From an uncultured Pseudomonadota bacterium (GTDB lineage Bacteria > Pseudomonadota > Gammaproteobacteria > Steroidobacterales > Steroidobacteraceae): a DNA stretch of 64,000 nucleotides. The stretch's first letter is position 1, and every line of letters begins with the position of its first letter. Below, piece after piece: positions 1 to 64,000 of the stretch. The translations under genes and the position numbers were made by a program. The stretch is taken from assembly GCA_903884105.1 (NCBI GenBank), contig CAISDJ010000141.1:1-64000 (forward strand), in the 5' to 3' direction. Under the pieces are notes generated by a model. The model searched no databases. It was not told the DNA's origin and worked only from the letters and a program-made list of their open reading frames with translations.

Positions 1-108
1 CACCACCGCAGGCAGAGCCAGCGCGAAGGCGAGGACCGCTGCCCCGGTTGCGTGACGATCTTTCAGCCAACGGGTCCGCGAGGGAGTGGGTGCGGCAACG
101 GTAGTCAC
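1..108 (-). CDS. ABC transporter permease, ferric iron type (FbpB-like), N-terminal fragment
   Basis: Only the first 36 codons are in the window; the gene runs off the left edge. A GTG start at 106-108 gives a short hydrophilic lead (VTTVAAPTPSRTRW) followed by the beginning of a hydrophobic helix rich in Ala, Leu and Val. It lies 61 bp downstream of, and on the same strand as, a ferric-iron-type binding protein, where iron importers normally encode the inner-membrane permease. The permease call rests mainly on this position and the start of a membrane segment. The start codon is uncertain because no clear ribosome binding site is visible. Confidence 0.5.
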   Translation of the reverse strand, partial: MTTVAAPTPSRTRWLKDRHATGAAVLAFALALPAVV

Positions 109-169
109 GGTAGAGACACCGCGACAGGATGCGCAACCATCTCGGCAACGGCATCCTGCACTCGCAACA

Positions 170-1192
170 CTAGCGATAGCCTGCCCGGTCCATTAGCCGC
201 ACGGCGTCGGCCTGAAGTTCGCCGGCCTTCGCAATGTTGATCGGGTTCTGCTTGAACGGCCCCCAGGAAGCAACAAGCGGATCGGCCGCAACTGCCGGAC
301 TGACCGGAAACTCGAGGTTGGACTGGGCAAACATCCCCTGAGCTTCGGGGCCAGAAAGCCACTCCAGAAACTTGCGCGCCTCGGCAGAATGACGCGCATG
401 AGCGGTCACTCCCGCGCCCGACACGTTCACGTGCACGCCGCTCCCGGACTGATCGGCCCAGAACAGCTTGACGGGAAACTCAGGTTGCTCCCGGACAATG
501 CGACCGTAGTAATACGTGTTCACCAGGCCGACATCGCATTGGCCGGCGGCAATCGCCTCCAGCAATTTCACGTCGCTCGAAAACACATCGGTCGCGAGAT
601 TGGCCACCCAGCCGCGGACAATCTCTTCGGTGCGCGCCTCGCCGAATTCGGCAATCAGCATGGCAACCAGGGACTGGTTGTAGATCTGCTTTGAAGTTCT
701 AAGGCAGAGCTTCCCATGCCACCTGGGATCGGCGAGGTCAGCGTAGCTGCTGAGCGCCGCGGGATCGACCCGCGCACTGCTGTACGCGATCGTGCGGGCA
801 CGCAGCGAAAAACCGAACCAGCGATTGCCGGGGTCGCGCAGATTGGCCGGGATGTTGGCTGCGAGCACCGGTGAATCCAGTGGCTTGAGCAGGCCACGTT
901 CGGCAGCAAACCAGAGTTCGCCTGCGTCCACCGTGAGCAGGATGTCGGCCGGCGTATTCGCGCCTTCGGCGTTCAAACGCTCGATGAGGGGGCCCGCATC
1001 GTCAGTGACAAACACGACCTTGGTCCCGGTCTCGGCGGTGTAGCTGTCAAGGATAGGCTTGATCAGCGCCTCGACCCGCGCGGAATAGACCACGAGCTCG
1101 CCCGCCGACGGCGCACATCCAGCCAATGCGATCGTCACGCAAGCCACCACAGCCCGGAAGGAAGCCAATATATTATTTCGCTTCAATGACAT
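170..1192 (-). CDS. Ferric iron ABC transporter substrate-binding lipoprotein (FbpA/FutA-like)
   Basis: This is the binding component of an iron(III) ABC importer, 340 aa. The ATG at 1192 is preferred over an upstream in-frame start because GAGAAGAG lies just before it and the resulting protein begins with a lipoprotein signal ending in IALAGC, lipidated Cys at about residue 26. The mature part is a type II periplasmic binding protein: an opening strand ELVVYSARVEALIKPIL, then the TADILLTVDAG-like segment and the Tyr-rich NTYYYGR segment characteristic of the FbpA/FutA family, whose tyrosines bind ferric iron. A permease gene follows on the same strand. A Fur-box-like palindrome lies 39-59 bp upstream, so iron repression is likely. 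Substrate choice is inferred from family and operator. Confidence 0.85.
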   Translation of the reverse strand: MSLKRNNILASFRAVVACVTIALAGCAPSAGELVVYSARVEALIKPILDSYTAETGTKVVFVTDDAGPLIERLNAEGANTPADILLTVDAGELWFAAERGLLKPLDSPVLAANIPANLRDPGNRWFGFSLRARTIAYSSARVDPAALSSYADLADPRWHGKLCLRTSKQIYNQSLVAMLIAEFGEARTEEIVRGWVANLATDVFSSDVKLLEAIAAGQCDVGLVNTYYYGRIVREQPEFPVKLFWADQSGSGVHVNVSGAGVTAHARHSAEARKFLEWLSGPEAQGMFAQSNLEFPVSPAVAADPLVASWGPFKQNPINIAKAGELQADAVRLMDRAGYR

Positions 1193-1230
1193 ATGACTCT
1201 TCTCACCGCCAGCCCGCGGCGCACACGAAC

Positions 1231-1251
1231 AAATGCGAATCACTCTCATCT
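1231..1251 (-). promoter_or_regulatory. Putative Fur box upstream of the iron importer
   Basis: The plus-strand sequence AAATGCGAATCACTCTCATC plus one T is close to the perfect palindrome AAATGAGAATCATTCTCATTT, a classical Fur-box form, with three differences. It sits 39-59 bp upstream of the ATG of the iron-binding lipoprotein, where Fur would block RNA polymerase when iron is plentiful. It was found by eye; no position-weight search was run. Confidence 0.7.
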
Positions 1252-1315
1252 AAGCATAGCAGGGTGGCTGCCGCATAAACACCTGCGCGCCGTAAGGAGA
1301 TACCGAAGGAATCGC

Positions 1316-2410
1316 CTAGGGGGACTCGGCTTCCACCCGGTTCCGACCGGCCTGCTTCGCCCGGTAGAGTGCGGCGTCGGCTGAGCTGAAAAGACGCTCT
1401 GCGGCGCCTTTGAGATCGGAATCGTCCTTTGCGGGTGCTACCGCTGCCATGCCGATCGAGACGCTGAGCTTGCGCTCCACCCCCGCTGCCACCTCAAGCG
1501 GCGTCGCGACGACCGCTTCGCGGATTCGCTCTGCAAGGCTGCGCGCCTGCTCCAGGGTTGCGTCGGGCAGCAGCACGACGAACTCGTCGCCACCATACCG
1601 CGCCGCCGCGTCACTGGACCTGACCTGCGCATCGACACGCAGTGCCACTTCCCTCAATGCCACATCCCCCGCGAGATGGCCGTGCTCGTCATTGATCTCC
1701 TTGAAGCGATCGAGATCGATCAGCAGGCAGACAAGGCTCGTCCCTTGCCTGCGCGCCTTGGCCAGCTCTTCCATCAACCGCGCCTGCAGGTAGCGGCGGT
1801 TGTGCCAGCCTGTCAGGAAATCCGTGAGCCCGCTGCGCACCAGTCGCGCGCGGTTGATCGCGTTCTCCACGGCGAAAGCCACCATGACCCCGAGGTGCGC
1901 CAGAAAATCGGTTGCAAGATGCCTTGAGAAGCGCTTTTCATCGCTGCTGCCGAAGGCCAGGCACCCGATGAGCTTGTCTTGCCGGCGCAATGGAATCAGC
2001 GCCACGCTCCGGATCGCGTGTTGCGAGCGGAACAGCAGCTGGTGGTCGGGGCCCATGTAGGGCCCAAGCCAGGGTTTGAGCAGCGACGTGAATTGCGGCG
2101 CCATGCCTGTCAGGCTGTCAACGAAAATGACTTCCGGAAACTGGTCGAGGCGCACCTGCTCGCCCAGCAACAGATGCCGGATTTCGTGCTGGCTGTCCGA
2201 GAGTACGAGCACCACGGAATCGAGTCCGTAGGACTCCCGCAGCCGCCGGCAAATGACATCGAACAAGTGCGGCAACGACTCCGCCCGCAGGATTTCGAAT
2301 TCGCGTTCCTGGTTGCGCTTGAGCAGCCGCTCGTTCTTCGCGGCTTCATCCTTCAGTTCCGCGATCCGCGCCCGCAGTTCCCGGTTTTCAGATTCGGTGT
2401 CGCGGGCCAC
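1316..2410 (-). CDS. Diguanylate cyclase with N-terminal DUF484/GAF-like domain
   Basis: This cytosolic enzyme makes cyclic di-GMP from two GTP. The 364 aa protein starts with a charged coiled-coil (about 1-40), followed by a GAF-like, DUF484-type sensory region (about 45-190) and a C-terminal GGDEF domain (about 195-360). The active-site loop GGDEF is intact at 273-277. An inhibitory I-site RSSD lies at 264-267, the correct five residues upstream, so product feedback is expected. No membrane segment or signal peptide is visible. The start codon lies 6 bp after the tyrA stop on the same strand, so the two are very probably co-transcribed. The ligand of the sensory region is unknown. Confidence 0.92.
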   Translation of the reverse strand: MARDTESENRELRARIAELKDEAAKNERLLKRNQEREFEILRAESLPHLFDVICRRLRESYGLDSVVLVLSDSQHEIRHLLLGEQVRLDQFPEVIFVDSLTGMAPQFTSLLKPWLGPYMGPDHQLLFRSQHAIRSVALIPLRRQDKLIGCLAFGSSDEKRFSRHLATDFLAHLGVMVAFAVENAINRARLVRSGLTDFLTGWHNRRYLQARLMEELAKARRQGTSLVCLLIDLDRFKEINDEHGHLAGDVALREVALRVDAQVRSSDAAARYGGDEFVVLLPDATLEQARSLAERIREAVVATPLEVAAGVERKLSVSIGMAAVAPAKDDSDLKGAAERLFSSADAALYRAKQAGRNRVEAESP

Positions 2411-2416
2411 GTTCGG

Positions 2417-3514
2417 CTACCGTTCCTTCGGCCGGTCTGCCAGATACTCGCGCCCGCGCAGCATGAGGCTGGCGAAGCCCGCTGCATCCTTGGTCATAAC
2501 CGATTGCGCAACACGGTCGACAGCCCGGCGCAGAGCGTCGAGGGGCTCGGTGCCATAGTCGTTCAGGCTCTGGATCTCGAAATAAAGCTCCGGGCTCTCC
2601 TCGGCGACCTTGCTGGCCACAGCGATCTGCGCATCGAATGTGGTACTCGACAGCCGGGCCAGCCGCGGGGCAGCTTCGCCGCTGTCAGCCAGCGCCGTGA
2701 AGAATGCGATATTGAGCGCGTGCGACAGCCCGAGCACAAAGGCAATCAGGCGGTCGTGCTCATCGAGGCCCATCACGACGCGCTCGGCCATGGTCGATGC
2801 AAACAGTCCCTGGGCTATCTCGAGCGCCTCAGGCGAACCCGCGTCGATGAAGATCACATGCCGGCCGGACAGCAGTTCGGTATCGGGCCCGAACATGGGA
2901 TGCACCGACGTGACGCGACATCCCGCCTCGCGCAACGCGGCAATGCCTGCACGCAACGGCGTCTTGAGCGATCCGATATCGAAGACAACGCCGGGCGGCT
3001 TGCGGACCGCAAGTTCCCGGAGGACCGTATCAGCAATCTTGAGGGGCGTCGCGACGACGATCAGGTCGTAGTCGAGCGGCTGCTGCCGCCAATCGCCGAT
3101 GGATTCAAGGCCATCTGGCGGAAGCCCCGGATCGGAAATCGCGACGCGGTATCCCTGGGAACCGAGGAAATCGACAAACCAGTGGCCCATCTTGCCAAAG
3201 CCGCCAATGACCAGCGCGGAACGGCCACCGCCCTGCCCCTGGGCCGCTACCTGCAACTGTTCCTGGGTCGTAAGCGAGCTGCGGATGAGCATGCGCATCA
3301 GCGACTCGGCGAAGGCCGGCGAAACTCCGAGCGACGCCGCGTCATTGCGGGCATGCAGGAGCACTTCGCGCTCTCGATTGAAATCCCGCGTGGCGCGGCC
3401 GGTCGCCCGCTTGACCTTGGCCACTTCACTACTGAGCGCCTGACGCTCGGCCACCAGCTCGAGCATGTGCCGGTCAATCGCCGTAATGCGCCGCCTGAGT
3501 TCTTCTAACGTCAT
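2417..3514 (-). CDS. tyrA: Bifunctional chorismate mutase / prephenate dehydrogenase (T-protein)
   Basis: This 365 aa fusion catalyses two steps of tyrosine synthesis: chorismate to prephenate, then NAD-dependent oxidation to 4-hydroxyphenylpyruvate. The N-terminus ([20 protein letters not shown]) is an AroQ-type chorismate mutase helix. From about residue 85 a Rossmann motif ([14 protein letters not shown]) opens the dehydrogenase domain. This fusion is typical of enteric-type gammaproteobacteria. The ATG at 3514 matches the usual start of the family. An in-frame GTG at 3553 would add 13 residues, but a GGAGG sequence overlaps that GTG and is too close to serve it. The product feeds the same metabolite that HPPD, encoded at 56-57 kb, degrades. 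Confidence 0.93.
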
Positions 3515-3693
3515 GTCTTGCTGTTGAGTCCCGAAGACCGATCTTGGTTGCACCTCCTTTTACAGAGTGGTCCACAGGCAGGCAAGTACGGAAACCTCCG
3601 GCTTCACGCCGTCCGCGCCCTTTCGGCTGTAGGGGGCCGGCGACAGGACGGCAATCCGGTTTCAGAACTGGCCGGACTGCCGCGACCGTGAAT

Positions 3694-4077
3694 TCAGAAC
3701 AGAGGCACCGTCACGACCAGCGTCGCGTCGATCCCGGATCGGCCATACAGGCGATACGCCTCTTGCGGATAGCCAGTGCGGTAGTAGTCGCGCGGCGGCA
3801 GGTGGCGAACGCCGCGGTAGTGACGATAGTCGTCACCGTACCGCCCCTCCTCGACGTAACGGGGCACGTAGCTGCGATATCCTGCGTCATCGCGCCGCTC
3901 GTGGCGGCGTACCGGACGCCCTTCGTGAACGGCGTACCGGGGAACATAGCGGCCTTCGTGGCGCCGTTCGTAGCGCTCGTCATCGTGACGACCGCGATGA
4001 TGGTCGTCCGCCATGACTGGCGCTGCAACCAGCGAGCCTAGTCCCAACAGTGTCAACAGCACCAACCGATTCTTCAT
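3694..4077 (-). CDS. Small secreted Arg/His/Tyr-rich protein
   Basis: A 127 aa protein with a clean Sec signal (MKNRLVLLTLLGLGSLVAAPVMA, cleavage after about residue 23). The mature part is very rich in Arg, His, Asp and Tyr (DDHHRGRHDDERYERRHEGR), then tapers to a short C-terminal segment ending TLVVTVPLF. CAGGAGAGGATC precedes the ATG and is a good ribosome binding site. The composition and the RHLPPRDYYRTGYP segment resemble small periplasmic proteins of the RcnB/DUF1236 kind, and the His/Asp clusters could bind metal, but no motif fixes a function. It stands alone between divergent neighbours. Confidence 0.75.
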   Translation of the reverse strand: MKNRLVLLTLLGLGSLVAAPVMADDHHRGRHDDERYERRHEGRYVPRYAVHEGRPVRRHERRDDAGYRSYVPRYVEEGRYGDDYRHYRGVRHLPPRDYYRTGYPQEAYRLYGRSGIDATLVVTVPLF

Positions 4078-4242
4078 GATCCTCTCCTGAAGTCCTGATG
4101 GACGGCTTTACACTAGAACCTCGTCGCTGAACGCGTACTGAACCTCCCACGCAACGTCGCGAGCTGCGATCCAGGTCCGCTTCGGCGCATACTTGCACCC
4201 CTCCCGGAGTCCACCCGATCCCGCATTGGAATCACCAGCATC

Positions 4243-4908
4243 ATGCACTCCATAGCGTTTCTGCCCGATCCCTTGCCGCTTGATCCCTTCGCAGTGTTCG
4301 CGGAGTGGTTCGGCGAGGCCGCAGCCCGCCGCACGCAACCCAACCCCGACGCGATGGTGGTGGCCACGGTCGATGCGGACGGACGCCCTTCTGCCCGCGT
4401 TGTGTTGTGCAAGCATCTCGTGGCGTCTCCCGGCTATGTGGTCTTTTTTACCAACTATCAGTCACGCAAAGGACACGCCCTGTCGGCCATACCGCGTGCA
4501 GCGGCCGTATTTCATTGGGATGGGCTGTCGCGGCAGGTCAGGATCGAGGGCCCGGTCGTGCGCTCACCAGCCGAAGAAAGCGACGCCTACTTCTCCACCC
4601 GCGCGGTCGCGAGCCGCCTCGGTGCATGGGCCAGTCGCCAGAGTGAACCACTGAATTCGCGCGCGGCGCTGGCGGACCAGGTGGCGTCGGCGGCAATGCG
4701 CTTTGGCGTCGAACCGGGCGCGATGGCAGGCAACGTACCGCGTCCGCCGCACTGGGGCGGCTTCAGGCTGTGGCCCGACGCCATGGAACTCTGGGCTGAA
4801 GGACCGGGCCGGGTACACGACCGAGCTCGTTGGACTCGAGCGCTCAAGCCGGCGAACGAGTTTGGTTATACGTGTGGGCCCTGGACAGGAACACGGCTCA
4901 ATCCCTGA
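4243..4908 (+). CDS. pdxH: Pyridoxamine 5'-phosphate oxidase
   Basis: This FMN-dependent cytosolic enzyme oxidises pyridoxine/pyridoxamine 5'-phosphate to pyridoxal 5'-phosphate. The 221 aa length is normal. Visible family features are the opening DPLPLDPFAVFAEWFGEA, the FMN-binding segment GRPSARVVLCKHL, the loop TNYQSRKGHAL, the substrate segment RQVRIEGPVVR and the closing segment GGFRLWPDAMELWAEGPGRVHDR. The C-terminus is slightly atypical: TGTRLNP replaces the common R-L-x-P tail. Two genes follow on the same strand, 51 bp and then 5 bp apart. Confidence 0.93.
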   Translation: MHSIAFLPDPLPLDPFAVFAEWFGEAAARRTQPNPDAMVVATVDADGRPSARVVLCKHLVASPGYVVFFTNYQSRKGHALSAIPRAAAVFHWDGLSRQVRIEGPVVRSPAEESDAYFSTRAVASRLGAWASRQSEPLNSRAALADQVASAAMRFGVEPGAMAGNVPRPPHWGGFRLWPDAMELWAEGPGRVHDRARWTRALKPANEFGYTCGPWTGTRLNP

Positions 4909-4959
4909 TCATCTTCAATCTGCCGTCGCAGGGTCAGCTGGCGGGAGGACCGCAACACC

Positions 4960-5145
4960 ATGCTCGAAACCCATGTTGAAGTGATGTGCCCGCACTGCGG
5001 TGAATCGATCCTGCTGTTCTTCGAACTATCCATCGAGGCACAGAGTTACGTCGAAGACTGCGCCGTGTGCTGCCGCCCCATGCAGGTGAGCTACGAAGTC
5101 GAGTCGGGCGAGGTGCAGAACCTCAGCGTCGAAGCAACGGACTGA
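4960..5145 (+). CDS. CPXCG-motif zinc-ribbon-like small protein
   Basis: A 61 aa protein of the CPXCG cysteine-rich family. Cysteine pairs CPHC (10-13) and CAVC followed by a further Cys (34, 37, 38) form a probable zinc ribbon. The remainder is acidic. The role of the family is unknown; it is widespread in gammaproteobacteria as a single small gene. Here it sits between pdxH and a membrane-anchored protease-like gene and its stop is 5 bp before the next start, so translational coupling with the latter is likely. Confidence 0.88.
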   Translation: MLETHVEVMCPHCGESILLFFELSIEAQSYVEDCAVCCRPMQVSYEVESGEVQNLSVEATD

Positions 5146-5150
5146 CAACT

Positions 5151-5924
5151 GTGCTGCGTCGCTTGCGCATCCTCGCGTTGCTGATGATCCTGGTCGCCGT
5201 CGCCGTCGCTACATGGCTCGACCGGATCCAGAGCACGGACTGGGACGGCCCGTTGCTGGTGGCGCTGTATCCAGTCAACATAGACGGCAGCACCGCCGCG
5301 GCTGGCGAGATAAGCAATCCGAAAACAGCCAATACCGAATTGCTCACCGCCTTCTTTGCGGATGAAGCCACTCAACATGGAGTACGGCAGGAGCGTCCAT
5401 TGCGCTTTGTGCTGGCACCCGCCATTCCAGAAGCCCCCCCTCTGCTTCCTGCGGGCGCTGGCGTACTCGGCACCATGGCCTGGAGCCTGAAGCTGCGCTG
5501 GTGGAACCTGTGGGTTGACGACCCACCGGGTCCGACTCCTACGATCCGGCTCTTTCTCCTGTTCCACGATCCGAAATCAAGTCCCCGCGTTCCGCATTCC
5601 GCGGGACTGCAGAAGGGATTGCTCGGCATCGCGCACCTGTTTGCCGCTCCGCACATGGCGGGTTCAAACCGGGTGGTGATTGCGCATGAACTGCTGCACA
5701 CGCTGGGCGCGACAGACAAATATGTTTTTTCGAGCAACCAACCTCGGTATCCAGACGGCTTCGCCGAGCCGGACCGCTCACCGCGCTACCCGCAGGACTT
5801 TGCCGAACTGATGGCCGGCCGGATTCCGGAATCCGCGGGCCAGTCGCGCACACCCGAGTCGCTGGACCAGGTGCTCATCGGTTCCCTCACGGCCAGGGAG
5901 ATTGGCTGGCGGTCGGCGCGATAG
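5151..5924 (+). CDS. Membrane-anchored zincin-like putative metalloprotease
   Basis: The 257 aa protein starts at a GTG 5 bp after the stop of the CPXCG gene; a longer in-frame ORF would overlap that gene. Residues about 4-22 (LRRLRILALLMILVAVAVATWL) form one N-terminal membrane anchor, with the rest outside the cytoplasm. The segment VVIAHELLHTLGATDKY contains HELLH, the HExxH zinc-binding and catalytic motif of zincin peptidases, followed by a Gly and Asp that could belong to the extended site. I do not recognise a named family. Protease activity is inferred from the motif alone. It shares an operon-like arrangement with pdxH. Confidence 0.7.
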   Translation: MLRRLRILALLMILVAVAVATWLDRIQSTDWDGPLLVALYPVNIDGSTAAAGEISNPKTANTELLTAFFADEATQHGVRQERPLRFVLAPAIPEAPPLLPAGAGVLGTMAWSLKLRWWNLWVDDPPGPTPTIRLFLLFHDPKSSPRVPHSAGLQKGLLGIAHLFAAPHMAGSNRVVIAHELLHTLGATDKYVFSSNQPRYPDGFAEPDRSPRYPQDFAELMAGRIPESAGQSRTPESLDQVLIGSLTAREIGWRSAR

Positions 5925-6235
5925 TCACGACGGAGCGCCCCACCGCAGCGCCGTAGACATCATTGCCCCGCACTCGCGCGGTACTCGCACCGAGTCGATG
6001 CCGCCGGCTGCACCGACAGCGCGAGTGTTGCAATTGGCGACTTGGAGCCGCACGGCCACACCCTGCCCAGGCCGTTGCGCCCAGTGCCGAACAATTCAAG
6101 TCTGCCAGAGCGCTCGTGATCTCCAAGCGGGCCCGTATGCTGTGGCATACTCCGCCGTTCCAACTCCAATTTGAATGATGACAACTTCAGTCGAAGGGTA
6201 AGGGTCCGCAAGAACCCGACCCTGCAGAGGGATTT
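5925..6235. other. Intergenic region upstream of the malic enzyme gene
   Basis: About 310 bp with no convincing gene. Short ORFs on both strands lack family resemblance or ribosome binding sites. The right end carries the malic enzyme ribosome binding site (CAGAGGGATTT before the ATG), so its promoter should lie here; I see no strong operator or terminator. Confidence 0.5.
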
Positions 6236-7948
6236 ATGCAGTTTCTAAGGTTCAGACGCGAAGCCGACGGTAGGCAAATTGTGGATGTTGCATTGCGGGG
6301 TCCCGCCCTGTACTCGGAACCTCTCCTGAACAAGGGCTCGGCTTTCACCGCCGAGGAACGCAGAGAGTTTGGCCTTGAGGGACTGCTGCCAGCGACTCAC
6401 AAGACCATGGCGCAGCAGCTCGATCGCGTCCACCAGATGCTGAGAGCGCGACCCGACCCTCTGGACAAGTACGTCGAACTTGCCGCACTGCAGGATCGCA
6501 ATGAGCACCTGTTCTTCCGGCTGCTGCGCGACAACCTCGAGGAATTCCTCCCCATCGTCTATACGCCGACGGTCGGCGCCGCGACGCGCCACTACAGCAG
6601 CATCTTCCGTCGCGGCCGCGGCCTCTTCATCACCCCGGATCACAAGGGGCGCATTGCCAACGTCCTGCGACAAGCCGCCAGGTTCAGCAACGTCAGGTTG
6701 CTCGTCGTCACCGACAACGAAGCGATCCTCGGCATTGGGGACCAGGGTGCGGGCGGCATGACCATCTCGATCGGCAAACTGTCGATTTACTCCGCTGCTG
6801 CAGGCATTCATCCGGCGCAGACGCTGCCCATCAGCCTCGATGTCGGCACCGACAACCCTGTGCTGCTGAATGACGACGCTTACCTGGGACTGCGGCAACC
6901 GCGACTGCGAGGCAAACCCTACTTCGACCTGCTCGATGAGTTTGTCGATGCGATCAATGAAGTGTTTCCAGGCGCGCTGATCCAGTGGGAGGACTTCCGC
7001 AAGGACAACGCGCTTGCCGTGCTGTCTCGCTATCAGGACCGGGTCGCCTCCTTCAATGACGATATCCAGGGAACCGGCGCGATCGCGGTGGCGGGCACGA
7101 TGTCCGCCGCGCGGGTCCTGGGTTCGCGCTTTTCTGATCAGCACATCATCGTGTTCGGAGCCGGCGCTGCAGGTCTTGGTATCACGCAGCAGCTGCGGGC
7201 AGCGATGGTGGCCGACGGCATCACGCCGGAAGTGGCTCGCCAGCGCGTGGGTGTCATCGACAGTCGTGGACTGCTCGTCGACGACAAGCCGCAGAGCGAG
7301 GAATACAAGAAAGAGCTGGCGTGGACGGCGGCGACGGCGGCGCAATACGGCCTCGGCGATCCGTCAAAGCGCGACCTCGCGTCGGTCGTCCATCGGTTCA
7401 AGCCCACGGTTCTCATCGGCACGTCCGGCATCGGCCAGAGCTTCACCGAAAGCATCGTGCGCGAAATGGCCGGCTACGCGGCGCGCCCGGTGATCCTGCC
7501 CCTGTCCAACCCGACGGAAAATGCGGAGGCGACTCCTGCAGACCTGCTAGCGTGGACAGAAGGCCGTTGCCTCGTGGCCACGGGCAGCCCCTTTGATCCG
7601 GTGAAGGTTGGTGGCCGCACGGTGACTATTTCCCAGGGCAACAATGCGTTCGTGTTCCCCGGTCTTGGCCTCGGCGTCCTCGTGGGCGAAATCAAGCGCG
7701 TCACGCCTGGCGTGCTGGCCGCGGCCGCTCGGGCTCTGGCCAACCTCGCCACGCAGGAAGAGCTCGATGCCGGGATGCTCTTCCCGCGCATCAACCGGAT
7801 GCCCGAAGCCGCGCGTGCCGTTGCAGAAGCCGTTGTGGCCGCTGCTGCTGCCGAAGGCGTCGGCAGGATGATTCCGGCGGCCGACATTGCCGAGCAGGTC
7901 GCGCAGGCCACCTGGACGCCGGACTACCCGGAACTCGTCGCCGTCTAG
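6236..7948 (+). CDS. maeA: NAD-dependent malic enzyme
   Basis: This oxidises and decarboxylates L-malate to pyruvate with NAD(P), linking the TCA cycle to pyruvate. The protein has 570 aa, the length of the large SfcA/MaeA type rather than the MaeB type with a phosphotransacetylase domain. Recognisable segments are the catalytic FLPIVYTPTVGAA, the malate/NAD loop RLLVVTDNEAILGIGDQGAGGM, ASFNDDIQGTGAIAVAG with the metal-binding Asp residues, and the Rossmann motif VFGAGAAGLGI. GAGGG lies seven bases ahead of the ATG. The cofactor (NAD over NADP) is inferred from subgroup similarity. Confidence 0.93.
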   Translation: MQFLRFRREADGRQIVDVALRGPALYSEPLLNKGSAFTAEERREFGLEGLLPATHKTMAQQLDRVHQMLRARPDPLDKYVELAALQDRNEHLFFRLLRDNLEEFLPIVYTPTVGAATRHYSSIFRRGRGLFITPDHKGRIANVLRQAARFSNVRLLVVTDNEAILGIGDQGAGGMTISIGKLSIYSAAAGIHPAQTLPISLDVGTDNPVLLNDDAYLGLRQPRLRGKPYFDLLDEFVDAINEVFPGALIQWEDFRKDNALAVLSRYQDRVASFNDDIQGTGAIAVAGTMSAARVLGSRFSDQHIIVFGAGAAGLGITQQLRAAMVADGITPEVARQRVGVIDSRGLLVDDKPQSEEYKKELAWTAATAAQYGLGDPSKRDLASVVHRFKPTVLIGTSGIGQSFTESIVREMAGYAARPVILPLSNPTENAEATPADLLAWTEGRCLVATGSPFDPVKVGGRTVTISQGNNAFVFPGLGLGVLVGEIKRVTPGVLAAAARALANLATQEELDAGMLFPRINRMPEAARAVAEAVVAAAAAEGVGRMIPAADIAEQVAQATWTPDYPELVAV

Positions 7949-7963
7949 GCGCTCGGGCCTGGC

Positions 7964-8461
7964 GTGCCGATGCAGCAGCTCGTTCGCGACTGGCTCGGGC
8001 CGCTGACGACGCTGCTGCGTGAGGCGGCATGGAGCATGCCGCTTGGGCAGGGCTTGCACCTGCTCGGCGTATCCCTGCTGCTCGGCGCGGGCGCACTGCT
8101 CTACCGTCGCCTTCTCCGCTCCAGCCACAGCGAGCCTGCCGCCGCAGTGTTGGAGCGGCTGTTGCCGTGGATGTGGATCGCACTCGGTTTGCTAGCCGTG
8201 ACCGGCTTCGTGCTGTTCAGCGCCGAGCCCGCCCGAATGATGCGCAGCCCCGTATTCAGGACCAAGCTGGCCCTGCTCGCGCTCGTCATCGTCCTGACAC
8301 TGCTGCTGCAGCGCCGGGTGCGACAAGGGCGCGAGACGCCGGAAATCGGCAACGCAATCGCCAAGCTGGCGGGAGTCTCTCTGACCCTGTGGCTGGCCAT
8401 CGCCGCGAGCGGGCGGCTCATCGGCTATGACCGCCGCCTGCTCGACTACTTCTTCGGCTGA
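7964..8461 (+). CDS. Small membrane protein, DUF6644-like, paralogue of next gene
   Basis: A 165 aa hydrophobic protein with about four predicted membrane segments: residues 25-48, 68-88, 97-115 and 130-150. It starts 15 bp after the malic enzyme stop (GTG at 7964, or ATG at 7970). It shares the pattern of the following gene: an amphipathic opening with W, a conserved His in the first helix (GLHLLGVSLLLGAG), then LPWMWIALGLLAVTGFVLF. The family is uncharacterised; the conserved His could suggest haem or quinone contact, but that is speculation. Confidence 0.75.
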   Translation: MPMQQLVRDWLGPLTTLLREAAWSMPLGQGLHLLGVSLLLGAGALLYRRLLRSSHSEPAAAVLERLLPWMWIALGLLAVTGFVLFSAEPARMMRSPVFRTKLALLALVIVLTLLLQRRVRQGRETPEIGNAIAKLAGVSLTLWLAIAASGRLIGYDRRLLDYFFG

Positions 8462-8473
8462 TATCCAGATTCC

Positions 8474-8962
8474 ATGGACATCGAAAGCTTGTGGTTCTGG
8501 CTCGAGGGATTCGGCGTTTCGAGCCTGATTCGCGAGTCCACGTGGGTCTTCCCTGTCATCGAAACACTCCATGTGCTGACGCTGGCCATCACAGTCGGTT
8601 CCATCGCGCTGCTCGACTTCAGGCTGTTGGGCCTCGGCTTCGACCGGCGTCCGGTGCGCACTGCCGCCGCCGAGGCACTCCCGTGGACCTGGGGTGCATT
8701 CATCGCGACGTGCCTGTCGGGAGCCCTGATGTTCGCGTCTGCCGCGTCGTATTACGTCACCATTCCGGCCTTCCGCTATAAAGCGCTGTGTCTGGCGCTG
8801 GCCGGCATCAACATGCTGGTGCTGCACTTCGGCAGCTGGCGCGAACTGGCCGCCTGGGACGGCGACGCGCAGATCCCTTCCGAAGCGAAAGCGGCGGCAG
8901 CGCTGTCGCTGCTGTTCTGGGGAGGGGTTGTCGTCTTCGGTCGCTGGGCGGGCTTCTACTGA
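8474..8962 (+). CDS. Small membrane protein, DUF6644-like
   Basis: A 162 aa protein with four hydrophobic segments. The first carries ETLHVLTLAITVGSIALLDFRLLGL, with a conserved His and the LDFRLLG segment seen in this family; LPWTWGAFIATCLSGALMFAS parallels LPWMWIALGLLAVTGFVLF of the preceding gene, so the two are tandem paralogues. The start is 12 bp after the upstream stop, which implies co-translation. No function is known for the family. Confidence 0.78.
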   Translation: MDIESLWFWLEGFGVSSLIRESTWVFPVIETLHVLTLAITVGSIALLDFRLLGLGFDRRPVRTAAAEALPWTWGAFIATCLSGALMFASAASYYVTIPAFRYKALCLALAGINMLVLHFGSWRELAAWDGDAQIPSEAKAAAALSLLFWGGVVVFGRWAGFY

Positions 8963-9151
8963 CCGGAGCCGGCTGCACGATCACTTCCCGGGCAGGCGAC
9001 CGCCCAACCCCGTCCGCCTTCCATCCGTCCCCGCCCGCAGGCTGACCAGGGTGCCGTTTCCGGGGAAATGTCCCGCCTGCTTCAAGTTTGCAGCGGCGCG
9101 GTCGACACAATCCCCTTGAAGCTCCAAGAAAATTCGAACGGCCACCTCCCC

Positions 9152-10888
9152 ATGCGCGACTGGCTCTCCAGACTGGACGACCTCTTTCCGCTGCGGTATG
9201 CCGCCTGGCTGGCGGCTGCTCTGTTGTCACTCGCCTTCGCGATCTGCTGGCTGGTGTACGACTTTGGCGGCTTGCCCTCGGTCGCGTTCCTGTTCCTGGT
9301 GGCTGTCGGCGTCCGCGACACCCGGCAGCAACGTCATTCCGTGCTGCGCAACTACCCTGTCATCGGCCACTTCCGCTTCCTGCTCGAATACATCCGGCCG
9401 GAAATCCGTCAGTACTTCATCGAGAGCGACAACGAGCAGACTCCGTTTTCGCGCCAGCAGCGCTCCATCGTGTATCAGCGCGCCAAGGGCCAGGCCGACA
9501 AGCGTCCGTTCGGAACGCAGCTGGATGTGCAGGCCGAAGGCTACGACTGGATCAATCACTCACTCGCGCCTACCGACCTCAAGTCCCACGACTTCCGCGT
9601 CAGGATTGGCAACAGTGCCAGCTGCACCCAGCCCTACGAGGCCAGCGTCTTCAACATCTCGGCCATGAGCTTCGGCGCATTGTCCGGGAACGCGATCCTT
9701 GCCCTGAACAGTGGCGCGAAGAAGGGCGGCTTTGCCCACGATACCGGCGAGGGTTCGATCAGCCAGTACCACCGCGTCCACGGCGGGGACCTCATCTGGG
9801 AAATCGGCTCAGGCTACTTCGGTTGCCGGGACGACCAGGGGCACTTCAACGAGCAGCGGTTCATCGAGAACGCATCCGATCCAAGCGTCAAACTCATCGA
9901 GGTGAAGTTAAGCCAGGGCGCAAAACCCGGTCACGGCGGTGTGCTGCCTGGCGCCAAGGTGACGCCGGAAATCGCGGCAGCGCGCGGGGTCTCGCCAGGC
10001 ACCGATTGCGTCAGTCCGGCTCGCCATGGCGAATTCTCGACCCCAGTCGAACTGCTGCAGTTTGTCGAACGCCTGCGTCGGTTGTCCGGAGGCAAACCGA
10101 CCGGCTTCAAGCTGTGTATCGGTCACCCCTGGGAATGGTTTGCGATCTGCAAGGCCATGCTCGACACCGGCATTACGCCCGACTTCATCGTGGTCGACGG
10201 CAAGGAAGGCGGGACAGGCGCGGCGCCTCTCGAGTTCACGGACCACGTCGGCACCCCATTGCAGGAAGGATTGCAGCTCGTGCACAACACGCTGGTCGGC
10301 ATCAACCTGCGCCAGCGCATCAAGATCGGCGCCAGCGGCAAGATCGTCAGCGCTTTCGACATCGCTCGGGCGATGGCGCTCGGCGCGGACTGGTGCAACT
10401 CGGCACGGGGATTCATGTTTGCACTGGGATGCATCCAGGCCCAGTCCTGCCACACGGGCACCTGCCCGACGGGCGTCGCGACGCAGGATCCACTCCGCCA
10501 GAAAGCGCTGGTCGTGCCCGAGAAGTCGGATCGCGTCTTCCGCTTCCACCAGAATACGCTGAAGGCTTTGCAGGAGTTGACCCAGGCCGCGGGACTAATG
10601 CATCCGAACGATTTCCGCACGACCCATCTCGTCAGGCGGGTCTCGAAGAGCGATGTGCGGTTGCTGGCCAATCTGCTTCCGCAGGTGGCTCCGGGTGAAT
10701 TGCTGGCCGCGATGGCAGGCAAGGGCGACTGGCCCCACAATGTCTATCGGCTCTACTGGCCGCTCGCAGACTCCGCCAGTTTCGCTGCGCGTTCGTTTAC
10801 CGGCGCCACTCCCTCAAGCCGCTTGTCCGATCTGGATACCCAGCCCCTGCAATCGACGGCGCTGTTCCCTCATCAGCGCCAGGGTTAA
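9152..10888 (+). CDS. GltB-like FMN-binding glutamate synthase family protein, membrane-anchored
   Basis: This 578 aa protein corresponds to the FMN/iron-sulfur synthase domain of glutamate synthase (GltS), without the amidotransferase domain. Residues about 15-60 contain two membrane helices. The core follows: NISAMSFGALSGNAILALN, a GGFAHDTGEGSISQYH segment, KPGHGGVLPGAKVTPEIA, VVDGKEGGTGAAPLEF, and C-terminal CIQAQSCHTGTCPTGVATQ with three cysteines for a 3Fe-4S cluster. The ATG at 9152 is chosen because it places the anchor directly at the N-terminus. Proteins of this stand-alone type are known in many bacteria but their reaction is not established; they probably do not make glutamate from glutamine alone. 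Confidence 0.88.
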   Translation: MRDWLSRLDDLFPLRYAAWLAAALLSLAFAICWLVYDFGGLPSVAFLFLVAVGVRDTRQQRHSVLRNYPVIGHFRFLLEYIRPEIRQYFIESDNEQTPFSRQQRSIVYQRAKGQADKRPFGTQLDVQAEGYDWINHSLAPTDLKSHDFRVRIGNSASCTQPYEASVFNISAMSFGALSGNAILALNSGAKKGGFAHDTGEGSISQYHRVHGGDLIWEIGSGYFGCRDDQGHFNEQRFIENASDPSVKLIEVKLSQGAKPGHGGVLPGAKVTPEIAAARGVSPGTDCVSPARHGEFSTPVELLQFVERLRRLSGGKPTGFKLCIGHPWEWFAICKAMLDTGITPDFIVVDGKEGGTGAAPLEFTDHVGTPLQEGLQLVHNTLVGINLRQRIKIGASGKIVSAFDIARAMALGADWCNSARGFMFALGCIQAQSCHTGTCPTGVATQDPLRQKALVVPEKSDRVFRFHQNTLKALQELTQAAGLMHPNDFRTTHLVRRVSKSDVRLLANLLPQVAPGELLAAMAGKGDWPHNVYRLYWPLADSASFAARSFTGATPSSRLSDLDTQPLQSTALFPHQRQG

Positions 10889-11109
10889 GGCCGTCTGTCG
10901 CTGGAACTCCTCGCGCTTGCCGTCGTACCAGCGTTCCCTGGCCTGACGCCACTGCATGGTAGCCACGCGCCCTCAAGGAGCGGTTGGCATTTGGCAACCC
11001 GGGCTCGCTTGGCCACGCCATTCCGGAGGCGCGTCACACACCCGCTCTTCGGCTATCCCTTAGCACCCCGGGCTTGTTGGCACCCCTGCCCGTTTGTATC
11101 GTGGCCACC

Positions 11110-11502
11110 ATGTCAGCAGAACCGGCTCGAACCACTCCTTACGACCAGATCGGCGGTGAAGCCGCCGTGCAGCAGCTTGCCAACCGGTTCTACGATTTCA
11201 TGGAGGAACTGCCGGAGGCCGCGGAGCTGCGCGCGATGCATGGCCCTGACCTCGGCCCGATGCGCGAGAAGCTGTTCCAGTTCATGAGTGGCTGGCTGGG
11301 GGGGCCGCCCCTGTACTTCCAGCGCCCGGATGCGAAATGCTTCGGTTCGGCGCACCGGCCCTTTCCGATCGATGCGGCAGCCCGGGATCAATGGATGCTG
11401 TGCATCACGCGCGCACTGGACGAGATGCCGATTTCAGTGGAGCTGCGCGCGTTGCTCGATCTCTCGCTCAAGCGCACCACGGAAGCGCTGCGGAACCGCT
11501 GA
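11110..11502 (+). CDS. Group II truncated haemoglobin
   Basis: A 130 aa haem protein of the TrHb2 class. It opens with YDQIGGEAAVQQLANRFYDFM (Tyr B10 at about 28), has SGWLGGPPLYFQR, then the diagnostic AHRPFPIDAAARDQWMLC, with proximal His F8 at about 82 and Trp G8 at about 95. The upstream in-frame extension to 10984 has no similarity and is rejected. TrHb2 proteins bind oxygen and can detoxify nitric oxide or supply oxygen; the specific role here cannot be read from the sequence. It converges on the RIO kinase gene. Confidence 0.9.
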   Translation: MSAEPARTTPYDQIGGEAAVQQLANRFYDFMEELPEAAELRAMHGPDLGPMREKLFQFMSGWLGGPPLYFQRPDAKCFGSAHRPFPIDAAARDQWMLCITRALDEMPISVELRALLDLSLKRTTEALRNR

Positions 11503-11528
11503 CTACTGCAGTCGCGGATCGACTTCCC

Positions 11529-12383
11529 TCAGGAAGGCTCTGCTTCCTGTCGTCCAAGTTCGCGGCGGATCGCTTCTTCTCGCGCCTCGTCAATTGCGTG
11601 CATCACCTCGCCCACGTCGGGGATCGTTTCGTCCTTGACGAACACGCCCGTCAACGGACTGTCCGGTGTCAATTCGCCCTTCTCGTACAGCGCCCACATC
11701 TCGCCTGCGTAGTCGGTGGCCAGCAGATCGGGCGCAAACCGGCCCAGCGTCTCCGTGAGATTGCGAACGTCCCTCGTCAGCATCGCAAACGCGTTGTTGT
11801 TGCCGGCTGCGCTGACTGCCTGGGGCAGGTCGATGATGACGGGCCCCTCCGCTCCCAGCAGCACATTGAACTCCGACAGGTCGCCGTGGATCAGGCCGAC
11901 GCAGAGCATGCGCACGACCTGCACGACGAGAAAGCGGTGATAGTCGCGGGCCAACTCGGGAGTCAGCTCCACTTCCCCGAGTCGCGGCGCGGAATTCCCC
12001 TCGCCATCGGCCACCAGCTCCATGAGCAGCACACCGTTGAAGAAACCGAAAGGCTTCGGCACGCGGACTCCCGCCGCGACCAGTTGGTACAGCGCGTCGA
12101 CCTCCGTGTTCTTCCACGCCTCTTCCTGTTCCTTGCGTCCGTAGCGTGTGCTCTTCGCCATCGCGCGGGCTTGCCGACTGCCGCGGACCTTCCGTCCTTC
12201 CTGGTACTGTGCCCGCTGCTGAAAACTGCGTTGCCCCATGTCCTTGTAGACCTTGGCGCAGCGGATCTCGCCGCCCGAACTCACGACGTACACCGACGCT
12301 TCCTTGCCGCTTTTCAGCTGGCGCCTGACGTCATCGATGATGCCGTCATCGAGCAGGGGCTTCAGTCCTTCGGGAATTCGCAT
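11529..12383 (-). CDS. RIO1-family serine protein kinase
   Basis: A 284 aa atypical kinase. After a short helix-turn-helix-like opening (IPEGLKPLLDDGIIDDVRRQLKSGKEASVYVV, containing the ATP-binding SGKEASVY loop) come the Lys strand CAKVYKD, the catalytic HGDLSEFNVLL and the metal-binding IIDLPQAV, all canonical for RIO1. The linker carries KSTRYGRKEQEEAWKNTE, characteristic of bacterial members. An ATG at 12383 gives the expected N-terminus. RIO kinases act in ribosome maturation in eukaryotes and archaea; the bacterial role is less clear. It is divergent from dbpA, a ribosome assembly helicase, a suggestive neighbour. Confidence 0.9.
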   Translation of the reverse strand: MRIPEGLKPLLDDGIIDDVRRQLKSGKEASVYVVSSGGEIRCAKVYKDMGQRSFQQRAQYQEGRKVRGSRQARAMAKSTRYGRKEQEEAWKNTEVDALYQLVAAGVRVPKPFGFFNGVLLMELVADGEGNSAPRLGEVELTPELARDYHRFLVVQVVRMLCVGLIHGDLSEFNVLLGAEGPVIIDLPQAVSAAGNNNAFAMLTRDVRNLTETLGRFAPDLLATDYAGEMWALYEKGELTPDSPLTGVFVKDETIPDVGEVMHAIDEAREEAIRRELGRQEAEPS

Positions 12384-12499
12384 CGGTAACGTCGTATACG
12401 GCCAGAGAAGGACCGCTACCTTACAGGGTTTTGACGGGTATTCCTGCGGCAACGGCATAGAAAGCCACGGCGACGCGCTATAAATGCGATCATGTACGG

Positions 12500-13876
12500 A
12501 TGACTGAATTCTCGACCCTGGCCCTGCCCGAACCCCTGCAACGCGGCCTCAAGGAAGTGGGCTACTCGGCGATGACCCCGGTACAGGCTGCGAGCCTGCC
12601 TGCCATTCTGGCGGGACGCGACGTCGTCGCAGAGGCCAAGACGGGCAGCGGCAAGACGGCGGCCTTCGCGCTCGGGCTGCTATCCACGCTCGATGCATCG
12701 CAGGTCGCCCTGCAGGGGCTCGTCCTCTGCCCGACCCGCGAACTGGCCGACCAGGTGAGCCGGGAGATCCGTCGCCTCGCCCGCTTCATTCCCAACGTGA
12801 AGGTATTGACCCTGTGTGGCGGCGTACCGCTTCGCCCTCATCTCGCCTCGCTGGCGCACGAACCGCACCTGGTGGTCGGGACGCCGGGGCGCATCCTGGA
12901 ACTGATCCAGAAAGAGGCCCTTCCGCTCAAGGGCATCAAGGTCCTCGTGCTCGATGAAGCCGACCGGATGCTCGACATGGGCTTTGCCGACGACCTGCGC
13001 AGCATCATCGAAGCGACGCCCGCCAAGCGCCAGACACTGCTGTTCTCGGCGACGATCCCGGCGTCGATCCGCGAGATCAGCCGCGAACTGCAGCAGCAAC
13101 CGCTCGACGTCACCGTGAAGAGCGATGCGGACGAAGTCCTGATCGAGCAGACCTTCTTCGAGGTAGAAGCTGAACAGAAGCTTGCAGCACTCGAAGCCCT
13201 GTTGCTGCTCCATCGCCCCGAGTCGGCGGTCGTCTTCTGCAATACCCGCGCGGAGGTCCGCACGGTCGCGGCGGAGCTGGATGTCCGTCACTTCTCTGTA
13301 CTGGCGCTGCACGGCGAGCTCGACCAGCGGGAACGCGAAGAGATGCTCGTCCGCTTTGCGAATCGCAGCTGCACGGTGCTGATTGCCTCCGATGTCGCCG
13401 CACGCGGCCTCGACATTGCCGAGTTGGCGATGGTCATCAACTTCGACATCGCCGCCGATGCCGACACGCATCTGCATCGCGTTGGACGGACGGGCCGTGC
13501 CGGCCGCCGCGGCGTGGCACTGACGCTGTGCACGCCGCGTGAATCCGGCAGGGCCAATCTCATTGAGGACCGGCTGGGCGAAACGCTGCAGTGGGGCAGA
13601 TTGCCGCCGCTTGAGTCAGATGCAGCCCCCTTGACCGCACCTTTCGTCACGCTCGCCGTCGATGCGGGTCGACAGGACAAGTTGCGGCCAGGCGATCTGC
13701 TCGGCGCATTGACCGGCGATGCGGGCATTCCCGGTACCGCAGTCGGCAAGATCGATGTCTTCCCGACGCGAACGTACGTGGCGATTGCAGAGGAATGGAA
13801 CCAGAAGGCGCTGCAACGCTTGCGCGCAGGGAAGATCAAGGGACGGACGTTTCGCGTTCGCAGGATCGGGCGCTGA
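12500..13876 (+). CDS. dbpA: ATP-dependent RNA helicase DbpA
   Basis: A 458 aa DEAD-box helicase that acts on 23S rRNA in 50S subunit assembly. Motifs run in order: Q motif (YSAMTPVQ), I (AKTGSGKT), Ia (PTRELADQ), II (VLDEADRM), III (FSAT), IV (VVFCNTR), V (ASDVAARGLDI) and VI (HRVGRTGRAGR). The C-terminus (FVTLAVDAGRQDKLRPGDLLGALTG... through TYVAI) is the DbpA RNA-binding domain that recognises 23S hairpin 92. A TATAAA sequence lies about 20 bp before the ATG and could be the -10 box. rhlE starts 10 bp downstream. Confidence 0.95.
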   Translation: MTEFSTLALPEPLQRGLKEVGYSAMTPVQAASLPAILAGRDVVAEAKTGSGKTAAFALGLLSTLDASQVALQGLVLCPTRELADQVSREIRRLARFIPNVKVLTLCGGVPLRPHLASLAHEPHLVVGTPGRILELIQKEALPLKGIKVLVLDEADRMLDMGFADDLRSIIEATPAKRQTLLFSATIPASIREISRELQQQPLDVTVKSDADEVLIEQTFFEVEAEQKLAALEALLLLHRPESAVVFCNTRAEVRTVAAELDVRHFSVLALHGELDQREREEMLVRFANRSCTVLIASDVAARGLDIAELAMVINFDIAADADTHLHRVGRTGRAGRRGVALTLCTPRESGRANLIEDRLGETLQWGRLPPLESDAAPLTAPFVTLAVDAGRQDKLRPGDLLGALTGDAGIPGTAVGKIDVFPTRTYVAIAEEWNQKALQRLRAGKIKGRTFRVRRIGR

Positions 13877-13886
13877 GCTGACGACC

Positions 13887-15203
13887 ATGACGTTCGCTTC
13901 CCTAGGATTGTCGCCGGAGCTCGTCAGCGCCATCGACGACCGCGGCTACACTGAGCCGACGCCAGTCCAGCTTGCGGCAATTCCCGCAGTGCTCGCAGGC
14001 AGGGACGTGTGGGCCTGCGCACAGACCGGCTCCGGCAAGACCGCCGCCTTCGCATTGCCACTGCTGCAGCGCCTGCTCGGCGCGCATGACGAAGAGGGAC
14101 ATCGCGTTCGCGCGGTGATCCTCGTGCCGACTCGCGAACTGGCTGCCCAGGTGGGGGAGTCATTTCGGCTGCTCGCGCGCTCGCTGCAGAAGCCCATCAA
14201 GGTCGCCTCAGTCTACGGCGGCGTGTCCATCAATCCGCAAATGATGGGCCTCCGAGGCGGCGCGGACTTTGTCGTGGCTACGCCCGGGCGGCTGCTGGAT
14301 CTCGTTGACCGGAATGCACTACGCCTCGGTGCTGTCGAGACCCTGGTGCTGGATGAAGCCGACCGGCTCATCGATCTCGGTTTCGCCGATGAGTTGCGGG
14401 CGATCCTGGAGAGACTGCCGGCGCAGCGACAGAATCTGCTGTTCTCTGCAACCTTCCCGTCCGATGTCGAAGCGCTCGCCCTCGGGATGCTGCGCGACCC
14501 CCTGCGGATCGATCTGCCGCCGGCTCCAGCGCTCGAACCGGCCATCGAGCAGCGATCGATCCGGGTGGACCAAGCCAAGCGGACCCCGCTCCTGCGCCAC
14601 TTGATTGCGGAGTGCCGCTGGACGCGGGTATTGGTGTTTGTCGCGACGAAGTACTCCACCGAGCACATCGCCGCCAAGTTGCGGCAGCACGGAATCAAGG
14701 CCGCTGCCTTGCACGGTGAGCTGAGCCAGGCAACTCGCGCGAAGGCGCTCGCGGATTTCAGGAACTCGCAGCTGCAGGTGCTCGTGGCCACCGACATCGC
14801 CGCACGCGGCATCCATATCGACAAGCTGCCTGCCGTGGTGAACTACGATTTGCCACGCTCTGCAGTGGACTACACCCACCGCATCGGACGTACCGGACGC
14901 GCAGGCGAACAGGGCGCTGCGATCAGCTTTGTCAGCGCAGACGCCGAGCCGCATTTCCGCCTGATCGAGAAGCGGCAGGAATTCCGGTTGCCTCGCGAAA
15001 CCCTTCCCGGCTTCGAGCCGACCGAGGCAGCAACCGCGACAGCGACGGCAACGGGCGACGCCAATGGCGGTATCAAGGGCAAGCGCAGGAGCAAGAAGGA
15101 CAAGCTGCGGGAAGCAACTGCGCGCGCGCCGGAGGGGGACGCCTTGCCCCCCCTCGCGCCAAAGATCAATTCAATCTGGAAAGGCCGGGCTCCCAAGCGG
15201 TAG
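13887..15203 (+). CDS. rhlE: ATP-dependent RNA helicase RhlE
   Basis: A 438 aa DEAD-box helicase. All helicase motifs are present, including AQTGSGKT, VLDEADRL, FSATFPSDV and HRIGRTGRAGEQG, plus the subgroup signature VYGGVSINPQMMGLRGG typical of RhlE. The C-terminal 60 residues are low-complexity: an Ala/Thr run (TEAATATATATG) and a basic RNA-binding tail (KGKRRSKKDKL). The ATG at 13887 begins with the family opening MTFASLGLSPELV; a longer frame overlapping dbpA is rejected. RhlE works in ribosome maturation and RNA turnover, often with DbpA and SrmB. Confidence 0.93.
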   Translation: MTFASLGLSPELVSAIDDRGYTEPTPVQLAAIPAVLAGRDVWACAQTGSGKTAAFALPLLQRLLGAHDEEGHRVRAVILVPTRELAAQVGESFRLLARSLQKPIKVASVYGGVSINPQMMGLRGGADFVVATPGRLLDLVDRNALRLGAVETLVLDEADRLIDLGFADELRAILERLPAQRQNLLFSATFPSDVEALALGMLRDPLRIDLPPAPALEPAIEQRSIRVDQAKRTPLLRHLIAECRWTRVLVFVATKYSTEHIAAKLRQHGIKAAALHGELSQATRAKALADFRNSQLQVLVATDIAARGIHIDKLPAVVNYDLPRSAVDYTHRIGRTGRAGEQGAAISFVSADAEPHFRLIEKRQEFRLPRETLPGFEPTEAATATATATGDANGGIKGKRRSKKDKLREATARAPEGDALPPLAPKINSIWKGRAPKR

Positions 15204-15258
15204 TCTCGAAGACGATGATCATGTGCCCACTCGAGTCGTTCAAGCCGGGAGGACTGCG

Positions 15259-15849
15259 ATGACAAGGCCGGCTGCCGAAGCATCCGTGGAACCGGAGCGA
15301 CACACTTCCGGGTATCGCCTCGAAGGCAGTTTCCGTCTGATCGAAATCGAGCTGCGCGACCTCCGGCAGCTGTTCAACACGCTGGATCCCGCGCCCTTTC
15401 ACGAAAGAGACCTCGACCCCGAGGCGGAGGCTTACATTGTCGACGCGCTGCGCGAGATTGGCAGCGCTCATGCGGCCAGGCTGGTCTTCTACTTGCCGGC
15501 GCCCCTGGTACAGGACCCTGAAGCGCAATCGCTGGATCTGGCGGTACACAACTACTTCCGCTTCCGCGCTGAACATGCAGGCCGGGACCTGCGGACCATG
15601 CTGAAATTCGGCTCCGCGAGCCTGGCCATCGGCATCGCTTTTCTGTTCGCGTGCCTGTCTGCTCGGGAGTTCCTGCCGCCGTTGCTGGGAGCGAGATCAC
15701 GAATCCTGGATGAGGGACTGCTCATCATCGGCTGGGTTGCCCTCTGGCGCCCGCTCGAGATCTTTCTCTACGACTGGTGGCCGATACGACGCAAGCAGGC
15801 CGTCCTGCGGCAACTTGCCGTCATCCCCATCGACGTGAGATCGCGCTAG
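15259..15849 (+). CDS. Uncharacterised membrane protein
   Basis: A 196 aa protein preceded by a strong ribosome binding site (GGGAGGACTGCG then ATG). The first 110 residues are soluble and acidic (FRLIEIELRDLRQLFNTLDPAPFHERDLDPEAEAYIVDALREI), followed by two membrane segments (about 118-138 and 152-172) and a short Arg/Lys-rich cytoplasmic tail. This layout is known from uncharacterised bacterial proteins; I recognise no named domain. The gene lies 55 bp after rhlE on the same strand. Confidence 0.75.
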   Translation: MTRPAAEASVEPERHTSGYRLEGSFRLIEIELRDLRQLFNTLDPAPFHERDLDPEAEAYIVDALREIGSAHAARLVFYLPAPLVQDPEAQSLDLAVHNYFRFRAEHAGRDLRTMLKFGSASLAIGIAFLFACLSAREFLPPLLGARSRILDEGLLIIGWVALWRPLEIFLYDWWPIRRKQAVLRQLAVIPIDVRSR

Positions 15850-15869
15850 CGCCCACTTTCAGGCCTGCA

Positions 15870-16688
15870 TCACTTCCTCCGCGCCAGCACGCCATCGCCG
15901 TTCAGCTCGGTCACGAACCCTGCGAGCCGCAGCCGTTTGGAGACTTCATTCGGCACATCCCGCCCGCTGGTCAACCGGTTGGGCGTTCCGGTGTAGTGGA
16001 ACAGACGACCCTTGCGCCTTAGCACTCGCGCAAGGTGATCGTAGAACACCTGCGAATACAGCTCGCCTGCAATGCCGAACCGGGGCGGATCATGCAGGAT
16101 GGCATCAACGGACCCATCGGCAAACCGCGTGATGTGATCCACGATGTCCCCTTGCGTCAGTTCCAGCACTCCGCCCGCTTCAGGCGACCACGGATTCAGG
16201 CTGCGCAGCCAGATGACATCCGGATTCTTCTCGAAAGAGAGCACCCGCGCCGCGCCGCCCTTGATACACCACGCCGCGAAATAGCCGAGCCCGCCACAGG
16301 TATCGAGCACGATCTTTCCCCGCGGCTGGATGAGGCCCACCTTGCGTTCGGCATCGGCATGGGGGGAGACCTTCGCGGTCGGCAACATCTTGATGCCATC
16401 GATCTCGAACGTGGGCGCACCCCACTCCGTCGGGACCAGCTTGATCAGCGCCCCCCCGAAACGGGCAACCGGCTCCCAGCCATCATCTCCCCGGAAGTAG
16501 ACTGTCCGGTCCTTGCAGCGCTCGATGTAGGGATAGCGCTGGCCTTCGCACATCCACCCGGTTGCATCGATCTCGACGGTCCTGACCGTCAACCCGAGGT
16601 CTAACGAGCACTCGGAACGCGTAGCGCCTGCAACCACTGCGGCCTGCAGCGCTTGTTGCACTGCCAAAGTGACCAGCGGTTGCCTCAC
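15870..16688 (-). CDS. SAM-dependent methyltransferase of archaeal COG2521-like type
   Basis: The protein opens with a beta-rich N-terminal part (TVRTVEIDATGWMCEGQRYPYIERCKDRTVYFRGDDGWEPV), then IKLVPTEWGAPTFEIDGIKMLPT, a SAM-binding loop VLDTCGGLGYFAAW, the acidic strand VLSFEKNPDVIWL, DILHDPPRFGIAGELYSQVFYDHLARVLRRKGRLFHYTG as the catalytic/strand-4 region, and a short tail. The two-part layout with FEIDGIKM before the SAM domain resembles the predicted archaeal methyltransferase group COG2521. The open frame extends to a TTG at 16847, but GTG at 16688 gives a sensible N-terminus; the start is uncertain. The substrate is unknown. Confidence 0.75.
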   Translation of the reverse strand: MRQPLVTLAVQQALQAAVVAGATRSECSLDLGLTVRTVEIDATGWMCEGQRYPYIERCKDRTVYFRGDDGWEPVARFGGALIKLVPTEWGAPTFEIDGIKMLPTAKVSPHADAERKVGLIQPRGKIVLDTCGGLGYFAAWCIKGGAARVLSFEKNPDVIWLRSLNPWSPEAGGVLELTQGDIVDHITRFADGSVDAILHDPPRFGIAGELYSQVFYDHLARVLRRKGRLFHYTGTPNRLTSGRDVPNEVSKRLRLAGFVTELNGDGVLARRK

Positions 16689-16918
16689 GACCTGAGAGAC
16701 GAGGCGCCGGAGTCGCAATGAGAGGCAAACAGCAGTGGCTGCCTTGCTTCTTCCCTGCAATGCCGGAGGTGAGGGCGGTCCATGTCCGGAGCCTAGCAGA
16801 AGGCCATCAAGCCGCCAGATAATACCGCGCCGCAGCAGAGTCACCAAAGTCGACTAGGCTTTGCATTCGCGCTTGCCGGTACGCTACCCTGCGACGCGTT
16901 CCAAGGGGGAGTTCAATA

Positions 16919-17950
16919 ATGAAAGTTGATAAGACAATCGGTGCCGTGGGCCTCGGGTTGCTGCTCGGTGCGGGCATCGCCGGCTATGCCACGGCACAAA
17001 CCGCCAACCCGCTGTTGGTGACACCGCAATCGCAGTTCAAGCCCATGCCGATGCCAGCGATTGAAAAGCCCGCGCAGGCCTTCAAGACGGCGGAAGAGCA
17101 CTACAAGTATCTCCTCAAGCAGGCGAACGGCGGCACCAAGCACACGCAAGCGACGATTCCCGACTGGAGCGGCCTGTGGACTTCGGGCGCCAACTCGATG
17201 ACCGCCACGTTCCTCGTCAGCACCAACGAAGGCGCGCTGATGAGCCCCGGTGGGACGGTCCGCGAAGGCATCCTCACACCCGCGTACGAGAAGCAGTTCA
17301 AGGCGCGCCGCGCGGAAATCGGCAAGCTCGGCCAGCAGAAGTTCGATCGACTCACCCGTTGCGAATTCCCTGGGGCCGCACGCTGGTTGTGGGAACCGTA
17401 CGTCAAGGAATTCGCCAACACGCCCACGCAGACGTGGATGCTGAACGACTTCATGAACGAGACACGCCGCGTCTACATCGGCTCCGAGCACGTCAACATT
17501 GACGCCAAGCACTCGGCCACCGGCGACAGCATCGGCTTCTGGGACAAGGACAAGCTGATTGTCTGGACCCAGTGGATCAACCCGGCGGACTACACGCGCG
17601 GCATGCCCCTGACCAGCAACCAGCTCCAGATGGTGGAAACCTGGCAGCTGCGGCACGGCGACAAGGGCGCCAAGCAGCTCACCGCCCAGGTGACCTACTA
17701 CGACCCCCTGTCGCTCGTGAAGCCGATCTCGCTGGTCTACCTGCAGGAATACCGGCCGGATCTCGAGAAGATCGGCGTGCGCATCCGCAACTGGGAATGC
17801 GCGACCAGCAGCAACGACTTCATCGACGCAGAAGGCAATACGTCGGTCCGCTTGCCTGGCGACCCCGAGTACAAGGATCCCCGCGGTTCGACGGACTATC
17901 CGGATCTGCCCGGCCAGGACCTCGACCCCATTTTCGATCCGGGCAAGTAA
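16919..17950 (+). CDS. Secreted protein of unknown function, partner of DUF6152 gene
   Basis: A 343 aa protein with a Sec signal (MKVDKTIGAVGLGLLLGAGIAGYATAQ) and a strong ribosome binding site (AAGGGGGAGTTCAATA then ATG). The mature part has IPDWSGLWTSG, CEFPGAARWLWEPYVKEF, VYIGSEHVNIDAKHSATGDSIGFWDKDKLIVWTQWINPADY and VVETWQLRHG-like strands. The GDSIGFWDKDKLIVWT strand matches GHSIARWEGDTLVIDST in the secreted protein at 29474-30538, so both appear to share a beta-rich domain. It is followed by a DUF6152 gene 73 bp downstream, a common pairing in environmental proteobacteria. Function is unknown. Confidence 0.8.
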   Translation: MKVDKTIGAVGLGLLLGAGIAGYATAQTANPLLVTPQSQFKPMPMPAIEKPAQAFKTAEEHYKYLLKQANGGTKHTQATIPDWSGLWTSGANSMTATFLVSTNEGALMSPGGTVREGILTPAYEKQFKARRAEIGKLGQQKFDRLTRCEFPGAARWLWEPYVKEFANTPTQTWMLNDFMNETRRVYIGSEHVNIDAKHSATGDSIGFWDKDKLIVWTQWINPADYTRGMPLTSNQLQMVETWQLRHGDKGAKQLTAQVTYYDPLSLVKPISLVYLQEYRPDLEKIGVRIRNWECATSSNDFIDAEGNTSVRLPGDPEYKDPRGSTDYPDLPGQDLDPIFDPGK

Positions 17951-17970
17951 CCAGCCATAGCAAAACCACA

Positions 17971-17997
17971 GGCCCGTCCGGCGGACCCGGGCGGGCC
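17971..17997 (+). other. Intercistronic RNA hairpin between the secreted protein and DUF6152 genes
   Basis: GGCCCGTCCG and CGGGCGGGCC pair over 10 positions (one G-U) around a 7-base loop. There is no T tract, so it may be a stability element or weak attenuator between the two genes rather than a full terminator. Confidence 0.5.
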
Positions 17998-18023
17998 GAC
18001 AGATGCACAGCAAGAGGAAGACG

Positions 18024-18503
18024 ATGATGAAGAAGCTCACCTTCAGGGCCGCGGTCCTTGTCGCAGCCGGCGCGATCGGCGTTGCGGGCGTCGCTGCCGC
18101 TCACCATTCCTTCGCCATGTTCGACCAGTCCAAGCACGTGCTGGTCGTCGGCAAGGTCACTTCATGGAACTACAACAATCCACACAGCTGGCTGATGGTC
18201 GAAGCGCCCGATGAGACGGGCAAGATGCAGACTTGGAGCTTTGAAGGGGCCGCGCCAGTCCATGCAACCCGCCAGGGCGTGACCGGCGAAACCTTCAAGA
18301 AAGGCGACGCGGTCCGCGTCGTGATGAGTCCGATCAGGGACGGCCGCCGCGCTGGCGGTATCTGCTTCGCGTTGAAGGCCGATGGGACTGTGGCGCAGCC
18401 CTATGACGGCACGTGCAAGATGCCCGCCGTTTATGAAAAGTGGAAGGCCGCCGGCTGGCTGGACGGTGGCAAGAACCTCGAGACTCATCCGGGAATCGAG
18501 TAA
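18024..18503 (+). CDS. DUF6152 family secreted protein
   Basis: A 159 aa protein with a signal peptide (MMKKLTFRAAVLVAAGAIGVAGVAAA) followed at once by HHSFAMFDQSKHVLVVGKVTSWNYNNPHSWLMVE, the conserved block of DUF6152. The fold is probably a small beta barrel; the His-His-Ser start of the mature protein is invariant in the family. AAGAGGAAGACG before the ATG at 18024 decides the start over the ATG at 18003. No biochemical role is established. It is usually found beside secreted proteins like the one encoded just upstream. Confidence 0.88.
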   Translation: MMKKLTFRAAVLVAAGAIGVAGVAAAHHSFAMFDQSKHVLVVGKVTSWNYNNPHSWLMVEAPDETGKMQTWSFEGAAPVHATRQGVTGETFKKGDAVRVVMSPIRDGRRAGGICFALKADGTVAQPYDGTCKMPAVYEKWKAAGWLDGGKNLETHPGIE

Positions 18504-18520
18504 CCGACGACTCTGGTGGA

Positions 18521-18551
18521 TCGCAGCTGCCTCGTTGCGAGGCAGCTGCGA
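18521..18551 (+). terminator. Perfect 14 bp stem-loop after the DUF6152 gene
   Basis: TCGCAGCTGCCTCG, loop TTG, then CGAGGCAGCTGCGA: a perfect 14 bp inverted repeat starting 18 bp after the stop codon at 18503. No T tract follows, so intrinsic termination is plausible only as a strong stem, perhaps with Rho. Confidence 0.6.
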
Positions 18552-18751
18552 CACTGTGCGGGACCCGTACTTCTCGCCACAGCGTCTCGGCCCGCCGCTC
18601 AGGCTGAATTGTGCAGCACCTCCCGTCCGCCGCTGCTTCCTTCGTGAAAACATCGCCCCACTGACCAGGCCTCCCAGCGCGGTGCGCGTGGCTTTGCAAC
18701 CGATGGCTCGCGACGCCCCGATCACTCCACCTGTCCCAGCCCCCCCAATTC

Positions 18752-19014
18752 ATGCCCGGCGGATCTGCCCTCGGCGATCCCAGCCCGACGCTTGAATTGC
18801 TGGAAGAATCGTTCCGGTTCGTCAGAGGCCTCGCTGGCGAGCTTTCTGCCGGACGCGTCGACCTGCCGTCCTTCCCCGATATCGAGATGCGCGTCCGCAA
18901 GGCACTGGACGATGAATCGGTGACGGTCGAGCAGATCGCCCGCATCGGTGGCAGGAAGTCATGAAGTCGAGCCAGAGTGAAATCACGGCGTTGCAGGCGA
19001 TCCTGACGGGCTGA
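18752..19014 (+). pseudogene. Remnant of an HDOD-domain gene with an internal deletion
   Basis: The first part (18752-18964) encodes 70 aa ending in RVDLPSFPDIEMRVRKALDDESVTVEQIARI, which matches the opening of an HDOD domain, but the protein then stops after GGRKS instead of continuing into the domain core of about 200 residues. In the next frame, starting near 18946, WQEVMKSSQSEITALQAILTG looks like the amphipathic C-terminal helix that closes such proteins. The simplest reading is one HDOD gene that lost most of its core by deletion. HDOD proteins act in signalling; this one cannot be functional. Confidence 0.6.
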
Positions 19015-19027
19015 CTTGGAAGCGACG

Positions 19028-19567
19028 TCAGACCAGTGACAGCTTCTCCACGGAGCCCGTCAAGGTCTCCTCCCCCAGCGACAAGTACAGCGCCTGCTCC
19101 GACACGGACAGGTCGAACTCCATTCGCCGTTCGAGCCGCGCAACCAAGCTTGCCAGGAATTCGCGGTCGACCACCCTGATCTCGAGGGCCTCGGCACGAT
19201 GAATACGCTCGCCTGCGAGTCGCGCCAACCAGGGTTCCACGCCTCGATGGGCGTAGATCACGACACGGGGCGCAGCCTTGCCAGCCTTGTGTAGCCGGGG
19301 TGCCTCGGGCGTGCCCACCTCGATCCAGGCCTTGAGGACGCCAGTCAGGTCGCGTACCGACAGGGCTGGCTCGTCCGGGTCGGACAGGCCCTTTGAGAAA
19401 GCGATCCCTTCCGTGTACTCGAGGCAGTAAGCGAGCAAGCGAGTCAGCAGGTATTCCTCGGTTTCCGACGGATGCCGGGCGATGCGCATCGACAGGGTTT
19501 CATACACGCCCCGATCGGCATCGGCGAGTCGCACCGTGAACACATAGATCGTCGCGCCGAGCGCCAT
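19028..19567 (-). CDS. YaeQ family protein
   Basis: A 179 aa protein starting MALGATIYVFTVRLADADRGVYETLSMRIARHPSETEEYLLTRLLAYCLEYTEGIAFSKGL, the conserved YaeQ opening with a PD-(D/E)xK nuclease-like fold. Later blocks include WIEVGTPEAPRLHKAGKAAPRVVIYAH. The upstream in-frame extension to 19678 has no family similarity. YaeQ was reported to relate to RfaH suppression, but its biochemical role is unsettled. It is transcribed towards the HDOD remnant. Confidence 0.9.
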   Translation of the reverse strand: MALGATIYVFTVRLADADRGVYETLSMRIARHPSETEEYLLTRLLAYCLEYTEGIAFSKGLSDPDEPALSVRDLTGVLKAWIEVGTPEAPRLHKAGKAAPRVVIYAHRGVEPWLARLAGERIHRAEALEIRVVDREFLASLVARLERRMEFDLSVSEQALYLSLGEETLTGSVEKLSLV

Positions 19568-19802
19568 GGGAATCACCTGTCGGGAAGCCGGGTCCGGGAC
19601 TGTCTGTTGCCGGCAAGCCCGTAAAAGGACCAACCCGACAGACAGTGCGGCGCATGGTACTACTGGTCGACGCGGCACATACCACGGACACCCTTCCCGG
19701 CCCGCATCTTGGCGAGACCGACTACTGCCTTGTCCTTATTCCGTCGCACCCGCCTCGCTCGTTAAGATTGCTTTCGTCCGTGCACACGGGGAGACCTTGA
19801 AC

Positions 19803-20072
19803 ATGCTGCGACCATTACTGGCTTTTTCCGTCATGTTACTGCTGTGTGGCTGCGCAACGACTACGGGGCAGGCTGCGCCGAAACAGGAACGAGCGGCAGC
19901 GGATGTCATTTCGGTCAACTGCTCGGGGGCCTCCGGGGGCTGGGTGTTCTGCTACCGCAGCGCAAAGCAGGCCTGCGGCCCCACGGGCTATACCGTCGTG
20001 AGTCGCGATGGGGCCATCGGAGCAACCGCATCGGAAAGCGACAACCGGACACTCACCGTCAAGTGCAATTGA
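19803..20072 (+). CDS. Small lipoprotein with four cysteines
   Basis: An 89 aa protein with a lipoprotein signal (MLRPLLAFSVMLLLCGCATTTGQ, lipid Cys in LLCGC). GGGGAGACCTTGAAC precedes the ATG. The mature part carries SVNCSGASGGWVFCYRSAKQACGPTGYTVVSRDG and a final KCN: four cysteines that could form two disulfides. This small domain, with the CYRSAKQACGPTGY pattern, recurs in lipoproteins of proteobacteria; no function is known. It is too small to infer more. Confidence 0.75.
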   Translation: MLRPLLAFSVMLLLCGCATTTGQAAPKQERAAADVISVNCSGASGGWVFCYRSAKQACGPTGYTVVSRDGAIGATASESDNRTLTVKCN

Positions 20073-20216
20073 ACGATCACGGGTCCTAGGGGATCCTGCT
20101 GATCGCCTTCCCGAAATCACCGCCGCAAGTGCTTGGGTACAGTCGCGGGGCATCGGCCTGTCGCGCTGTCTACCCCCTTTTCCTCGGGCCGCTTCCTTAC
20201 CCTGCGGAAACAAGGT

Positions 20217-20254
20217 GGGTCCCCCGACGTTCCTGGAGGAACGCCGGGGGAGCC
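20217..20254. repeat. REP-like imperfect palindrome / bidirectional terminator
   Basis: CCCCCGACGTTCC, loop TGGA, then GGAACGCCGGGGG: 12 of 13 positions pair, and the flanks pair partly further. It lies between two convergent genes, where a terminator or REP element would be expected. I found no second copy in the window. Confidence 0.5.
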
Positions 20255-20314
20255 ATTTCATCTAGCGTGGAAAACCCACTACCAGGTCGTACGCACCCCA
20301 GGGCCAGCCGCGCC

Positions 20315-21781
20315 TCAAGGCACCGGACGACCCGGGATGGTTGCGTAGAAATCAGCCTTGGTGATTGGCCGATCCGGCGCGGGTGCATGCACGGACACCA
20401 GGGTGTTGTACTTGAACCCCAACCGCTCGAAGTTGTCCGCCATCGCGACGTGCGTGAACATACCCACGGCAGGGGGCGGCGTGTTCGGTGCAGGCATATT
20501 GAACATGTCGGCATACGCCACGATGCCTTCCTTCGGCAGGTAGGCAACCAGCAAGCCGTCGGCGTGCGCAATGCCCTTCATCGCATGCACTTCGACCGTC
20601 CGGTTGCCGTCCGTGAACACGCGCTTGTCCCCCACGGCCTCGATCACGGGCTTCTTGCCAGACGTGGCAATCGCATCCGGAGCCAGAGTCCGCGGCGCAT
20701 TCAGCCACTTGTCGAAGTACGCCTTGTTAGCCTCGTGCATCACGAGCGTGATGCCTTCCGCCACCGGAGCCGCGAGGCCACTGGTGTGGTCCGCATGGTG
20801 GTGCGACACGATGCCGTAGCGGATCGGCTTGTTCGGAATCACGCGCTTGGCTTCGGCAATGATGGCCTTGCCGCGTGCTTCGCTCTGGGGACCCGGCTCG
20901 AACAGCAGGATGTGATCCGCGAACTCGACGGCGAGGGCAACGTAGCCGCCCGTGATGCGATAGACGCCGTCCGCCAGCTTCTCGGATCCCACCTGCGGTG
21001 CGCCGCCGGGAGGTCCGCCTGCTCCACCGGCCGGCGGTGCGGGAGGCGTCAGCAGGGCCTGCAGGTTGGCAGGATTCGCGGTCGCGCCCTGCACAAACAT
21101 GTCGAAGCTCGGCCAGCCCGCACGCGTCTGCCTGATTTCAGCCGGGAACTTGAGTCCGTTGCTGTCGCGGTAGCCGCTGTAGCTGGTTGAGACCAGCATG
21201 TCGCCGTAGATCGGGTGCTCGAGCCACGTTTCGACCTTGTCCACCAGATTGGACTGGACATTGATGTAGCCCACCAGCTTGTAGGGCTGGCCGCCCGGGG
21301 ACTTGGGAGCTGCCGGGCTCCACGTCACGACGTACTGGCGATTCGCACCGGAGCCGGTCGCGCGCGATGTGGCGCTATTGGCCGCAGCGCCCTTCAGGAA
21401 GCCCCACGGCGTAATCCAGATCTCGAGCTGCTGGCCCCATGCGGCCTGCGCTGGCGTGATGTTCTGCTGGAACTGGCCCATGGAGGCAGGATTGCCTTGC
21501 GGCGGCATCGCATACGTCACCGCAGTGGCGCGCGAAGCGGGTTGCGCGAAGTCGATCGCGCGGACGTAGTCATTGAGGTTCTGGCGCGGCCAGGGATTGC
21601 TGGCGTTGCTGTTCTGTCCGAGGTTGTAGTTCGCAGCCACGCCGAAATAGCTGACCGAAGTCACGCTGTCGACGCCCATGGCCTTGGCCGAATTGCTGAT
21701 GACGGTCTTGGCATCCTGAGCACCCGCGGTCGTCGCCGCGAGCAGCATCAGTGCCACCGCACCGATAGTCCTTGAACCCAT
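20315..21781 (-). CDS. Secreted metallo-beta-lactamase-fold hydrolase
   Basis: A 488 aa protein. AAGGGGGAACA precedes the ATG at 21781 and a signal peptide ends near residue 21. The first 230 residues are an uncharacterised domain seen in this subfamily; a Pro/Gly-rich linker (TPPAPPAGGAGGPPGGAP, about 245-262) leads to the hydrolase domain. Its metal motif is intact: SHHHADHTSG at about 326-335, with IAHADG, YADMF and a late VHAP. It is therefore a likely dinuclear zinc hydrolase acting outside the cytoplasm. The substrate is unknown. Confidence 0.85.
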   Translation of the reverse strand: MGSRTIGAVALMLLAATTAGAQDAKTVISNSAKAMGVDSVTSVSYFGVAANYNLGQNSNASNPWPRQNLNDYVRAIDFAQPASRATAVTYAMPPQGNPASMGQFQQNITPAQAAWGQQLEIWITPWGFLKGAAANSATSRATGSGANRQYVVTWSPAAPKSPGGQPYKLVGYINVQSNLVDKVETWLEHPIYGDMLVSTSYSGYRDSNGLKFPAEIRQTRAGWPSFDMFVQGATANPANLQALLTPPAPPAGGAGGPPGGAPQVGSEKLADGVYRITGGYVALAVEFADHILLFEPGPQSEARGKAIIAEAKRVIPNKPIRYGIVSHHHADHTSGLAAPVAEGITLVMHEANKAYFDKWLNAPRTLAPDAIATSGKKPVIEAVGDKRVFTDGNRTVEVHAMKGIAHADGLLVAYLPKEGIVAYADMFNMPAPNTPPPAVGMFTHVAMADNFERLGFKYNTLVSVHAPAPDRPITKADFYATIPGRPVP

Positions 21782-21963
21782 TGTTCCCCCTTGTTCCTGG
21801 TGAGTCTGCAAGCCTGCCCAAACGTACGGTATGGCACGTTCGAGAGAGGGGCGATGGTGCCTCGTGCCCGCGCCTCAAGGCAAGGGGCGGAAACGTGAAG
21901 TATCGTGGAGCCAGGCTTCACCGCAATGCGGCAGGCGGCGAGCCACTGGTCGCAACCGGAAAG

Positions 21964-22620
21964 CTACCCGCCAGTCCGCCGCTTCAGCTCGTCGATTTCG
22001 GTGCGCAGCTCAGCGACCTCACGCTCCAGGGCCTCCACACGTTCCGTCGTCGACGGCGTGCGCGACTCCCGCACGGACTCCACCGGCGTCGCAAGCTCCG
22101 TCATCTCGATGGCGCCACTGAACAGATGGGCGTAGCGAGAATCCCGCCGATTCGGTTCCCTGGCCAGTCGCACGACAAAGGGACCCTCTTCGCGGGCGGC
22201 CAACGCGGCGAGCGCGGACTCGATGTCGGCTACGTCACCGGCCTCGGCCATCCGTGCGGTGCGCGACTTCAGTTCGCCCGGCGTCTGCGGCCCTCGCAGT
22301 AACAATTCGCAGAGGATCGAGGTCGCAAGCGGCGAGAACTCGAGTGTCCCGAAGCCGGTATTGCAGAAGCGGTGCTGGTATTTCGGTACGCGGCTACCAA
22401 ATCCGGAACGCTCGAGGATCAGGTGCTTGGCAATCAGCCCGTCGACCGCTGCCTGCACGGCCCGCTCCTCGAGCTCCATGAGCGGATCGCGGTTGCTCTT
22501 CTGGTTGCACGCGTTCGTCAGCGCATTAAGCGACAGCGGATACTGGTCCGGCATCGTAATCGCCTTCTCGATCAGGCACCCGATGAGGCGGGCCTCGATG
22601 GGGTTCAGCAGGATAGGCAT
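21964..22620 (-). CDS. YceH family (DUF480) protein
   Basis: A 218 aa protein: two winged-helix domains followed by a coiled-coil tail (STTERVEALEREVAELRTEIDELKRRTGG). The opening LNPIEARLIGCLIEKAITMPDQYPLSLNALTNACNQKSNRDP is the diagnostic DUF480 block. Its ATG overlaps the stop codon of the preceding cytochrome gene by one base (TGATG), so translation is coupled. A DNA-binding role is suggested by the fold, but no target is known. Confidence 0.92.
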   Translation of the reverse strand: MPILLNPIEARLIGCLIEKAITMPDQYPLSLNALTNACNQKSNRDPLMELEERAVQAAVDGLIAKHLILERSGFGSRVPKYQHRFCNTGFGTLEFSPLATSILCELLLRGPQTPGELKSRTARMAEAGDVADIESALAALAAREEGPFVVRLAREPNRRDSRYAHLFSGAIEMTELATPVESVRESRTPSTTERVEALEREVAELRTEIDELKRRTGG

Positions 22621-23615
22621 CAAGGCGTGCGGGATGCCACGTAGGCTGCTACGGCCATCAGCTCCGTATTGGTCATCTGGCCGATCACGGGCTTCATGAG
22701 GTCGGCGCCGGGACCGGTGCGGGTTCCCGAGCGCATGTCCACCATCTGGCGCATCAGGTAGCTCGGCGACCGCCCTGCAATGGCAGGCACGTCGTCCATG
22801 CCGCGGAGATCCTTGCCGTGGCACGTGCCGCAAGGCTGCGTCTTGCCCCTGCCGGTGGTCACCAGCACGGCACCGCGATTGATGTAGCCCTGCGGAACAT
22901 AGGCAACGAAACCCACGCGGGGATTGCGCAGGATCTCGACCGCTTCCACGTCCTCGGGCACTTCGATGATGCGGGGGCCGAGGGGTTCCTGCTTGCCGCC
23001 GGCGATCGGCAGGAACAGGCCCACGGACGTCGTCGTTTCCGGCACGGTCTTGGTCTCCACGACCTTGATCCACGGCCTGGCCTTCATCGAGCTGTAGTAC
23101 TCGGCGGCCTGGCGGATTTCGCTGTCGGTCATGCCCTTCGCGATGTTCGCCATGACGGTCGTGTTCGCCTTGCGCGAGTCCGCCGACTTGCGCGTGCCGT
23201 CACGGAACGCGTGCATCTGGGCGATGAAGTAGTTGAGCGGCAGGCCCACGATGGGCGCGTTCTCGGGACGGCCCTGTCCGTTCGGGTAATGACACAGCGC
23301 GCAAGCCCAGACGTCGGGCTGCTTGCCCTTCGCCACGATCTGCGGCATCACGGGGTGGTCGCCCGGGAACCAGTCGGCGGGACCGAAGCGGTCGCCAATC
23401 TGTGCGCGGGTGAATTGCGCCGTCGATCCCGGCAGCGTGTACAGCTTGGCATCGGGCGCGGGTGCAGCGGCGGGCGCGGGTGCAGGCGCAGGTACCGCCG
23501 GCACAGCCGGTGCCGCGTCCTTGAATCCATACGCCCACGGCGGTGGGGCTTCGGGCGCACCCGCCAGCGCCGTTCCCGCGATGAGGTTCAGTATCAAGCC
23601 TGTCGTCTTGCGCAT
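22620..23615 (-). CDS. Periplasmic dihaem cytochrome c (c4-like)
   Basis: A 331 aa protein with a signal peptide (MRKTTGLILNLIAGTALAGA) and a Pro/Ala-rich linker (about 35-57), then two cytochrome c domains: CALCHYPNGQGRPENAPIVGLPLNYFIAQM and CGTCHGKDLRGMDDVPAIAGRSPSYLMRQM. Methionine-containing segments after each could supply axial ligands. The layout matches cytochrome c4 with an extra strand-rich insert between the domains. It is coupled to the YceH gene, an odd partner, and is a probable electron carrier for a periplasmic oxidation. Its redox partner is not evident from sequence. Confidence 0.88.
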   Translation of the reverse strand: MRKTTGLILNLIAGTALAGAPEAPPPWAYGFKDAAPAVPAVPAPAPAPAAAPAPDAKLYTLPGSTAQFTRAQIGDRFGPADWFPGDHPVMPQIVAKGKQPDVWACALCHYPNGQGRPENAPIVGLPLNYFIAQMHAFRDGTRKSADSRKANTTVMANIAKGMTDSEIRQAAEYYSSMKARPWIKVVETKTVPETTTSVGLFLPIAGGKQEPLGPRIIEVPEDVEAVEILRNPRVGFVAYVPQGYINRGAVLVTTGRGKTQPCGTCHGKDLRGMDDVPAIAGRSPSYLMRQMVDMRSGTRTGPGADLMKPVIGQMTNTELMAVAAYVASRTP

Positions 23616-23679
23616 GCGCTTCGGGCCCGTGAAGGAAGATGGGGAATCAGATTCGTGTGCATGAAGGAAAGCCAAACCG

Positions 23680-24369
23680 CTACTTGAGCAGCCGTCCGCC
23701 TTCCAGATCGAGGTTCACGCCGTTGATGGCCGGATTGTCGAGCAGGAACAGCGTGGCCCGGGCAACGTCGTCGGTGGTAGCGAGGCGTCCGGTGAGCGTG
23801 CCTGCGCGCGCTGCGTCGAGCACCTGCGGCTTGCCGCTCCACGAATCGGTGTCACTCACGATGCCGGGGTGCAACGCAGTCACGCGGATCGGGGCGAGCT
23901 CGACCGCGAGCGCCCGCACCATGCTCTCCACGCCGCCGTTGACCGTCGACACCGTGATGGAACCGGGATAGGGCCGATTCTTGGCCTGACCGCCCAGCAA
24001 CACGATGGAAGTGGCCGGCGTCATCCGGGGCAACAACGTGTGCACGACTTCCGTATAGCCGACGAGCTTCATGGTCACGAGGCTCAGCGCCCGGGCGACG
24101 TCGTAGTTCCGGACCGAATTCTGGTCGCGCTCGATGGCTGCCAGCACGAGGTGATCAACCTGTCCGAGGCCGGCAAGTGCCGCGGCAACCTCAAGCGGCC
24201 GGGTCAGGTCCAGCGCGAGCCCGGTCACGCCGAGGCCGATCTCGCGGGCAATGCCTGCCGTCCGTTCCGCGTTGCGCCCCGTGATCACGACATTTTCACC
24301 GCGCCGGGCCAACGCAACCGCCACCGCCCGGCCAATGCCTGCCGTCCCCCCGACAATCAATGCATTCAT
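23680..24369 (-). CDS. Short-chain dehydrogenase/reductase-like protein with substituted catalytic residues
   Basis: A 229 aa SDR-fold protein. The nucleotide-binding loop GGTAGIGRAVA (about 8-18) is normal and the closing block NPAINGVNLDLEGGRLL is SDR-like. At the catalytic position the usual YxxxK is replaced by V-S-T-V-N (about 140-144), and the strand with the catalytic Ser reads LLGGQAK. Enzymatic redox by the standard mechanism is therefore doubtful; a subgroup of SDRs with this TVN pattern is known to me only as unannotated homologues. The ATG at 24369 (MNALIVGG) gives the normal start. Confidence 0.8.
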   Translation of the reverse strand: MNALIVGGTAGIGRAVAVALARRGENVVITGRNAERTAGIAREIGLGVTGLALDLTRPLEVAAALAGLGQVDHLVLAAIERDQNSVRNYDVARALSLVTMKLVGYTEVVHTLLPRMTPATSIVLLGGQAKNRPYPGSITVSTVNGGVESMVRALAVELAPIRVTALHPGIVSDTDSWSGKPQVLDAARAGTLTGRLATTDDVARATLFLLDNPAINGVNLDLEGGRLLK

Positions 24370-24711
24370 TCTTGTTGTCCCGTTACCCAGCCCGATCCCG
24401 AGGGCAGCAACGGTACCAGACTTGGGGCAGAGACGTGAGGCAGCCCCCCCCCCGCCCGCCCCCCTGCCGACGGACTGCACGCGACTCCCCCATGCCATCG
24501 CGGACAGGACTGGCCAGCCTCCCACGGCCGCTCCCATAAGGGCTTCTCTTATTTCAGGAAGCAGCGGGGCTGGCCGTTACAGGCTGCGGGCGCGTGTACC
24601 TCGCGGAAATCTGGAAACGGCTTCCGGTTACCCACCCGTCTTCGGGAGGACAATCGCGGGCAGCTCGAGGTCAGCCACGGCCCAGAAGCCCAACCATCGG
24701 ATCGGGACATC
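24370..24711. other. Intergenic region with a homopolymeric C tract
   Basis: About 340 bp between divergent genes; promoters for both are expected here. It contains a C-rich run near 24448-24468 (eleven consecutive C, then further C blocks), possibly prone to slippage. No gene, operator or terminator is convincing. Confidence 0.5.
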
Positions 24712-27096
24712 ATGCCGAAGGCTACCGCATTCAACCTGAAGCGCTTTTTCCTGCTTGCCGGGGGCGGCATGGCTGCCGTGCTGACGGCGGTCGTCGTCGT
24801 GATGGGTACCCGCTACCTGGAAGTCGTCAGGGTCGACCGGCGTGCGGACGTCCTGCGTACCACCCACATCGCGCTCGCTGACCTGCGCTTCGACGTCTCC
24901 CAGATCCAGCAATTCCTGACCGATGTGGCTGCGACTCGCAACGACGATGCCTTCGCCGAGGCGGAGCAGCACTACAAGAGCGCCAAGCGCAACCTCGAAC
25001 GCGTCACGGCCTCCGATCCTTCCCAGAAGGAGGACATGGACCAGCTGCGCGGTACCCTCGACACCGCCTATGCGACAGGCGTCCGCATGGCTACGGCGTA
25101 CATCCAGGAGGGATCGGACGCCGGCAACCAGATCATGAAGGACCCGGTGAACGGCTTCGACTGGTTGAGCGCCGTGCTGATCCGGCGGACCCAGGGCGCC
25201 TACGCGCGAACGCAAGGCGAGCTGCTGCGGGCCGAACGGACGCTCAATTCGTCCATCGACTGGCTGGGGCGCACCAACCTGATCATGTTCGCCGCCCTGT
25301 TCGTGGGCGTACTGGGCCTGTTCGGCTGGGTCTACGACCGGCTGGTGAAGATCATCGGCGCCGAACCGGCGCGGGCACAGGAGCTCCTCGAGCAGCTCGC
25401 AAACACGCACAGCTCGCTGAACGCCACCCGCAGCGGCCAGCCCATGGACATCATGGCACTGTCGCATGCCATCCAGAGCATGATGCAGGACCGCGAAACC
25501 GCGCTCTCCGAAGCGCGGCACGCAAAGATCGCCGCCGAAGCGGCGAGCCAGGCGAAGAGCATGTTCCTCGCCAACATGAGCCACGAAATCCGCACGCCGA
25601 TGAACGGCGTGATCGGCATGACCGAACTGGCGCTCGCGACCGAGCTCACGTCCGTGCAGCGCAGCCACCTCAACATCGTGCGCTCCTCCGCGGAATCGCT
25701 GCTCACGGTCATCAACGACATCCTCGACTTCTCGAAGATCGAGGCCGGCAAGCTCGAGATCGAAAACATCCCGTACTCGCTGCGCAACTGCATCCGGGAG
25801 ACCTTGCTGGCCCTGGGCCAGCGCGCCAGCGAAAAGAGCCTTGAGCTGGCTTGCGAGCTCAGCGAGGAGGTGGAGGATACGCTGGTCGGGGACGGCGGGC
25901 GGATCCGCCAGGTACTGACCAACCTCGTGAGCAACGCGATCAAGTTCAGCGAGCGGGGCACGGTGAAGGTGTCGCTGTCAGTGCTGGACGGAACGCTGCT
26001 GCACTGCTGTGTCGAGGACAACGGCATCGGCATTCCCGCGGAGAAGCTGGAACATATCTTCGAGTCCTTCTCGCAGGCGGACAGCTCGACGACGCGACGC
26101 TTCGGCGGCACCGGACTCGGCCTCACGATCTGCAAGCAGCTTGTCGAACTGATGGGCGGCCGCATCTGGGTGGAAAGCATACCGGGCCTCGGCAGTCGCT
26201 TCCATTTCACGGTCCGCTACGAACCCGCATCCGAGGCCGTCACGCAGTTCAACTCGGAACGCCTGCGCGAACTGGCGTCGCGGCGGATTCTGGTCATCGA
26301 GGACAGCATCGCCGACCAGCGCTGGCTCAAGGCATTGCTGGCCGACACCCCGCTCCAGGTCGACCAGGCGGAGAATGCCGCGATCGCCCGGGAACTCTGG
26401 GACCAGCACCACTACGACCTGGCAGTGCTGGACCTGCGGCTGCCGGATGCGTCAGGGCTCGACCTGCTGCCGTGGCTGCGAGGGCGTCATCCCGAGGCTG
26501 GCATCGTCGTCGTCACCACCGCCGGCTCTCCTGCCGACATGGAACGCTGCCGCGAACTCGGAGCCCGGGGCTTCCTGCACAAGCCGGTGGGCAAGAAGGA
26601 GCTGCAGACTGCGTTGCTGCAATCGCTCAGCAACCCCACATCAGTGCAAGACAAGGCGAACTTCGTCACGAGGGCCCACCTCAGGCGGGCGCAGCGCTCC
26701 CTGAAGATCCTGGTCGCCGAAGACAACCTGGTGAACCAGATGCTCGCGGAAGCCATGCTGGACCAGATGGGTCACAGTGTGAAGCTGGTGGCGGACGGCC
26801 TCGAGGCCGTCCGCGTGGTCGGGGAGCAATCCTTCGACGTGGTATTGATGGACATGCACATGCCCGAGATGGGAGGCGTCGACGCTACCCGGGAAATTCG
26901 CAAGCGCGAGGTCGAGCGCGACCTTGACCGGCTGCCGATCATCGCGCTGACCGCCAACGCGATGGCGGAAGCGGTGACCGAATGCATGGACGCCGGCATG
27001 GACGGCTACGTGAGCAAGCCGATCAAGTCCGAACTGCTGGCTAGGGAAATCGAGCGCTGCACCACGGACTTGCCGCAGCTCGCGAACGCAGTCTAG
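24712..27096 (+). CDS. Membrane hybrid sensor histidine kinase with two receiver domains
   Basis: A 794 aa sensor kinase. Two membrane helices (about 11-33 and 188-208) frame a periplasmic helical bundle (about 35-187) resembling four-helix sensor domains. Then come a HisKA domain with [16 protein letters not shown] (phospho-acceptor His at about 291), an HATPase domain ([31 protein letters not shown]) and two receiver domains with Asp at about 574 ([10 protein letters not shown]) and 714 ([10 protein letters not shown]). No PAS domain or C-terminal Hpt is visible, so a separate Hpt protein is needed for relay. The ligand and output are unknown; the neighbours give no hint. Confidence 0.92.
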
Positions 27097-27216
27097 GCAG
27101 ACTCCGGACCAGTGACGGGCGGCCGAGAGCAGCCCGGTCCGCGTGAGGTTTCAGTGATGCCCGCCAGCACAGGCCGGCGCCGCATCCACGGGCACCGACC
27201 CTGCCAGGCCTTGGGA

Positions 27217-28359
27217 TCAGGGCCAGAACTTCTTCGTTGCGATCGCGGCGCCCTGTGCGAGGGTTGCCAGCTTCGCCCACACCACGTCCGGATCCACGCC
27301 GCCCGACCCCACGTGGATGCTGAAGCCGCAGTCGGCGGCAGCCATCACGTTGTCGCGGCCGACGAGGTTGGCATAGCGGCCGATGCGCTGTGCCACCAGG
27401 TCCGGATGCTCGATGTAGTTCGACTGCACCTCGATCACGCCCGGCACCAGCACCTTGCCTTCCGGCACCTTGACCGACTCGAAGACGGTCCATTCATGGG
27501 CGTGCCTCGGGTTGGCAGCCTCGAACAGGATCGCGTGCGGCTTGGCCTTCCATACGACGTCGATGATGTCGGCCATCGGCACGTCGCAGTGATGCGGGCC
27601 GGGATAGTTGCCCCAGCACAGGTGCATGCGCACCTTCTCGCGCGGAATGTTCACGAGCGCGCGGTTGAGCGCCTCGACGTGCAGCTCCATGCGGTCGCGG
27701 AATTCCTTGAGGCTCAGGTTGGCAAACTGCGTATGACGGCCCATCGCGAGGTCCGGGCAGTCGATCTGCAGCATGATGCCGGCGTTGGCGATCGCCTCGT
27801 ACTCGTGCCGCAACGCCTCGGCAACTGCAAAGACGTAGTCCTCATGGCTCGGGTAGTAGTCGTTGCGGAAGAAGAACGTCGTCACGCCGGGCGAGGCCGC
27901 GCTCAGGAACAGGCCGGTGGGCGACTGACCCTTCAGGGCGGCCTTCAGCCGCGCGGCATCCCGCTTCGGAGCCTCCATGTCGAGCACGCTGATCGGGCCG
28001 TTGCACGCCGGCGTCTTGCGATGCTTGCGGCCCGGGTCGGCGAACACCCGTGCCTTCGTGTTCGGGTACGCCTCGATGTCCTGGAACAGGAAGCTGTTGC
28101 CGGTGCCGCCGAAGCCGTTCAGTCGGTCCTTGATGTAGGTGGCATAGCTCGGCTTCGACATCTCGCCGTCATTGATGACATCCACGCCCGCCTTGAGCTG
28201 GCGCGACACGACATCCTCGACGGCCTCGGTGATCTTCTGCTCGAGTGCCTTCTGGTCGAGCGGAATGCCGTCCTCGCGCGCGAACATGATCTGCATCAGC
28301 TCTTCCTGACGCGGCAGGCTGCCGACATGGGTGGTCAGGAAACGATTGGGGCTAGGCAT
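27217..28359 (-). CDS. Cobalamin-independent methionine synthase-like protein (MetE C-terminal type)
   Basis: A 380 aa protein equal to the catalytic C-terminal half of MetE. It opens FLTTHVGSLPR, as in the stand-alone family, has VINDGEMSKPSYATYI, then MHLCWGNYPGPHH and AADCGFS, which hold the probable zinc ligands (His, Cys, Glu, Cys). Without the MetE N-terminal half, folate-polyglutamate use cannot be assumed; such short forms serve as methyltransferases with other methyl donors or thiols. No operon partner is adjacent. Confidence 0.85.
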   Translation of the reverse strand: MPSPNRFLTTHVGSLPRQEELMQIMFAREDGIPLDQKALEQKITEAVEDVVSRQLKAGVDVINDGEMSKPSYATYIKDRLNGFGGTGNSFLFQDIEAYPNTKARVFADPGRKHRKTPACNGPISVLDMEAPKRDAARLKAALKGQSPTGLFLSAASPGVTTFFFRNDYYPSHEDYVFAVAEALRHEYEAIANAGIMLQIDCPDLAMGRHTQFANLSLKEFRDRMELHVEALNRALVNIPREKVRMHLCWGNYPGPHHCDVPMADIIDVVWKAKPHAILFEAANPRHAHEWTVFESVKVPEGKVLVPGVIEVQSNYIEHPDLVAQRIGRYANLVGRDNVMAAADCGFSIHVGSGGVDPDVVWAKLATLAQGAAIATKKFWP

Positions 28360-28545
28360 TTGCAGTCCTCACTTTGATGACCGGTTCCGGCCGGCTTCGG
28401 GTTGGCATCCACGGGCGCGCGGGATTATACGGGATGAAGGGGCGACGGATGCTACGCCGGCGCACCCGGTGTACGAACCTTTCCGCCGGCCTGAGGGGTC
28501 ACCCGGAAATGCCCTGATCGCGATCCCGCCGGCAAGTCGCCTATC

Positions 28546-29448
28546 ATGCGGCGGATCATGCAGCGCACCCCGTCCCCATCGCCCGAGCCCGGCCCGTACG
28601 GCAAGCCCCTGTCCGGGTGGCGGCTGCGCATCTACGGCGTGATCTTCGAGTCCGATACCCCCGCCGGCCGGGCGTTCGACGTGGCGCTCGTGTGCCTGAT
28701 CATCGCGAGCGTCGTGGTGGTCGTCCTCGACAGCATGGCCTCGATCCATGCGAACCATCGTGAGCTGCTGACGGCACTCGAATGGGTGTTCACCGTCCTG
28801 TTCACGGTGGAGTACGCAGCCAGGCTGGCCTGCGTTCGCCACCCGCTCAAGTACGCACTGAGCTTCTACGGCATCATCGACCTGCTCGCGGTGCTGCCGA
28901 CCTACCTCGCCGTCCTCGTGCCGGGCCTGCACGCACTGATCGACGTGCGCGTGCTCCGGCTGCTGCGCATCTTCCGTATCCTGAAGCTGGGCGCCTACGT
29001 CGCCGAGTACAGCGCATTGGGGCGCGCGCTGGCGGCGTCGCGGCGCAAGATCCTCGTCTTCCTGTCGTTCGTGCTGATGGTCGTGCTCGTCATGGGCACG
29101 CTGATGTACGTCGTCGAAGGTGCGGAGAACGGCTTCACGAGCATCCCGCTCGGAATCTACTGGGCGATCACGACAATGACCACGGTCGGGTTCGGCGACA
29201 TCACCCCGCACACCAGCCTGGGAAGACTGATTGCGTCAGTGATGATGCTGCTCGGCTGGGGCACGCTGGCAGTGCCAACTGGCATCGTGACGGCTGAATT
29301 CACTGCGCAAAAGCTGCAGGGGCCGGATGGCAGGACGCGCACGTGCCCCGAGTGCCTGAGCGAAGGTCACTCGACTGCAGCGCACTTCTGCCGGGATTGC
29401 GGCGCACCGTTGCCGCCATGGGAGCAAGGCACGACTGGCGCGCCTTGA
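28546..29448 (+). CDS. Voltage-gated-type potassium channel with C-terminal zinc ribbon
   Basis: A 300 aa Kv-like channel. Segments S1-S6 are visible. S4 has regularly spaced basic residues (RVLRLLRIFRILKL: Arg at 135, 138, 141, 144 and Lys at 147) for voltage sensing. The pore helix and selectivity filter TTVGFGD lie at 212-218. After S6 (about 228-252) a cytosolic tail carries four cysteines, CPEC (267-270) and CRDC (282-285), forming a likely zinc ribbon, an uncommon addition. The ATG at 28546 or the internal ATG at 28558 could be used. Confidence 0.88.
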   Translation: MRRIMQRTPSPSPEPGPYGKPLSGWRLRIYGVIFESDTPAGRAFDVALVCLIIASVVVVVLDSMASIHANHRELLTALEWVFTVLFTVEYAARLACVRHPLKYALSFYGIIDLLAVLPTYLAVLVPGLHALIDVRVLRLLRIFRILKLGAYVAEYSALGRALAASRRKILVFLSFVLMVVLVMGTLMYVVEGAENGFTSIPLGIYWAITTMTTVGFGDITPHTSLGRLIASVMMLLGWGTLAVPTGIVTAEFTAQKLQGPDGRTRTCPECLSEGHSTAAHFCRDCGAPLPPWEQGTTGAP

Positions 29449-29473
29449 CAGGGTAGTGAAAGCCATGGTGCCG

Positions 29474-30538
29474 TCAGGGCCTCCCCTTCCAGCCCAGGCC
29501 GCCGAAGTGCAGCGGATCCACATTGTTCTCGGGGCAGACGAACTCGAGGATTTCTTCCTTGGGCACCAGCGCCGCCGTGAAGCTCATGCGGAATTCCCCT
29601 GTCCATGCGTCCGGATCCGTCGCCGTGATCTCCACTTCGAGCTTGCCGAGCGACGGTCGGCGCCAGCGTTCGACGACGTGCAGCTTTTCGGTATGCACGC
29701 CAAAGCCCGGCGTGACCTCGTTGAAGCCCGTGCTGTCGATGACGAGGGTATCGCCCTCCCATCGTGCGATGGAGTGGCCCATCCAGGCAGGATTCCACTC
29801 GTCAGCCGGCGGATGCGGACGACCGTCCATGAACACCTGGCGATGCCCGGGCGTGGTGGCCTCCGTGAGATGCACCATGAGCTCCTTCGTCTGGACCACC
29901 TTGTAGGGGAACAATAGAGCCGTCGGAACGGCGTGCTGCGGCAGGCAGTAGGCCTGCGGACCCTGCGGATAGAGCTGCTGCAGCTGCTTGAACATGTCGC
30001 GGGCCCATGGCTGCATCGGCGGCAGCAGCGCGGCTCGCACTTCCATCGGCGGTGGCACGTTGTACCAGACCCCGCTGAAGTCCATCTTGCCATCCGGCAT
30101 GCGTGGGGTAGGGCCCTCTATCTGCCCCGCCCGCCTGCGCATGTCCATGCCGAGCTGCCCAGGATCATCACCGATGGTGCCGAGGTTGATGCCCCACCCC
30201 ACGTTGACGTCCTGCTTCAGCGCCTGGCCTGCCGCCAGCGTGATGCTCTTCTGTTCGTACGAGCGGTACATGCAGCAGGCAATCGGGATATTGAGATCGT
30301 AAACGCCGGCGACGAGTCCGGTGATCAGGTACTCCCCATTCGGCTGCAGTACGGCAGCCTTGACCTCGCCCGTCCGCGTGTTCGTCACCGAAACGCTCGC
30401 CTCAAGCAGCGTGATCGCTGAGCCGTTCGCATCGAACAGCTTGCCAGACAAGGAAGCCGTTGCGCCCTGCCCCCAGGCGAGAGCGGCGCAGCAGGCACCG
30501 AGCATCAAGGCCAAGTTCCTGAGACTGCCTGTCTTCAC
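29474..30538 (-). CDS. Secreted protein with carboxypeptidase-regulatory-like domain
   Basis: A 354 aa secreted protein starting at GTG 30538, preceded by GAGGAGGAGATC. After the signal peptide (cleavage near residue 23, LAWGQG) comes a carboxypeptidase regulatory-like beta-sandwich (about 28-115; SLSGKLFDANGSAITLLEASVSVTNTRTGEV... YLITGLVAGVYDL). A second part opens DFSGVWYNVPPP and contains GHSIARWEGDTLVIDSTGF and WTGEFRMSF. This second part resembles the secreted protein at 16919-17950 and families next to DUF6152 genes. The function is unknown; a cell-surface or periplasmic binding role is plausible. Confidence 0.8.
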   Translation of the reverse strand: MKTGSLRNLALMLGACCAALAWGQGATASLSGKLFDANGSAITLLEASVSVTNTRTGEVKAAVLQPNGEYLITGLVAGVYDLNIPIACCMYRSYEQKSITLAAGQALKQDVNVGWGINLGTIGDDPGQLGMDMRRRAGQIEGPTPRMPDGKMDFSGVWYNVPPPMEVRAALLPPMQPWARDMFKQLQQLYPQGPQAYCLPQHAVPTALLFPYKVVQTKELMVHLTEATTPGHRQVFMDGRPHPPADEWNPAWMGHSIARWEGDTLVIDSTGFNEVTPGFGVHTEKLHVVERWRRPSLGKLEVEITATDPDAWTGEFRMSFTAALVPKEEILEFVCPENNVDPLHFGGLGWKGRP

Positions 30539-30610
30539 GATCTCCTCCTCATCAGTTCCCCTCCCTGTCCGACGCTCAAGGATAGCCCGTCGACCATCGT
30601 CGGCAGCACG

Positions 30611-32239
30611 CTAGAACACTGCAGCATAGAGAGCGGTGATCGCGCCGATCACGCTCGCCAGCAGAACGCTGTGCCCGAACGTGAAGCGGAACAGCTTGCC
30701 TTCCTCCGAGCGGGCCATCCCGGTGGCGGCCACTGCGACAGCAAGACTCTGCAGGCTGATCATCTTGCCCATCACGCCGCCCGCCGAATTCGCCGCGGCC
30801 ATCAGCACCGGGTTGAACCCGAGCGTGTTGGCGGTCACCACCTGCAGGTTGCCGAACAGCGCATTCGCAGACGTGTCGCTGCCTGTCAGGAACACCGCCA
30901 GCCACCCGAGCATCGCGCTGAAGAACGGAAAGAGGACACCGGTGGCCGCGAAGGCCAGGCCGAGCGTCGCCGTGGCGCCGCTGTAGTTCATCAGGAACGC
31001 GAGGCCGAGCACCGACGCGATCGTGAGCATCGAGAACGCCATCTGCCGGACGACCGACCCGAGCAGGCGGAAGTACCGTCCTGGCGAGACCTTCAGGAAG
31101 ACCGCGGACACGATAGTCGCGAGCGCGCAGGCCGATCCGGCCGCCGACACCCAGTTCAGCGTGTAGATGGCAGGATACGGCGTGGGCGTCGCTACCACGG
31201 GCGCGCCCCTCATGATCAGGTTGTGCAAGCCCGGCCACTCGATCGGGATCGTCACCGCATTGAGCGTGCTGCCGATGACGCCGCTACCCCACAGCAGCAC
31301 GAAGAACACCAGGAAAAGGTACGGCGACCACGCGAACAGCACGCGCCCGAAGCCGTGCCGGGTGATCTGGACGCTGCCTTGCACCTGCCCCGCCAGGATC
31401 ATCGGGCTGTACTGCGTGAAATTGTCCGCGGGTTGCCAGACCTTGAACAGCAGGATCAACCCGAGGATGGCGGTGAGCGCGGCAATGATGTCCACCAGTT
31501 CAGGACCGATGTAACTCGACACGACGAGCTGCATCGACGCAAAGCAGAGCCCGCACACCACCACGGCGGGAAGCACGCCCTTCAGTCCCCGGGGCCCGCA
31601 CATGACGAGGATCAGGTACGCGGGGATGAACAGCGACACCGGCGCACACAACCGGCCGACCCAGAGGCTCAGTTCGTCGAGCGGCAGGCCCGTGATCCCT
31701 GCGAGCGTGATCACCGGAATGCCGATCGAACCGAAGGCCACGGGTGCCGTATTGGCAAGCAGGCAGATGGCTGCCGCGAAGAAAGGCGAAAAGCCGAGAC
31801 CGGTCATCATGGCCGCTGCCACGGCCACCGGCGTCGCGAACCCGGCAGCGCCTTCAATGAAGGCGCCGAGGGCGAACGCGATCAACAACGCTTGCAGGCG
31901 CCGGTCGCTGGTCAGGCCGCCGATGGAATCCTTGATGACTTCGAACTGCCCCGTTTCCACCGTCAGCCTGTAAAGCACGATGGCCCAGAAGACGACCCAG
32001 CCGATCGGGAACAAGCCGAATGCGGCCCCCATCGCCGTCGAGCTGACGACGAGCGTGCCCGGCATGCCGTAGACGCCGATCGCGACCACGATTGCAGTCG
32101 CGAGCCCCGCAAGCGCGGCCATCCATGATGGCTTGCGCAACACGCCGAGCAGCAACAGCAATACGAAGATGGGTGCCCCCGCGGCGAGGGCGGACAAGGC
32201 AAGGCTGCCCGCAATGGGAATGTATTCCTGCTGCCACAT
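30611..32239 (-). CDS. L-lactate/glycolate permease (LldP/GlcA family)
   Basis: A 542 aa inner-membrane permease with about 12-14 hydrophobic segments. Family features include ALGAFIEGAAGFATPVAVAAAMM and the conserved GLPLDELSLWVGRLCAPVSLFIPAYL region. Members import L-lactate, D-lactate and glycolate with protons. The divergent neighbour is glycerate kinase and a hydroxyacid dehydrogenase follows that, so glycolate or lactate uptake feeding C2/C3 metabolism is a reasonable inference. Substrate cannot be told from sequence. Confidence 0.9.
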   Translation of the reverse strand: MWQQEYIPIAGSLALSALAAGAPIFVLLLLLGVLRKPSWMAALAGLATAIVVAIGVYGMPGTLVVSSTAMGAAFGLFPIGWVVFWAIVLYRLTVETGQFEVIKDSIGGLTSDRRLQALLIAFALGAFIEGAAGFATPVAVAAAMMTGLGFSPFFAAAICLLANTAPVAFGSIGIPVITLAGITGLPLDELSLWVGRLCAPVSLFIPAYLILVMCGPRGLKGVLPAVVVCGLCFASMQLVVSSYIGPELVDIIAALTAILGLILLFKVWQPADNFTQYSPMILAGQVQGSVQITRHGFGRVLFAWSPYLFLVFFVLLWGSGVIGSTLNAVTIPIEWPGLHNLIMRGAPVVATPTPYPAIYTLNWVSAAGSACALATIVSAVFLKVSPGRYFRLLGSVVRQMAFSMLTIASVLGLAFLMNYSGATATLGLAFAATGVLFPFFSAMLGWLAVFLTGSDTSANALFGNLQVVTANTLGFNPVLMAAANSAGGVMGKMISLQSLAVAVAATGMARSEEGKLFRFTFGHSVLLASVIGAITALYAAVF

Positions 32240-32356
32240 GGGTCCGCTCTCCGCTCTTCTTGGTTGGCTCGACGGATCGCCTCGGCGGACGGTGCCGGCA
32301 CGAGGTGCAGGCGAGTGTACAGGATCACTTCGCCGTTACATTGCTATAGTCCGGCC

Positions 32357-33634
32357 ATGCATGCAGAGACCGCCCCTACCCTGCTCCGGCACCTCTTCCA
32401 GACCGCCGTCGACGCTGTTTCCGCGGAGCAGGTGCTGCGGGGCCAGCTGCCCGTCGATGCTGCGCCAGGAACAACGATTGTGCTGGGCGCAGGCAAGGCA
32501 GCGGCAGCCATGGCTGCAGTGGCGGCACGCACGCTGCGCGGTCGGGTAACGGGACTCGTGGTGACCCGATATGGGCATGGACTTCCGCTCGAGGCCGGTA
32601 CGGTCATCGAGTGCGTCGAAGCGGCCCATCCGGTCCCTGATGCCGCGGCGCAGCAGGCCGCGAACCGCATGCTCGACCTCGTGCGTGGCGCGAGGGAGGG
32701 CGATCGCATCGTGTTCCTGTTGTCCGGCGGAGCGTCCTCGCTTTTGCCGCTGCCGGCCGCCGGCCTTGAGCTCGACGACAAACGCAAGGTCACCCGCGCC
32801 TTGCTCGACTGCGGCGCCCGCATCGACGAGATCAACTGCGTGCGTCGGCATTTGTCGGCAATCAAGGGAGGTCGCCTGGCTCGCGCGACGCAGGTACCGA
32901 TCCTGACGCTTGCCATCTCCGATGTGCCGGGGAACAACCCCATCGATATCGGTTCGGGACCGACCGTGCCGGATCCCACGACGCTCACCGACGCACGCGA
33001 CGTCATCGCCCGATACCGGCTTGCAGTCCCCGATGCGGTGCGCCTCGCGCTTCAGGATCCGGCCAACGAGACCCCCAAGCCCGCGCCCGACGATGCGACG
33101 CGCCTGACGACACGCATCGTCGCAACGTCGCACGATGCCTTGTCCGCCGCGACTGCCGCTGCACAGGCAGCGGGCTACGAGGTCGTCCTGCTGGGCGAGA
33201 ACCTCGAGGGGGACGCACAGGCGCTGGGCGCCGAGCACGCCGCGCTCGCGCGGAACTACGCGCGACGCCCGGGACGCTGGCTGCTCTTGTCAGGCGGTGA
33301 AACTACCGTCACGGTCCGCGAACGCAATGGCAGGGGCGGACGCAACCTCGAATACCTCGCCGGGCTGGCGGTCGGACTCGATGGCCATCCACGGATCCAT
33401 GCGCTGGCGTGCGATACCGACGGCATCGACGGCACCGAGGACAATGCGGGCGCGGTGCTGACGCCCACCACGCTCGAAGACGCTGCAGCCCGAGGCATCG
33501 ACGGTCGCGACTGCCTGGCCCGCAACCGCACTTACGATCTGTTCGCGGCAGCCGGCGGACTCATCGTCACCGGCCCGACGCGCACGAACGTCAACGATTT
33601 CCGCGCGATCCTCGTCGAGGGCCGTGCGCCTTAG
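32357..33634 (+). CDS. Glycerate 2-kinase (MOFRL/GckA-type)
   Basis: A 425 aa enzyme of the class II glycerate kinase family (DUF4147 N-terminal domain, MOFRL C-terminal domain), phosphorylating D-glycerate to 2-phosphoglycerate. Features are VLGAGKAAAAMAA, GVVVTRYGHG-like GLVVTRYGHGLPLEAGTVIE, FLLSGGASSLLPLPA, VRRHLSAIKGGRLA and, near the C-terminus, TDGIDGTEDNAGA and GLIVTGPTRTNVNDF. The name hydroxypyruvate reductase sometimes given to this family is a legacy error. TATAGT lies six bases before the ATG with no ribosome binding site, so the transcript may be leaderless. It converges on the next gene, overlapping it by 4 bp. Confidence 0.9.
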   Translation: MHAETAPTLLRHLFQTAVDAVSAEQVLRGQLPVDAAPGTTIVLGAGKAAAAMAAVAARTLRGRVTGLVVTRYGHGLPLEAGTVIECVEAAHPVPDAAAQQAANRMLDLVRGAREGDRIVFLLSGGASSLLPLPAAGLELDDKRKVTRALLDCGARIDEINCVRRHLSAIKGGRLARATQVPILTLAISDVPGNNPIDIGSGPTVPDPTTLTDARDVIARYRLAVPDAVRLALQDPANETPKPAPDDATRLTTRIVATSHDALSAATAAAQAAGYEVVLLGENLEGDAQALGAEHAALARNYARRPGRWLLLSGGETTVTVRERNGRGGRNLEYLAGLAVGLDGHPRIHALACDTDGIDGTEDNAGAVLTPTTLEDAAARGIDGRDCLARNRTYDLFAAAGGLIVTGPTRTNVNDFRAILVEGRAP

Positions 33635-34581
33635 GCCAACCGATTGACGGCGGACTGACCCCGCTCCAGCGCATCGAACGCGTCGAGCAGGATCGCGGCC
33701 ATGCCTTCGCGCGCTTCGATCGTGGAGCTGCCGATGTGCGGCAGGATGAAGGCACTGGCCAAGTCGTAGTAACGCGCATCGAGGTTCGGCTCGTTGGTGA
33801 AGACATCGAGTCCCGCCGCGCGCAGCTTGCCCGAGCGCAGCGCTGCGATCAGCGCGTCGTCCTTGACGACATTGCCACGCGCGATGTTCACCACGATGGC
33901 GCCATCAGGCAGCCGTGCGATGCGTTCCTCGTCCAGCAGGTGGTGGGTCTCGGGAGTCAGCGGGCAGGCCAGCATCAGGAACTCGCATTGCGGCAGCAGC
34001 GTGTCGAGCTGCGCGTGATACTTCGCGCCACCCTCTTCCGCCGCAGGCAGCGGCCGGCGGTTGTGATAGTGGATCTCCATGCCGAACGCGGCGGCTCGCG
34101 TCGCGATGGCCTGGCCGATGCGGCCCATGCCCACGACCCCCATGCGCTTGCCGGACAGCTGCACGCCGGGCAGCTGCACCGGGGTCCAGCCGGTCCATTG
34201 ACGACTGTGGATGAGCCGCAGGCTCTCGTTGCCGCGACGCGCGGCGCCGAGGACAAGGAACATCGCCGTTTCGGCCGTCGCATCGGTCAGCACGTCCGGC
34301 GTATTGAAGACGGCAATGCCGCGGGCCTTGGCCGCGACGACATCCACATGGTCGTATCCCACGGAGTACGTGGCGATCATGCGCACCGAGGCGGGCAACG
34401 CCGCGAGGGTGCCGGCGTCCATGCGATCGCCGACCGTGACCATGAGGACATCGCAGCCCTCGGCCTCGCGCAGCAGCGCCTCGCGCGTGAGTCGCTCCCC
34501 GGTTTCGTTGAAACGGGTTGCCCTGCGCGACGCAATCAGTGCACGTACCGACGGCAGGACCGGGAATGTCACCAGCAGCAT
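33631..34581 (-). CDS. D-2-hydroxyacid dehydrogenase (glyoxylate/hydroxypyruvate reductase type)
   Basis: A 316 aa NAD(P)-dependent dehydrogenase. It has the Rossmann motif GVVGMGRIGQAIATRAAAFGM and the catalytic Arg, Glu and His region (NIARGNVVKDDALIAAL; GLDVFTNEPNLD; PHIGSSTIEAREGM). Similarity to GHRB suggests reduction of glyoxylate or hydroxypyruvate to glycolate or glycerate. Since glycerate kinase is directly adjacent, converting hydroxypyruvate to glycerate for that enzyme is a natural role. The ATG at 34581 gives the expected start MLLVTFPV. Confidence 0.9.
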   Translation of the reverse strand: MLLVTFPVLPSVRALIASRRATRFNETGERLTREALLREAEGCDVLMVTVGDRMDAGTLAALPASVRMIATYSVGYDHVDVVAAKARGIAVFNTPDVLTDATAETAMFLVLGAARRGNESLRLIHSRQWTGWTPVQLPGVQLSGKRMGVVGMGRIGQAIATRAAAFGMEIHYHNRRPLPAAEEGGAKYHAQLDTLLPQCEFLMLACPLTPETHHLLDEERIARLPDGAIVVNIARGNVVKDDALIAALRSGKLRAAGLDVFTNEPNLDARYYDLASAFILPHIGSSTIEAREGMAAILLDAFDALERGQSAVNRLA

Positions 34582-34649
34582 GATGGACCTCGACAATGAC
34601 CAGGAACGAGAGTGTAGCGGCGCGCGACGACCGACGCCCGCAGCCTTGA

Positions 34650-37217
34650 TTACAGCGTCGCAACCACTTTCTGCAGCCGCGCCACGAGCTCCGCGCAGCC
34701 GGACAGTCGCTCGGCCTCGTCGGCCAGCACGGCCGCAAACGCGCGCTTCTTGAATTCGCGCACGTCGATGCCGCCGGGAAGGTCGCGGGCGGCGGAGCTT
34801 GCCAGCAGGTCGAACAGGCGGTCGATGGCATCCAGCCGGCCCCACAGGTAGTCGTGCTCCCGGGCCTTGCGACTGAAGAACGCACCGAAGCCGCCGAACT
34901 CGGCGCCCTTGAGCGCAGCGGGTCCAATGCCGGCGCGGAGCGACAGCGCATCCTCGGGGCTGATGCGATCCACGACGATCTCGCCTAGCTCGCCGAGCTT
35001 GTGCTCCTCGCGCGAGCGGATCATCGGCAGCAGGATGATGTCCCAGAAGACGAATCCGATATACGCGATGAGCAGGTCGCGGCGGCACGACGCACCGAGT
35101 GCGAGGAACTCGGGCGACGCGAGCACTGCGTCCGCCTCCTCGTTGAAGCGGACGAAGTGGCACTCGAGGCTGACCTGGTCGACCAGCGCGGTGACGGCCA
35201 CCCCGCGCCGCTCCACGAAGGCGTCGGCATCCGGCAGGCGTTCGGGCTGCATCGCAGCCGACACATCCCGCGCAAAGAGCTCCCGGATCTGCTCGGCGGC
35301 ACCGCTGCTCAGGAAGCGGCTGCTCTCGTAGGCGTTCAGGGCCTCCAGGCAGCCATAGACCCGCGCCTTGAAGTCGTCGAGCGCACCGGAGGTCAGGCCT
35401 TGCAGCTGCGGCTCGGACAGGCGCGGATAGAAGCGGTTGATGGCGTGGATGACGAAGTAGTGCCGCCGGTAGCGATACGCGAGGTTCAGGTTGACCATGA
35501 ACGTCATCGACGGCGCGAGGCCGGCTTCGCTCCGCGCAGCAGCCGGAATGTCGTAGCTGGCCTGGTAGATGTGGTTGCGCCGGGCCCAGACGTCGAGTAC
35601 CTCCGCCACCCACAGAGCGCGCGGCGAGTTGTGCGAGTAACCGCAGACCGAACACACGAGCTGGGAGAGGTAGTCGAGCGCCTCACCGATCATCAGCCGG
35701 ACGTACTGGTTGTACGTGATGCGCGCATCGGCCATCAGCACGCGGCCCGCATCGATGCGCCACCGCTGCAGCTGCTCCGCCGTGACCGGCTCGTCGAGGG
35801 CCTGGCCCGCGATCGCCTCCACGCGCGCGACGACATCGGGCCGTACCGCCTCGATCGCTGCCCGCTCGCGGCGGGCCTGCTCGTTCAGCCGGCCGATCCA
35901 CGCGAGTTCGTCGTTGATGGGATCGGAGCGCGGCAGGTCCGACAGCGCGCTGCGGATCGTGCCGAAGAATCCCGGCACCTGCCCGGGCGCGGGCGCCGCA
36001 CGGCTCTTGGGATTGGGGTCGATATAGACGAGGCGCCGGTCAACCTCGCGAAAGGCGGCATGCGACTTCAGCGCTTCGATGGCAATGTGGAAGGGCTTGT
36101 TCGTCAGGATGCTGCCGTCGACGAGGACCGCGTCCTCGGGATCCAGCCCGAGATCCCGGTAGTGCCCGAAATTCTCGTCCAGGAATTCCTCGCGCCGCGG
36201 CCAGGAGCGCTCGCGTCCCGCAAGCAAGGCATCCATCTCACGGACCTGGACCGGCGGAAACGCCGCCGGATACGACGACGTGGCACGCGCCGCAAACGCC
36301 AGTGACGGCACGTTGTCCCGACCGAAATCGCTGACCTCGGCGCCCGTCTGGCGGTGTTCGTAGGCAAACCGCAGCACCTGCCGGTGTTCGCGCTCGCGGA
36401 CGATGGGCGGGTCGTGCAGGTGGATCAGCCGTTCGGCGCCGTAGTAATCCGTCACCGTCACCGCGAGGTCGAGCCGCTGTCCCGCAGGCACCAGTGACGC
36501 GCCGGGCCGCGGTGGATCGCCCATCTCCTCCATCGCGTCGAGCAACAGCGCGCTCAGGCTGCTGCCGTCGAGCGGCGGCTCGAACCACCGCGAGCGCAGG
36601 AACATCGACAGCTTGTCGCGCGTCTCGCGGTCGACCGACTGCTTGAGCAACCTCATGCGCTTGAGTTCCCACAGGAACGGCCGCAGGAACGGCCGCACGT
36701 ACCATTTGTGCCACGGCTCGGCCTTCGCCTCGGGCGCAAGCAGGTGCGCGATGTCGACATCGTCCAGCCACACGTCCGTCACGGAATCGACCCTGAGGTC
36801 GTGCGCAATCGCGCGCGCGAGCACGATGCCGTTGATGCCGCCGGATGACGCACCCGCAATGACATCGACGATGACGCGCAGGTCGAGGCCGCGCCCGCCA
36901 ATGGCCTTCAGCGCATCGAAATAGATATCCTCGGTGGACGGCGAGCGGCCGTCGACCTGCCCGGGCTTGAAGACATGCTCCGTGCGCTGCTTCTGCGCAG
37001 GTGCGATCGCGCCGTGATAGGCCCTGGAGGCGCGGACCAGCTTCAGGATTTCCTTGGTGATGCCGTGCTGGTAGATGGCGAGCGACACCCCGCCGTAGCA
37101 GACGAGCGCGATCCGCAGCTCCTTCTCCTTGATCGCCGCGCCGACAGGGACTGCCTGGATCGGATCCGTCACGACAACCGGGGTCCGGCAGTGAGCCGCA
37201 GTACGGCAGCACGACAT
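34650..37217 (-). CDS. Large patatin-like phospholipase-domain protein (DUF3376 type)
   Basis: An 855 aa protein. The N-terminal patatin core has RIALVCYGGVSLAIYQHG (oxyanion-type loop), the nucleophile motif GASSGG at about 122-127 (Ser 124) and the catalytic dyad Asp in LVDGSILTNKPF. The second half, about residues 430-850, is an alpha-helical region matching the DUF3376 family of long patatin-like proteins. There is no signal peptide, so it is probably cytosolic or peripheral membrane. A phospholipase or acyl hydrolase activity is inferred. The start is uncertain: MSCCRTAAHC is Cys-rich and unusual, and VTDPIQAVP could also begin the protein. Confidence 0.87.
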   Translation of the reverse strand: MSCCRTAAHCRTPVVVTDPIQAVPVGAAIKEKELRIALVCYGGVSLAIYQHGITKEILKLVRASRAYHGAIAPAQKQRTEHVFKPGQVDGRSPSTEDIYFDALKAIGGRGLDLRVIVDVIAGASSGGINGIVLARAIAHDLRVDSVTDVWLDDVDIAHLLAPEAKAEPWHKWYVRPFLRPFLWELKRMRLLKQSVDRETRDKLSMFLRSRWFEPPLDGSSLSALLLDAMEEMGDPPRPGASLVPAGQRLDLAVTVTDYYGAERLIHLHDPPIVREREHRQVLRFAYEHRQTGAEVSDFGRDNVPSLAFAARATSSYPAAFPPVQVREMDALLAGRERSWPRREEFLDENFGHYRDLGLDPEDAVLVDGSILTNKPFHIAIEALKSHAAFREVDRRLVYIDPNPKSRAAPAPGQVPGFFGTIRSALSDLPRSDPINDELAWIGRLNEQARRERAAIEAVRPDVVARVEAIAGQALDEPVTAEQLQRWRIDAGRVLMADARITYNQYVRLMIGEALDYLSQLVCSVCGYSHNSPRALWVAEVLDVWARRNHIYQASYDIPAAARSEAGLAPSMTFMVNLNLAYRYRRHYFVIHAINRFYPRLSEPQLQGLTSGALDDFKARVYGCLEALNAYESSRFLSSGAAEQIRELFARDVSAAMQPERLPDADAFVERRGVAVTALVDQVSLECHFVRFNEEADAVLASPEFLALGASCRRDLLIAYIGFVFWDIILLPMIRSREEHKLGELGEIVVDRISPEDALSLRAGIGPAALKGAEFGGFGAFFSRKAREHDYLWGRLDAIDRLFDLLASSAARDLPGGIDVREFKKRAFAAVLADEAERLSGCAELVARLQKVVATL

Positions 37218-37380
37218 CGATTCGCCGGGAGGCGAGGAAGCGACACGCAGTATTGGAACTCGATGTCCGTCATTGGCTTTGTAGTCGGATAGACCGGCGT
37301 TGTGTCGGATTCTGTCAACTGGCGCAGTTCCCGCTGCCCGCGGCCGCCCCCACAGCCATTGATGGACGGCCGTCGCCGTT

Positions 37381-37398
37381 CCGTCAATAAGCTGTCAT
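37381..37398 (+). promoter_or_regulatory. Putative PhoB box upstream of the choice-of-anchor I gene
   Basis: CCGTCAATAAGCTGTCAT is a direct repeat of 7-mers (CCGTCAA, CTGTCAT) separated by four bases, i.e. the 11 bp period of a PhoB box; the second half is a perfect CTGTCAT. A TTAGTG or TAGTGT -10 candidate follows about 10 bp later. Both genes downstream belong to families with phosphatase-like members, which fits phosphate control. Confidence 0.6.
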
Positions 37399-37474
37399 CT
37401 GGACGCCTTAGTGTCTCGTGTTCCGGCGCCGAACCTTGGCACCGCCCCGCCTACAAGACAAGAGGATACCCAAA

Positions 37475-39142
37475 ATGACGAAAGTCGCTTCCATGGTCGC
37501 GCTGCTGCTGGCAGCCAGCGCAGCGTCTGCCGCCCCGGATTATACGGTCGAACTGAAGCAAGTCGGCACTTACGCGTCAGGCGCTTTCGCCGTCGGCGGT
37601 GCCGAGATCGTCTCCTACGACCCGCTCACGCGCCGCGCCTTCGTGGTGAACGCCGCGCAGACAACGGTCGACGTGCTCGACATCCGCGACCCCGCGAATC
37701 CGGTCAAGGTCGGCAACATCGACGCCTCGGCGCTCGGCGGGTCGGCCAACAGCGTGGACGTGAAGCTCGGTATCGTCGCCGTTGCCATCGAAGCCGACGT
37801 GAAGACGGACCCAGGCATCGTCGCCTTCTATCGCAGTTACGACCTCAAGTACCTCGGCCAGGTGGCCGTTGGCGCGCTGCCGGACATGGTCACGTTCACG
37901 CCGGACGGCCGCTACGTGCTGGTAGCCAACGAAGGCGAGCCGGACGCCAGTTACCTCGTCGACCCGGACGGCTCGGTCAGCATCATCGACCTGCGCCGGG
38001 GCGTTGCCCGCGCGACTGTCAAGCATGCCACGTTCACGGCATTCAACAGCCAGATCGACACGTTGCGCGCCCAGGGTGTACGCATCTACGGGCCGCAACC
38101 CGACCTCACTGTTGCCCAGAACCTCGAACCCGAGTACATCACCGTCGAAGGCAACCGTGCGTATGTCACGCTGCAGGAAGCCAACGCCATCGCGACCATC
38201 GACATCGCCCAGGCGAAGGTGTTGAAGATCCAGCCGCTCGGCTACAAGGATCACATGCTGCCGGAGAACAAGATCGATGCAAGCGATCGCGACGGCACCA
38301 CGGTGTTCGACGGCGTTTCTTTCCGTGGAGCCATCAATCTCCAGAACTGGCCGGTGTTCGGCATGTACCAGCCCGATTCCATCGGCAGCTACACCGTCAA
38401 AGGGGTGACCTACCTGGTCACGGCGAACGAAGGCGACACGCGCTCGGTGGCAGGCTTCGACGAAGAGGTTCGCATGGCGAGCGCCCTGGTTGACCCGGCG
38501 TTCCCGAACCTGGCGGCGCTGCAGGGAGCGGCCAGCCTGGGCCGCCTTACGTTGACCAGAGCCACGGGCAATACCGATGGTGATGCGGAACTCGAGCAGC
38601 TGTACGTACCGGGTGCGCGTTCGTTCTCGATCTGGAATGCGGCGACCGGCGCGCAGGTGTTCGACAGCGGTTCGGACTTCGAGAGCATCATCGGCAATCT
38701 CCGTCCCCAGGGTTTCAATGCCAATCACGAGCTCAACAACGACGCCGCGAGCGCCAACAGCAAGTCTTTCGACACACGCAGCGACAACAAGGGTCCGGAG
38801 CCTGAAGGCCTCGCGCTCGGGACGTACTTCGGTCGTAGCTACGCCTTCATCGGCATGGAGCGGGCCAGCGGCATCATGGTGTACGACATCACGGATCCGG
38901 TCGCCCCGGAGTTCATCCAGTACATCGACAATCGCAACCTGGCCGTGCCGGCATGCACGGGCGCCATCAACCCGGCGACCGGACTCTGCTCCGACTCGAA
39001 CCCTGCCGCCGGCGACCTCGGCCCGGAAGGCCTGCACTTCGTGCCCTGGTACCTGAGCCCGACCTACCGTCCGCTGCTGATCGTGGGCAACGAGATCAGT
39101 GGCAGCACCACGTTCTACCAGCTTGAGCTGAAGGCTCAGTAG
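37475..39142 (+). CDS. Choice-of-anchor I family secreted protein (phytase/alkaline-phosphatase-like propeller)
   Basis: A 555 aa secreted protein. The ATG at 37475 has AAGAGGATACCCAAA before it and a signal peptide MTKVASMVALLLAASAASA. The mature part is a beta-propeller-like repeat: SYDPLTRRAFVVNAAQTTVDVLDIRDPANPVKVGNID, TFTPDGRYVLVANEGEPDA, EYITVEGNRAYVTLQEANAIATIDIA, TANEGDTR, GPEPEGLALG. This is the choice-of-anchor I family, found as surface or secreted proteins and often next to PhoX-like genes. A phosphate-scavenging role is inferred from the upstream Pho box and the PhoX-like neighbour; catalysis is not proven. Confidence 0.85.
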   Translation: MTKVASMVALLLAASAASAAPDYTVELKQVGTYASGAFAVGGAEIVSYDPLTRRAFVVNAAQTTVDVLDIRDPANPVKVGNIDASALGGSANSVDVKLGIVAVAIEADVKTDPGIVAFYRSYDLKYLGQVAVGALPDMVTFTPDGRYVLVANEGEPDASYLVDPDGSVSIIDLRRGVARATVKHATFTAFNSQIDTLRAQGVRIYGPQPDLTVAQNLEPEYITVEGNRAYVTLQEANAIATIDIAQAKVLKIQPLGYKDHMLPENKIDASDRDGTTVFDGVSFRGAINLQNWPVFGMYQPDSIGSYTVKGVTYLVTANEGDTRSVAGFDEEVRMASALVDPAFPNLAALQGAASLGRLTLTRATGNTDGDAELEQLYVPGARSFSIWNAATGAQVFDSGSDFESIIGNLRPQGFNANHELNNDAASANSKSFDTRSDNKGPEPEGLALGTYFGRSYAFIGMERASGIMVYDITDPVAPEFIQYIDNRNLAVPACTGAINPATGLCSDSNPAAGDLGPEGLHFVPWYLSPTYRPLLIVGNEISGSTTFYQLELKAQ

Positions 39143-39154
39143 GCCCGCCCCCAG

Positions 39155-39186
39155 CCGGGGACAGGCCGATGACGGTCTGTCCCCGG
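39155..39186 (+). terminator. Stem-loop after the choice-of-anchor I gene
   Basis: CCGGGGACAG and CTGTCCCCGG form a perfect 10 bp stem around a 12-base loop, beginning 13 bp after the stop at 39142. No clear T tract follows. It probably reduces read-through into the PhoX-like gene. Confidence 0.6.
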
Positions 39187-39266
39187 TCAAGCGGATCGGT
39201 TTGATCCGGGGTGATGCCGCTCCCTTTCTCCCATCCCCACAGCGGCGACCCTTCACGCCCTTCGCC

Positions 39267-39284
39267 GCTTCACCAAACATTCAC
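39267..39284 (+). promoter_or_regulatory. Weak Pho-box-like direct repeat
   Basis: GCTTCAC and CATTCAC, separated by four bases, share TTCAC with an 11 bp period like a PhoB box. It lies about 105 bp upstream of the PhoX-like gene. The match to the consensus CTGTCAT is only partial, so this is tentative. Confidence 0.25.
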
Positions 39285-39389
39285 GCGACGGCATTTCGTC
39301 CGCAACACTCCGCGCCTAAAAGGGAAGGCAGCACCTTCGGCTTCGTGCTGATCGTGCGCCTCGTTTTTTTTCGACTGGAGAACGCAAGA

Positions 39390-40820
39390 ATGAAGATCTC
39401 GCTCGCCCATGCAAGCCTTGTCACCGCGGGTGGCCTGCTGCTCGCAGGCTCAGTAGCCCTCGCCGACGGCATCCGCTTCTCGGATTTCGCGCCGCTTGCC
39501 GCGTCGGCCGGCCCGACCGCCGATGAAGCCACACCCATCACCTTCGGCAATCCTGCGTTCATGCAACGGTCGATTGCGGACCGCACGTCCGTCCTCGCCA
39601 CCGGCACCCCGAATTCGGGCGTCTGGGACATGAATACCGTCAATGAGACCGGCCGCCAGAACGGCCGCTTCCTGTTCACGGTATTCGAGTCGGACCAGGC
39701 CGGCGTGCAGCGTCACGACCTCAAGACGGGCGTGACCGAGACACTGTGGTACAGCCCGTCCCAGTTCGGCCACGTCGCCTTCGACGCGGCGTACTGGACA
39801 CCTTGGGGCACGTTCATCACGGCAGAAGAGAGCTGGGTGACCTCGGCCACCGGCACGAACTGGAACTACGGCCGGCTGTTCGAACTCAAGAACCCCTTGA
39901 CCGCGCCTGGCATAAAAGAACCGCTCTCGGCGACGAGCAACGAAGGCGCCAACTTCGTGCACCAGAACGTCATCCCGCGCACCTCGCATGAAGGCATCCA
40001 GTTCGACAAGGCTGGCAACATGTACTTCATCGACGAGTTGAATGGCGGCGCGATCTACAAGTACACGCCCAAGGCCTCGCTGGCGCGGGTGAAGGCCGGC
40101 CGCGCAGACTATTTCGCGGCAGGCCAGACATCCGTGCTCCGCGTGGGCGACGGCGCCACGCCGAACGCCACGGGCGCCTACACCTGGGTGCCTTTCACGG
40201 ACGCGAATGGCGCTGCGCTGCCTGGTGCGCGGGTCAACACCGACCTCAACGGCGTCACCTCCGTCGATGCCCGTAACACGACGGACCTCCCCGCGTTCAA
40301 GGGCACGGACTACCAGCGTCCCGAAGACCTGCAGGTGCAGACGGTCAAGGGTCGCGAGTATCTGTATGTCGCGACGACCACCACGAACGAGGTCTATCGG
40401 CTCGACCTGGCCAGCAGCACGATCTCGGTATTCGCCAACCGCAACACGACGGACCTTGCCACCGGCCTGCCCGTGGGCACGGGCTTGACCAGCCCGGATA
40501 ACCTGGCGCTCGACCATGAAGGCAACCTGTACATCATCGAGGACCGCAACGGCGGCGTCGACGACGACATCTGGTTCGCGAAGGACCTGAACAAGGACGG
40601 CGATCTGCTCGATGCGGGCGAAGGCCTCGCTCGCTGGGCATCGAACGGGACACTGGGTTCGGAGTTCACGGGCCTGTACTTCGACCCGCAGAACAAGCGC
40701 CGCGCGTGGGTCAATATCCAGCACCCGACCAGCACGAACGACCGCACGATCGAGATCACGCTACCGAAGCACGACCGCGACGACGAAGACCACGAGGAAG
40801 AGCACGAAGACGACCGCTAG
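39390..40820 (+). CDS. DUF839/PhoX-like secreted protein
   Basis: A 476 aa secreted protein with signal peptide (MKISLAHASLVTAGGLLLAGSVALA) and the ribosome binding site CTGGAG. The propeller core has TVFESDQAGVQRHDLKTGVTE, GTFITAEESWVT, NVIPRTSHEGIQFDKAGNMYFIDELNGGAIYKYTP, YQRPEDLQVQTVKGREYLYVATTTTNEVYRLDL and SPDNLALDHEGNLYIIEDRNGG, the pattern of DUF839 proteins related to the phosphatase PhoX. It ends with an acidic/His tail (KHDRDDEDHEEEHEDDR) that may bind calcium or other metals. With the upstream Pho box it makes a plausible phosphorus-scavenging pair. Confidence 0.85.
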   Translation: MKISLAHASLVTAGGLLLAGSVALADGIRFSDFAPLAASAGPTADEATPITFGNPAFMQRSIADRTSVLATGTPNSGVWDMNTVNETGRQNGRFLFTVFESDQAGVQRHDLKTGVTETLWYSPSQFGHVAFDAAYWTPWGTFITAEESWVTSATGTNWNYGRLFELKNPLTAPGIKEPLSATSNEGANFVHQNVIPRTSHEGIQFDKAGNMYFIDELNGGAIYKYTPKASLARVKAGRADYFAAGQTSVLRVGDGATPNATGAYTWVPFTDANGAALPGARVNTDLNGVTSVDARNTTDLPAFKGTDYQRPEDLQVQTVKGREYLYVATTTTNEVYRLDLASSTISVFANRNTTDLATGLPVGTGLTSPDNLALDHEGNLYIIEDRNGGVDDDIWFAKDLNKDGDLLDAGEGLARWASNGTLGSEFTGLYFDPQNKRRAWVNIQHPTSTNDRTIEITLPKHDRDDEDHEEEHEDDR

Positions 40821-40884
40821 TCGACTGCTCACGGCGTCCTGAGGCAGACTTCGCGCTGCCGCTAGAGGCCACTTCATTGCCAGG

Positions 40885-40911
40885 CGCCCCCGCACCTCAC
40901 GGTCGGGGGCG
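40885..40911. terminator. GC-rich bidirectional stem-loop between convergent genes
   Basis: CGCCCCCG and CGGGGGCG form an 8 bp perfect stem around an 11-base loop, 64 bp after the PhoX-like stop and 30 bp before the end of the ankyrin gene. Its position between convergent genes suggests a shared terminator. Confidence 0.55.
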
Positions 40912-40940
40912 TCCTGCATTCAGCCCCCGAACGGCTGGTG

Positions 40941-42488
40941 TTACTTGGCGCCGCCCGGCGTTCCCTTGACTGCCACGTTGAACGTGCCCGCGAACTCGAT
41001 GGGCTGCCGGCCCGTCGCCGCGACGATGTAATCCTTGAGCAGCGCCATCGTGTCGGCCCGCCGCGGATGCTCCGGCTCCAGGAACTCGCGCTCGTACTTG
41101 CCCGCAGCGTAGTCGATGGGCGTGAGCCCCTTCTCGTCGAGCGTCTCCAGCGCGGCGCCGCTCGCGACCAGGTACCTGATCGTGTCGTTCCAGCCATGCG
41201 AGGCGGCGGCATGCAACGCCGTGGTGCCGTTGTTACTCTGGACGTTGATCTGTCCGCCCGCCTCCTTCAGCAAGCGGACCGCCTCGAGCGCCTGCGCATC
41301 GGTCTTGAAGCGACCGCGCGTCGGATTGAAGCTATGCCCCATCCCCGCCGCAGCCATCAACGGCGTCACGCCGGTCGCCGTAGGCAGCTCCAGCAGGGCG
41401 CCGGCCTTGAGCAACATCGTGATGGCCTCCGCATCGCCCACCTTGGCTGCCAGCAGCAGCGGCGTCGCACCGGTCGACAGCAGATTGTCGCCGCCCCGAT
41501 CGTTGATGACGTTGCGATACGGCGGCCGCAGCTTGAGCTGTGAATTGGGATTGGCGCCCCGCTGCAGCAGTAGCTGCGCAATCGTCAACGCAGCCGTGTC
41601 GTCCATCGAAGGGAGATCCGCCCGCCCGCCGCGCGGCAGGGTGTTCATGTCGATCGCCACGTACAACGGCGTGCGGCCGAAGAAATCCCACCGATTCACG
41701 TCCGCACCCGACTCGATCAGGAACCGCGCGAAGTCGAAATGCAGGTTCATTAGCGCGATCACGAGCGGCGTCGTGCCATCCGGATCAGGCAGATTGATGT
41801 CGGACCCGGCGGCCAGCAGATGTCGCGCGCACTCGATGCAGCCTTCGCGGGCCGCATACAACAGCGGCGTCAGGCCGGCGTGCAGGAGATCCTTGGGACG
41901 GCCTTCCGCCGTGATCCGGCGAGGCCATTCGCGCACCGTCGCGCGCACATTCACATCGGCACCGGACTTGATCAGCAGCCCCACCATGTCGGGGTGCCGC
42001 TGAGCGGTGGCCCACATCAGTGCCGTCTGCCCGCCCCACTTCTCCACCGCATTGACGTCTGCTCGCCGCTGCAGCAATACCCTCGCGGCCGCGACATTCC
42101 CGGAGCGCGCCACGATCATCAGCGCCGTCTCTCCCTCGGCATTGGCGGCCTCGACGCGCGCACCGGACTTGAGCAGCGCAGCCAGGATCGCCGGATCGGG
42201 ATCGACCGCCGCCACGGCGAGCGGTGTCGCACCGTAGTCGTTGACGGCGTTCGCATCGGCTCCTGCACGCAAGAGGCGCTCGACGAGTTCAGCGTCGCGA
42301 TTGAAGGCGGCCCAGTGCAGGGCCGTGGTGCCGTCTGGTTCCGCCCCGCGAACATCGACGTGCTGGTCGATGAGGGCCAGCGCGGCCTGCCGATTGGCCG
42401 TCTTGACGGCGTCGACGACCCGCGAATCGGATGCGGCCGCGGCTGTTCCGGACACACAGATCAGGATGACGGCCCACAGCGCCTTCAT
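40941..42488 (-). CDS. Secreted ankyrin-repeat protein
   Basis: A 515 aa protein with signal peptide (MKALWAVILICVSGTAAAAS) followed by about ten ankyrin repeats: GTTALHWAAFNRDAELVERLLRAGADANA, GATPLAVAAVDPDPAILAALLKSGARVEA, GGQTALMWATAQRHPDMVGLLIKSGADVN, and more. The C-terminus is a short non-repeat segment. The ATG at 42488 has GAGGTGTGACG as ribosome binding site and lies 3 bp beyond the DUF1552 stop. Ankyrin repeats mediate protein binding; a periplasmic partner for the DUF1552/DUF1592 proteins encoded upstream is an inference. Confidence 0.87.
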   Translation of the reverse strand: MKALWAVILICVSGTAAAASDSRVVDAVKTANRQAALALIDQHVDVRGAEPDGTTALHWAAFNRDAELVERLLRAGADANAVNDYGATPLAVAAVDPDPAILAALLKSGARVEAANAEGETALMIVARSGNVAAARVLLQRRADVNAVEKWGGQTALMWATAQRHPDMVGLLIKSGADVNVRATVREWPRRITAEGRPKDLLHAGLTPLLYAAREGCIECARHLLAAGSDINLPDPDGTTPLVIALMNLHFDFARFLIESGADVNRWDFFGRTPLYVAIDMNTLPRGGRADLPSMDDTAALTIAQLLLQRGANPNSQLKLRPPYRNVINDRGGDNLLSTGATPLLLAAKVGDAEAITMLLKAGALLELPTATGVTPLMAAAGMGHSFNPTRGRFKTDAQALEAVRLLKEAGGQINVQSNNGTTALHAAASHGWNDTIRYLVASGAALETLDEKGLTPIDYAAGKYEREFLEPEHPRRADTMALLKDYIVAATGRQPIEFAGTFNVAVKGTPGGAK

Positions 42489-42490
42489 CG

Positions 42491-43804
42491 TCACACCTCG
42501 GCAAACTGGCCGGTGCTGTTGCCGAGCGCCTCGACCGGCACGCCCGCCCGATCCAGCATCGTGACCAGCAGGTTCGCAAGCGGCGTGTCCTGCGCGTACT
42601 TCAGGTGCTGCCCCCCTTTGACCCGACCATAGGCACGGCCTACCAGGGCAGAGGGCAACGGATCGTTGTTGTGCAAGTCGCTGTTGCTCATGTTGCTGCC
42701 GAACAGGATCAGCGAATGGTCGAGCATCGTGCCGTCTCCATCCTGCATCTGGCTGAGCTTCTTCACGAACTTCGCGAACGCGGTGGTGTGGTAGGTCTGG
42801 ATCTTTGCCAGCCGGTCCAGCTTCAATGGATCGTTCTGGTGATGCGACAGCGGATGAAAGGCGTCGGGCACGCCGATCTGGTTGTACGTGCGCATGCTGA
42901 CTTCCTTGGCCATCATGAACGTCACGACGCGAGTGAGGTTCGCCTGGTAAGCCAGCGCCATCAGGTCGAACAGGGTGTCGAGCTGCTTGCCGAAGTCTTC
43001 CTGCACGCCGGTGGGCGCGCTCGGCAGGTCAAGGTTGCCAGCCGACTGGCCCTGCATCTTCTGCAACCGCCGTTCCACTTCCCGCACGGAATCGAGGTAG
43101 TCCGTCACCATCGCGCGGTCAGCCGCTCCCAGCTTGCGCTGCAGGTCGGAAGCACTGCCCTTGATGAGGTCGAGGAGACTGCCGGTCTCATCCATGACGG
43201 CCTGGCGCTCCGCTGCATTGTCACCCTCGCCGAAGAGGCGGTAGAACACCTTCCGCGGATTGCTCTCCATCGGCAGCGGCTGCGTGGCCGTGCGGAACGA
43301 GATCGTATTGCCAAAGCCGCAGCCATACCCCGGATCACACGGGCCCGCCCCGGGCTCACCGGACAATTCGAGCGAAGGCAGCGGCGAATCCTGACCCAGG
43401 TGCTGGACCGCGACCTGGTCCGCACTGACGCCGCCCTTCGGCGCGTTGCTCACGGCAGGCGCCACGCAACCCAGCCAGGTACCGGCCATGATCGCGTGGG
43501 GCGCGGGACTCTCGCCCGCCTTGTTGCGCAGGCCGCTGACAACGGTCAAATGCTGGCGGAAATCGCCCAGCGGCGCCAGGATCTGGGGCAACTCGAATTC
43601 CTTGCCGGCAGCGGCCGGCGACCACCGATCGATGATCGCGCCGTGCGGGAAGTAGATGAACCCGAGCCGAGGCGTGGGCTTCGCTGCTGTGGCTGCAAGC
43701 GCCGTGCTTGCCGGAATCATGGCGTCGAGCAGCGGCAACGCCACCGTTGCGCCCAGGCCGCGCAGCACGGTCCTGCGGGAAAGATGCTTTTTCGTGATGA
43801 ACAT
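42491..43804 (-). CDS. DUF1552 domain protein, Tat-exported
   Basis: A 437 aa protein with a twin-arginine signal (KKHLSRRTVLRGLGATVALPLLDAMIPASTALA). The mature part has FIYFPHGAIIDRWSPAAAG, LTVVSGLRNKAGESPAPHAIMAGTWL, GYGCGFGNTISF and the SHHQNDPLKLDRLAKIQTYHT metal-ligand-like block that define DUF1552. These are sulfatase/alkaline-phosphatase-like or related folds of unknown function, described mainly from planctomycetes and always paired with DUF1592 proteins, as here. The gene starts 4 bp after the upstream DUF1592 stop and its own stop abuts the ankyrin gene. Confidence 0.9.
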   Translation of the reverse strand: MFITKKHLSRRTVLRGLGATVALPLLDAMIPASTALAATAAKPTPRLGFIYFPHGAIIDRWSPAAAGKEFELPQILAPLGDFRQHLTVVSGLRNKAGESPAPHAIMAGTWLGCVAPAVSNAPKGGVSADQVAVQHLGQDSPLPSLELSGEPGAGPCDPGYGCGFGNTISFRTATQPLPMESNPRKVFYRLFGEGDNAAERQAVMDETGSLLDLIKGSASDLQRKLGAADRAMVTDYLDSVREVERRLQKMQGQSAGNLDLPSAPTGVQEDFGKQLDTLFDLMALAYQANLTRVVTFMMAKEVSMRTYNQIGVPDAFHPLSHHQNDPLKLDRLAKIQTYHTTAFAKFVKKLSQMQDGDGTMLDHSLILFGSNMSNSDLHNNDPLPSALVGRAYGRVKGGQHLKYAQDTPLANLLVTMLDRAGVPVEALGNSTGQFAEV

Positions 43805-43808
43805 GACG

Positions 43809-46244
43809 CTATCTCGTGTTCTGGCTCTGGGTCATCTGACCCGCCGGCCGAGCGGCCTCGTCGGGAACCCGTCGTTGGCTGAACGCATCGCTCTTGATGA
43901 TATTCAGGACGAGAGACTCGAATCGAAACTCGTCCTTGGCGGAGGCGCGCACGATCGCGCGCACCGTCGGCATGTCGAAGTACTCGACTGAACGCCCGAG
44001 TGCGTAAATCATCAGGTTCTGCGTCAACGTCTGCACGAACTGATCCGGGTTTTCGACCAACGCATTGCGCAGGTCATCCGGACTCGCGATGTTCCTGCCG
44101 TCGGGCAGCACGCCGGACGAGTCGATCTTCGTCCCTGCATAGCGGTCTTTCGCCCGCCACTTGCCCACACCATCGAAATTCTCGAGCGCGAACCCGAGCG
44201 GATCCATGACCCCGTGGCACGAGAAGCACGTGGGCTGGCTGCGATGCGTGGCCATCAATTCCCGCACCGTTAGCGCTTTGGCCCCCGCCTGATTTTCCTT
44301 GAGCGCTTCGACGTTGGGAGGCGGTGGCGCAGGCGGCGTTCCCATGATGCGCTCCAGGATCCACGCTCCTCGAAGCACGGGCGCGGTCCGGTTCGGATAC
44401 GACGTCACCATCAGCACGGCACCCTTTCCGAGCAGACCCCAGCGGGCGGAATTGTCGAGCTCGACGCGGCGGAACCGGTCACCCTTGACCGTATTGATGT
44501 CGTAGTGGAGCGCCAACCGTTCGTTAAGGTAGGTGTAGTTGGCCGTGAGCAGCTCAAGCACACTGCGGTTCTCGCGGAACACGCTGTCGATGAACAGCCC
44601 GAGCTCGGTGCGGAAATCATCCCGCGGATCGCCGGCAAAGGGAAACACCGTGGGATCGGGATCGATCTCGGCGAGCTTCGCCATGTTGAGCCACTGGAAA
44701 GCAAAGTTGCTGGCCAACGTCTCCGAGCGGCGATCCGCAAGCAGACGACGCACCTGCGCTTCGAGCACCGCCGGGTCGCTCAAGCGATGCTCCTTCGCGA
44801 GCCCCAGCAACTCTGCATCGGGAACGCTGCTCCACAGGAAGAAGGCGAGCCGCGTGGCGAGTTCGAGATCGTTGATCCGATAGACGTCACCGGCGACAAC
44901 GTTGCCGGGAGGCAGCTCGGCGCGGTACAGAAAATAGGGGCTCGCAAGAATGGCGGTCAGCGCGCGCCGCACGCCGCCTTCAAAATCACCGGCATCACGG
45001 CCCGCCGCGTAGAATTTCTTGATCGGCGCGAGTTCGGCTTCCGCGACCGGCCGCCTGAAAGCCCGCTCGGCCAGCGACACGAGGATGCGATCGGCACAGG
45101 GCTGCTCCTCCGCCGCTGATACCGGATAACAGCTGAAGATGGCTTTGCGACCCGGGGTCTCGCTCATGCCGGAAGAATTGAACGGCCCGCGTACCTCGAA
45201 CGCGCTCAAGCGCAATACCCGCTCCTGGCCAATCCCGGGCATCAGGCTTTGCAGCTTGTCCTCGGACTCCGCATGCGTGCGGTGCAGGAACGTGACAGCC
45301 ACCTGATGCGGCCCGGCAGTGGCCTTGAACCGGATCTTCTTGAGGCGCGCGTTGATGGCATCGACCGCCGGGTCCTGCTGCTGGTCGATCGCCTTGATAT
45401 CCGCCTCGCCGCCGATCTTCGTTTCAAAGATGCGCTTGCCATCAAGCGTCGCCAGAACCGTGTTGTCGAACTCCATGTTGTAGACCCAGAGGGCCACGGC
45501 CAGGTTGGCAATGTTGAGCTCGTACTCCCCGTCGACCGGGAAATCATGCTCGACCAGCAACCCACCCCGCGTGCCGAGCGGCAATCCCGCGACGTGGCCG
45601 AATTGCGAGCTCTTGTCCTTGACGGTGTACGTCGTCGCCGCCGGCTTGGCCGCGCGATCCCCGATCGCCTGCACGGCCACGGCACGGGCGGCAGATACGT
45701 ATTGCTCCATGAAGGAAGGTGAAACCTGCAGGACGCTGGCCACATTGTCGAAGCCATCCGACGCGTCGTCCTGCGGGAGCAACGCCGAGACATCGACGTG
45801 GGTACCCAGCAGGTCCCGCACCGCGTTGCCGTACTCCTTGCGATTGAGCCGGTGCAAGGCCACGCGCCCGGGATTGGGGCGATCGCGGGCTGCGTCATCA
45901 AGCCGACCTTCCATCCACGACACAAACGAGTTGATTTCGGCCTGGCCCGGTTGCGGCTTGCCTGGCGGTGGCATCAGCCGCCCGCGCAATTTGCGGACCG
46001 CCGCCTCCCAGACCTTGGCTTCGGCGGGAATGCCTTCCGGTGTCATCGAGTCAAAGGCAACCTTGCCCTTGAACTCGATGTCGTTGTGGCAGTCAGTGCA
46101 GTAGCGATCGACGAACGCAAGCGGGCTGCCTGCGCCGTGAACGGTCTCCGCGCCCGCTGCGGGAAGGGCCGCCGTGCCGAGACTCGAAATCGCCAGAATC
46201 GCCTGTAGCCTCAAGGTTTTCACCGCTGCAATTATGGTTGACAC
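43809..46244 (-). CDS. DUF1592-family multidomain protein with two CxxCH motifs
   Basis: An 811 aa secreted protein. After a signal peptide (about 1-31) comes a cytochrome-like segment with CTDCH (about 49-53), then in order DUF1587 (RLNRKEYGNAVRDLLGT), a carbohydrate-binding-like beta domain (about 200-330), DUF1595, DUF1592 (about 440-600), DUF1588 with CFSCHGVMDPLGFALENFDGVGKWR, and DUF1585 (ENPDQFVQTLTQNLMIYALGRSVEYFD). The two CxxCH motifs could bind haem c. Function is unknown; the family is typical of planctomycetes and also of environmental gammaproteobacteria. It is the first gene of the three-gene unit with DUF1552 and ankyrin proteins. Confidence 0.9.
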   Translation of the reverse strand: MSTIIAAVKTLRLQAILAISSLGTAALPAAGAETVHGAGSPLAFVDRYCTDCHNDIEFKGKVAFDSMTPEGIPAEAKVWEAAVRKLRGRLMPPPGKPQPGQAEINSFVSWMEGRLDDAARDRPNPGRVALHRLNRKEYGNAVRDLLGTHVDVSALLPQDDASDGFDNVASVLQVSPSFMEQYVSAARAVAVQAIGDRAAKPAATTYTVKDKSSQFGHVAGLPLGTRGGLLVEHDFPVDGEYELNIANLAVALWVYNMEFDNTVLATLDGKRIFETKIGGEADIKAIDQQQDPAVDAINARLKKIRFKATAGPHQVAVTFLHRTHAESEDKLQSLMPGIGQERVLRLSAFEVRGPFNSSGMSETPGRKAIFSCYPVSAAEEQPCADRILVSLAERAFRRPVAEAELAPIKKFYAAGRDAGDFEGGVRRALTAILASPYFLYRAELPPGNVVAGDVYRINDLELATRLAFFLWSSVPDAELLGLAKEHRLSDPAVLEAQVRRLLADRRSETLASNFAFQWLNMAKLAEIDPDPTVFPFAGDPRDDFRTELGLFIDSVFRENRSVLELLTANYTYLNERLALHYDINTVKGDRFRRVELDNSARWGLLGKGAVLMVTSYPNRTAPVLRGAWILERIMGTPPAPPPPNVEALKENQAGAKALTVRELMATHRSQPTCFSCHGVMDPLGFALENFDGVGKWRAKDRYAGTKIDSSGVLPDGRNIASPDDLRNALVENPDQFVQTLTQNLMIYALGRSVEYFDMPTVRAIVRASAKDEFRFESLVLNIIKSDAFSQRRVPDEAARPAGQMTQSQNTR

Positions 46245-46344
46245 GCGGTCCTTCTGTCTCGTTTCATTGCGGCCACTTGAGCCGTCTCAGAACGAATGCT
46301 GCACTGCGCCGAACCCGGACCTGACACCCGCCCCTGGCACCTGA

Positions 46345-47271
46345 ATGACCCTCCTCCACGAACGACGACGTTTCCTGCTCAGCCTCGCGGCCGGTGTCGC
46401 GATGTCACAGGCACCGTTTGCCCTGGCCAGGGCTCAGTCTCGTCGCGCTTCGCTCGCCTCGACTCCCCTTCCAGGTGGGCTGATCCTGATCAGCGGCGCC
46501 GGCGGCAACGTGGTCGTTGGGCACGACGGGGAAGGCGCGCTGATGGTCGATGGCGGCACAGCGGACCGGGCACGTGACCTGGAAATGCTCGTCCTGCGGG
46601 AAACCGGTGTAAAGCGCGTCCACACACTCATCAACACGCACTGGCATCCGGAGCAGACCGGATCCAATGAGCGCCTCGGCAAGGCGGGCGCGAAGATCAT
46701 CGCGCACGAGAACACCCGGCTCTGGCTCACCGTGTCGAATCCGCTGGTCGGTCAATCGGGAACCTACGGCCCCCTGCCTGCGGCCGCCCGCCCCAACGCG
46801 ACGACTTACGCAAACGGGTCACTGCGTCTTGGCGCCGATCAGGTCGACTACGGCTACCTGCTCCAGGCCCACACGGACGGCGACCTTTATGTGCACTTCC
46901 GGCAAGCGAACCTGCTCGTTGCCGGGGACGTCGTGTGCAACGACGGCTGGCCGGTCATCGACTGGCGCACCGGCGGCTGGATCGGTGGCATGGTGGACGG
47001 CCTCACGAAGCTGATTGCCTTGAGCGATGCCACCACTCGCATCGTGCCGGGCCGGGGACCGCTCCTCACCCGTTCCGATCTCGAAGTCCAGCGAACCCAG
47101 TACGCAACGATTTTTGAACGCCTCGAAGCGCTGCTGCGGCAAGGCAAGGGACCGGACGAAGCCCTGGCCGAGAACCCCACGAAGGAATTCAATGCCGAGC
47201 AAGGCGATCCGACGCAGTTCGTCACGCTCGCCTTTGAGAGCATGTGGGGACACTACGCTCCCAATGCTTGA
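46345..47271 (+). CDS. Tat-exported metallo-beta-lactamase-fold protein with altered metal site
   Basis: A 308 aa protein with a twin-arginine signal (HERRRFLLSLAAGVAMSQAPFALA). The fold is clear: LMVDGGTADRARDLEMLVLRETGVKRVHTLINTHWHPEQTGSNE, AHTDGDLYVHF (176-186) and LVAGDVV (Asp at about 195). The HxHxDH motif, however, reads HWHPEQ (99-104), so the second-metal ligands Asp and His are Glu and Gln, and the last ligand position reads GRG where GHG is usual. It may bind a single metal or have a non-hydrolytic role. A cytochrome c gene follows on the same strand. Confidence 0.82.
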   Translation: MTLLHERRRFLLSLAAGVAMSQAPFALARAQSRRASLASTPLPGGLILISGAGGNVVVGHDGEGALMVDGGTADRARDLEMLVLRETGVKRVHTLINTHWHPEQTGSNERLGKAGAKIIAHENTRLWLTVSNPLVGQSGTYGPLPAAARPNATTYANGSLRLGADQVDYGYLLQAHTDGDLYVHFRQANLLVAGDVVCNDGWPVIDWRTGGWIGGMVDGLTKLIALSDATTRIVPGRGPLLTRSDLEVQRTQYATIFERLEALLRQGKGPDEALAENPTKEFNAEQGDPTQFVTLAFESMWGHYAPNA

Positions 47272-47339
47272 TCCCGCTTTCATCAACCTGCTCCGCGCTC
47301 GCGCAGGCGAGCCCCACCCTGCCCATTGTGAGTAGAGCC

Positions 47340-48101
47340 GTGTCGACACGTTCACTGCATCCGCTGATCCTCTCTGCCTTCGCGATCGTCATGTTGCCGG
47401 GTCTGCTCGGGCACCGTGCACTCGCTGCCGACGCACCGCTGGTACGCTCGGTCTGGGACGGCGCCTACACCACCACGCAGGCCGCACAGGGCGAGAAGCA
47501 ATATCAGCAGATCTGCCAGCGATGCCACGGCACCGACACGCGGGCCGGCGAGGAAGTCGCGCTGTGGGGCGATGACTTCTGGAAGAGCTGGCGCGAGGAC
47601 ACGCTCGACAACCTGTACCACTACGTCAGCGCCAACATGCCGAACGACGAACCGGCCACGCTGAAGACCGATCAGTATCTCGACGTGATCGCGTACCTGC
47701 TCAAGAAGAACGGACTGCCTGCGGGCGAGGCAAGACTCACGGTGGCGAACTCAGCGGGGGTCCACATCTACGCGAAAGAAGGTCCCGGCGTGCTGCCAGC
47801 GGAGACCATGGTAGAACTCGTCGGCTGCCTCGCGAAGCTCGACAAGGGGTGGCAGCTCGTCAATTCGAGCCACCCGGCGCGCGTCAAGTCAAAGCAGGTA
47901 TTGCGAGCCGAGAACGAAAGGGCCGAACCGCTCGCGGGTGGCCCGGCGATGCCGCTCAAGTTCGTGATGACCAAGCTCGACAGCTATGTCGGCAAGGTCA
48001 TGACGGTGCGCGGCATGCTGATCGGCGAAGGCGGCCGGGAGGGCATCAACGTGATGACCACCCAGCCGTCCGCCGATTCCTGCGACGCGCCGCAGTCCTA
48101 G
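47340..48101 (+). CDS. Monohaem cytochrome c with a C-terminal beta domain
   Basis: A 253 aa secreted protein, GTG start at 47340 (GTG at 47328 is an alternative). The signal peptide is STRSLHPLILSAFAIVMLPGLLGHRALA. The cytochrome c domain has CQRCHGTD (about 60) and a probable Met ligand in SANMPNDEPATL. Beyond residue 130 a second domain (VELVGCLAKLDKGWQLVNSSHPARVKSKQ... SYVGKVMTVRGMLIGEG) looks like an OB-fold-like beta barrel. It follows the altered metallo-beta-lactamase-fold gene; its C-terminus overlaps the convergent VOC gene by 4 bp. Role: probable electron acceptor, unproven. Confidence 0.8.
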   Translation: MSTRSLHPLILSAFAIVMLPGLLGHRALAADAPLVRSVWDGAYTTTQAAQGEKQYQQICQRCHGTDTRAGEEVALWGDDFWKSWREDTLDNLYHYVSANMPNDEPATLKTDQYLDVIAYLLKKNGLPAGEARLTVANSAGVHIYAKEGPGVLPAETMVELVGCLAKLDKGWQLVNSSHPARVKSKQVLRAENERAEPLAGGPAMPLKFVMTKLDSYVGKVMTVRGMLIGEGGREGINVMTTQPSADSCDAPQS

Positions 48102-49177
48102 CGCGCCGGAGCAACGGGAACTGCAGCGGCTGGCGGCCGCGGCATCGATGCCTGGAACAACATGCCGTTCGGATCGCGGATCCAGCTGCTGCGGGCATCC
48201 GCTGGCAGCGTTGCCGACGTCTCGCCCACTCCGATCGTGCCGCCATTCGCCTTCGCCGCGGCGATCACGGCAGGGAAATCCTGCACGGTCATCGGCATGA
48301 TCGGCCCACCCGGATCCTGCACGCGATGACGGATCGGGTGCTGGTTCGGGCCCGTGAATTCCTGGAAGCGGATCTCGGGACCTGCGCCCGGGAACGTGCC
48401 TCGTGCCATGCGTACCGTCTTCAATGACTTGTCGTTGAACAACTTGATCATCGAATCCGGTGGTGCAGCCGCCTTGGCCGGCGCCGGCATGTTGAAGCCG
48501 AAGGTGCGGTTGTAGAAGGTGACGGTCTGGTCGAGGTCTTTCACCGTCAGGTAGAAGCTGATGGTGCCGACCTTTGCGGGCGCCGCCACCGGCGTGGCCC
48601 CTCCTTCGACGAACTCGATGATGAAGCCGTTGTGCTCTCGAAGCATGACAGCGCGGTTCTTCGTGCCGTCGGCGCCGGTCCTTTCGATGGGAGCGCCGCC
48701 TTCGGTCAGCACCGTCAGCCCGAGCTTCTTCGCGCCGGCCACCAGCTCGTCGATGCCCCTCACGTTGATCGCGAGCATGATCTCGCCCGGGTCCTGGATG
48801 CGGGGCTGCTGCGGATTCACCTTGATCCCGTGCCACTGCACGAGCTCCATCTTCCACGGACCGCCCGGAACCTGCAGCACGACGGTCTGCAACAGCGCGC
48901 CGGGCTCGTCGACCAGCTGTTTCATTTCACGCGGCGCCGCGGGCGGCGTGACGACTTCCATGCCGAGCAGGTCGCGGAACACGGCCAGCGACTGCTCCAG
49001 GTTCGCGACGTTCAGGTGGAGAAAGCTGACCGTGAGCGTGCGCGGCCCGGCGGGCACCGCGGCTGCGGGTGCAGCGGCTTGCGCATGCACAGCTGAGACG
49101 GCAGCGAGACCGACCACTGCAGTGGCGCAGGCCGCCTGCAGTGGTCGAGACAGCCATTGAGTCTTCAGGAATTCCAT
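48098..49177 (-). CDS. Secreted protein with two VOC (glyoxalase-fold) domains
   Basis: A 359 aa protein with a signal peptide (MEFLKTQWLSRPLQAACATAVVGLAAVSAVHA). Two vicinal-oxygen-chelate modules follow: FLHLNVANLEQSLAVFRDLLGMEVVTPPAAPR ... MLAINVRGIDELVAGAKKLGLTVLTEGGAP and ISFYLTVKDLDQTVTFYNRTFGFNMPAPA ... PMTVQDFPAVIAAAKANGGTIGVGE. This is the layout of extradiol-type or glyoxalase-type enzymes exported to the periplasm. Metal ligands cannot be assigned with confidence. It faces the cytochrome gene convergently. Confidence 0.85.
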   Translation of the reverse strand: MEFLKTQWLSRPLQAACATAVVGLAAVSAVHAQAAAPAAAVPAGPRTLTVSFLHLNVANLEQSLAVFRDLLGMEVVTPPAAPREMKQLVDEPGALLQTVVLQVPGGPWKMELVQWHGIKVNPQQPRIQDPGEIMLAINVRGIDELVAGAKKLGLTVLTEGGAPIERTGADGTKNRAVMLREHNGFIIEFVEGGATPVAAPAKVGTISFYLTVKDLDQTVTFYNRTFGFNMPAPAKAAAPPDSMIKLFNDKSLKTVRMARGTFPGAGPEIRFQEFTGPNQHPIRHRVQDPGGPIMPMTVQDFPAVIAAAKANGGTIGVGETSATLPADARSSWIRDPNGMLFQASMPRPPAAAVPVAPAR

Positions 49178-49537
49178 CGTGGGGCTCCGTTGTGTTTCTT
49201 CTGGTGGCGTCGCCGCAGGCGCTGCCCGCCTTGAATCCTACTCCGACGCCCGAAGAAGGTCTCTCGTCACGAACGACAGCCGCTCCGGTGGTGCATTGCG
49301 GCGGAGGCTTGGTGCCAGCCTTGGGCGGAGGCTTGGTGCCAGCCTTGCCATATTTGCATTGTCCGCCACCACCGCCTCCATCTTCCCGCTCGAATGGCAA
49401 GTATGGGAATGTAGGAACTTCGGTGCCGGACTTAAGTTTTTTACATTCGGAGTTTCTCTAACGAGAGAATGGCTTTTCCGGGAAGCGGACTGCCAGGTGG
49501 GAGGCTCAATCACTCAAGTCCGGAGCCAGATTCCCCT
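49178..49537. other. Intergenic region with low-complexity sequence
   Basis: About 360 bp with a locally AT-richer patch at 49435-49465 and a tandem duplication (separate entry). ORFs on the minus strand with a KAGTKPPP repeat or an Arg/Pro-rich sequence have no recognised homology or convincing ribosome binding sites, so no gene is called. The VOC gene promoter should lie near 49180-49300. Confidence 0.4.
49301..49348. repeat. Two tandem 24 bp units
   Basis: GCGGAGGCTTGGTGCCAGCC plus TTGG is repeated immediately (49325-49348) with a single difference at the last base. The 24 bp unit keeps any reading frame, giving a duplicated eight-residue KAGTKPPP in one minus-strand frame. Confidence 0.75.
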
Positions 49538-49750
49538 TCACGCGCCCTTCACGCGGATCATCAATTTACCGGTGTTGGCTCCGGTGTAGATTTTCTTCAG
49601 CGTTCGCAGCGCATTTTCGAGGCCATCAACGAGCTCGGTGCGCACCTTGATCTTGCCTTGGACCATCCATTGACCCAATGCGACGATGGCGGCTGCGTAA
49701 CGCTCCAGGTTGTCCGTCACGATGAATCCTTCCACACGCAGGCGCTATGC
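49538..49750 (-). pseudogene. C-terminal remnant of a CurA-type NADPH-dependent oxidoreductase
   Basis: The minus strand encodes RLRVEGFIVTDNLERYAAAIVALGQWMVQGKIKVRTELVDGLENALRTLKKIYTGANTGKLMIRVKGA, matching the last 65 residues of medium-chain reductases of the curcumin-reductase/prostaglandin-reductase type. An in-frame TAG immediately upstream ends the similarity; the nucleotide-binding domain is absent. The rest of the gene has been lost. Confidence 0.75.
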
Positions 49751-49892
49751 CAGCCAGCAATGCTGAACAGCGCCGTCGTACGGGTCGAGGTACGCCTTTG
49801 GCCGCCATTCCGTTCAGGCCCTTCCGCGCAGTGCTGCACTTGCTTGGCTTGCAGGAACTGGCATTCACCGCCATCAGAACAAGGTCAACACG

Positions 49893-50510
49893 TTAAGCCT
49901 GGCAGGAAACCCCAAGCGCACTGGTCCTCTTGATCATGACTGCCTGATAGAGACTGCTGGCTTCCAGAGTCGTCAGCCAAGCGCTCAGGTGCCGGAACGG
50001 CAGCGCATCGAACGCTGCGGCGTCCGCCCTCGAAAACTGCCGCACGAACGGAAAGATCGCGATGTCTGCGAGCGACGGGTTGTCGCCAAACAGATAGACG
50101 TGCTGCGCGAGTCGTTCTTCGAGTGGCTCGAGCAACGTCACGGCTTCGCCGCGATGGTGGGTGGGATCGGTGCCGGGATAGCGGTTCGCGTACTTGGCGC
50201 GGTCGAGATGGAACTTGAACGGGCCGTCGTTGGCGGCAATGAGCGCGTCCATCTGCTCGCCGGGTGCGAGCCACCGTTCCGGATCATTCTGCTCAAGCGC
50301 CCACCGCATGATGTCGAGGCTTTCGTCGATCACTCCACCCTCTAGCATCACAAGCACCGGCACCGTCCCTTTCGGCGAAGCGGTCAGCAATTCGGGTGGT
50401 TTGTCGCGCAGCGACACCTCGCGGAGCTCAACCTCGATGCCGGCGACGCGCAACGCCATCCGTGCACGCATCGCGTATGGGCAGCGGCGAAAACTGTAGA
50501 GCACAGGCAT
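49893..50510 (-). CDS. Glutathione S-transferase
   Basis: A 205 aa cytosolic GST. The N-terminal thioredoxin-fold domain has FRRCPYAMRARMALRVAGIEVELREVSLRDKPPELLTASPKGTVPVLVM with CPYA (a Cys-type glutaredoxin-like site) and a following ESLDIMRW. The helical C-terminal domain has VYLFGDNPSLADIAIFPFVRQF. The ATG at 50510 gives the family start. It resembles the GST family linked to glutaredoxin-like reductions; the substrate is unknown. The dienelactone-hydrolase-like gene lies 11 bp upstream on the same strand. Confidence 0.88.
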   Translation of the reverse strand: MPVLYSFRRCPYAMRARMALRVAGIEVELREVSLRDKPPELLTASPKGTVPVLVMLEGGVIDESLDIMRWALEQNDPERWLAPGEQMDALIAANDGPFKFHLDRAKYANRYPGTDPTHHRGEAVTLLEPLEERLAQHVYLFGDNPSLADIAIFPFVRQFSRADAAAFDALPFRHLSAWLTTLEASSLYQAVMIKRTSALGVSCQA

Positions 50511-50521
50511 GTCCCTGTCCG

Positions 50522-52087
50522 CTACCTCAGGCTTGCTTGCAGGAATGCGATCGCACGGCTCCACGAATCCCGCGTTGCTTCCGGATTGCCGCCGAGGTCC
50601 TGGAACTCGAGGAAGCCGTGAGTCGCGTGCGGATAGACGTGCGGCTCAAAGGCTTTGCCCAGCTTCTGCAGGGTTGCAGCCGTCTTCTCTACGGTTGCGG
50701 TGACGCGGGCGTCGTCCTCGCCGTAGAACCCGATGACCGGTGCAGCCATCTTCGACAAGGCCGCCGCGTCGCCGTTGGCTGCGCCGTAGTACACCACGGC
50801 CGCATTCAGGTCCGGGGCATTCATCGCCATCGCCCAGGCATTGCTGCCGCCCATGCAGAAGCCGAACGCCGCACTCTTGCCATTCGCACGAGGAAGCTTC
50901 AAGCCGTACTGGCGCACGGCCTCGTAGGCCACGAGCGTCGCCACCGTATTCAGCCGTGCGTTGGCCACAAAGACGTCCTCCGGTCCTGCAAACGATTCGT
51001 AGTTGCCACCCTTCGGTCCCATGCCCGTATGCAGATCCGCAATCAACGCGATGAATCCCTGTCTGGATAACTGGTCGCCGAGCGCCTGCATCCAGTCGTC
51101 CATCCCTGGCCCGTGCTGCATCACGACCACGATGCCGGCCGGCGCCGTTCCGTCGGGATACGTGATCCGCGTATGCATGCGGCCGTTGTAGGCACCCGGT
51201 GTCGGAACATCGACCCACTCGGCCCTGATCGACGAACGCAGCACCGTCGTCTTCGCCGTGAAGAGGCCCGCCGGCAGGGTGTCGAGTTTGCCGCGGGGAT
51301 AGCCGCGTGGGGTCTGGGCCGTTGCTGCCGCGCCGGCAGCCGCTGACCCTGCCGCAGGAGTTGGAGCCGCCGCCCCCATCAGCGAAGCCGCACCCCGAGC
51401 GCTGCCGCCCGGTGCGTTCATCGCCGCGAGTGCGTGTGGCGTTGATGCATGCGCGGAGTGATCCGCCCCGTGCAAGCCCACCGATGCGCCGTCGAGCGCG
51501 TGGCCCTTCATGTGCACGACCTTGCTCGCGTGGTTTTCCGTGATCGCATTCAGGTAAGTGACCGCCCCGGACCACGCCGCTTTCGACAACTCAAAGCGCG
51601 CCGAAGTGGTCCCGCTGTCGACACGCAAGTCCGCCGCCAGCGTGACCGTCGCGGTGCGTTCCGATGCCGCAGGATGCGTCGCAAGTTGCTTGAGGACGGC
51701 CGCGAGGCTCACGGCATCGGACGCATCCGCATCCGGCACGACGGCAATAAAGCCTTCGTTCGTGAGTTGATCGGCAACGGCCCGCGCCCAGGGTGTCAAT
51801 CGTCCAGCGTCAGCCGCAACGACGACAACCGGCGCGCGATCCGGGCGGTCCGGATAGGTAACTGCGGCAAGCAGCGTGCGGCCGCCTACGGCAATCGGGA
51901 CCCACTCGCCATGATGATGGGTCGCGTTGAGGACATTTCTCGCCTCCTCTGGCAACGGATACGACGAGTGCTGCGACGCAGGGACGGCGTGCGATCCGAG
52001 GAGAGCCGATGAGTGCGTTGTAGCCACCACCACAATGACGCCGAACGCTCCCCGCAATCCGTATCGCACCAGACCCTTCGTTCGCAT
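50522..52087 (-). CDS. Secreted protein with two alpha/beta-hydrolase halves, dienelactone hydrolase-like C-terminal half
   Basis: A 521 aa protein with a membrane or signal segment (about 10-32). The C-terminal half (about 285-520) is a dienelactone hydrolase-type domain with GIVVVMQHGPGMDDWMQALGDQLSRQGFIALIADLHTG, nucleophile motif GFCMGG, Asp in GEDDARV and catalytic His in ATHGF. The N-terminal half repeats the same opening (RTLLAAVTYPDRPDRAPVVVVAADAGRLTPWARAVADQLTNEGFIAVVPDADA) but lacks the nucleophile, so it looks like a degenerate duplicate. An Ala/Gly/Pro-rich linker (about 215-260) joins them. GAGGAGAAAACCGCG precedes the ATG. Confidence 0.83.
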   Translation of the reverse strand: MRTKGLVRYGLRGAFGVIVVVATTHSSALLGSHAVPASQHSSYPLPEEARNVLNATHHHGEWVPIAVGGRTLLAAVTYPDRPDRAPVVVVAADAGRLTPWARAVADQLTNEGFIAVVPDADASDAVSLAAVLKQLATHPAASERTATVTLAADLRVDSGTTSARFELSKAAWSGAVTYLNAITENHASKVVHMKGHALDGASVGLHGADHSAHASTPHALAAMNAPGGSARGAASLMGAAAPTPAAGSAAAGAAATAQTPRGYPRGKLDTLPAGLFTAKTTVLRSSIRAEWVDVPTPGAYNGRMHTRITYPDGTAPAGIVVVMQHGPGMDDWMQALGDQLSRQGFIALIADLHTGMGPKGGNYESFAGPEDVFVANARLNTVATLVAYEAVRQYGLKLPRANGKSAAFGFCMGGSNAWAMAMNAPDLNAAVVYYGAANGDAAALSKMAAPVIGFYGEDDARVTATVEKTAATLQKLGKAFEPHVYPHATHGFLEFQDLGGNPEATRDSWSRAIAFLQASLR

Positions 52088-52192
52088 CGCGGTTTTCTCC
52101 TCGAGCTTTCCGGGCTGGCGCTGTTCGCGCCGCCTCTCCCCTGGTGGGTGATGGGTTCTCGGGAGGGCCGAATCGACACTCCCGTCAGCGGC

Positions 52193-52981
52193 CTACGCGA
52201 ACTCAGGCCTCGCGAAGCGCCGGTTAGCGAGCACAGGCAACACTTTGCGTGCGTGGGCGACGCGTTCGGAATGCAGATCGGCAAACAGCAGCGCAGGCGC
52301 TTCACCTGCGGCGACGATGGTGACGCCGAGCGGATCGACGACACGGCTTGCACCGATGTTGCGTTCCCCGCATTCGCCAACGGCGACCATGTAGCAGGTG
52401 TTCTCGAGCGCGCGGGCAGTGACCATCACTTCCCAATGCGCTTCCTTGGCCAATCCGCGCACCCACGCAGCCGGCAACACGATGACTTCAGCGCCGTCCA
52501 GCACCAGCCGGCGAGCCAGCTCTGGAAACCGCACGTCGTAGCAGGTCATGGTGCCGACCTTCATGCCGCCAATGTCGAGAAGAGCCGGAATTTCGGTTCC
52601 CGCCTCGACGTTGGTCGACTCCTTCACCGCGAACGCATCGTAGAGATGCAGCTTCCGATAAGTGGCGATGATCTTGCCGCTCCGGACGGTGACGAGCTCG
52701 TTGAACACCTGCCCCTTGCCGTTCGGGACATGGATGCACATCTGCAACGTGAGCGCGTGCTTGGCACTCTCCGCCAGCACGCCCGACATGAATGGTCCAT
52801 CCAGCGGTTGCGCGGACTTGAGCACAATGTCGGGAACCGTGATATCCCGCGCCAGCACGCCCTCCGGCAACACGAGCAGGTCAGCCCCGCCCGCCACCGC
52901 CTGGCGCATGAGCCCAAGCGTCGTGGCCAGGTTCTCCTCCCACGTCCGGGCAACCGCAAACTGACCGAGAGCAACGCGCAT
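52193..52981 (-). CDS. Carbon-nitrogen hydrolase (nitrilase superfamily amidase)
   Basis: A 262 aa cytosolic hydrolase with the complete catalytic triad: Glu in VLPEGVLA (about 40), Lys in YRKLHLYDAF (about 110) and Cys in MTCYDVRFPELAR (about 147). The size and the CYDVRFPE motif place it with deaminated glutathione amidases and related omega-amidases that clean up metabolites. The exact substrate is not determinable. Confidence 0.88.
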   Translation of the reverse strand: MRVALGQFAVARTWEENLATTLGLMRQAVAGGADLLVLPEGVLARDITVPDIVLKSAQPLDGPFMSGVLAESAKHALTLQMCIHVPNGKGQVFNELVTVRSGKIIATYRKLHLYDAFAVKESTNVEAGTEIPALLDIGGMKVGTMTCYDVRFPELARRLVLDGAEVIVLPAAWVRGLAKEAHWEVMVTARALENTCYMVAVGECGERNIGASRVVDPLGVTIVAAGEAPALLFADLHSERVAHARKVLPVLANRRFARPEFA

Positions 52982-53304
52982 GGGAGGACGACCTTAAGTC
53001 CAAGTGGAGTGGGTGAAGTATACGTGGGGTGGTGAAGGGGGGGGGTATCGGGGCGGCAAGTTAACCGGCTGACTTCGTCAGCAAGGGGGCCCACTGGCAA
53101 GTAGGCCTCTCGGCAAGATGGACTAACGTCAGGTCAGACAGGAACGCTTCAATACTCAATACATGGGATCGCCACGAGGCAAGAGGGACTCCGCAAGACA
53201 AGAGCTTAATACAAGCTCCACCGCTGACTTGACGGTAGTCCTTTAGCCTCGTAGGGGCCGCCTGCCGGCAGGCCCCCTTGCTGACAGGGTCAGCCGGTCT
53301 ATGC
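52982..53304. mobile_element. Miniature inverted-repeat element (MITE/REP-like), about 235 bp
   Basis: Terminal inverted repeats lie at 53064-53091 and 53271-53298: each carries ACCGGCTGAC and TCAGCAAGGGGGCC, separated by four bases (TTCG or CCTG). Each repeat itself folds into a GCTGAC/GTCAGC hairpin. A 14 bp palindrome GCCTGCCGGCAGGC sits at 53260-53273. There is no coding capacity, and no certain target-site duplication was seen (flanks TTA versus CTA). The flanking 52982-53063 contains only a G-rich run. It looks like a non-autonomous transposable or REP-derived element. Confidence 0.6.
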
Positions 53305-54564
53305 CTAGGGGTACGCCCCCCTCTCCACCTTCACCCCCCTCAGGTAAACGTCCGCAATCTTCCTCGCATTCATGATGTCCTCGAGCGGGTTCGCGTCGAG
53401 GACGACGAAGTCGGCGCTCTTGCCGGCGGCAAGGGTGCCCTGGTCGGTGAAGCCTGAGATGGCAGCCGAGTTGCGAGTAGCGGAAACGAGCACTTGCGCA
53501 GGGGTCATGCCGGCGATAACCATGTCTTCCATCTCGACGTAAGGCCCCCAGGGCGTGTTACCGTCGGTGCCGAAGCCGATGGTCATGCCCGCGTCAGACA
53601 GCTTCTTGAGGTTGCGGGCCTGGATCGCGTAGGCCTTCTGCAAGGGAGGCTGGTCCTGATTGGTTTCCTGCAGCTTGGCCAACGCCTCTGCAGGCAACGC
53701 ACCACTCAGCCAACCGAGGTCAGCGACCACACCGCGTGCCCCCATGTTGGGGATCAGCACGACGTTCGGACGCGCCTTGACCATCGCGATGAACTCGTCG
53801 TCGATGTCGCGATCGCGCACGCCATGCGCGAAGATATCGATGCCGGCTCGCAGCAGTTCCTTAGCATCGTCAAGCGCAAAGATGTGCGCCGCCGTCTTGA
53901 GGCCGGCCTTGTGCGCTTCGTCGATGACCGCTCGATAGAGTGCCGGACTCAGCTTCTTGTACTTGCCGTCGCGATCGTCCACCCACACCTTGATGAAATC
54001 AGCCTTGCGGGCGATCTCCGCCTGGACGGCTGCGCGGGCCTCTTCTTCGGTCGTCACCCAATGCACCGGGTTGCGTCCCGGTTCCGGAGCCGTGATGCCA
54101 AGGCCTGCAGAGCGGTAGCGAGCTGAACCCGGAATCACTTCATCGCGGACTTCAAGCGGCGTGCCGTCCCCATCGGTGCCCAGACTCAAGGCTGCGGCGA
54201 CGCCGAAGAACGCACGGCGCTTCAGGTCGAGCAGCAGCGCGTCGCGGTTCGTGCTGAGGTGGGTGTGTCCGTCGATGATCGCGGGGATCACCGTCTTGCC
54301 CTTGAGATCCACATGCGCAGCACCCGCAGGGGCCGTGACGGCTCCCGCCGCACCCACCGCGACGATGCGGCCCTGATCGACGACCAGCAGTCCGTTCTCG
54401 ACTGGCGTCAGTCCGTCTCCAGCGAGCAGAGTTGCCCCTTCGTAGACCACCGCCGTGACGGGCGCTGCCGCCTGTGGCTCCGGCGCCTTGGCGCAGCCTG
54501 CCATTGCCAGCAACCCGACGATGGAAACGCCCTGGACACTCAATACACGCATGATCCTGTTCAT
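53305..54564 (-). CDS. Lipoprotein amidohydrolase (imidazolonepropionase-like)
   Basis: A 419 aa protein. The lipoprotein signal ends in LLAMAGC (Cys 24) and AGGGGGAGTGA precedes the ATG. The amidohydrolase superfamily features are VIPAIIDGHTHLSTNRD (HxH metal site), KTAAHIFALDDAKELLRAGIDIFAHGVRDR (two further His) and GTDGNTPWGPYVEMEDMV (late Asp). It resembles imidazolonepropionase-like or prolidase-like lipoproteins of unknown substrate, acting at the outer or inner membrane. Confidence 0.87.
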   Translation of the reverse strand: MNRIMRVLSVQGVSIVGLLAMAGCAKAPEPQAAAPVTAVVYEGATLLAGDGLTPVENGLLVVDQGRIVAVGAAGAVTAPAGAAHVDLKGKTVIPAIIDGHTHLSTNRDALLLDLKRRAFFGVAAALSLGTDGDGTPLEVRDEVIPGSARYRSAGLGITAPEPGRNPVHWVTTEEEARAAVQAEIARKADFIKVWVDDRDGKYKKLSPALYRAVIDEAHKAGLKTAAHIFALDDAKELLRAGIDIFAHGVRDRDIDDEFIAMVKARPNVVLIPNMGARGVVADLGWLSGALPAEALAKLQETNQDQPPLQKAYAIQARNLKKLSDAGMTIGFGTDGNTPWGPYVEMEDMVIAGMTPAQVLVSATRNSAAISGFTDQGTLAAGKSADFVVLDANPLEDIMNARKIADVYLRGVKVERGAYP

Positions 54565-54685
54565 TCACTCCCCCTGCTTAGCTGGTCTGCCTGACATCTG
54601 GGTGCCGTTACGCGAGCGTCAGGAAGTTACTCCGGTTTCGGGCGGATCGCCACCGCCCACAGCAACAACTGCCGCCCCTCCCCGG

Positions 54686-55963
54686 TCAGCGGAGCCGCTG
54701 CGCCCAGGTCGTGAGACCCGAGGTCACGCTGCCGAACAGGTCGCCGACGACGATCCCGACGTCACCATAGTGCTTGCGGATAGTCCGCTCGACGATGGGT
54801 GAGCGGGCCGTGCCGCCAGTCACGTAGATCACGTCGGGGCGCGTCTGCGCCTGAGCTTCCACTTCGCGCATCAGCGCCACGAAAACCGCAAGCTCACGCT
54901 CGATCGACTCCGCCATTTCGGGCACCGAGACCTGCGTAGCGAGCCCGGACTCCAGGTACGCAAGATCGAGTTCCACTGCCTCGCGCTCCGACAGCCCGAT
55001 CTTTGCGAGTTCCGCGCTGCGGTTGACGCGATAGGTGAGGCGGGCTTCGTGGAGGGTGTGCAATCTTGCGAGCTGCCGCGTTTCGACGGCGTCGCGCTGC
55101 AGTCGTCCGATCTCCACTCCGGTGCTTCGTGCGTAGAACTCGGCTTGCGCCGCGACGTCATTGATCGCCGCGGCCTTCCAGTAAACGCTGCTCGGCACGG
55201 GCAGGCCGGAGTGCAGCAGACTGTCGAGCCCAAGCAACGGCATGATCTTGCGCAGACTCAGCTTGATATCGATGTCGATGCCGCCGACGCGGGTGCCCGA
55301 GTTGCCAAGCACTGACGCGTCGCGTACCGCCTGATCGCGGAATGACGGTCCCACGCGCACCATCGAGCAATCGGTCGTACCGCCGCCGGCATCGAGGACC
55401 AGCACGAGCTGGTCGCGCGCAATCGTTCTCTCGTAATCGAGCGCGGCTGCGATCGGTTCCAGCAGGAACTCGACTTCGCGGAATCCCGCTGCCTGTGCCG
55501 CGGCTTGCAGCATCGCGGTCGCCTGGACGTTGCCTGCCTCCCCTCGCGTGCCGTGGAAGTTGACGGGCCGCCCGAGCACGACACGATCGAGCGGACTCCC
55601 CAGCCTCGATTCGGCCTGGCTCCGAATGTGCGCCAGCATGCGCGTAACGATGTCCGTGAACAGTTTCTGCTGGGAGCGTTTCAGTTCTGCACCCAGGAAG
55701 GTCTTCGGCGACTTGACGAAGAAGCCGAGCAGCGGATCCTCGATCTGGCGCTCCATCGCCTCTTCGCCGAAGACGGTGCTGTGGCCTGATGCAATAGCCT
55801 GCTCGAGCGTCAGCACCTCGCGGCCGTGAGGGCCGGTTCGGGCAGTATGCAGCGCGGACGCGAGCCGCACGCTGTCGCCGTCGAGCGGGACCAGCATGGG
55901 GCGCCCGCCCTGCCAGATGCCGAGCGAACTGCTCGACGTGCCGAAATCGATGCCTGCAATCAT
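54686..55963 (-). CDS. yegD: YegD-type Hsp70-family protein
   Basis: A 425 aa actin-fold ATPase related to Hsp70 but shorter. The phosphate loop IDFGTSSSSLGI, VVLGRPVNFHG, EPIAAALDYERTI, VLDAGGGTTDCSMVRVG and the C-terminal VIYVTGGTARSPIV mark the nucleotide-binding domain; the peptide-binding domain is reduced. YegD-like proteins are putative chaperones; the cellular role is not well defined. It lies 121 bp upstream of the amidohydrolase gene. Confidence 0.9.
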   Translation of the reverse strand: MIAGIDFGTSSSSLGIWQGGRPMLVPLDGDSVRLASALHTARTGPHGREVLTLEQAIASGHSTVFGEEAMERQIEDPLLGFFVKSPKTFLGAELKRSQQKLFTDIVTRMLAHIRSQAESRLGSPLDRVVLGRPVNFHGTRGEAGNVQATAMLQAAAQAAGFREVEFLLEPIAAALDYERTIARDQLVLVLDAGGGTTDCSMVRVGPSFRDQAVRDASVLGNSGTRVGGIDIDIKLSLRKIMPLLGLDSLLHSGLPVPSSVYWKAAAINDVAAQAEFYARSTGVEIGRLQRDAVETRQLARLHTLHEARLTYRVNRSAELAKIGLSEREAVELDLAYLESGLATQVSVPEMAESIERELAVFVALMREVEAQAQTRPDVIYVTGGTARSPIVERTIRKHYGDVGIVVGDLFGSVTSGLTTWAQRLR

Positions 55964-56023
55964 GGGGGAAGAGATCGTGCCCGCAGCGGGCGCCGGCGGC
56001 TGGAGCCACTCGACGCGCAGGCA

Positions 56024-57097
56024 TCAGATCTTGAGCGCCCCCCGTTCTATCTGATCACGTTCCATCGATTCGAACAGCGCCTTGAAGTTGCCTTCTCCGA
56101 AGCCATCGTCGCCTTTTCGCTGGATGAACTCGAAGAACACGGGCCCGACCTGCGGCTGGGCGAAGATCTGCAACAACAGCCGCGGCCTGCCGCCTTCCGT
56201 CGCGCCATCGAGCAGGATGCCGCGGACCTGCAACGCCGCGACGTCTTCGCCGTGGCCAGGCAACCGCGTTTCGAGCATGCGGTAGTACGCGCCAGGAGGC
56301 GGCGTCATGAAAGGCACGCCGAGCTGCTTCAGGCGATCCCAACACGTGATGATGTCGTCGCAGATCAATGCAATGTGCTGGATGCCCTCGCCGTTGAACT
56401 GGCGGAGGAACTCCTCGATCTGGCCCTTGCCGCCCTCGCCTTCCTCGTTCAACGGAATGCGGATCTTGCCGTCCGGCGCCGTGAGCGCCTTGGACGTGAG
56501 CCCGGTGTACTCGCCCTTGATGTCGAAGTAGCGGAACTCGCGGAAGTTGAACAGCTTCTCGTAGAAGTCCGCCCAGTACTTCATGCGGCCGCCGTAGACG
56601 TTATGCGTCAGGTGGTCGATCAGCTTGAAGCCTGCGCCGACCGGATGGCGGTCCACACCAGGCAGGTACTCGAAATCGATGTCGTAGATCGACAAATCGT
56701 CGCCGTAGCGGTCGATGAGATACAGGATGGCCTGGCCGATGCCGCGAACGGCCGGCAGGTTCAGCTCCATCGGACCCGTCACCATGTGCACGGGCTCGGC
56801 GCCTTGGCCAAGCAGGTAGTCGTAGGCCTTGCGCGCGTCGCGGACGCGGAACCCCATGCCGCAGGCGGAGGGGCCGTGCTCGCGCGCGAAATAGTACGCG
56901 GGCGAATTGACCTCGTAGTTCGTGATCAGGTTGATGCCGCCCTGCCGCCACAGCTCCACGTCCTTGGAACGGTGCCGCGCCACCTTCGTGAACCCCATGG
57001 TTGCGAATACGGCTTCGAGGTGGCCTTTTTCGGGCGCCGAGAATTCGATGAACTCGAAGCCATCGAGACCAACAGGATTGTCGAACAGGTCGGCCAT
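56024..57097 (-). CDS. hppD: 4-hydroxyphenylpyruvate dioxygenase
   Basis: A 357 aa iron(II) dioxygenase that converts 4-hydroxyphenylpyruvate to homogentisate in tyrosine catabolism. The facial triad is visible: His 162 ([11 protein letters not shown]), His 241 ([11 protein letters not shown]) and Glu 323 (FFEFIQRKG). GGAGAAG precedes the ATG at 57097. No homogentisate dioxygenase or other pathway gene is adjacent within the window. The substrate is the product of TyrA encoded at 2.4-3.5 kb, giving a full tyrosine turnover link inside one window. Confidence 0.95.
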
Positions 57098-57158
57098 TAG
57101 TCTTCTCCGCTTCGGTGATCGGCAGGCAGTTGGCGCATGCGCGCATGAGCCGTGCAGC

Positions 57159-57431
57159 TCAGCGCAACTGACTGTCCTTGCTGCCACGGCGGTTATAGCC
57201 GCTGGCAGCGGCCACGTCGCGATCGACCGCTTCCTGACACGTAACACATAGTCGCACACCGGGAACTGCGATTCTCCGGGCTTCTAAAATCGTTGCGCCA
57301 CATTCCTCGCACTGACTCAAGGAGGGTCCTTGCGGCAGTCGGCTGCGCGCGTGCGCGTGCGCGATCCCGTCCTTGACCGTCGCATCGATCTGGTCCTGTA
57401 CCGCTCCGTCGGCCGCCCACCCCGTGGCCAT
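57159..57431 (-). CDS. DksA/TraR-type zinc finger protein
   Basis: A 90 aa protein with a C4 zinc finger, CEEC (41-44) and CVTC (62-65), in the context [32 protein letters not shown]. The rest is polar and helical. GGAGTA precedes the ATG. It belongs to the small YbiI-like branch of the DksA/TraR family; without the long coiled coil it probably cannot reach the RNA polymerase channel as DksA does. It lies between the cytochrome and HPPD genes in the same direction. Confidence 0.85.
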
Positions 57432-57468
57432 GCAGTACTCCACCCGGCGCTGGCACAAAGGCCAGCAG

Positions 57469-57918
57469 TCACTCCGGCTTGTTGCTGATGATCTTGACCG
57501 GCGACGACGTCACCAGCTGCGGATCGAGCGCCGCGGTCCCGGCTGGAAAGCCATCCACTTTCAGAATGTAGGCCACGACGGCGGCGAGCTGTGGCCGGGA
57601 CAGCGTGCCCGGCTTGTCGACGGGCATCGAGATGCGAATGCGTTCGGCGAGATCGGCGATCGTCGTGCCGCTCCAGTTGGCATTGAACTGATCACCTGTC
57701 AGCGGCGGCGCGGACTCGACTCCACCGAGCGCCGGGCCGTGGCACAACGCGCACGTCGTCGCATAGATTTCTCGGCCGCGCTCGGCTTGCTCGGCATTGA
57801 AGACGCCATCCCATACGGTCGGACCACCTTGCGCCACAGCGCCCGCGGCCACGAGGCCGGCGAGGCCCATCACGAACAGCGTACGACGCCGGCCGGGCAA
57901 TGAAGGTCTCTTGTTCAT
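57469..57918 (-). CDS. Periplasmic cytochrome c, monohaem
   Basis: A 149 aa protein with signal peptide (MNKRPSLPGRRRTLFVMGLAGLVAAGAVAQ) and one haem site, CALCHGPALGG (about 55). The probable axial Met is in RISMPVDKPGTLSRPQLAAVVAYILK. It follows the PQQ dehydrogenase gene almost without a gap (GTG alternative at 57933 lies 2 bp after that stop), so it is probably the electron acceptor for the quinoprotein. The start codon is uncertain between 57918 and 57933. Confidence 0.88.
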   Translation of the reverse strand: MNKRPSLPGRRRTLFVMGLAGLVAAGAVAQGGPTVWDGVFNAEQAERGREIYATTCALCHGPALGGVESAPPLTGDQFNANWSGTTIADLAERIRISMPVDKPGTLSRPQLAAVVAYILKVDGFPAGTAALDPQLVTSSPVKIISNKPE

Positions 57919-57935
57919 CAAGTTCACTATCACTG

Positions 57936-59945
57936 TCAGTTCGGCAAGCGGAAGGCCATGAGCTCGCCACTGTACGTGCCGCCACTGATCGCAACGACAA
58001 TGTACTGCTTGCCGTCCATCATGTACGTCATCGGCGAGCCGGTCTGCGGAGCCGGCATGTACACGGCGCCGACGTCAGCGCCCGTTGCCTTGTCGTACGC
58101 ACGGAGCATGGCGCCGCGCTGGCCCGTCGGTGTGGTCGCGAACCCGCCTTCGCCGGCAATCACGAGCGACTTGGTCACCAGCGTGCCGATGCGGCCCGTG
58201 CGGCCGGTCCGTGGAATCGTCAGTCCCTTGAGCGCCGGATGATTCTTGATGTTGTCCGGCGTATCGCCGTGGGCAATCTGCCAGACGATATCGCCCTTGT
58301 TGAGGTCGATGGCCGTGATCCGTCCGTACGGCGGCTTCACGAGCGGCAGCCCGCGCACGGTCACCTGCGGGGTGGCGTCGCCATCGACGCCTGCAGCAGC
58401 GCCGCCAGCGGGGACGCCCGGATCGGTTGCGGTCCCGAGCACGAACCGCATGTCGCTGGTGCCGGCCGCAGGCGGCACGAGCCCGACCGGCGAGATCCCG
58501 GTCACCGAATAGATGTAGTACATTTTCGTCTCGGGATCGAACGCACCGCCCTGCCAGTTGGCACCGCCGGTGATCGACGGCAGCATCAGCGTACCGAGCG
58601 GGCCCGGGAAACGGCTGACCACGGGCGGCGTGAAGATCGGCCCCATCTTGTAGCGCGACGCGACCTGCAGCGCTTCGGCACGCAGCTCGGGCGTGAAATC
58701 GATGAGATCGTCAGTCGATACGCCCTGGCGATCGAATGGCGCCGGCTTGGTCACGAACGGCTGTGTCGCGCTGCTCTGCTCGAACGGGACGTCGGACTTT
58801 TCCACCGGCCGTTCCTCGATCGGCCACACCGGCTTGCCGGTCACGCGGTCGAACACGTAGACCCACCCCTGCTTGGTGGCCTGTGCGACGGCTTTCACCG
58901 GCTTGCCGTCCACCACGATGTCCGCAAGGATCGGCGCTGCGGGAATATCGTGGTCCCAGACACCGTGGTGCACGAGCTGGAAGTACCATTTCATCTTGCC
59001 GGTGCGCAGGTCCGCCGCGACGAGGCTCTCGCCGTACAGCCCGTTGCCGGGACGATGCCCGCCGTAATAGTCGCCGGTCGGCAGTTCGACTGGCAGGTAG
59101 ACCAGGCCGAGTTCCTCGTCGACACTCATCTGCGCCCATACGCCGACATTGCCGGTGTTCTTGAGGGAATCGCCTTGCCACGTCTCGCTGCCGGGTTCGC
59201 CCGGGGCGGGCAACGTGTGGAAGATCCACAGCCGCTTGCCCGTACGCACGTCGAACCCGCGCACATAGCCCTTCTCGTTACGGAAACTCTTCGGACGGTT
59301 GCCGTTGCGGTGGGCCGCACCGATGATCACCACGTCCTTTGCGATCACCGGCGCGGCATGCAGGCCCACTTCGCCGGTATCGAGGTCCATGGTCTGGTCC
59401 GCGTCGAGCTTCAGGTCGACGACGCCGTTCTTGCCGAAGCGCTGCACCGGTATGCCTGTCTTCGCGTCGAGCGCAACCATCCGGTAACCCGGCGTCACGT
59501 AGAGGATGCGGGCTTCCTTGCCGTCGCTCCAGTACGCGAGGCCACGACCGGACAATTGCCGTGGCGCATTCTCGCCGCGCTTGCCTTCATTCTCGCTGTG
59601 CATCCACAACAGCTCGCCGGTGGCAGCATTCAACGCAACCACGGCGCGGCGCGTTCCCGCCGTCGAATAGACCACGCCGTCGACCATCAGCGGCGTCGCC
59701 TGGAGATTGAATTCCGGACGGGGGCCGAGCGCATCGGTCTTGAATCGCCAGGCCACTTCGAGCTGGTTGAAGTTGCCCTTGTTGATCTGGTCGAGGGGCG
59801 CATACCGCGTGCTGGCCAGATCGCCGCCGTACGTGCGCCACTCACCGTTGGCCGCTCCCTTCTGGGCCGAAGCCGGCAAGGAGATGATCGCGAGCAGCGA
59901 TGCAAGCAGGGGCAGGTATTTGGTGACCATGGAGTGCGTTCGCAT
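57936..59945 (-). CDS. PQQ-dependent dehydrogenase (quinoprotein, membrane glucose-dehydrogenase-like)
   Basis: A 669 aa periplasmic quinoprotein. After a signal peptide (MRTHSMVTKYLPLLASLLAIISLPASAQ) the eight-bladed propeller opens GEWRTYGGDLASTRYAPLDQINKGNFNQLEVAWRFKTD and contains GRGLAYWSDGKEARILYVTPGYRMVALDAKTG, the signature of the soluble/membrane glucose-dehydrogenase-like group, and PIEERPVEKSDVPFEQSSATQPFVTKPAPFD. It lacks the five N-terminal helices of classic mGDH, so it is soluble. The substrate (alcohol, sugar or other) cannot be told. The downstream cytochrome c is the likely acceptor; an FMN hydroxyacid dehydrogenase lies upstream. Confidence 0.9.
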   Translation of the reverse strand: MRTHSMVTKYLPLLASLLAIISLPASAQKGAANGEWRTYGGDLASTRYAPLDQINKGNFNQLEVAWRFKTDALGPRPEFNLQATPLMVDGVVYSTAGTRRAVVALNAATGELLWMHSENEGKRGENAPRQLSGRGLAYWSDGKEARILYVTPGYRMVALDAKTGIPVQRFGKNGVVDLKLDADQTMDLDTGEVGLHAAPVIAKDVVIIGAAHRNGNRPKSFRNEKGYVRGFDVRTGKRLWIFHTLPAPGEPGSETWQGDSLKNTGNVGVWAQMSVDEELGLVYLPVELPTGDYYGGHRPGNGLYGESLVAADLRTGKMKWYFQLVHHGVWDHDIPAAPILADIVVDGKPVKAVAQATKQGWVYVFDRVTGKPVWPIEERPVEKSDVPFEQSSATQPFVTKPAPFDRQGVSTDDLIDFTPELRAEALQVASRYKMGPIFTPPVVSRFPGPLGTLMLPSITGGANWQGGAFDPETKMYYIYSVTGISPVGLVPPAAGTSDMRFVLGTATDPGVPAGGAAAGVDGDATPQVTVRGLPLVKPPYGRITAIDLNKGDIVWQIAHGDTPDNIKNHPALKGLTIPRTGRTGRIGTLVTKSLVIAGEGGFATTPTGQRGAMLRAYDKATGADVGAVYMPAPQTGSPMTYMMDGKQYIVVAISGGTYSGELMAFRLPN

Positions 59946-59994
59946 GAGTGGCAGACAGGGGGTCGGGAACAGTGCGATCAAGACGGCTACGGCT

Positions 59995-61206
59995 CTACTT
60001 GCGTCGCATGATGGCGACAGGCGTGATTTCCTTGAGCGTGCGCGCGCCCACCCCGCCCATCGCAATACGCAGCTCGGCATTCAGGATCGCGAGCACGCGG
60101 TCGACGCCGGCTTCACCAAAGGCACCGAGGCCCCAGATATACGGACGTCCGATTCCGACAGCGTTCGCACCCAGGGCCAGCGCTTTCAGCACATCGGATC
60201 CGCGCCGTACGCCGCCGTCGACGATCACGGGAACCCGGCCGCGAACGGCCGGCACGATCTCGACCAGCGCTTCGAGCGTGCCGCGGCCCGTATCCTGCGC
60301 GCGCCCGCCGTGATTCGACACGATGATGCCATCGGCGCCGTGCTTGAGGGCGAGAACCGCATCTTCGCGCGTTTCGAGACCCTTGATCAGGACCTTCATC
60401 TTCGTCATGTCCTTGAGGCGCTTGACGAAGTCCCACGTCAGCGACGGCGAGGTCATGTCGGTGCCTTCTTCCATGTCGATGCCATCGAACATCGGCCGGC
60501 CGCCGCGATCGGAACCTGTGGGACCATGGCAGCTCGTGCAGACCCGGTTGTCGATGCGCAGGAATCGCGTAGCGGTCTCCATGTTGCGGCCAGCTGCCCG
60601 ATCTACCGTCACCGCCACGACCGGACATCCGGCCGCCTCGGCCCGCTTCACCAGCTTGACCGTAATGTCTGGCCGCGTGGTCGTATACAGCTGGAACCAC
60701 ACCGGCGCCCCGCGCGCCTCGATCACTTGCTCGACGCCCGTGGAGGTCGATGTCGAGAGGATCTGCAATTGGCCCCGGGTCTTGGCGGCCCGCGCCACCG
60801 CCAGCTCGCCGTCGACGTGGAACGACCGCTGCCCACCGACGGGAGAAATCACGATCGGACTGTTGTACTTCGTACCGAAGAGCTCGACGCCGAGGTCGAT
60901 CCGGCTCACGTCCACGAAGCGCCGCACGCGCAACTGGTACTCGGCGTACGCCTGTTCATTGGCGCGCAACGTGGTCTCGCCGTCCACGCCGCTCATCATG
61001 TAGCCCCAATGCGCGGGCGGAATCGTCCGGCTGGCGACGGTTTGCATGTCGAAGACATCAAGGGCCTCTGCCGCGCTGGCAGTGGCCCTGGCAAAGGCCC
61101 GTTCCGTCGGTGTCGGTGTCTGGGCCAGCACGTCGGGTATCCAGCCCGCGCCCGCCAGCAGCGGACTGCCGGCCAGAAACTGAAGAAACGCCCGACGATG
61201 CGTCAT
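59995..61206 (-). CDS. Tat-exported FMN alpha-hydroxyacid dehydrogenase with a CxxCH motif (putative flavocytochrome)
   Basis: A 403 aa enzyme of the glycolate oxidase/lactate dehydrogenase family. A twin-arginine signal (MTHRRAFLQFLAGSPLLAGAG) directs export. Catalytic and FMN residues are kept: Tyr 69 (HWGYMMSG), Tyr 174 (WFQLY), Asp 202 and Arg 207 (TVDRAAGRN), Lys 275 (LIKG), His 299 and Arg 302 (VSNHGGR). At 223-227 lies CTSCH, a covalent haem-c motif, in the flexible loop after strand 4 where flavocytochrome b2 has its protease-sensitive hinge-side loop. It is encoded amid periplasmic cytochromes and a PQQ enzyme. Electron exit through this haem is inferred. Confidence 0.85.
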   Translation of the reverse strand: MTHRRAFLQFLAGSPLLAGAGWIPDVLAQTPTPTERAFARATASAAEALDVFDMQTVASRTIPPAHWGYMMSGVDGETTLRANEQAYAEYQLRVRRFVDVSRIDLGVELFGTKYNSPIVISPVGGQRSFHVDGELAVARAAKTRGQLQILSTSTSTGVEQVIEARGAPVWFQLYTTTRPDITVKLVKRAEAAGCPVVAVTVDRAAGRNMETATRFLRIDNRVCTSCHGPTGSDRGGRPMFDGIDMEEGTDMTSPSLTWDFVKRLKDMTKMKVLIKGLETREDAVLALKHGADGIIVSNHGGRAQDTGRGTLEALVEIVPAVRGRVPVIVDGGVRRGSDVLKALALGANAVGIGRPYIWGLGAFGEAGVDRVLAILNAELRIAMGGVGARTLKEITPVAIMRRK

Positions 61207-61257
61207 TTCGTGCCCCTCGTAATGAGCTGCCGAGAGTAAGTGAGTGGCGCGGGTTTG

Positions 61258-61653
61258 TTAAGCCGCATCGTGATCCCCATCGACATAGAACCAGCGCCCG
61301 CCTTCACGAACGAAACGACTCCGCTCGTGCAGGCGCGCAGCACTGCCGCCGCCAACGCGGCAACGCGCGATGAATTCGACCTCTCCCGTCTTGGCGCCAG
61401 TCGCGACCGCTTCGACGATCTTCAGCCCCAGCCACCGGGTCGCCCGATCAAGCGGCACAGACTGCGGCCGCTTGCTCGCATGCCACGTGGTGAGCAGGTA
61501 GGGCTCGTTCATCGTCACGAAAGCGGTATAGCGCGAGCGCATCAGCGCCTCAGGCGTCGGCGCGGGCTCCCCGGCATGCCACCGTGCACAGCAGGCGGTA
61601 GAAGAAACACCCGATCCACAGGGGCAGGCTGCGTCGCTCACCGCGGTCACCAT
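61258..61653 (-). CDS. ychJ: YchJ family protein with SEC-C motif
   Basis: A 131 aa protein. The N-terminal SEC-C zinc motif is visible as CPCGSGVSSTACC; then the YchJ core, MRSRYTAFVTMNEPYLLTTWHAS, GLKIVEAVATGAKTGEVEFIARCR and HERSRFVREGGRWFYVDGD. The ATG at 61653 leaves a 7 bp gap after the upstream cytochrome gene. The function of YchJ is not known; the family has an NTF2-like fold. Its position between cytochrome and dehydrogenase genes may be incidental. Confidence 0.9.
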   Translation of the reverse strand: MVTAVSDAACPCGSGVSSTACCARWHAGEPAPTPEALMRSRYTAFVTMNEPYLLTTWHASKRPQSVPLDRATRWLGLKIVEAVATGAKTGEVEFIARCRVGGGSAARLHERSRFVREGGRWFYVDGDHDAA

Positions 61654-61660
61654 TCGCAGC

Positions 61661-63313
61661 TCAGCTACCTGAGCCGCTTGCGGTTGCAACCTCGACAGCA
61701 GACTGCGCAGCCGTACTTTCGTAGTAGCCCACGAACGTGCGCGTCTCGGGCGCGTCGTACTGCTTCAGGTTCTGTGCCCAGCGGTAGCCGATGGACTGGA
61801 ACCTGAGCTCCGCCTTCACGGCCAGCGGGCCGCTCGCCGTGCCCGTCTCGATGTCGAAGCGCACGCTGTCGCCGCCGCCCGCAAAGTCGGCATCGTCCGC
61901 CGCCTCGCCTCGCACCAGCACATCCTCGGGGGCCCGGGCCTTGTCGAAGCCCCTTGGCAACAGCCGGTTGTCCTTGGCGAAGCGCAGGCCACTCAGCAGG
62001 CTGGTGGTCACCCGTCCATTCGCGTCAACGATGATCGACTCGTACACCTGCACGTCGTCAGCGCTGCGGATGACGTCGTGGTGCGCTTCGAACCGTGCCG
62101 CATCCTCGTCGTTGTCATTGCCGACGATGGCGCCATCGGTACGCTGCGCGCCGGACTCGAACACGACTTTGCCCGTCGCATCACTGACTGTGACATGCAG
62201 CCATGCGCGGCGCGACGGATACGCGGTCGGGAACTTGTGACCGGACAGGTTACGTACGGTAACCGAAAATTGCACCCTGGTCCCGGCGCGCGCCACGGGG
62301 CTCACGCCGAGAGCAGCGGTGCGGGTCTTCAGGAACGTCTCGGTGCGCAGCGCCGACGCCTCGAGTTCCTGCGGCTCTGCGACGATGCCGAGGTCCGCGC
62401 GATACTTGTTCAACAGCCGCAGCATGTAGGCATTGCCGCCGACAAACACATGCTGCGACACGTGGGTTCGGGGCTGGCCGAGGGTCGCGCTGACCGGCAC
62501 GGCCGTCGCAACCACCGGCATGTGGCAGGCCTGGCAGCTGTCGGTCTGTGCGTACGCGCTCTGCTGCCATTCGATGTAGGGCATCTGCTCCGGCAACTCG
62601 CCCACCACCTTGCCCGCACTGTCGAGCGCCGCCGTGTACAGCGTGTGGCAGGTCGCGCACAGCTCGGACTGGCGAACGTGCAGGGACTCGGTCGGCACGA
62701 ACTGCTCCGTGCTGGAATGCATCACGCGCTGGCGCCCCGGATCCACCGGATACGGGCCGTAGACGGGACGACCCGCGGGCGGGCTCTTCGGGTCGATGAC
62801 GTAGCCACCGTCAAAGCTGTCGCGCTTGCCGAAGTTGTCAGGCTTGATCTGGTGACAGACGGTGCAGGTCACGCCATCCAGTTCCAGATGCACCGAGGCC
62901 GGATCCTTGGTGGCAGCTTCGAACAGGGCAAACAGCTGCGGCGGCTGCCCGGCTGCCACCGCGGCGGTATGGGCAACCGGCAAGTGACACACGGAGCAGC
63001 GGTCCTCGATGGCCGCGATCGCCGTCGGGTGTTCAATCGCCTCGCGCCGCACGCCCGCTCTCCAATACGGATCGCGGGCCGATAGCGCCATCATCGTCGC
63101 CCGCCACTGGTAGCCAAACGACATGTCCTGTCCTGACGGCGTGGTCAGGTTGCTGTGGCAGGCGATGCAGCGTTCGCTCTCGACGAACAGGTGCGACGCA
63201 TCGGCCGGCATGGCCTGCTGCGGCGCCGGCGCGGCGGCAGCATCGCCCCGGGTTCCCAGCTGTACTGCCAGCAGCAGGCACGGAACGAGCCATCGCCATC
63301 GGGACTTCTGCAT
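61661..63313 (-). CDS. Periplasmic pentahaem cytochrome c
   Basis: A 550 aa protein with signal peptide (MQKSRWRWLVPCLLLAVQLGTRGDAAA). Five CxxCH motifs lie in the first 270 residues: CIACH, CSVCH, CTVCH, CATCH and CQACH, in NrfB/NapB-like multihaem spacing. The remaining part (about 300-550) is a beta-sandwich domain without haem motifs. It is an exported electron carrier or terminal reductase subunit. It opens the closely spaced series of leftward genes that includes the FMN and PQQ dehydrogenases, and is divergent from the lipoprotein cytochrome at 63402. Confidence 0.88.
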   Translation of the reverse strand: MQKSRWRWLVPCLLLAVQLGTRGDAAAAPAPQQAMPADASHLFVESERCIACHSNLTTPSGQDMSFGYQWRATMMALSARDPYWRAGVRREAIEHPTAIAAIEDRCSVCHLPVAHTAAVAAGQPPQLFALFEAATKDPASVHLELDGVTCTVCHQIKPDNFGKRDSFDGGYVIDPKSPPAGRPVYGPYPVDPGRQRVMHSSTEQFVPTESLHVRQSELCATCHTLYTAALDSAGKVVGELPEQMPYIEWQQSAYAQTDSCQACHMPVVATAVPVSATLGQPRTHVSQHVFVGGNAYMLRLLNKYRADLGIVAEPQELEASALRTETFLKTRTAALGVSPVARAGTRVQFSVTVRNLSGHKFPTAYPSRRAWLHVTVSDATGKVVFESGAQRTDGAIVGNDNDEDAARFEAHHDVIRSADDVQVYESIIVDANGRVTTSLLSGLRFAKDNRLLPRGFDKARAPEDVLVRGEAADDADFAGGGDSVRFDIETGTASGPLAVKAELRFQSIGYRWAQNLKQYDAPETRTFVGYYESTAAQSAVEVATASGSGS

Positions 63314-63401
63314 CGGGAGTTCGCTTGAGAGTGTTCTTTGATCCTGCCGCATGGGCAATGTTAGCCTAGGCGCACCTGTCCCAAGAAGTAGAATCACTGC
63401 C

Positions 63402-64000
63402 GTGACCCGCGCTCCCTCGCCTCTCTTGCCTGCCTTCCGCTATACGGCAGGCGCGCTATGCACGCTGCTGGTGCTGGGCATCGCGGGCTGCATCAGCAGC
63501 GGCGGCGAGCCGAACAGCACGAATGCAGCCAAACTGGCCCTCGAGCGCGGGCCCCAGTCGGGCAGGCAGCTGTATGAGAACAACTGCGGCGCCTGCCATG
63601 GGGCGGACGGCAAGAGCCTTCCCGTCACGCAGGTGGGATTCGACTTTCCGCTGCCGGATTTCACGGACTGCGGCTACAACTCCCCCGAGCAGTCAGCCGA
63701 CTGGGTGGCGATTGCGCACGAGGGCGGGCCGATCCGCGGGTTCACGCCGATCATGCCCGCGTTCGGCGACGCGCTGACCGCCGAAGAACTGGAGAAGCTC
63801 GTCACGTATGTGCGCGACTTCTGCGCCGACAAGCGCTGGCCGCGGGGCGAGCTGAATTTCCCCGCGCCGCTGTTCACCGAAAAGGCCTTCCCGGAAAACG
63901 AAACGCTGGTCAAGAGCGTCCGCGACAAGGACGGCAGCAGCGAGACGCAGCTGATTTACGAGCATCGCATCGGCGCCCGCGACCAGTACGAAATCACGGT
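63402..64000 (+). CDS. Lipoprotein cytochrome c, 3' end beyond the window
   Basis: The gene starts at GTG 63402 and is still open at the right edge (199 codons seen). The signal peptide ends LVLGIAGC (lipidated Cys at about 30), so it is membrane-anchored. The haem motif is CGACHGADG at 62-66, with a possible axial Met in PIMPAFGDALTAEELEKLVTYVRDFC. Beyond residue 140 (PRGELNFPAPLFTEKAFPENETLVKSVRDKDG) a second domain begins that is cut off. It is divergent from the pentahaem cytochrome gene. Confidence 0.85.
   Translation, partial: MTRAPSPLLPAFRYTAGALCTLLVLGIAGCISSGGEPNSTNAAKLALERGPQSGRQLYENNCGACHGADGKSLPVTQVGFDFPLPDFTDCGYNSPEQSADWVAIAHEGGPIRGFTPIMPAFGDALTAEELEKLVTYVRDFCADKRWPRGELNFPAPLFTEKAFPENETLVKSVRDKDGSSETQLIYEHRIGARDQYEIT

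Follow-up and report, generated by a model that had tools for sequence, protein, structure and literature searches.

A candidate single-chain flavocytochrome with a haem-c motif in loop 4 among the FMN-dependent alpha-hydroxy-acid dehydrogenases

The window, which is the whole stretch of 64,000 nucleotides analysed here, comes from an uncultured Steroidobacteraceae bacterium and encodes on its minus strand (59995-61206, from ATG to stop) a 403-residue FMN-dependent alpha-hydroxy-acid dehydrogenase with a twin-arginine start and a CxxCH motif in loop 4. In a Pfam profile search, FMN_dh (PF01070) matched residues 58-399 at 1.2e-110, and the match is full-length, with 370.3 bits against a cut-off of 24.9 and profile positions 1-348 of 350 covered. 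Of the NCBIfam models matched by the protein, none scores above its curated cut-off, the best being PRK11197 (215.7 bits against 376), and the named members (LldD, L-lactate oxidase, MftD) likewise stay below theirs, which makes it probable that proteins of this kind go under generic names. At E 0.001, neither an N-terminal cytochrome b5 domain (PF00173) nor a cytochrome c domain was matched in the protein, only barrel families being found. An AlphaFold2 model built with 76 aligned sequences has a mean pLDDT of 90.6 and a pTM of 0.88, the corresponding values for a model of L070, a Bradyrhizobium member, are 86.7 and 0.85, and the predicted fold of the window protein matches glycolate oxidase (1gox) with a Z of 45.9 and an rmsd of 2.0 A over 345 residues. 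Among the matches listed, fold searches with the model gave known-family members only, and a haem-c name is absent from the matched chains among the 60 of 68 and 60 of 106 listed. Two further copies are present in the same genome, at 60% identity (with CVTCH) and 53% identity (with CDSCH).

As the first-pass annotation had proposed, the active site is of the glycolate oxidase type and intact. Y69, Y174, D202, K275, H299 and R302 align with the active site of spinach glycolate oxidase (phmmer alignment to 1gox), in what we take to be the same roles, and in the 76-row alignment A2 the last five are each present in 76/76 rows and Y69 in 73/76. The conserved active site points to an L-2-hydroxy acid as the probable substrate, oxidised to the keto acid, and the protein should oxidise hydroxy acids. 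Glycolate oxidase and hydroxyacid oxidase (1gox, HAO1) have the fold and most active-site residues in common with the 403-residue protein, whereas in the spinach enzyme the loop lacks CxxCH, Trp108 stands in place of S153, and the loop Arg seems to lie at a different position. S153 is presumably the counterpart of Trp108 (1gox alignment, with the Trp108 numbering that we take to apply), and this position is V, Q, A, S, G or T in 73/76 rows of A2; because it is so variable, substrates may differ between branches. An extract of PMC10153336 describes an 'invariant R164' (GOX numbering) in the family. Its equivalent appears to be displaced here: the stretch from +3 to +8 of D202 holds exactly one Arg in 76/76 rows of A2, at +5 in 62 (the 403-residue protein among them), at +7 in 10 and at +4 in 4, and the Arg of GOX lies at +7 after the Asp, counted on the 1gox alignment. 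This spacing of Asp and Arg, which is 4, 5 or 7 residues depending on the member (residues 203-209), gives the impression that loop 4 was re-threaded as the haem motif came about.

The haem-c attachment motif CTSCH occupies residues 223-227 (60526-60540, minus strand; codons 60540-60526), just where it had been noticed before. The first-pass annotation was right to place it after TVD, which closes beta4 and is followed by the motif-bearing loop, but wrong to call that loop hinge-side, as the site is barrel loop 4, between beta4 and alpha4. Loop 4 comprises codons 203-257 (60436-60600, minus strand), between D202 and W258, in the 1gox and clade alignments, and corresponds to the loop 4 that an extract of PMC10153336 describes as flexible and as contributing to catalysis. 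A longer loop 4 is given, in an excerpt of PMC8491902, as a mark of mandelate dehydrogenases and lactate monooxygenases. The length in the CxxCH clade is not unusual (median 55, and 54 in relatives without twin arginine). The AlphaFold2 model has pLDDT 71 to 89 in the ten-residue blocks covering the loop and a short predicted helix at 224-227, that is, at the CxxCH; in the L070 model, a three-residue helix (236-238) coincides with the first three residues of its CxxCH. The only residues of 203-257 that never vary in A2 are D219, C223, C226 and H227, and the x positions of the motif vary freely (AS, TS, SA, TD, SD, SG and others).

A first search of the protein's own genome and others, 98 genomes in all, gave 19 loci with CxxCH. 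In an alignment of 17 complete CxxCH loci, the window's included (A1), the rows are 45-62% identical to the window protein, and C223, C226 and H227 are invariant though the surrounding loop varies. Since these 17 proteins were picked for having the motif, the fair test is a species-wide scan, in which one genome per species (84,980 species) was searched with peptide patterns outside the loop and the best 80 of at least 590 relatives were kept. CxxCH is present in loop 4 in 80/80 of these best 80, so the conservation among homologues that the first-pass annotation had proposed as a check was borne out. The pooled CxxCH proteins form 95 clusters at 95% identity, and 95/95 have exactly one CxxCH, against about 0.0013 expected per protein from composition; as the clusters are defined by having the motif, the unbiased count is that of the scan. 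On these counts, the CxxCH is not there by chance. The titles of the scan records name Alpha-, Beta-, Gamma- and Deltaproteobacteria, Acidobacteria, Gemmatimonadetes, Rokubacteria, Marinimicrobia, Latescibacterota and an Opitutaceae bacterium, and, the records being mostly metagenome-assembled genomes, serve as a rough guide to phylum.

A maximum-likelihood tree of 64 CxxCH proteins and 25 others was built without loop 4 and the N-terminus. A branch with support 100/98 separates the 64 CxxCH proteins from the 25 others, the next group (93/71) consists of three twin-arginine proteins without CxxCH (L024-L026), and 22 relatives without the twin-arginine pattern lie outside (100/99). L024-L026 resemble the clade in having RR near the start, in their 42-46% identity and in their place on the tree, L026 (RRTFTGG) having been missed by the automatic pattern and assigned by eye. 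They differ from it in a shorter loop 4 (46-48 residues against the median of 55) and in having neither CxxCH nor the clade's His66. Their own His lies two residues past the His66 place, at column 68 (WHF, IHY, YHF), where A2 has G (70) or A (6). No close homologue without CxxCH was found inside the clade, the motif-less L024-L026 falling outside it, and homologues of the same context that lack the motif, which would have told against a haem site, were likewise not found within the clade. The simplest order of gain would be export first and haem motif second, with no loss in the sample.

The protein starts with a predicted twin-arginine signal peptide of about residues 1-32 (61111-61206, minus strand), the end of which is a guess, and residues 4-5 are RR (MTHRRAFLQFLAGSPLLAG). 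As in Tat substrates, the twin Arg is followed by a hydrophobic stretch: RR is conserved in 76/76 rows of A2, the stricter pattern RRx[FL][LMIVF] plus a polar or small residue in 74/76, and AxA occurs downstream in 64/76. The twin-arginine pattern is present in 100/104 CxxCH loci, the other four (L008, L018, L042, L102) being without an N-terminus in the frame used. The twin-arginine signal claimed earlier thus holds up, and the protein is probably exported; CTSCH and the RR start together give the CxxCH in an exported protein that is a feature of c-type cytochromes, the export itself being predicted. Its own genome contains TatC, and the cytochrome c assembly family PF01578 is matched three times in it. 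PF01578 is found in 50/50 carrier genomes tested (out of 80), 96/98 relatives and 196/200 phylum genomes, and because it is near-universal, its co-occurrence has no power and indicates no more than the availability of the machinery. For a Tat-type protein, a haem-c motif is unusual. The cytochrome c maturation system is generally assumed to work on chains that are still unfolded, which fits badly with Tat export of a folded protein. According to an extract of PMC8112865, the bacterial synthase CcsBA can load haem in vitro onto CXXCH peptides of as few as 9 residues, a reaction that depends on both thiols and the His but not on the neighbouring helix; CcsBA being a maturation type other than Ccm, this makes haem attachment to an exposed loop plausible at most.

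Columns that mark the clade were identified by comparing the 64 CxxCH rows with the 25 others and keeping those with a residue fixed in 93% or more of the CxxCH rows and in no more than 25% of the others. These are V51, H66, D75, R96, D219, C223, C226, H227 and F363, of which C223, C226 and H227 come out by construction because the rows were labelled by CxxCH, so that the other columns alone are informative. His66 (codon 61009-61011, minus strand), the candidate distal (sixth) haem ligand, is H in 64/64 clade rows and 0/25 outside, and in 76/76 rows of A2. D219, which lies in the loop four residues before the first Cys, is found in 62/64 clade rows against 0/25 outside, and R96 and F363, each fixed in all 64 clade rows, turn up in 3 and 1 of the 25 rows outside as well. 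By conservation, His66 is the best motif-tracking residue elsewhere in the protein, albeit not the sole candidate of interest, since V51, D75, D219, R96 and F363 also mark the clade. In the AlphaFold2 model it lies within helix 64-72, with Y69, the aligned counterpart of Tyr24 in glycolate oxidase, three residues further on. The equivalent residue of flavocytochrome b2, Tyr143, touches a haem propionate, although a literature search found no paper with this contact; if it is right, the His66/Y69 side would be the approach side of the b2 haem. Because it tracks the motif, sits by Y69 on its helix and may face the haem side of b2, His66 is likely the sixth ligand, and a bis-His haem c would lie next to the substrate tyrosine Y69, enclosed by loop 4 and the helix of His66. 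Met239 was also considered as distal ligand; it is M in 16/17 rows of A1 (L in L022) but in only 58/76 of A2 (N 13, I 3, A 2), and was dropped in favour of His66.

The same four residues, C223, C226, H227 and His66, might instead bind Zn or another metal as a clamp on loop 4, with quinone or oxygen as the enzyme's electron acceptor, as in its relatives. The joint conservation of two Cys and two His would allow a Cys2His2 site, and Tat exports folded, metal-loaded proteins. Nevertheless, this seems unlikely: the His right after the second Cys, fixed in 80/80 of the best 80 of at least 590 relatives, is the signature of haem c, and neighbouring Cys and His residues seldom serve as ligands of the same Zn. 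Moreover, the motif occurs only with a twin-arginine start where the N-terminus is readable (100/104), whereas a structural metal would not need export.

The next gene downstream encodes a PQQ-type dehydrogenase (57936-59945, minus strand; PQQ PF01011, 1.6e-186), a possible operon partner that begins about 50 bases past the stop of the FMN gene if its start is at 59945, a start at 59930 being also possible. It is followed by a single-haem cytochrome c gene (57469-57933, minus strand; Cytochrome_CBB3, 5.6e-13), a possible electron acceptor. A genome of the same genus (G001) keeps the PQQ gene at 91% identity (L008). A PQQ dehydrogenase relative lies near the clade gene in 6/134 other loci (L008, L073, L086, L088, L106, L113), counted at 42% identity or more over at least 424 residues in the fetched flank, which is only about 1.5 kb for genome-search loci; some loci repeat one another, and the weaker L055 and L100 are not counted. 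In L073 and L106, the PQQ gene is downstream of the clade gene in the same direction and within 400 bases. These neighbours hint at a two-step periplasmic oxidation, from alcohol to hydroxy acid to keto acid. L073, L086, L088, L106 and L113, with titles of Gammaproteobacteria, Pseudomonadales or Pseudohongiella, have one PQQ dehydrogenase gene or two in tandem.

No conserved neighbour emerged from ORF clustering around 81 loci, a lossy procedure, since its greedy selection of ORFs gathered the FMN gene itself into a single cluster at 64/81 loci only. From adjacent same-strand ORFs, 114 were picked by length and codon GC and 71 were submitted to Pfam, mostly short ones being left out by hand; among the 25 of 70 families listed, no family is shared by more than 4 of the 71 ORFs (TctC top). 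Neither the 81-locus clustering nor Pfam on the 71 adjacent ORFs found a cytochrome gene as a generally conserved neighbour. The enzyme looks like a stand-alone module feeding whatever soluble cytochrome is present. Elsewhere in the window, a multihaem cytochrome with several CxxCH lies two genes upstream of the FMN gene (61661-63397, minus strand; weakly ExtKL-like, 36.7 bits against a cut-off of 250), adjoined by the start of another cytochrome c gene (63351-63998, plus strand). The ORF list also has a cytochrome-like ORF with CQRCH (47244-48101, plus strand) and, opposite it, an ORF that begins with a signal-like stretch and resembles a two-domain glyoxalase or dioxygenase (48098-49177, minus strand).

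That a partner cytochrome gene is not generally conserved would also fit a haem c that is bound but acts as a sensor or an oxygen-reducing site and not as electron exit. Against this, loop 4 is the very loop credited with a contribution to catalysis (extract of PMC10153336). Enzymes of this family, moreover, need an electron acceptor, and we regard such a role as very unlikely. Least probable of all is that the two Cys form a disulfide ordering loop 4 in the periplasm with no haem, since, although exported proteins often use disulfides and twin-arginine relatives without the motif exist, the fixed H227 and the co-fixed His66 would be left unexplained.

Our preferred reading, which we consider quite probable, makes the 403-residue protein a periplasmic flavocytochrome in one chain, a member of the FMN alpha-hydroxy-acid dehydrogenase family with haem c in loop 4 as the electron exit. 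The compact periplasmic flavocytochrome proposed in the first-pass annotation is supported at the level of sequence, with loop 4 as the site, one clade as its extent and His66 as the proposed second ligand. The barrel would bind FMN in the cytoplasm, and Tat would then export the folded protein, as the conserved RR suggests; a periplasmic cytochrome c maturation system would attach one haem c to the loop-4 CxxCH near the active site, with H227 as the proximal ligand and, judging from conservation, His66 as the likely distal one. FMN would oxidise the L-2-hydroxy acid to the keto acid and pass electrons one at a time to haem c, which soluble periplasmic c-type cytochromes would reoxidise. In a more far-reaching form, to which we give an even chance, this is a widespread branch of hydroxy-acid dehydrogenases in which loop 4 is a minimal haem-c unit with a distal His66 from the substrate-side helix, and in which the protein crosses through Tat folded and with FMN and receives haem only afterwards, so that haem c would be attached to an already folded enzyme.

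One of the nearest known parallels is flavocytochrome b2, the yeast L-lactate:cytochrome c oxidoreductase (EC 1.1.2.3), which has the FMN_dh barrel and the conserved active site, as here, and whose hydroxy-acid:cytochrome c reductase activity we infer for the 403-residue protein. Flavocytochrome b2 carries haem b in a separate N-terminal cytochrome b5 domain and resides in the mitochondrial intermembrane space, whereas here a haem-c motif in loop 4, which would do the job of that domain, is combined with a twin-arginine start. Its single haem has His/His ligation, as proposed here, and it is given as an FMN case in a review of cytochrome-carrying enzymes (PMC6472588, in excerpt). (S)-mandelate dehydrogenase of Pseudomonas putida (1huv, 1p4c) is in the same family as the 403-residue protein. 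Its loop 4 reaches the membrane, and we know of no haem motif in it. Its acceptor is quinone (excerpt of PMC8491902), and in contrast to this membrane and quinone route, the 403-residue protein would use soluble cytochrome c. Our literature search found no haem-c member of the FMN_dh family by title or opening abstract, which, subscription journals lying mostly outside its scope, is weak evidence of novelty.

If our reading is true, this clade, which spans several phyla, represents a second and far more compact joining of an FMN hydroxy-acid dehydrogenase to cytochrome c, and the label 'oxidase' would be wrong for its proteins. Such a protein may hand electrons straight to periplasmic cytochromes, and would be a natural small enzyme for direct electron transfer. 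It would also make testable whether the cytochrome c maturation system works on a loop of a folded, Tat-exported protein.
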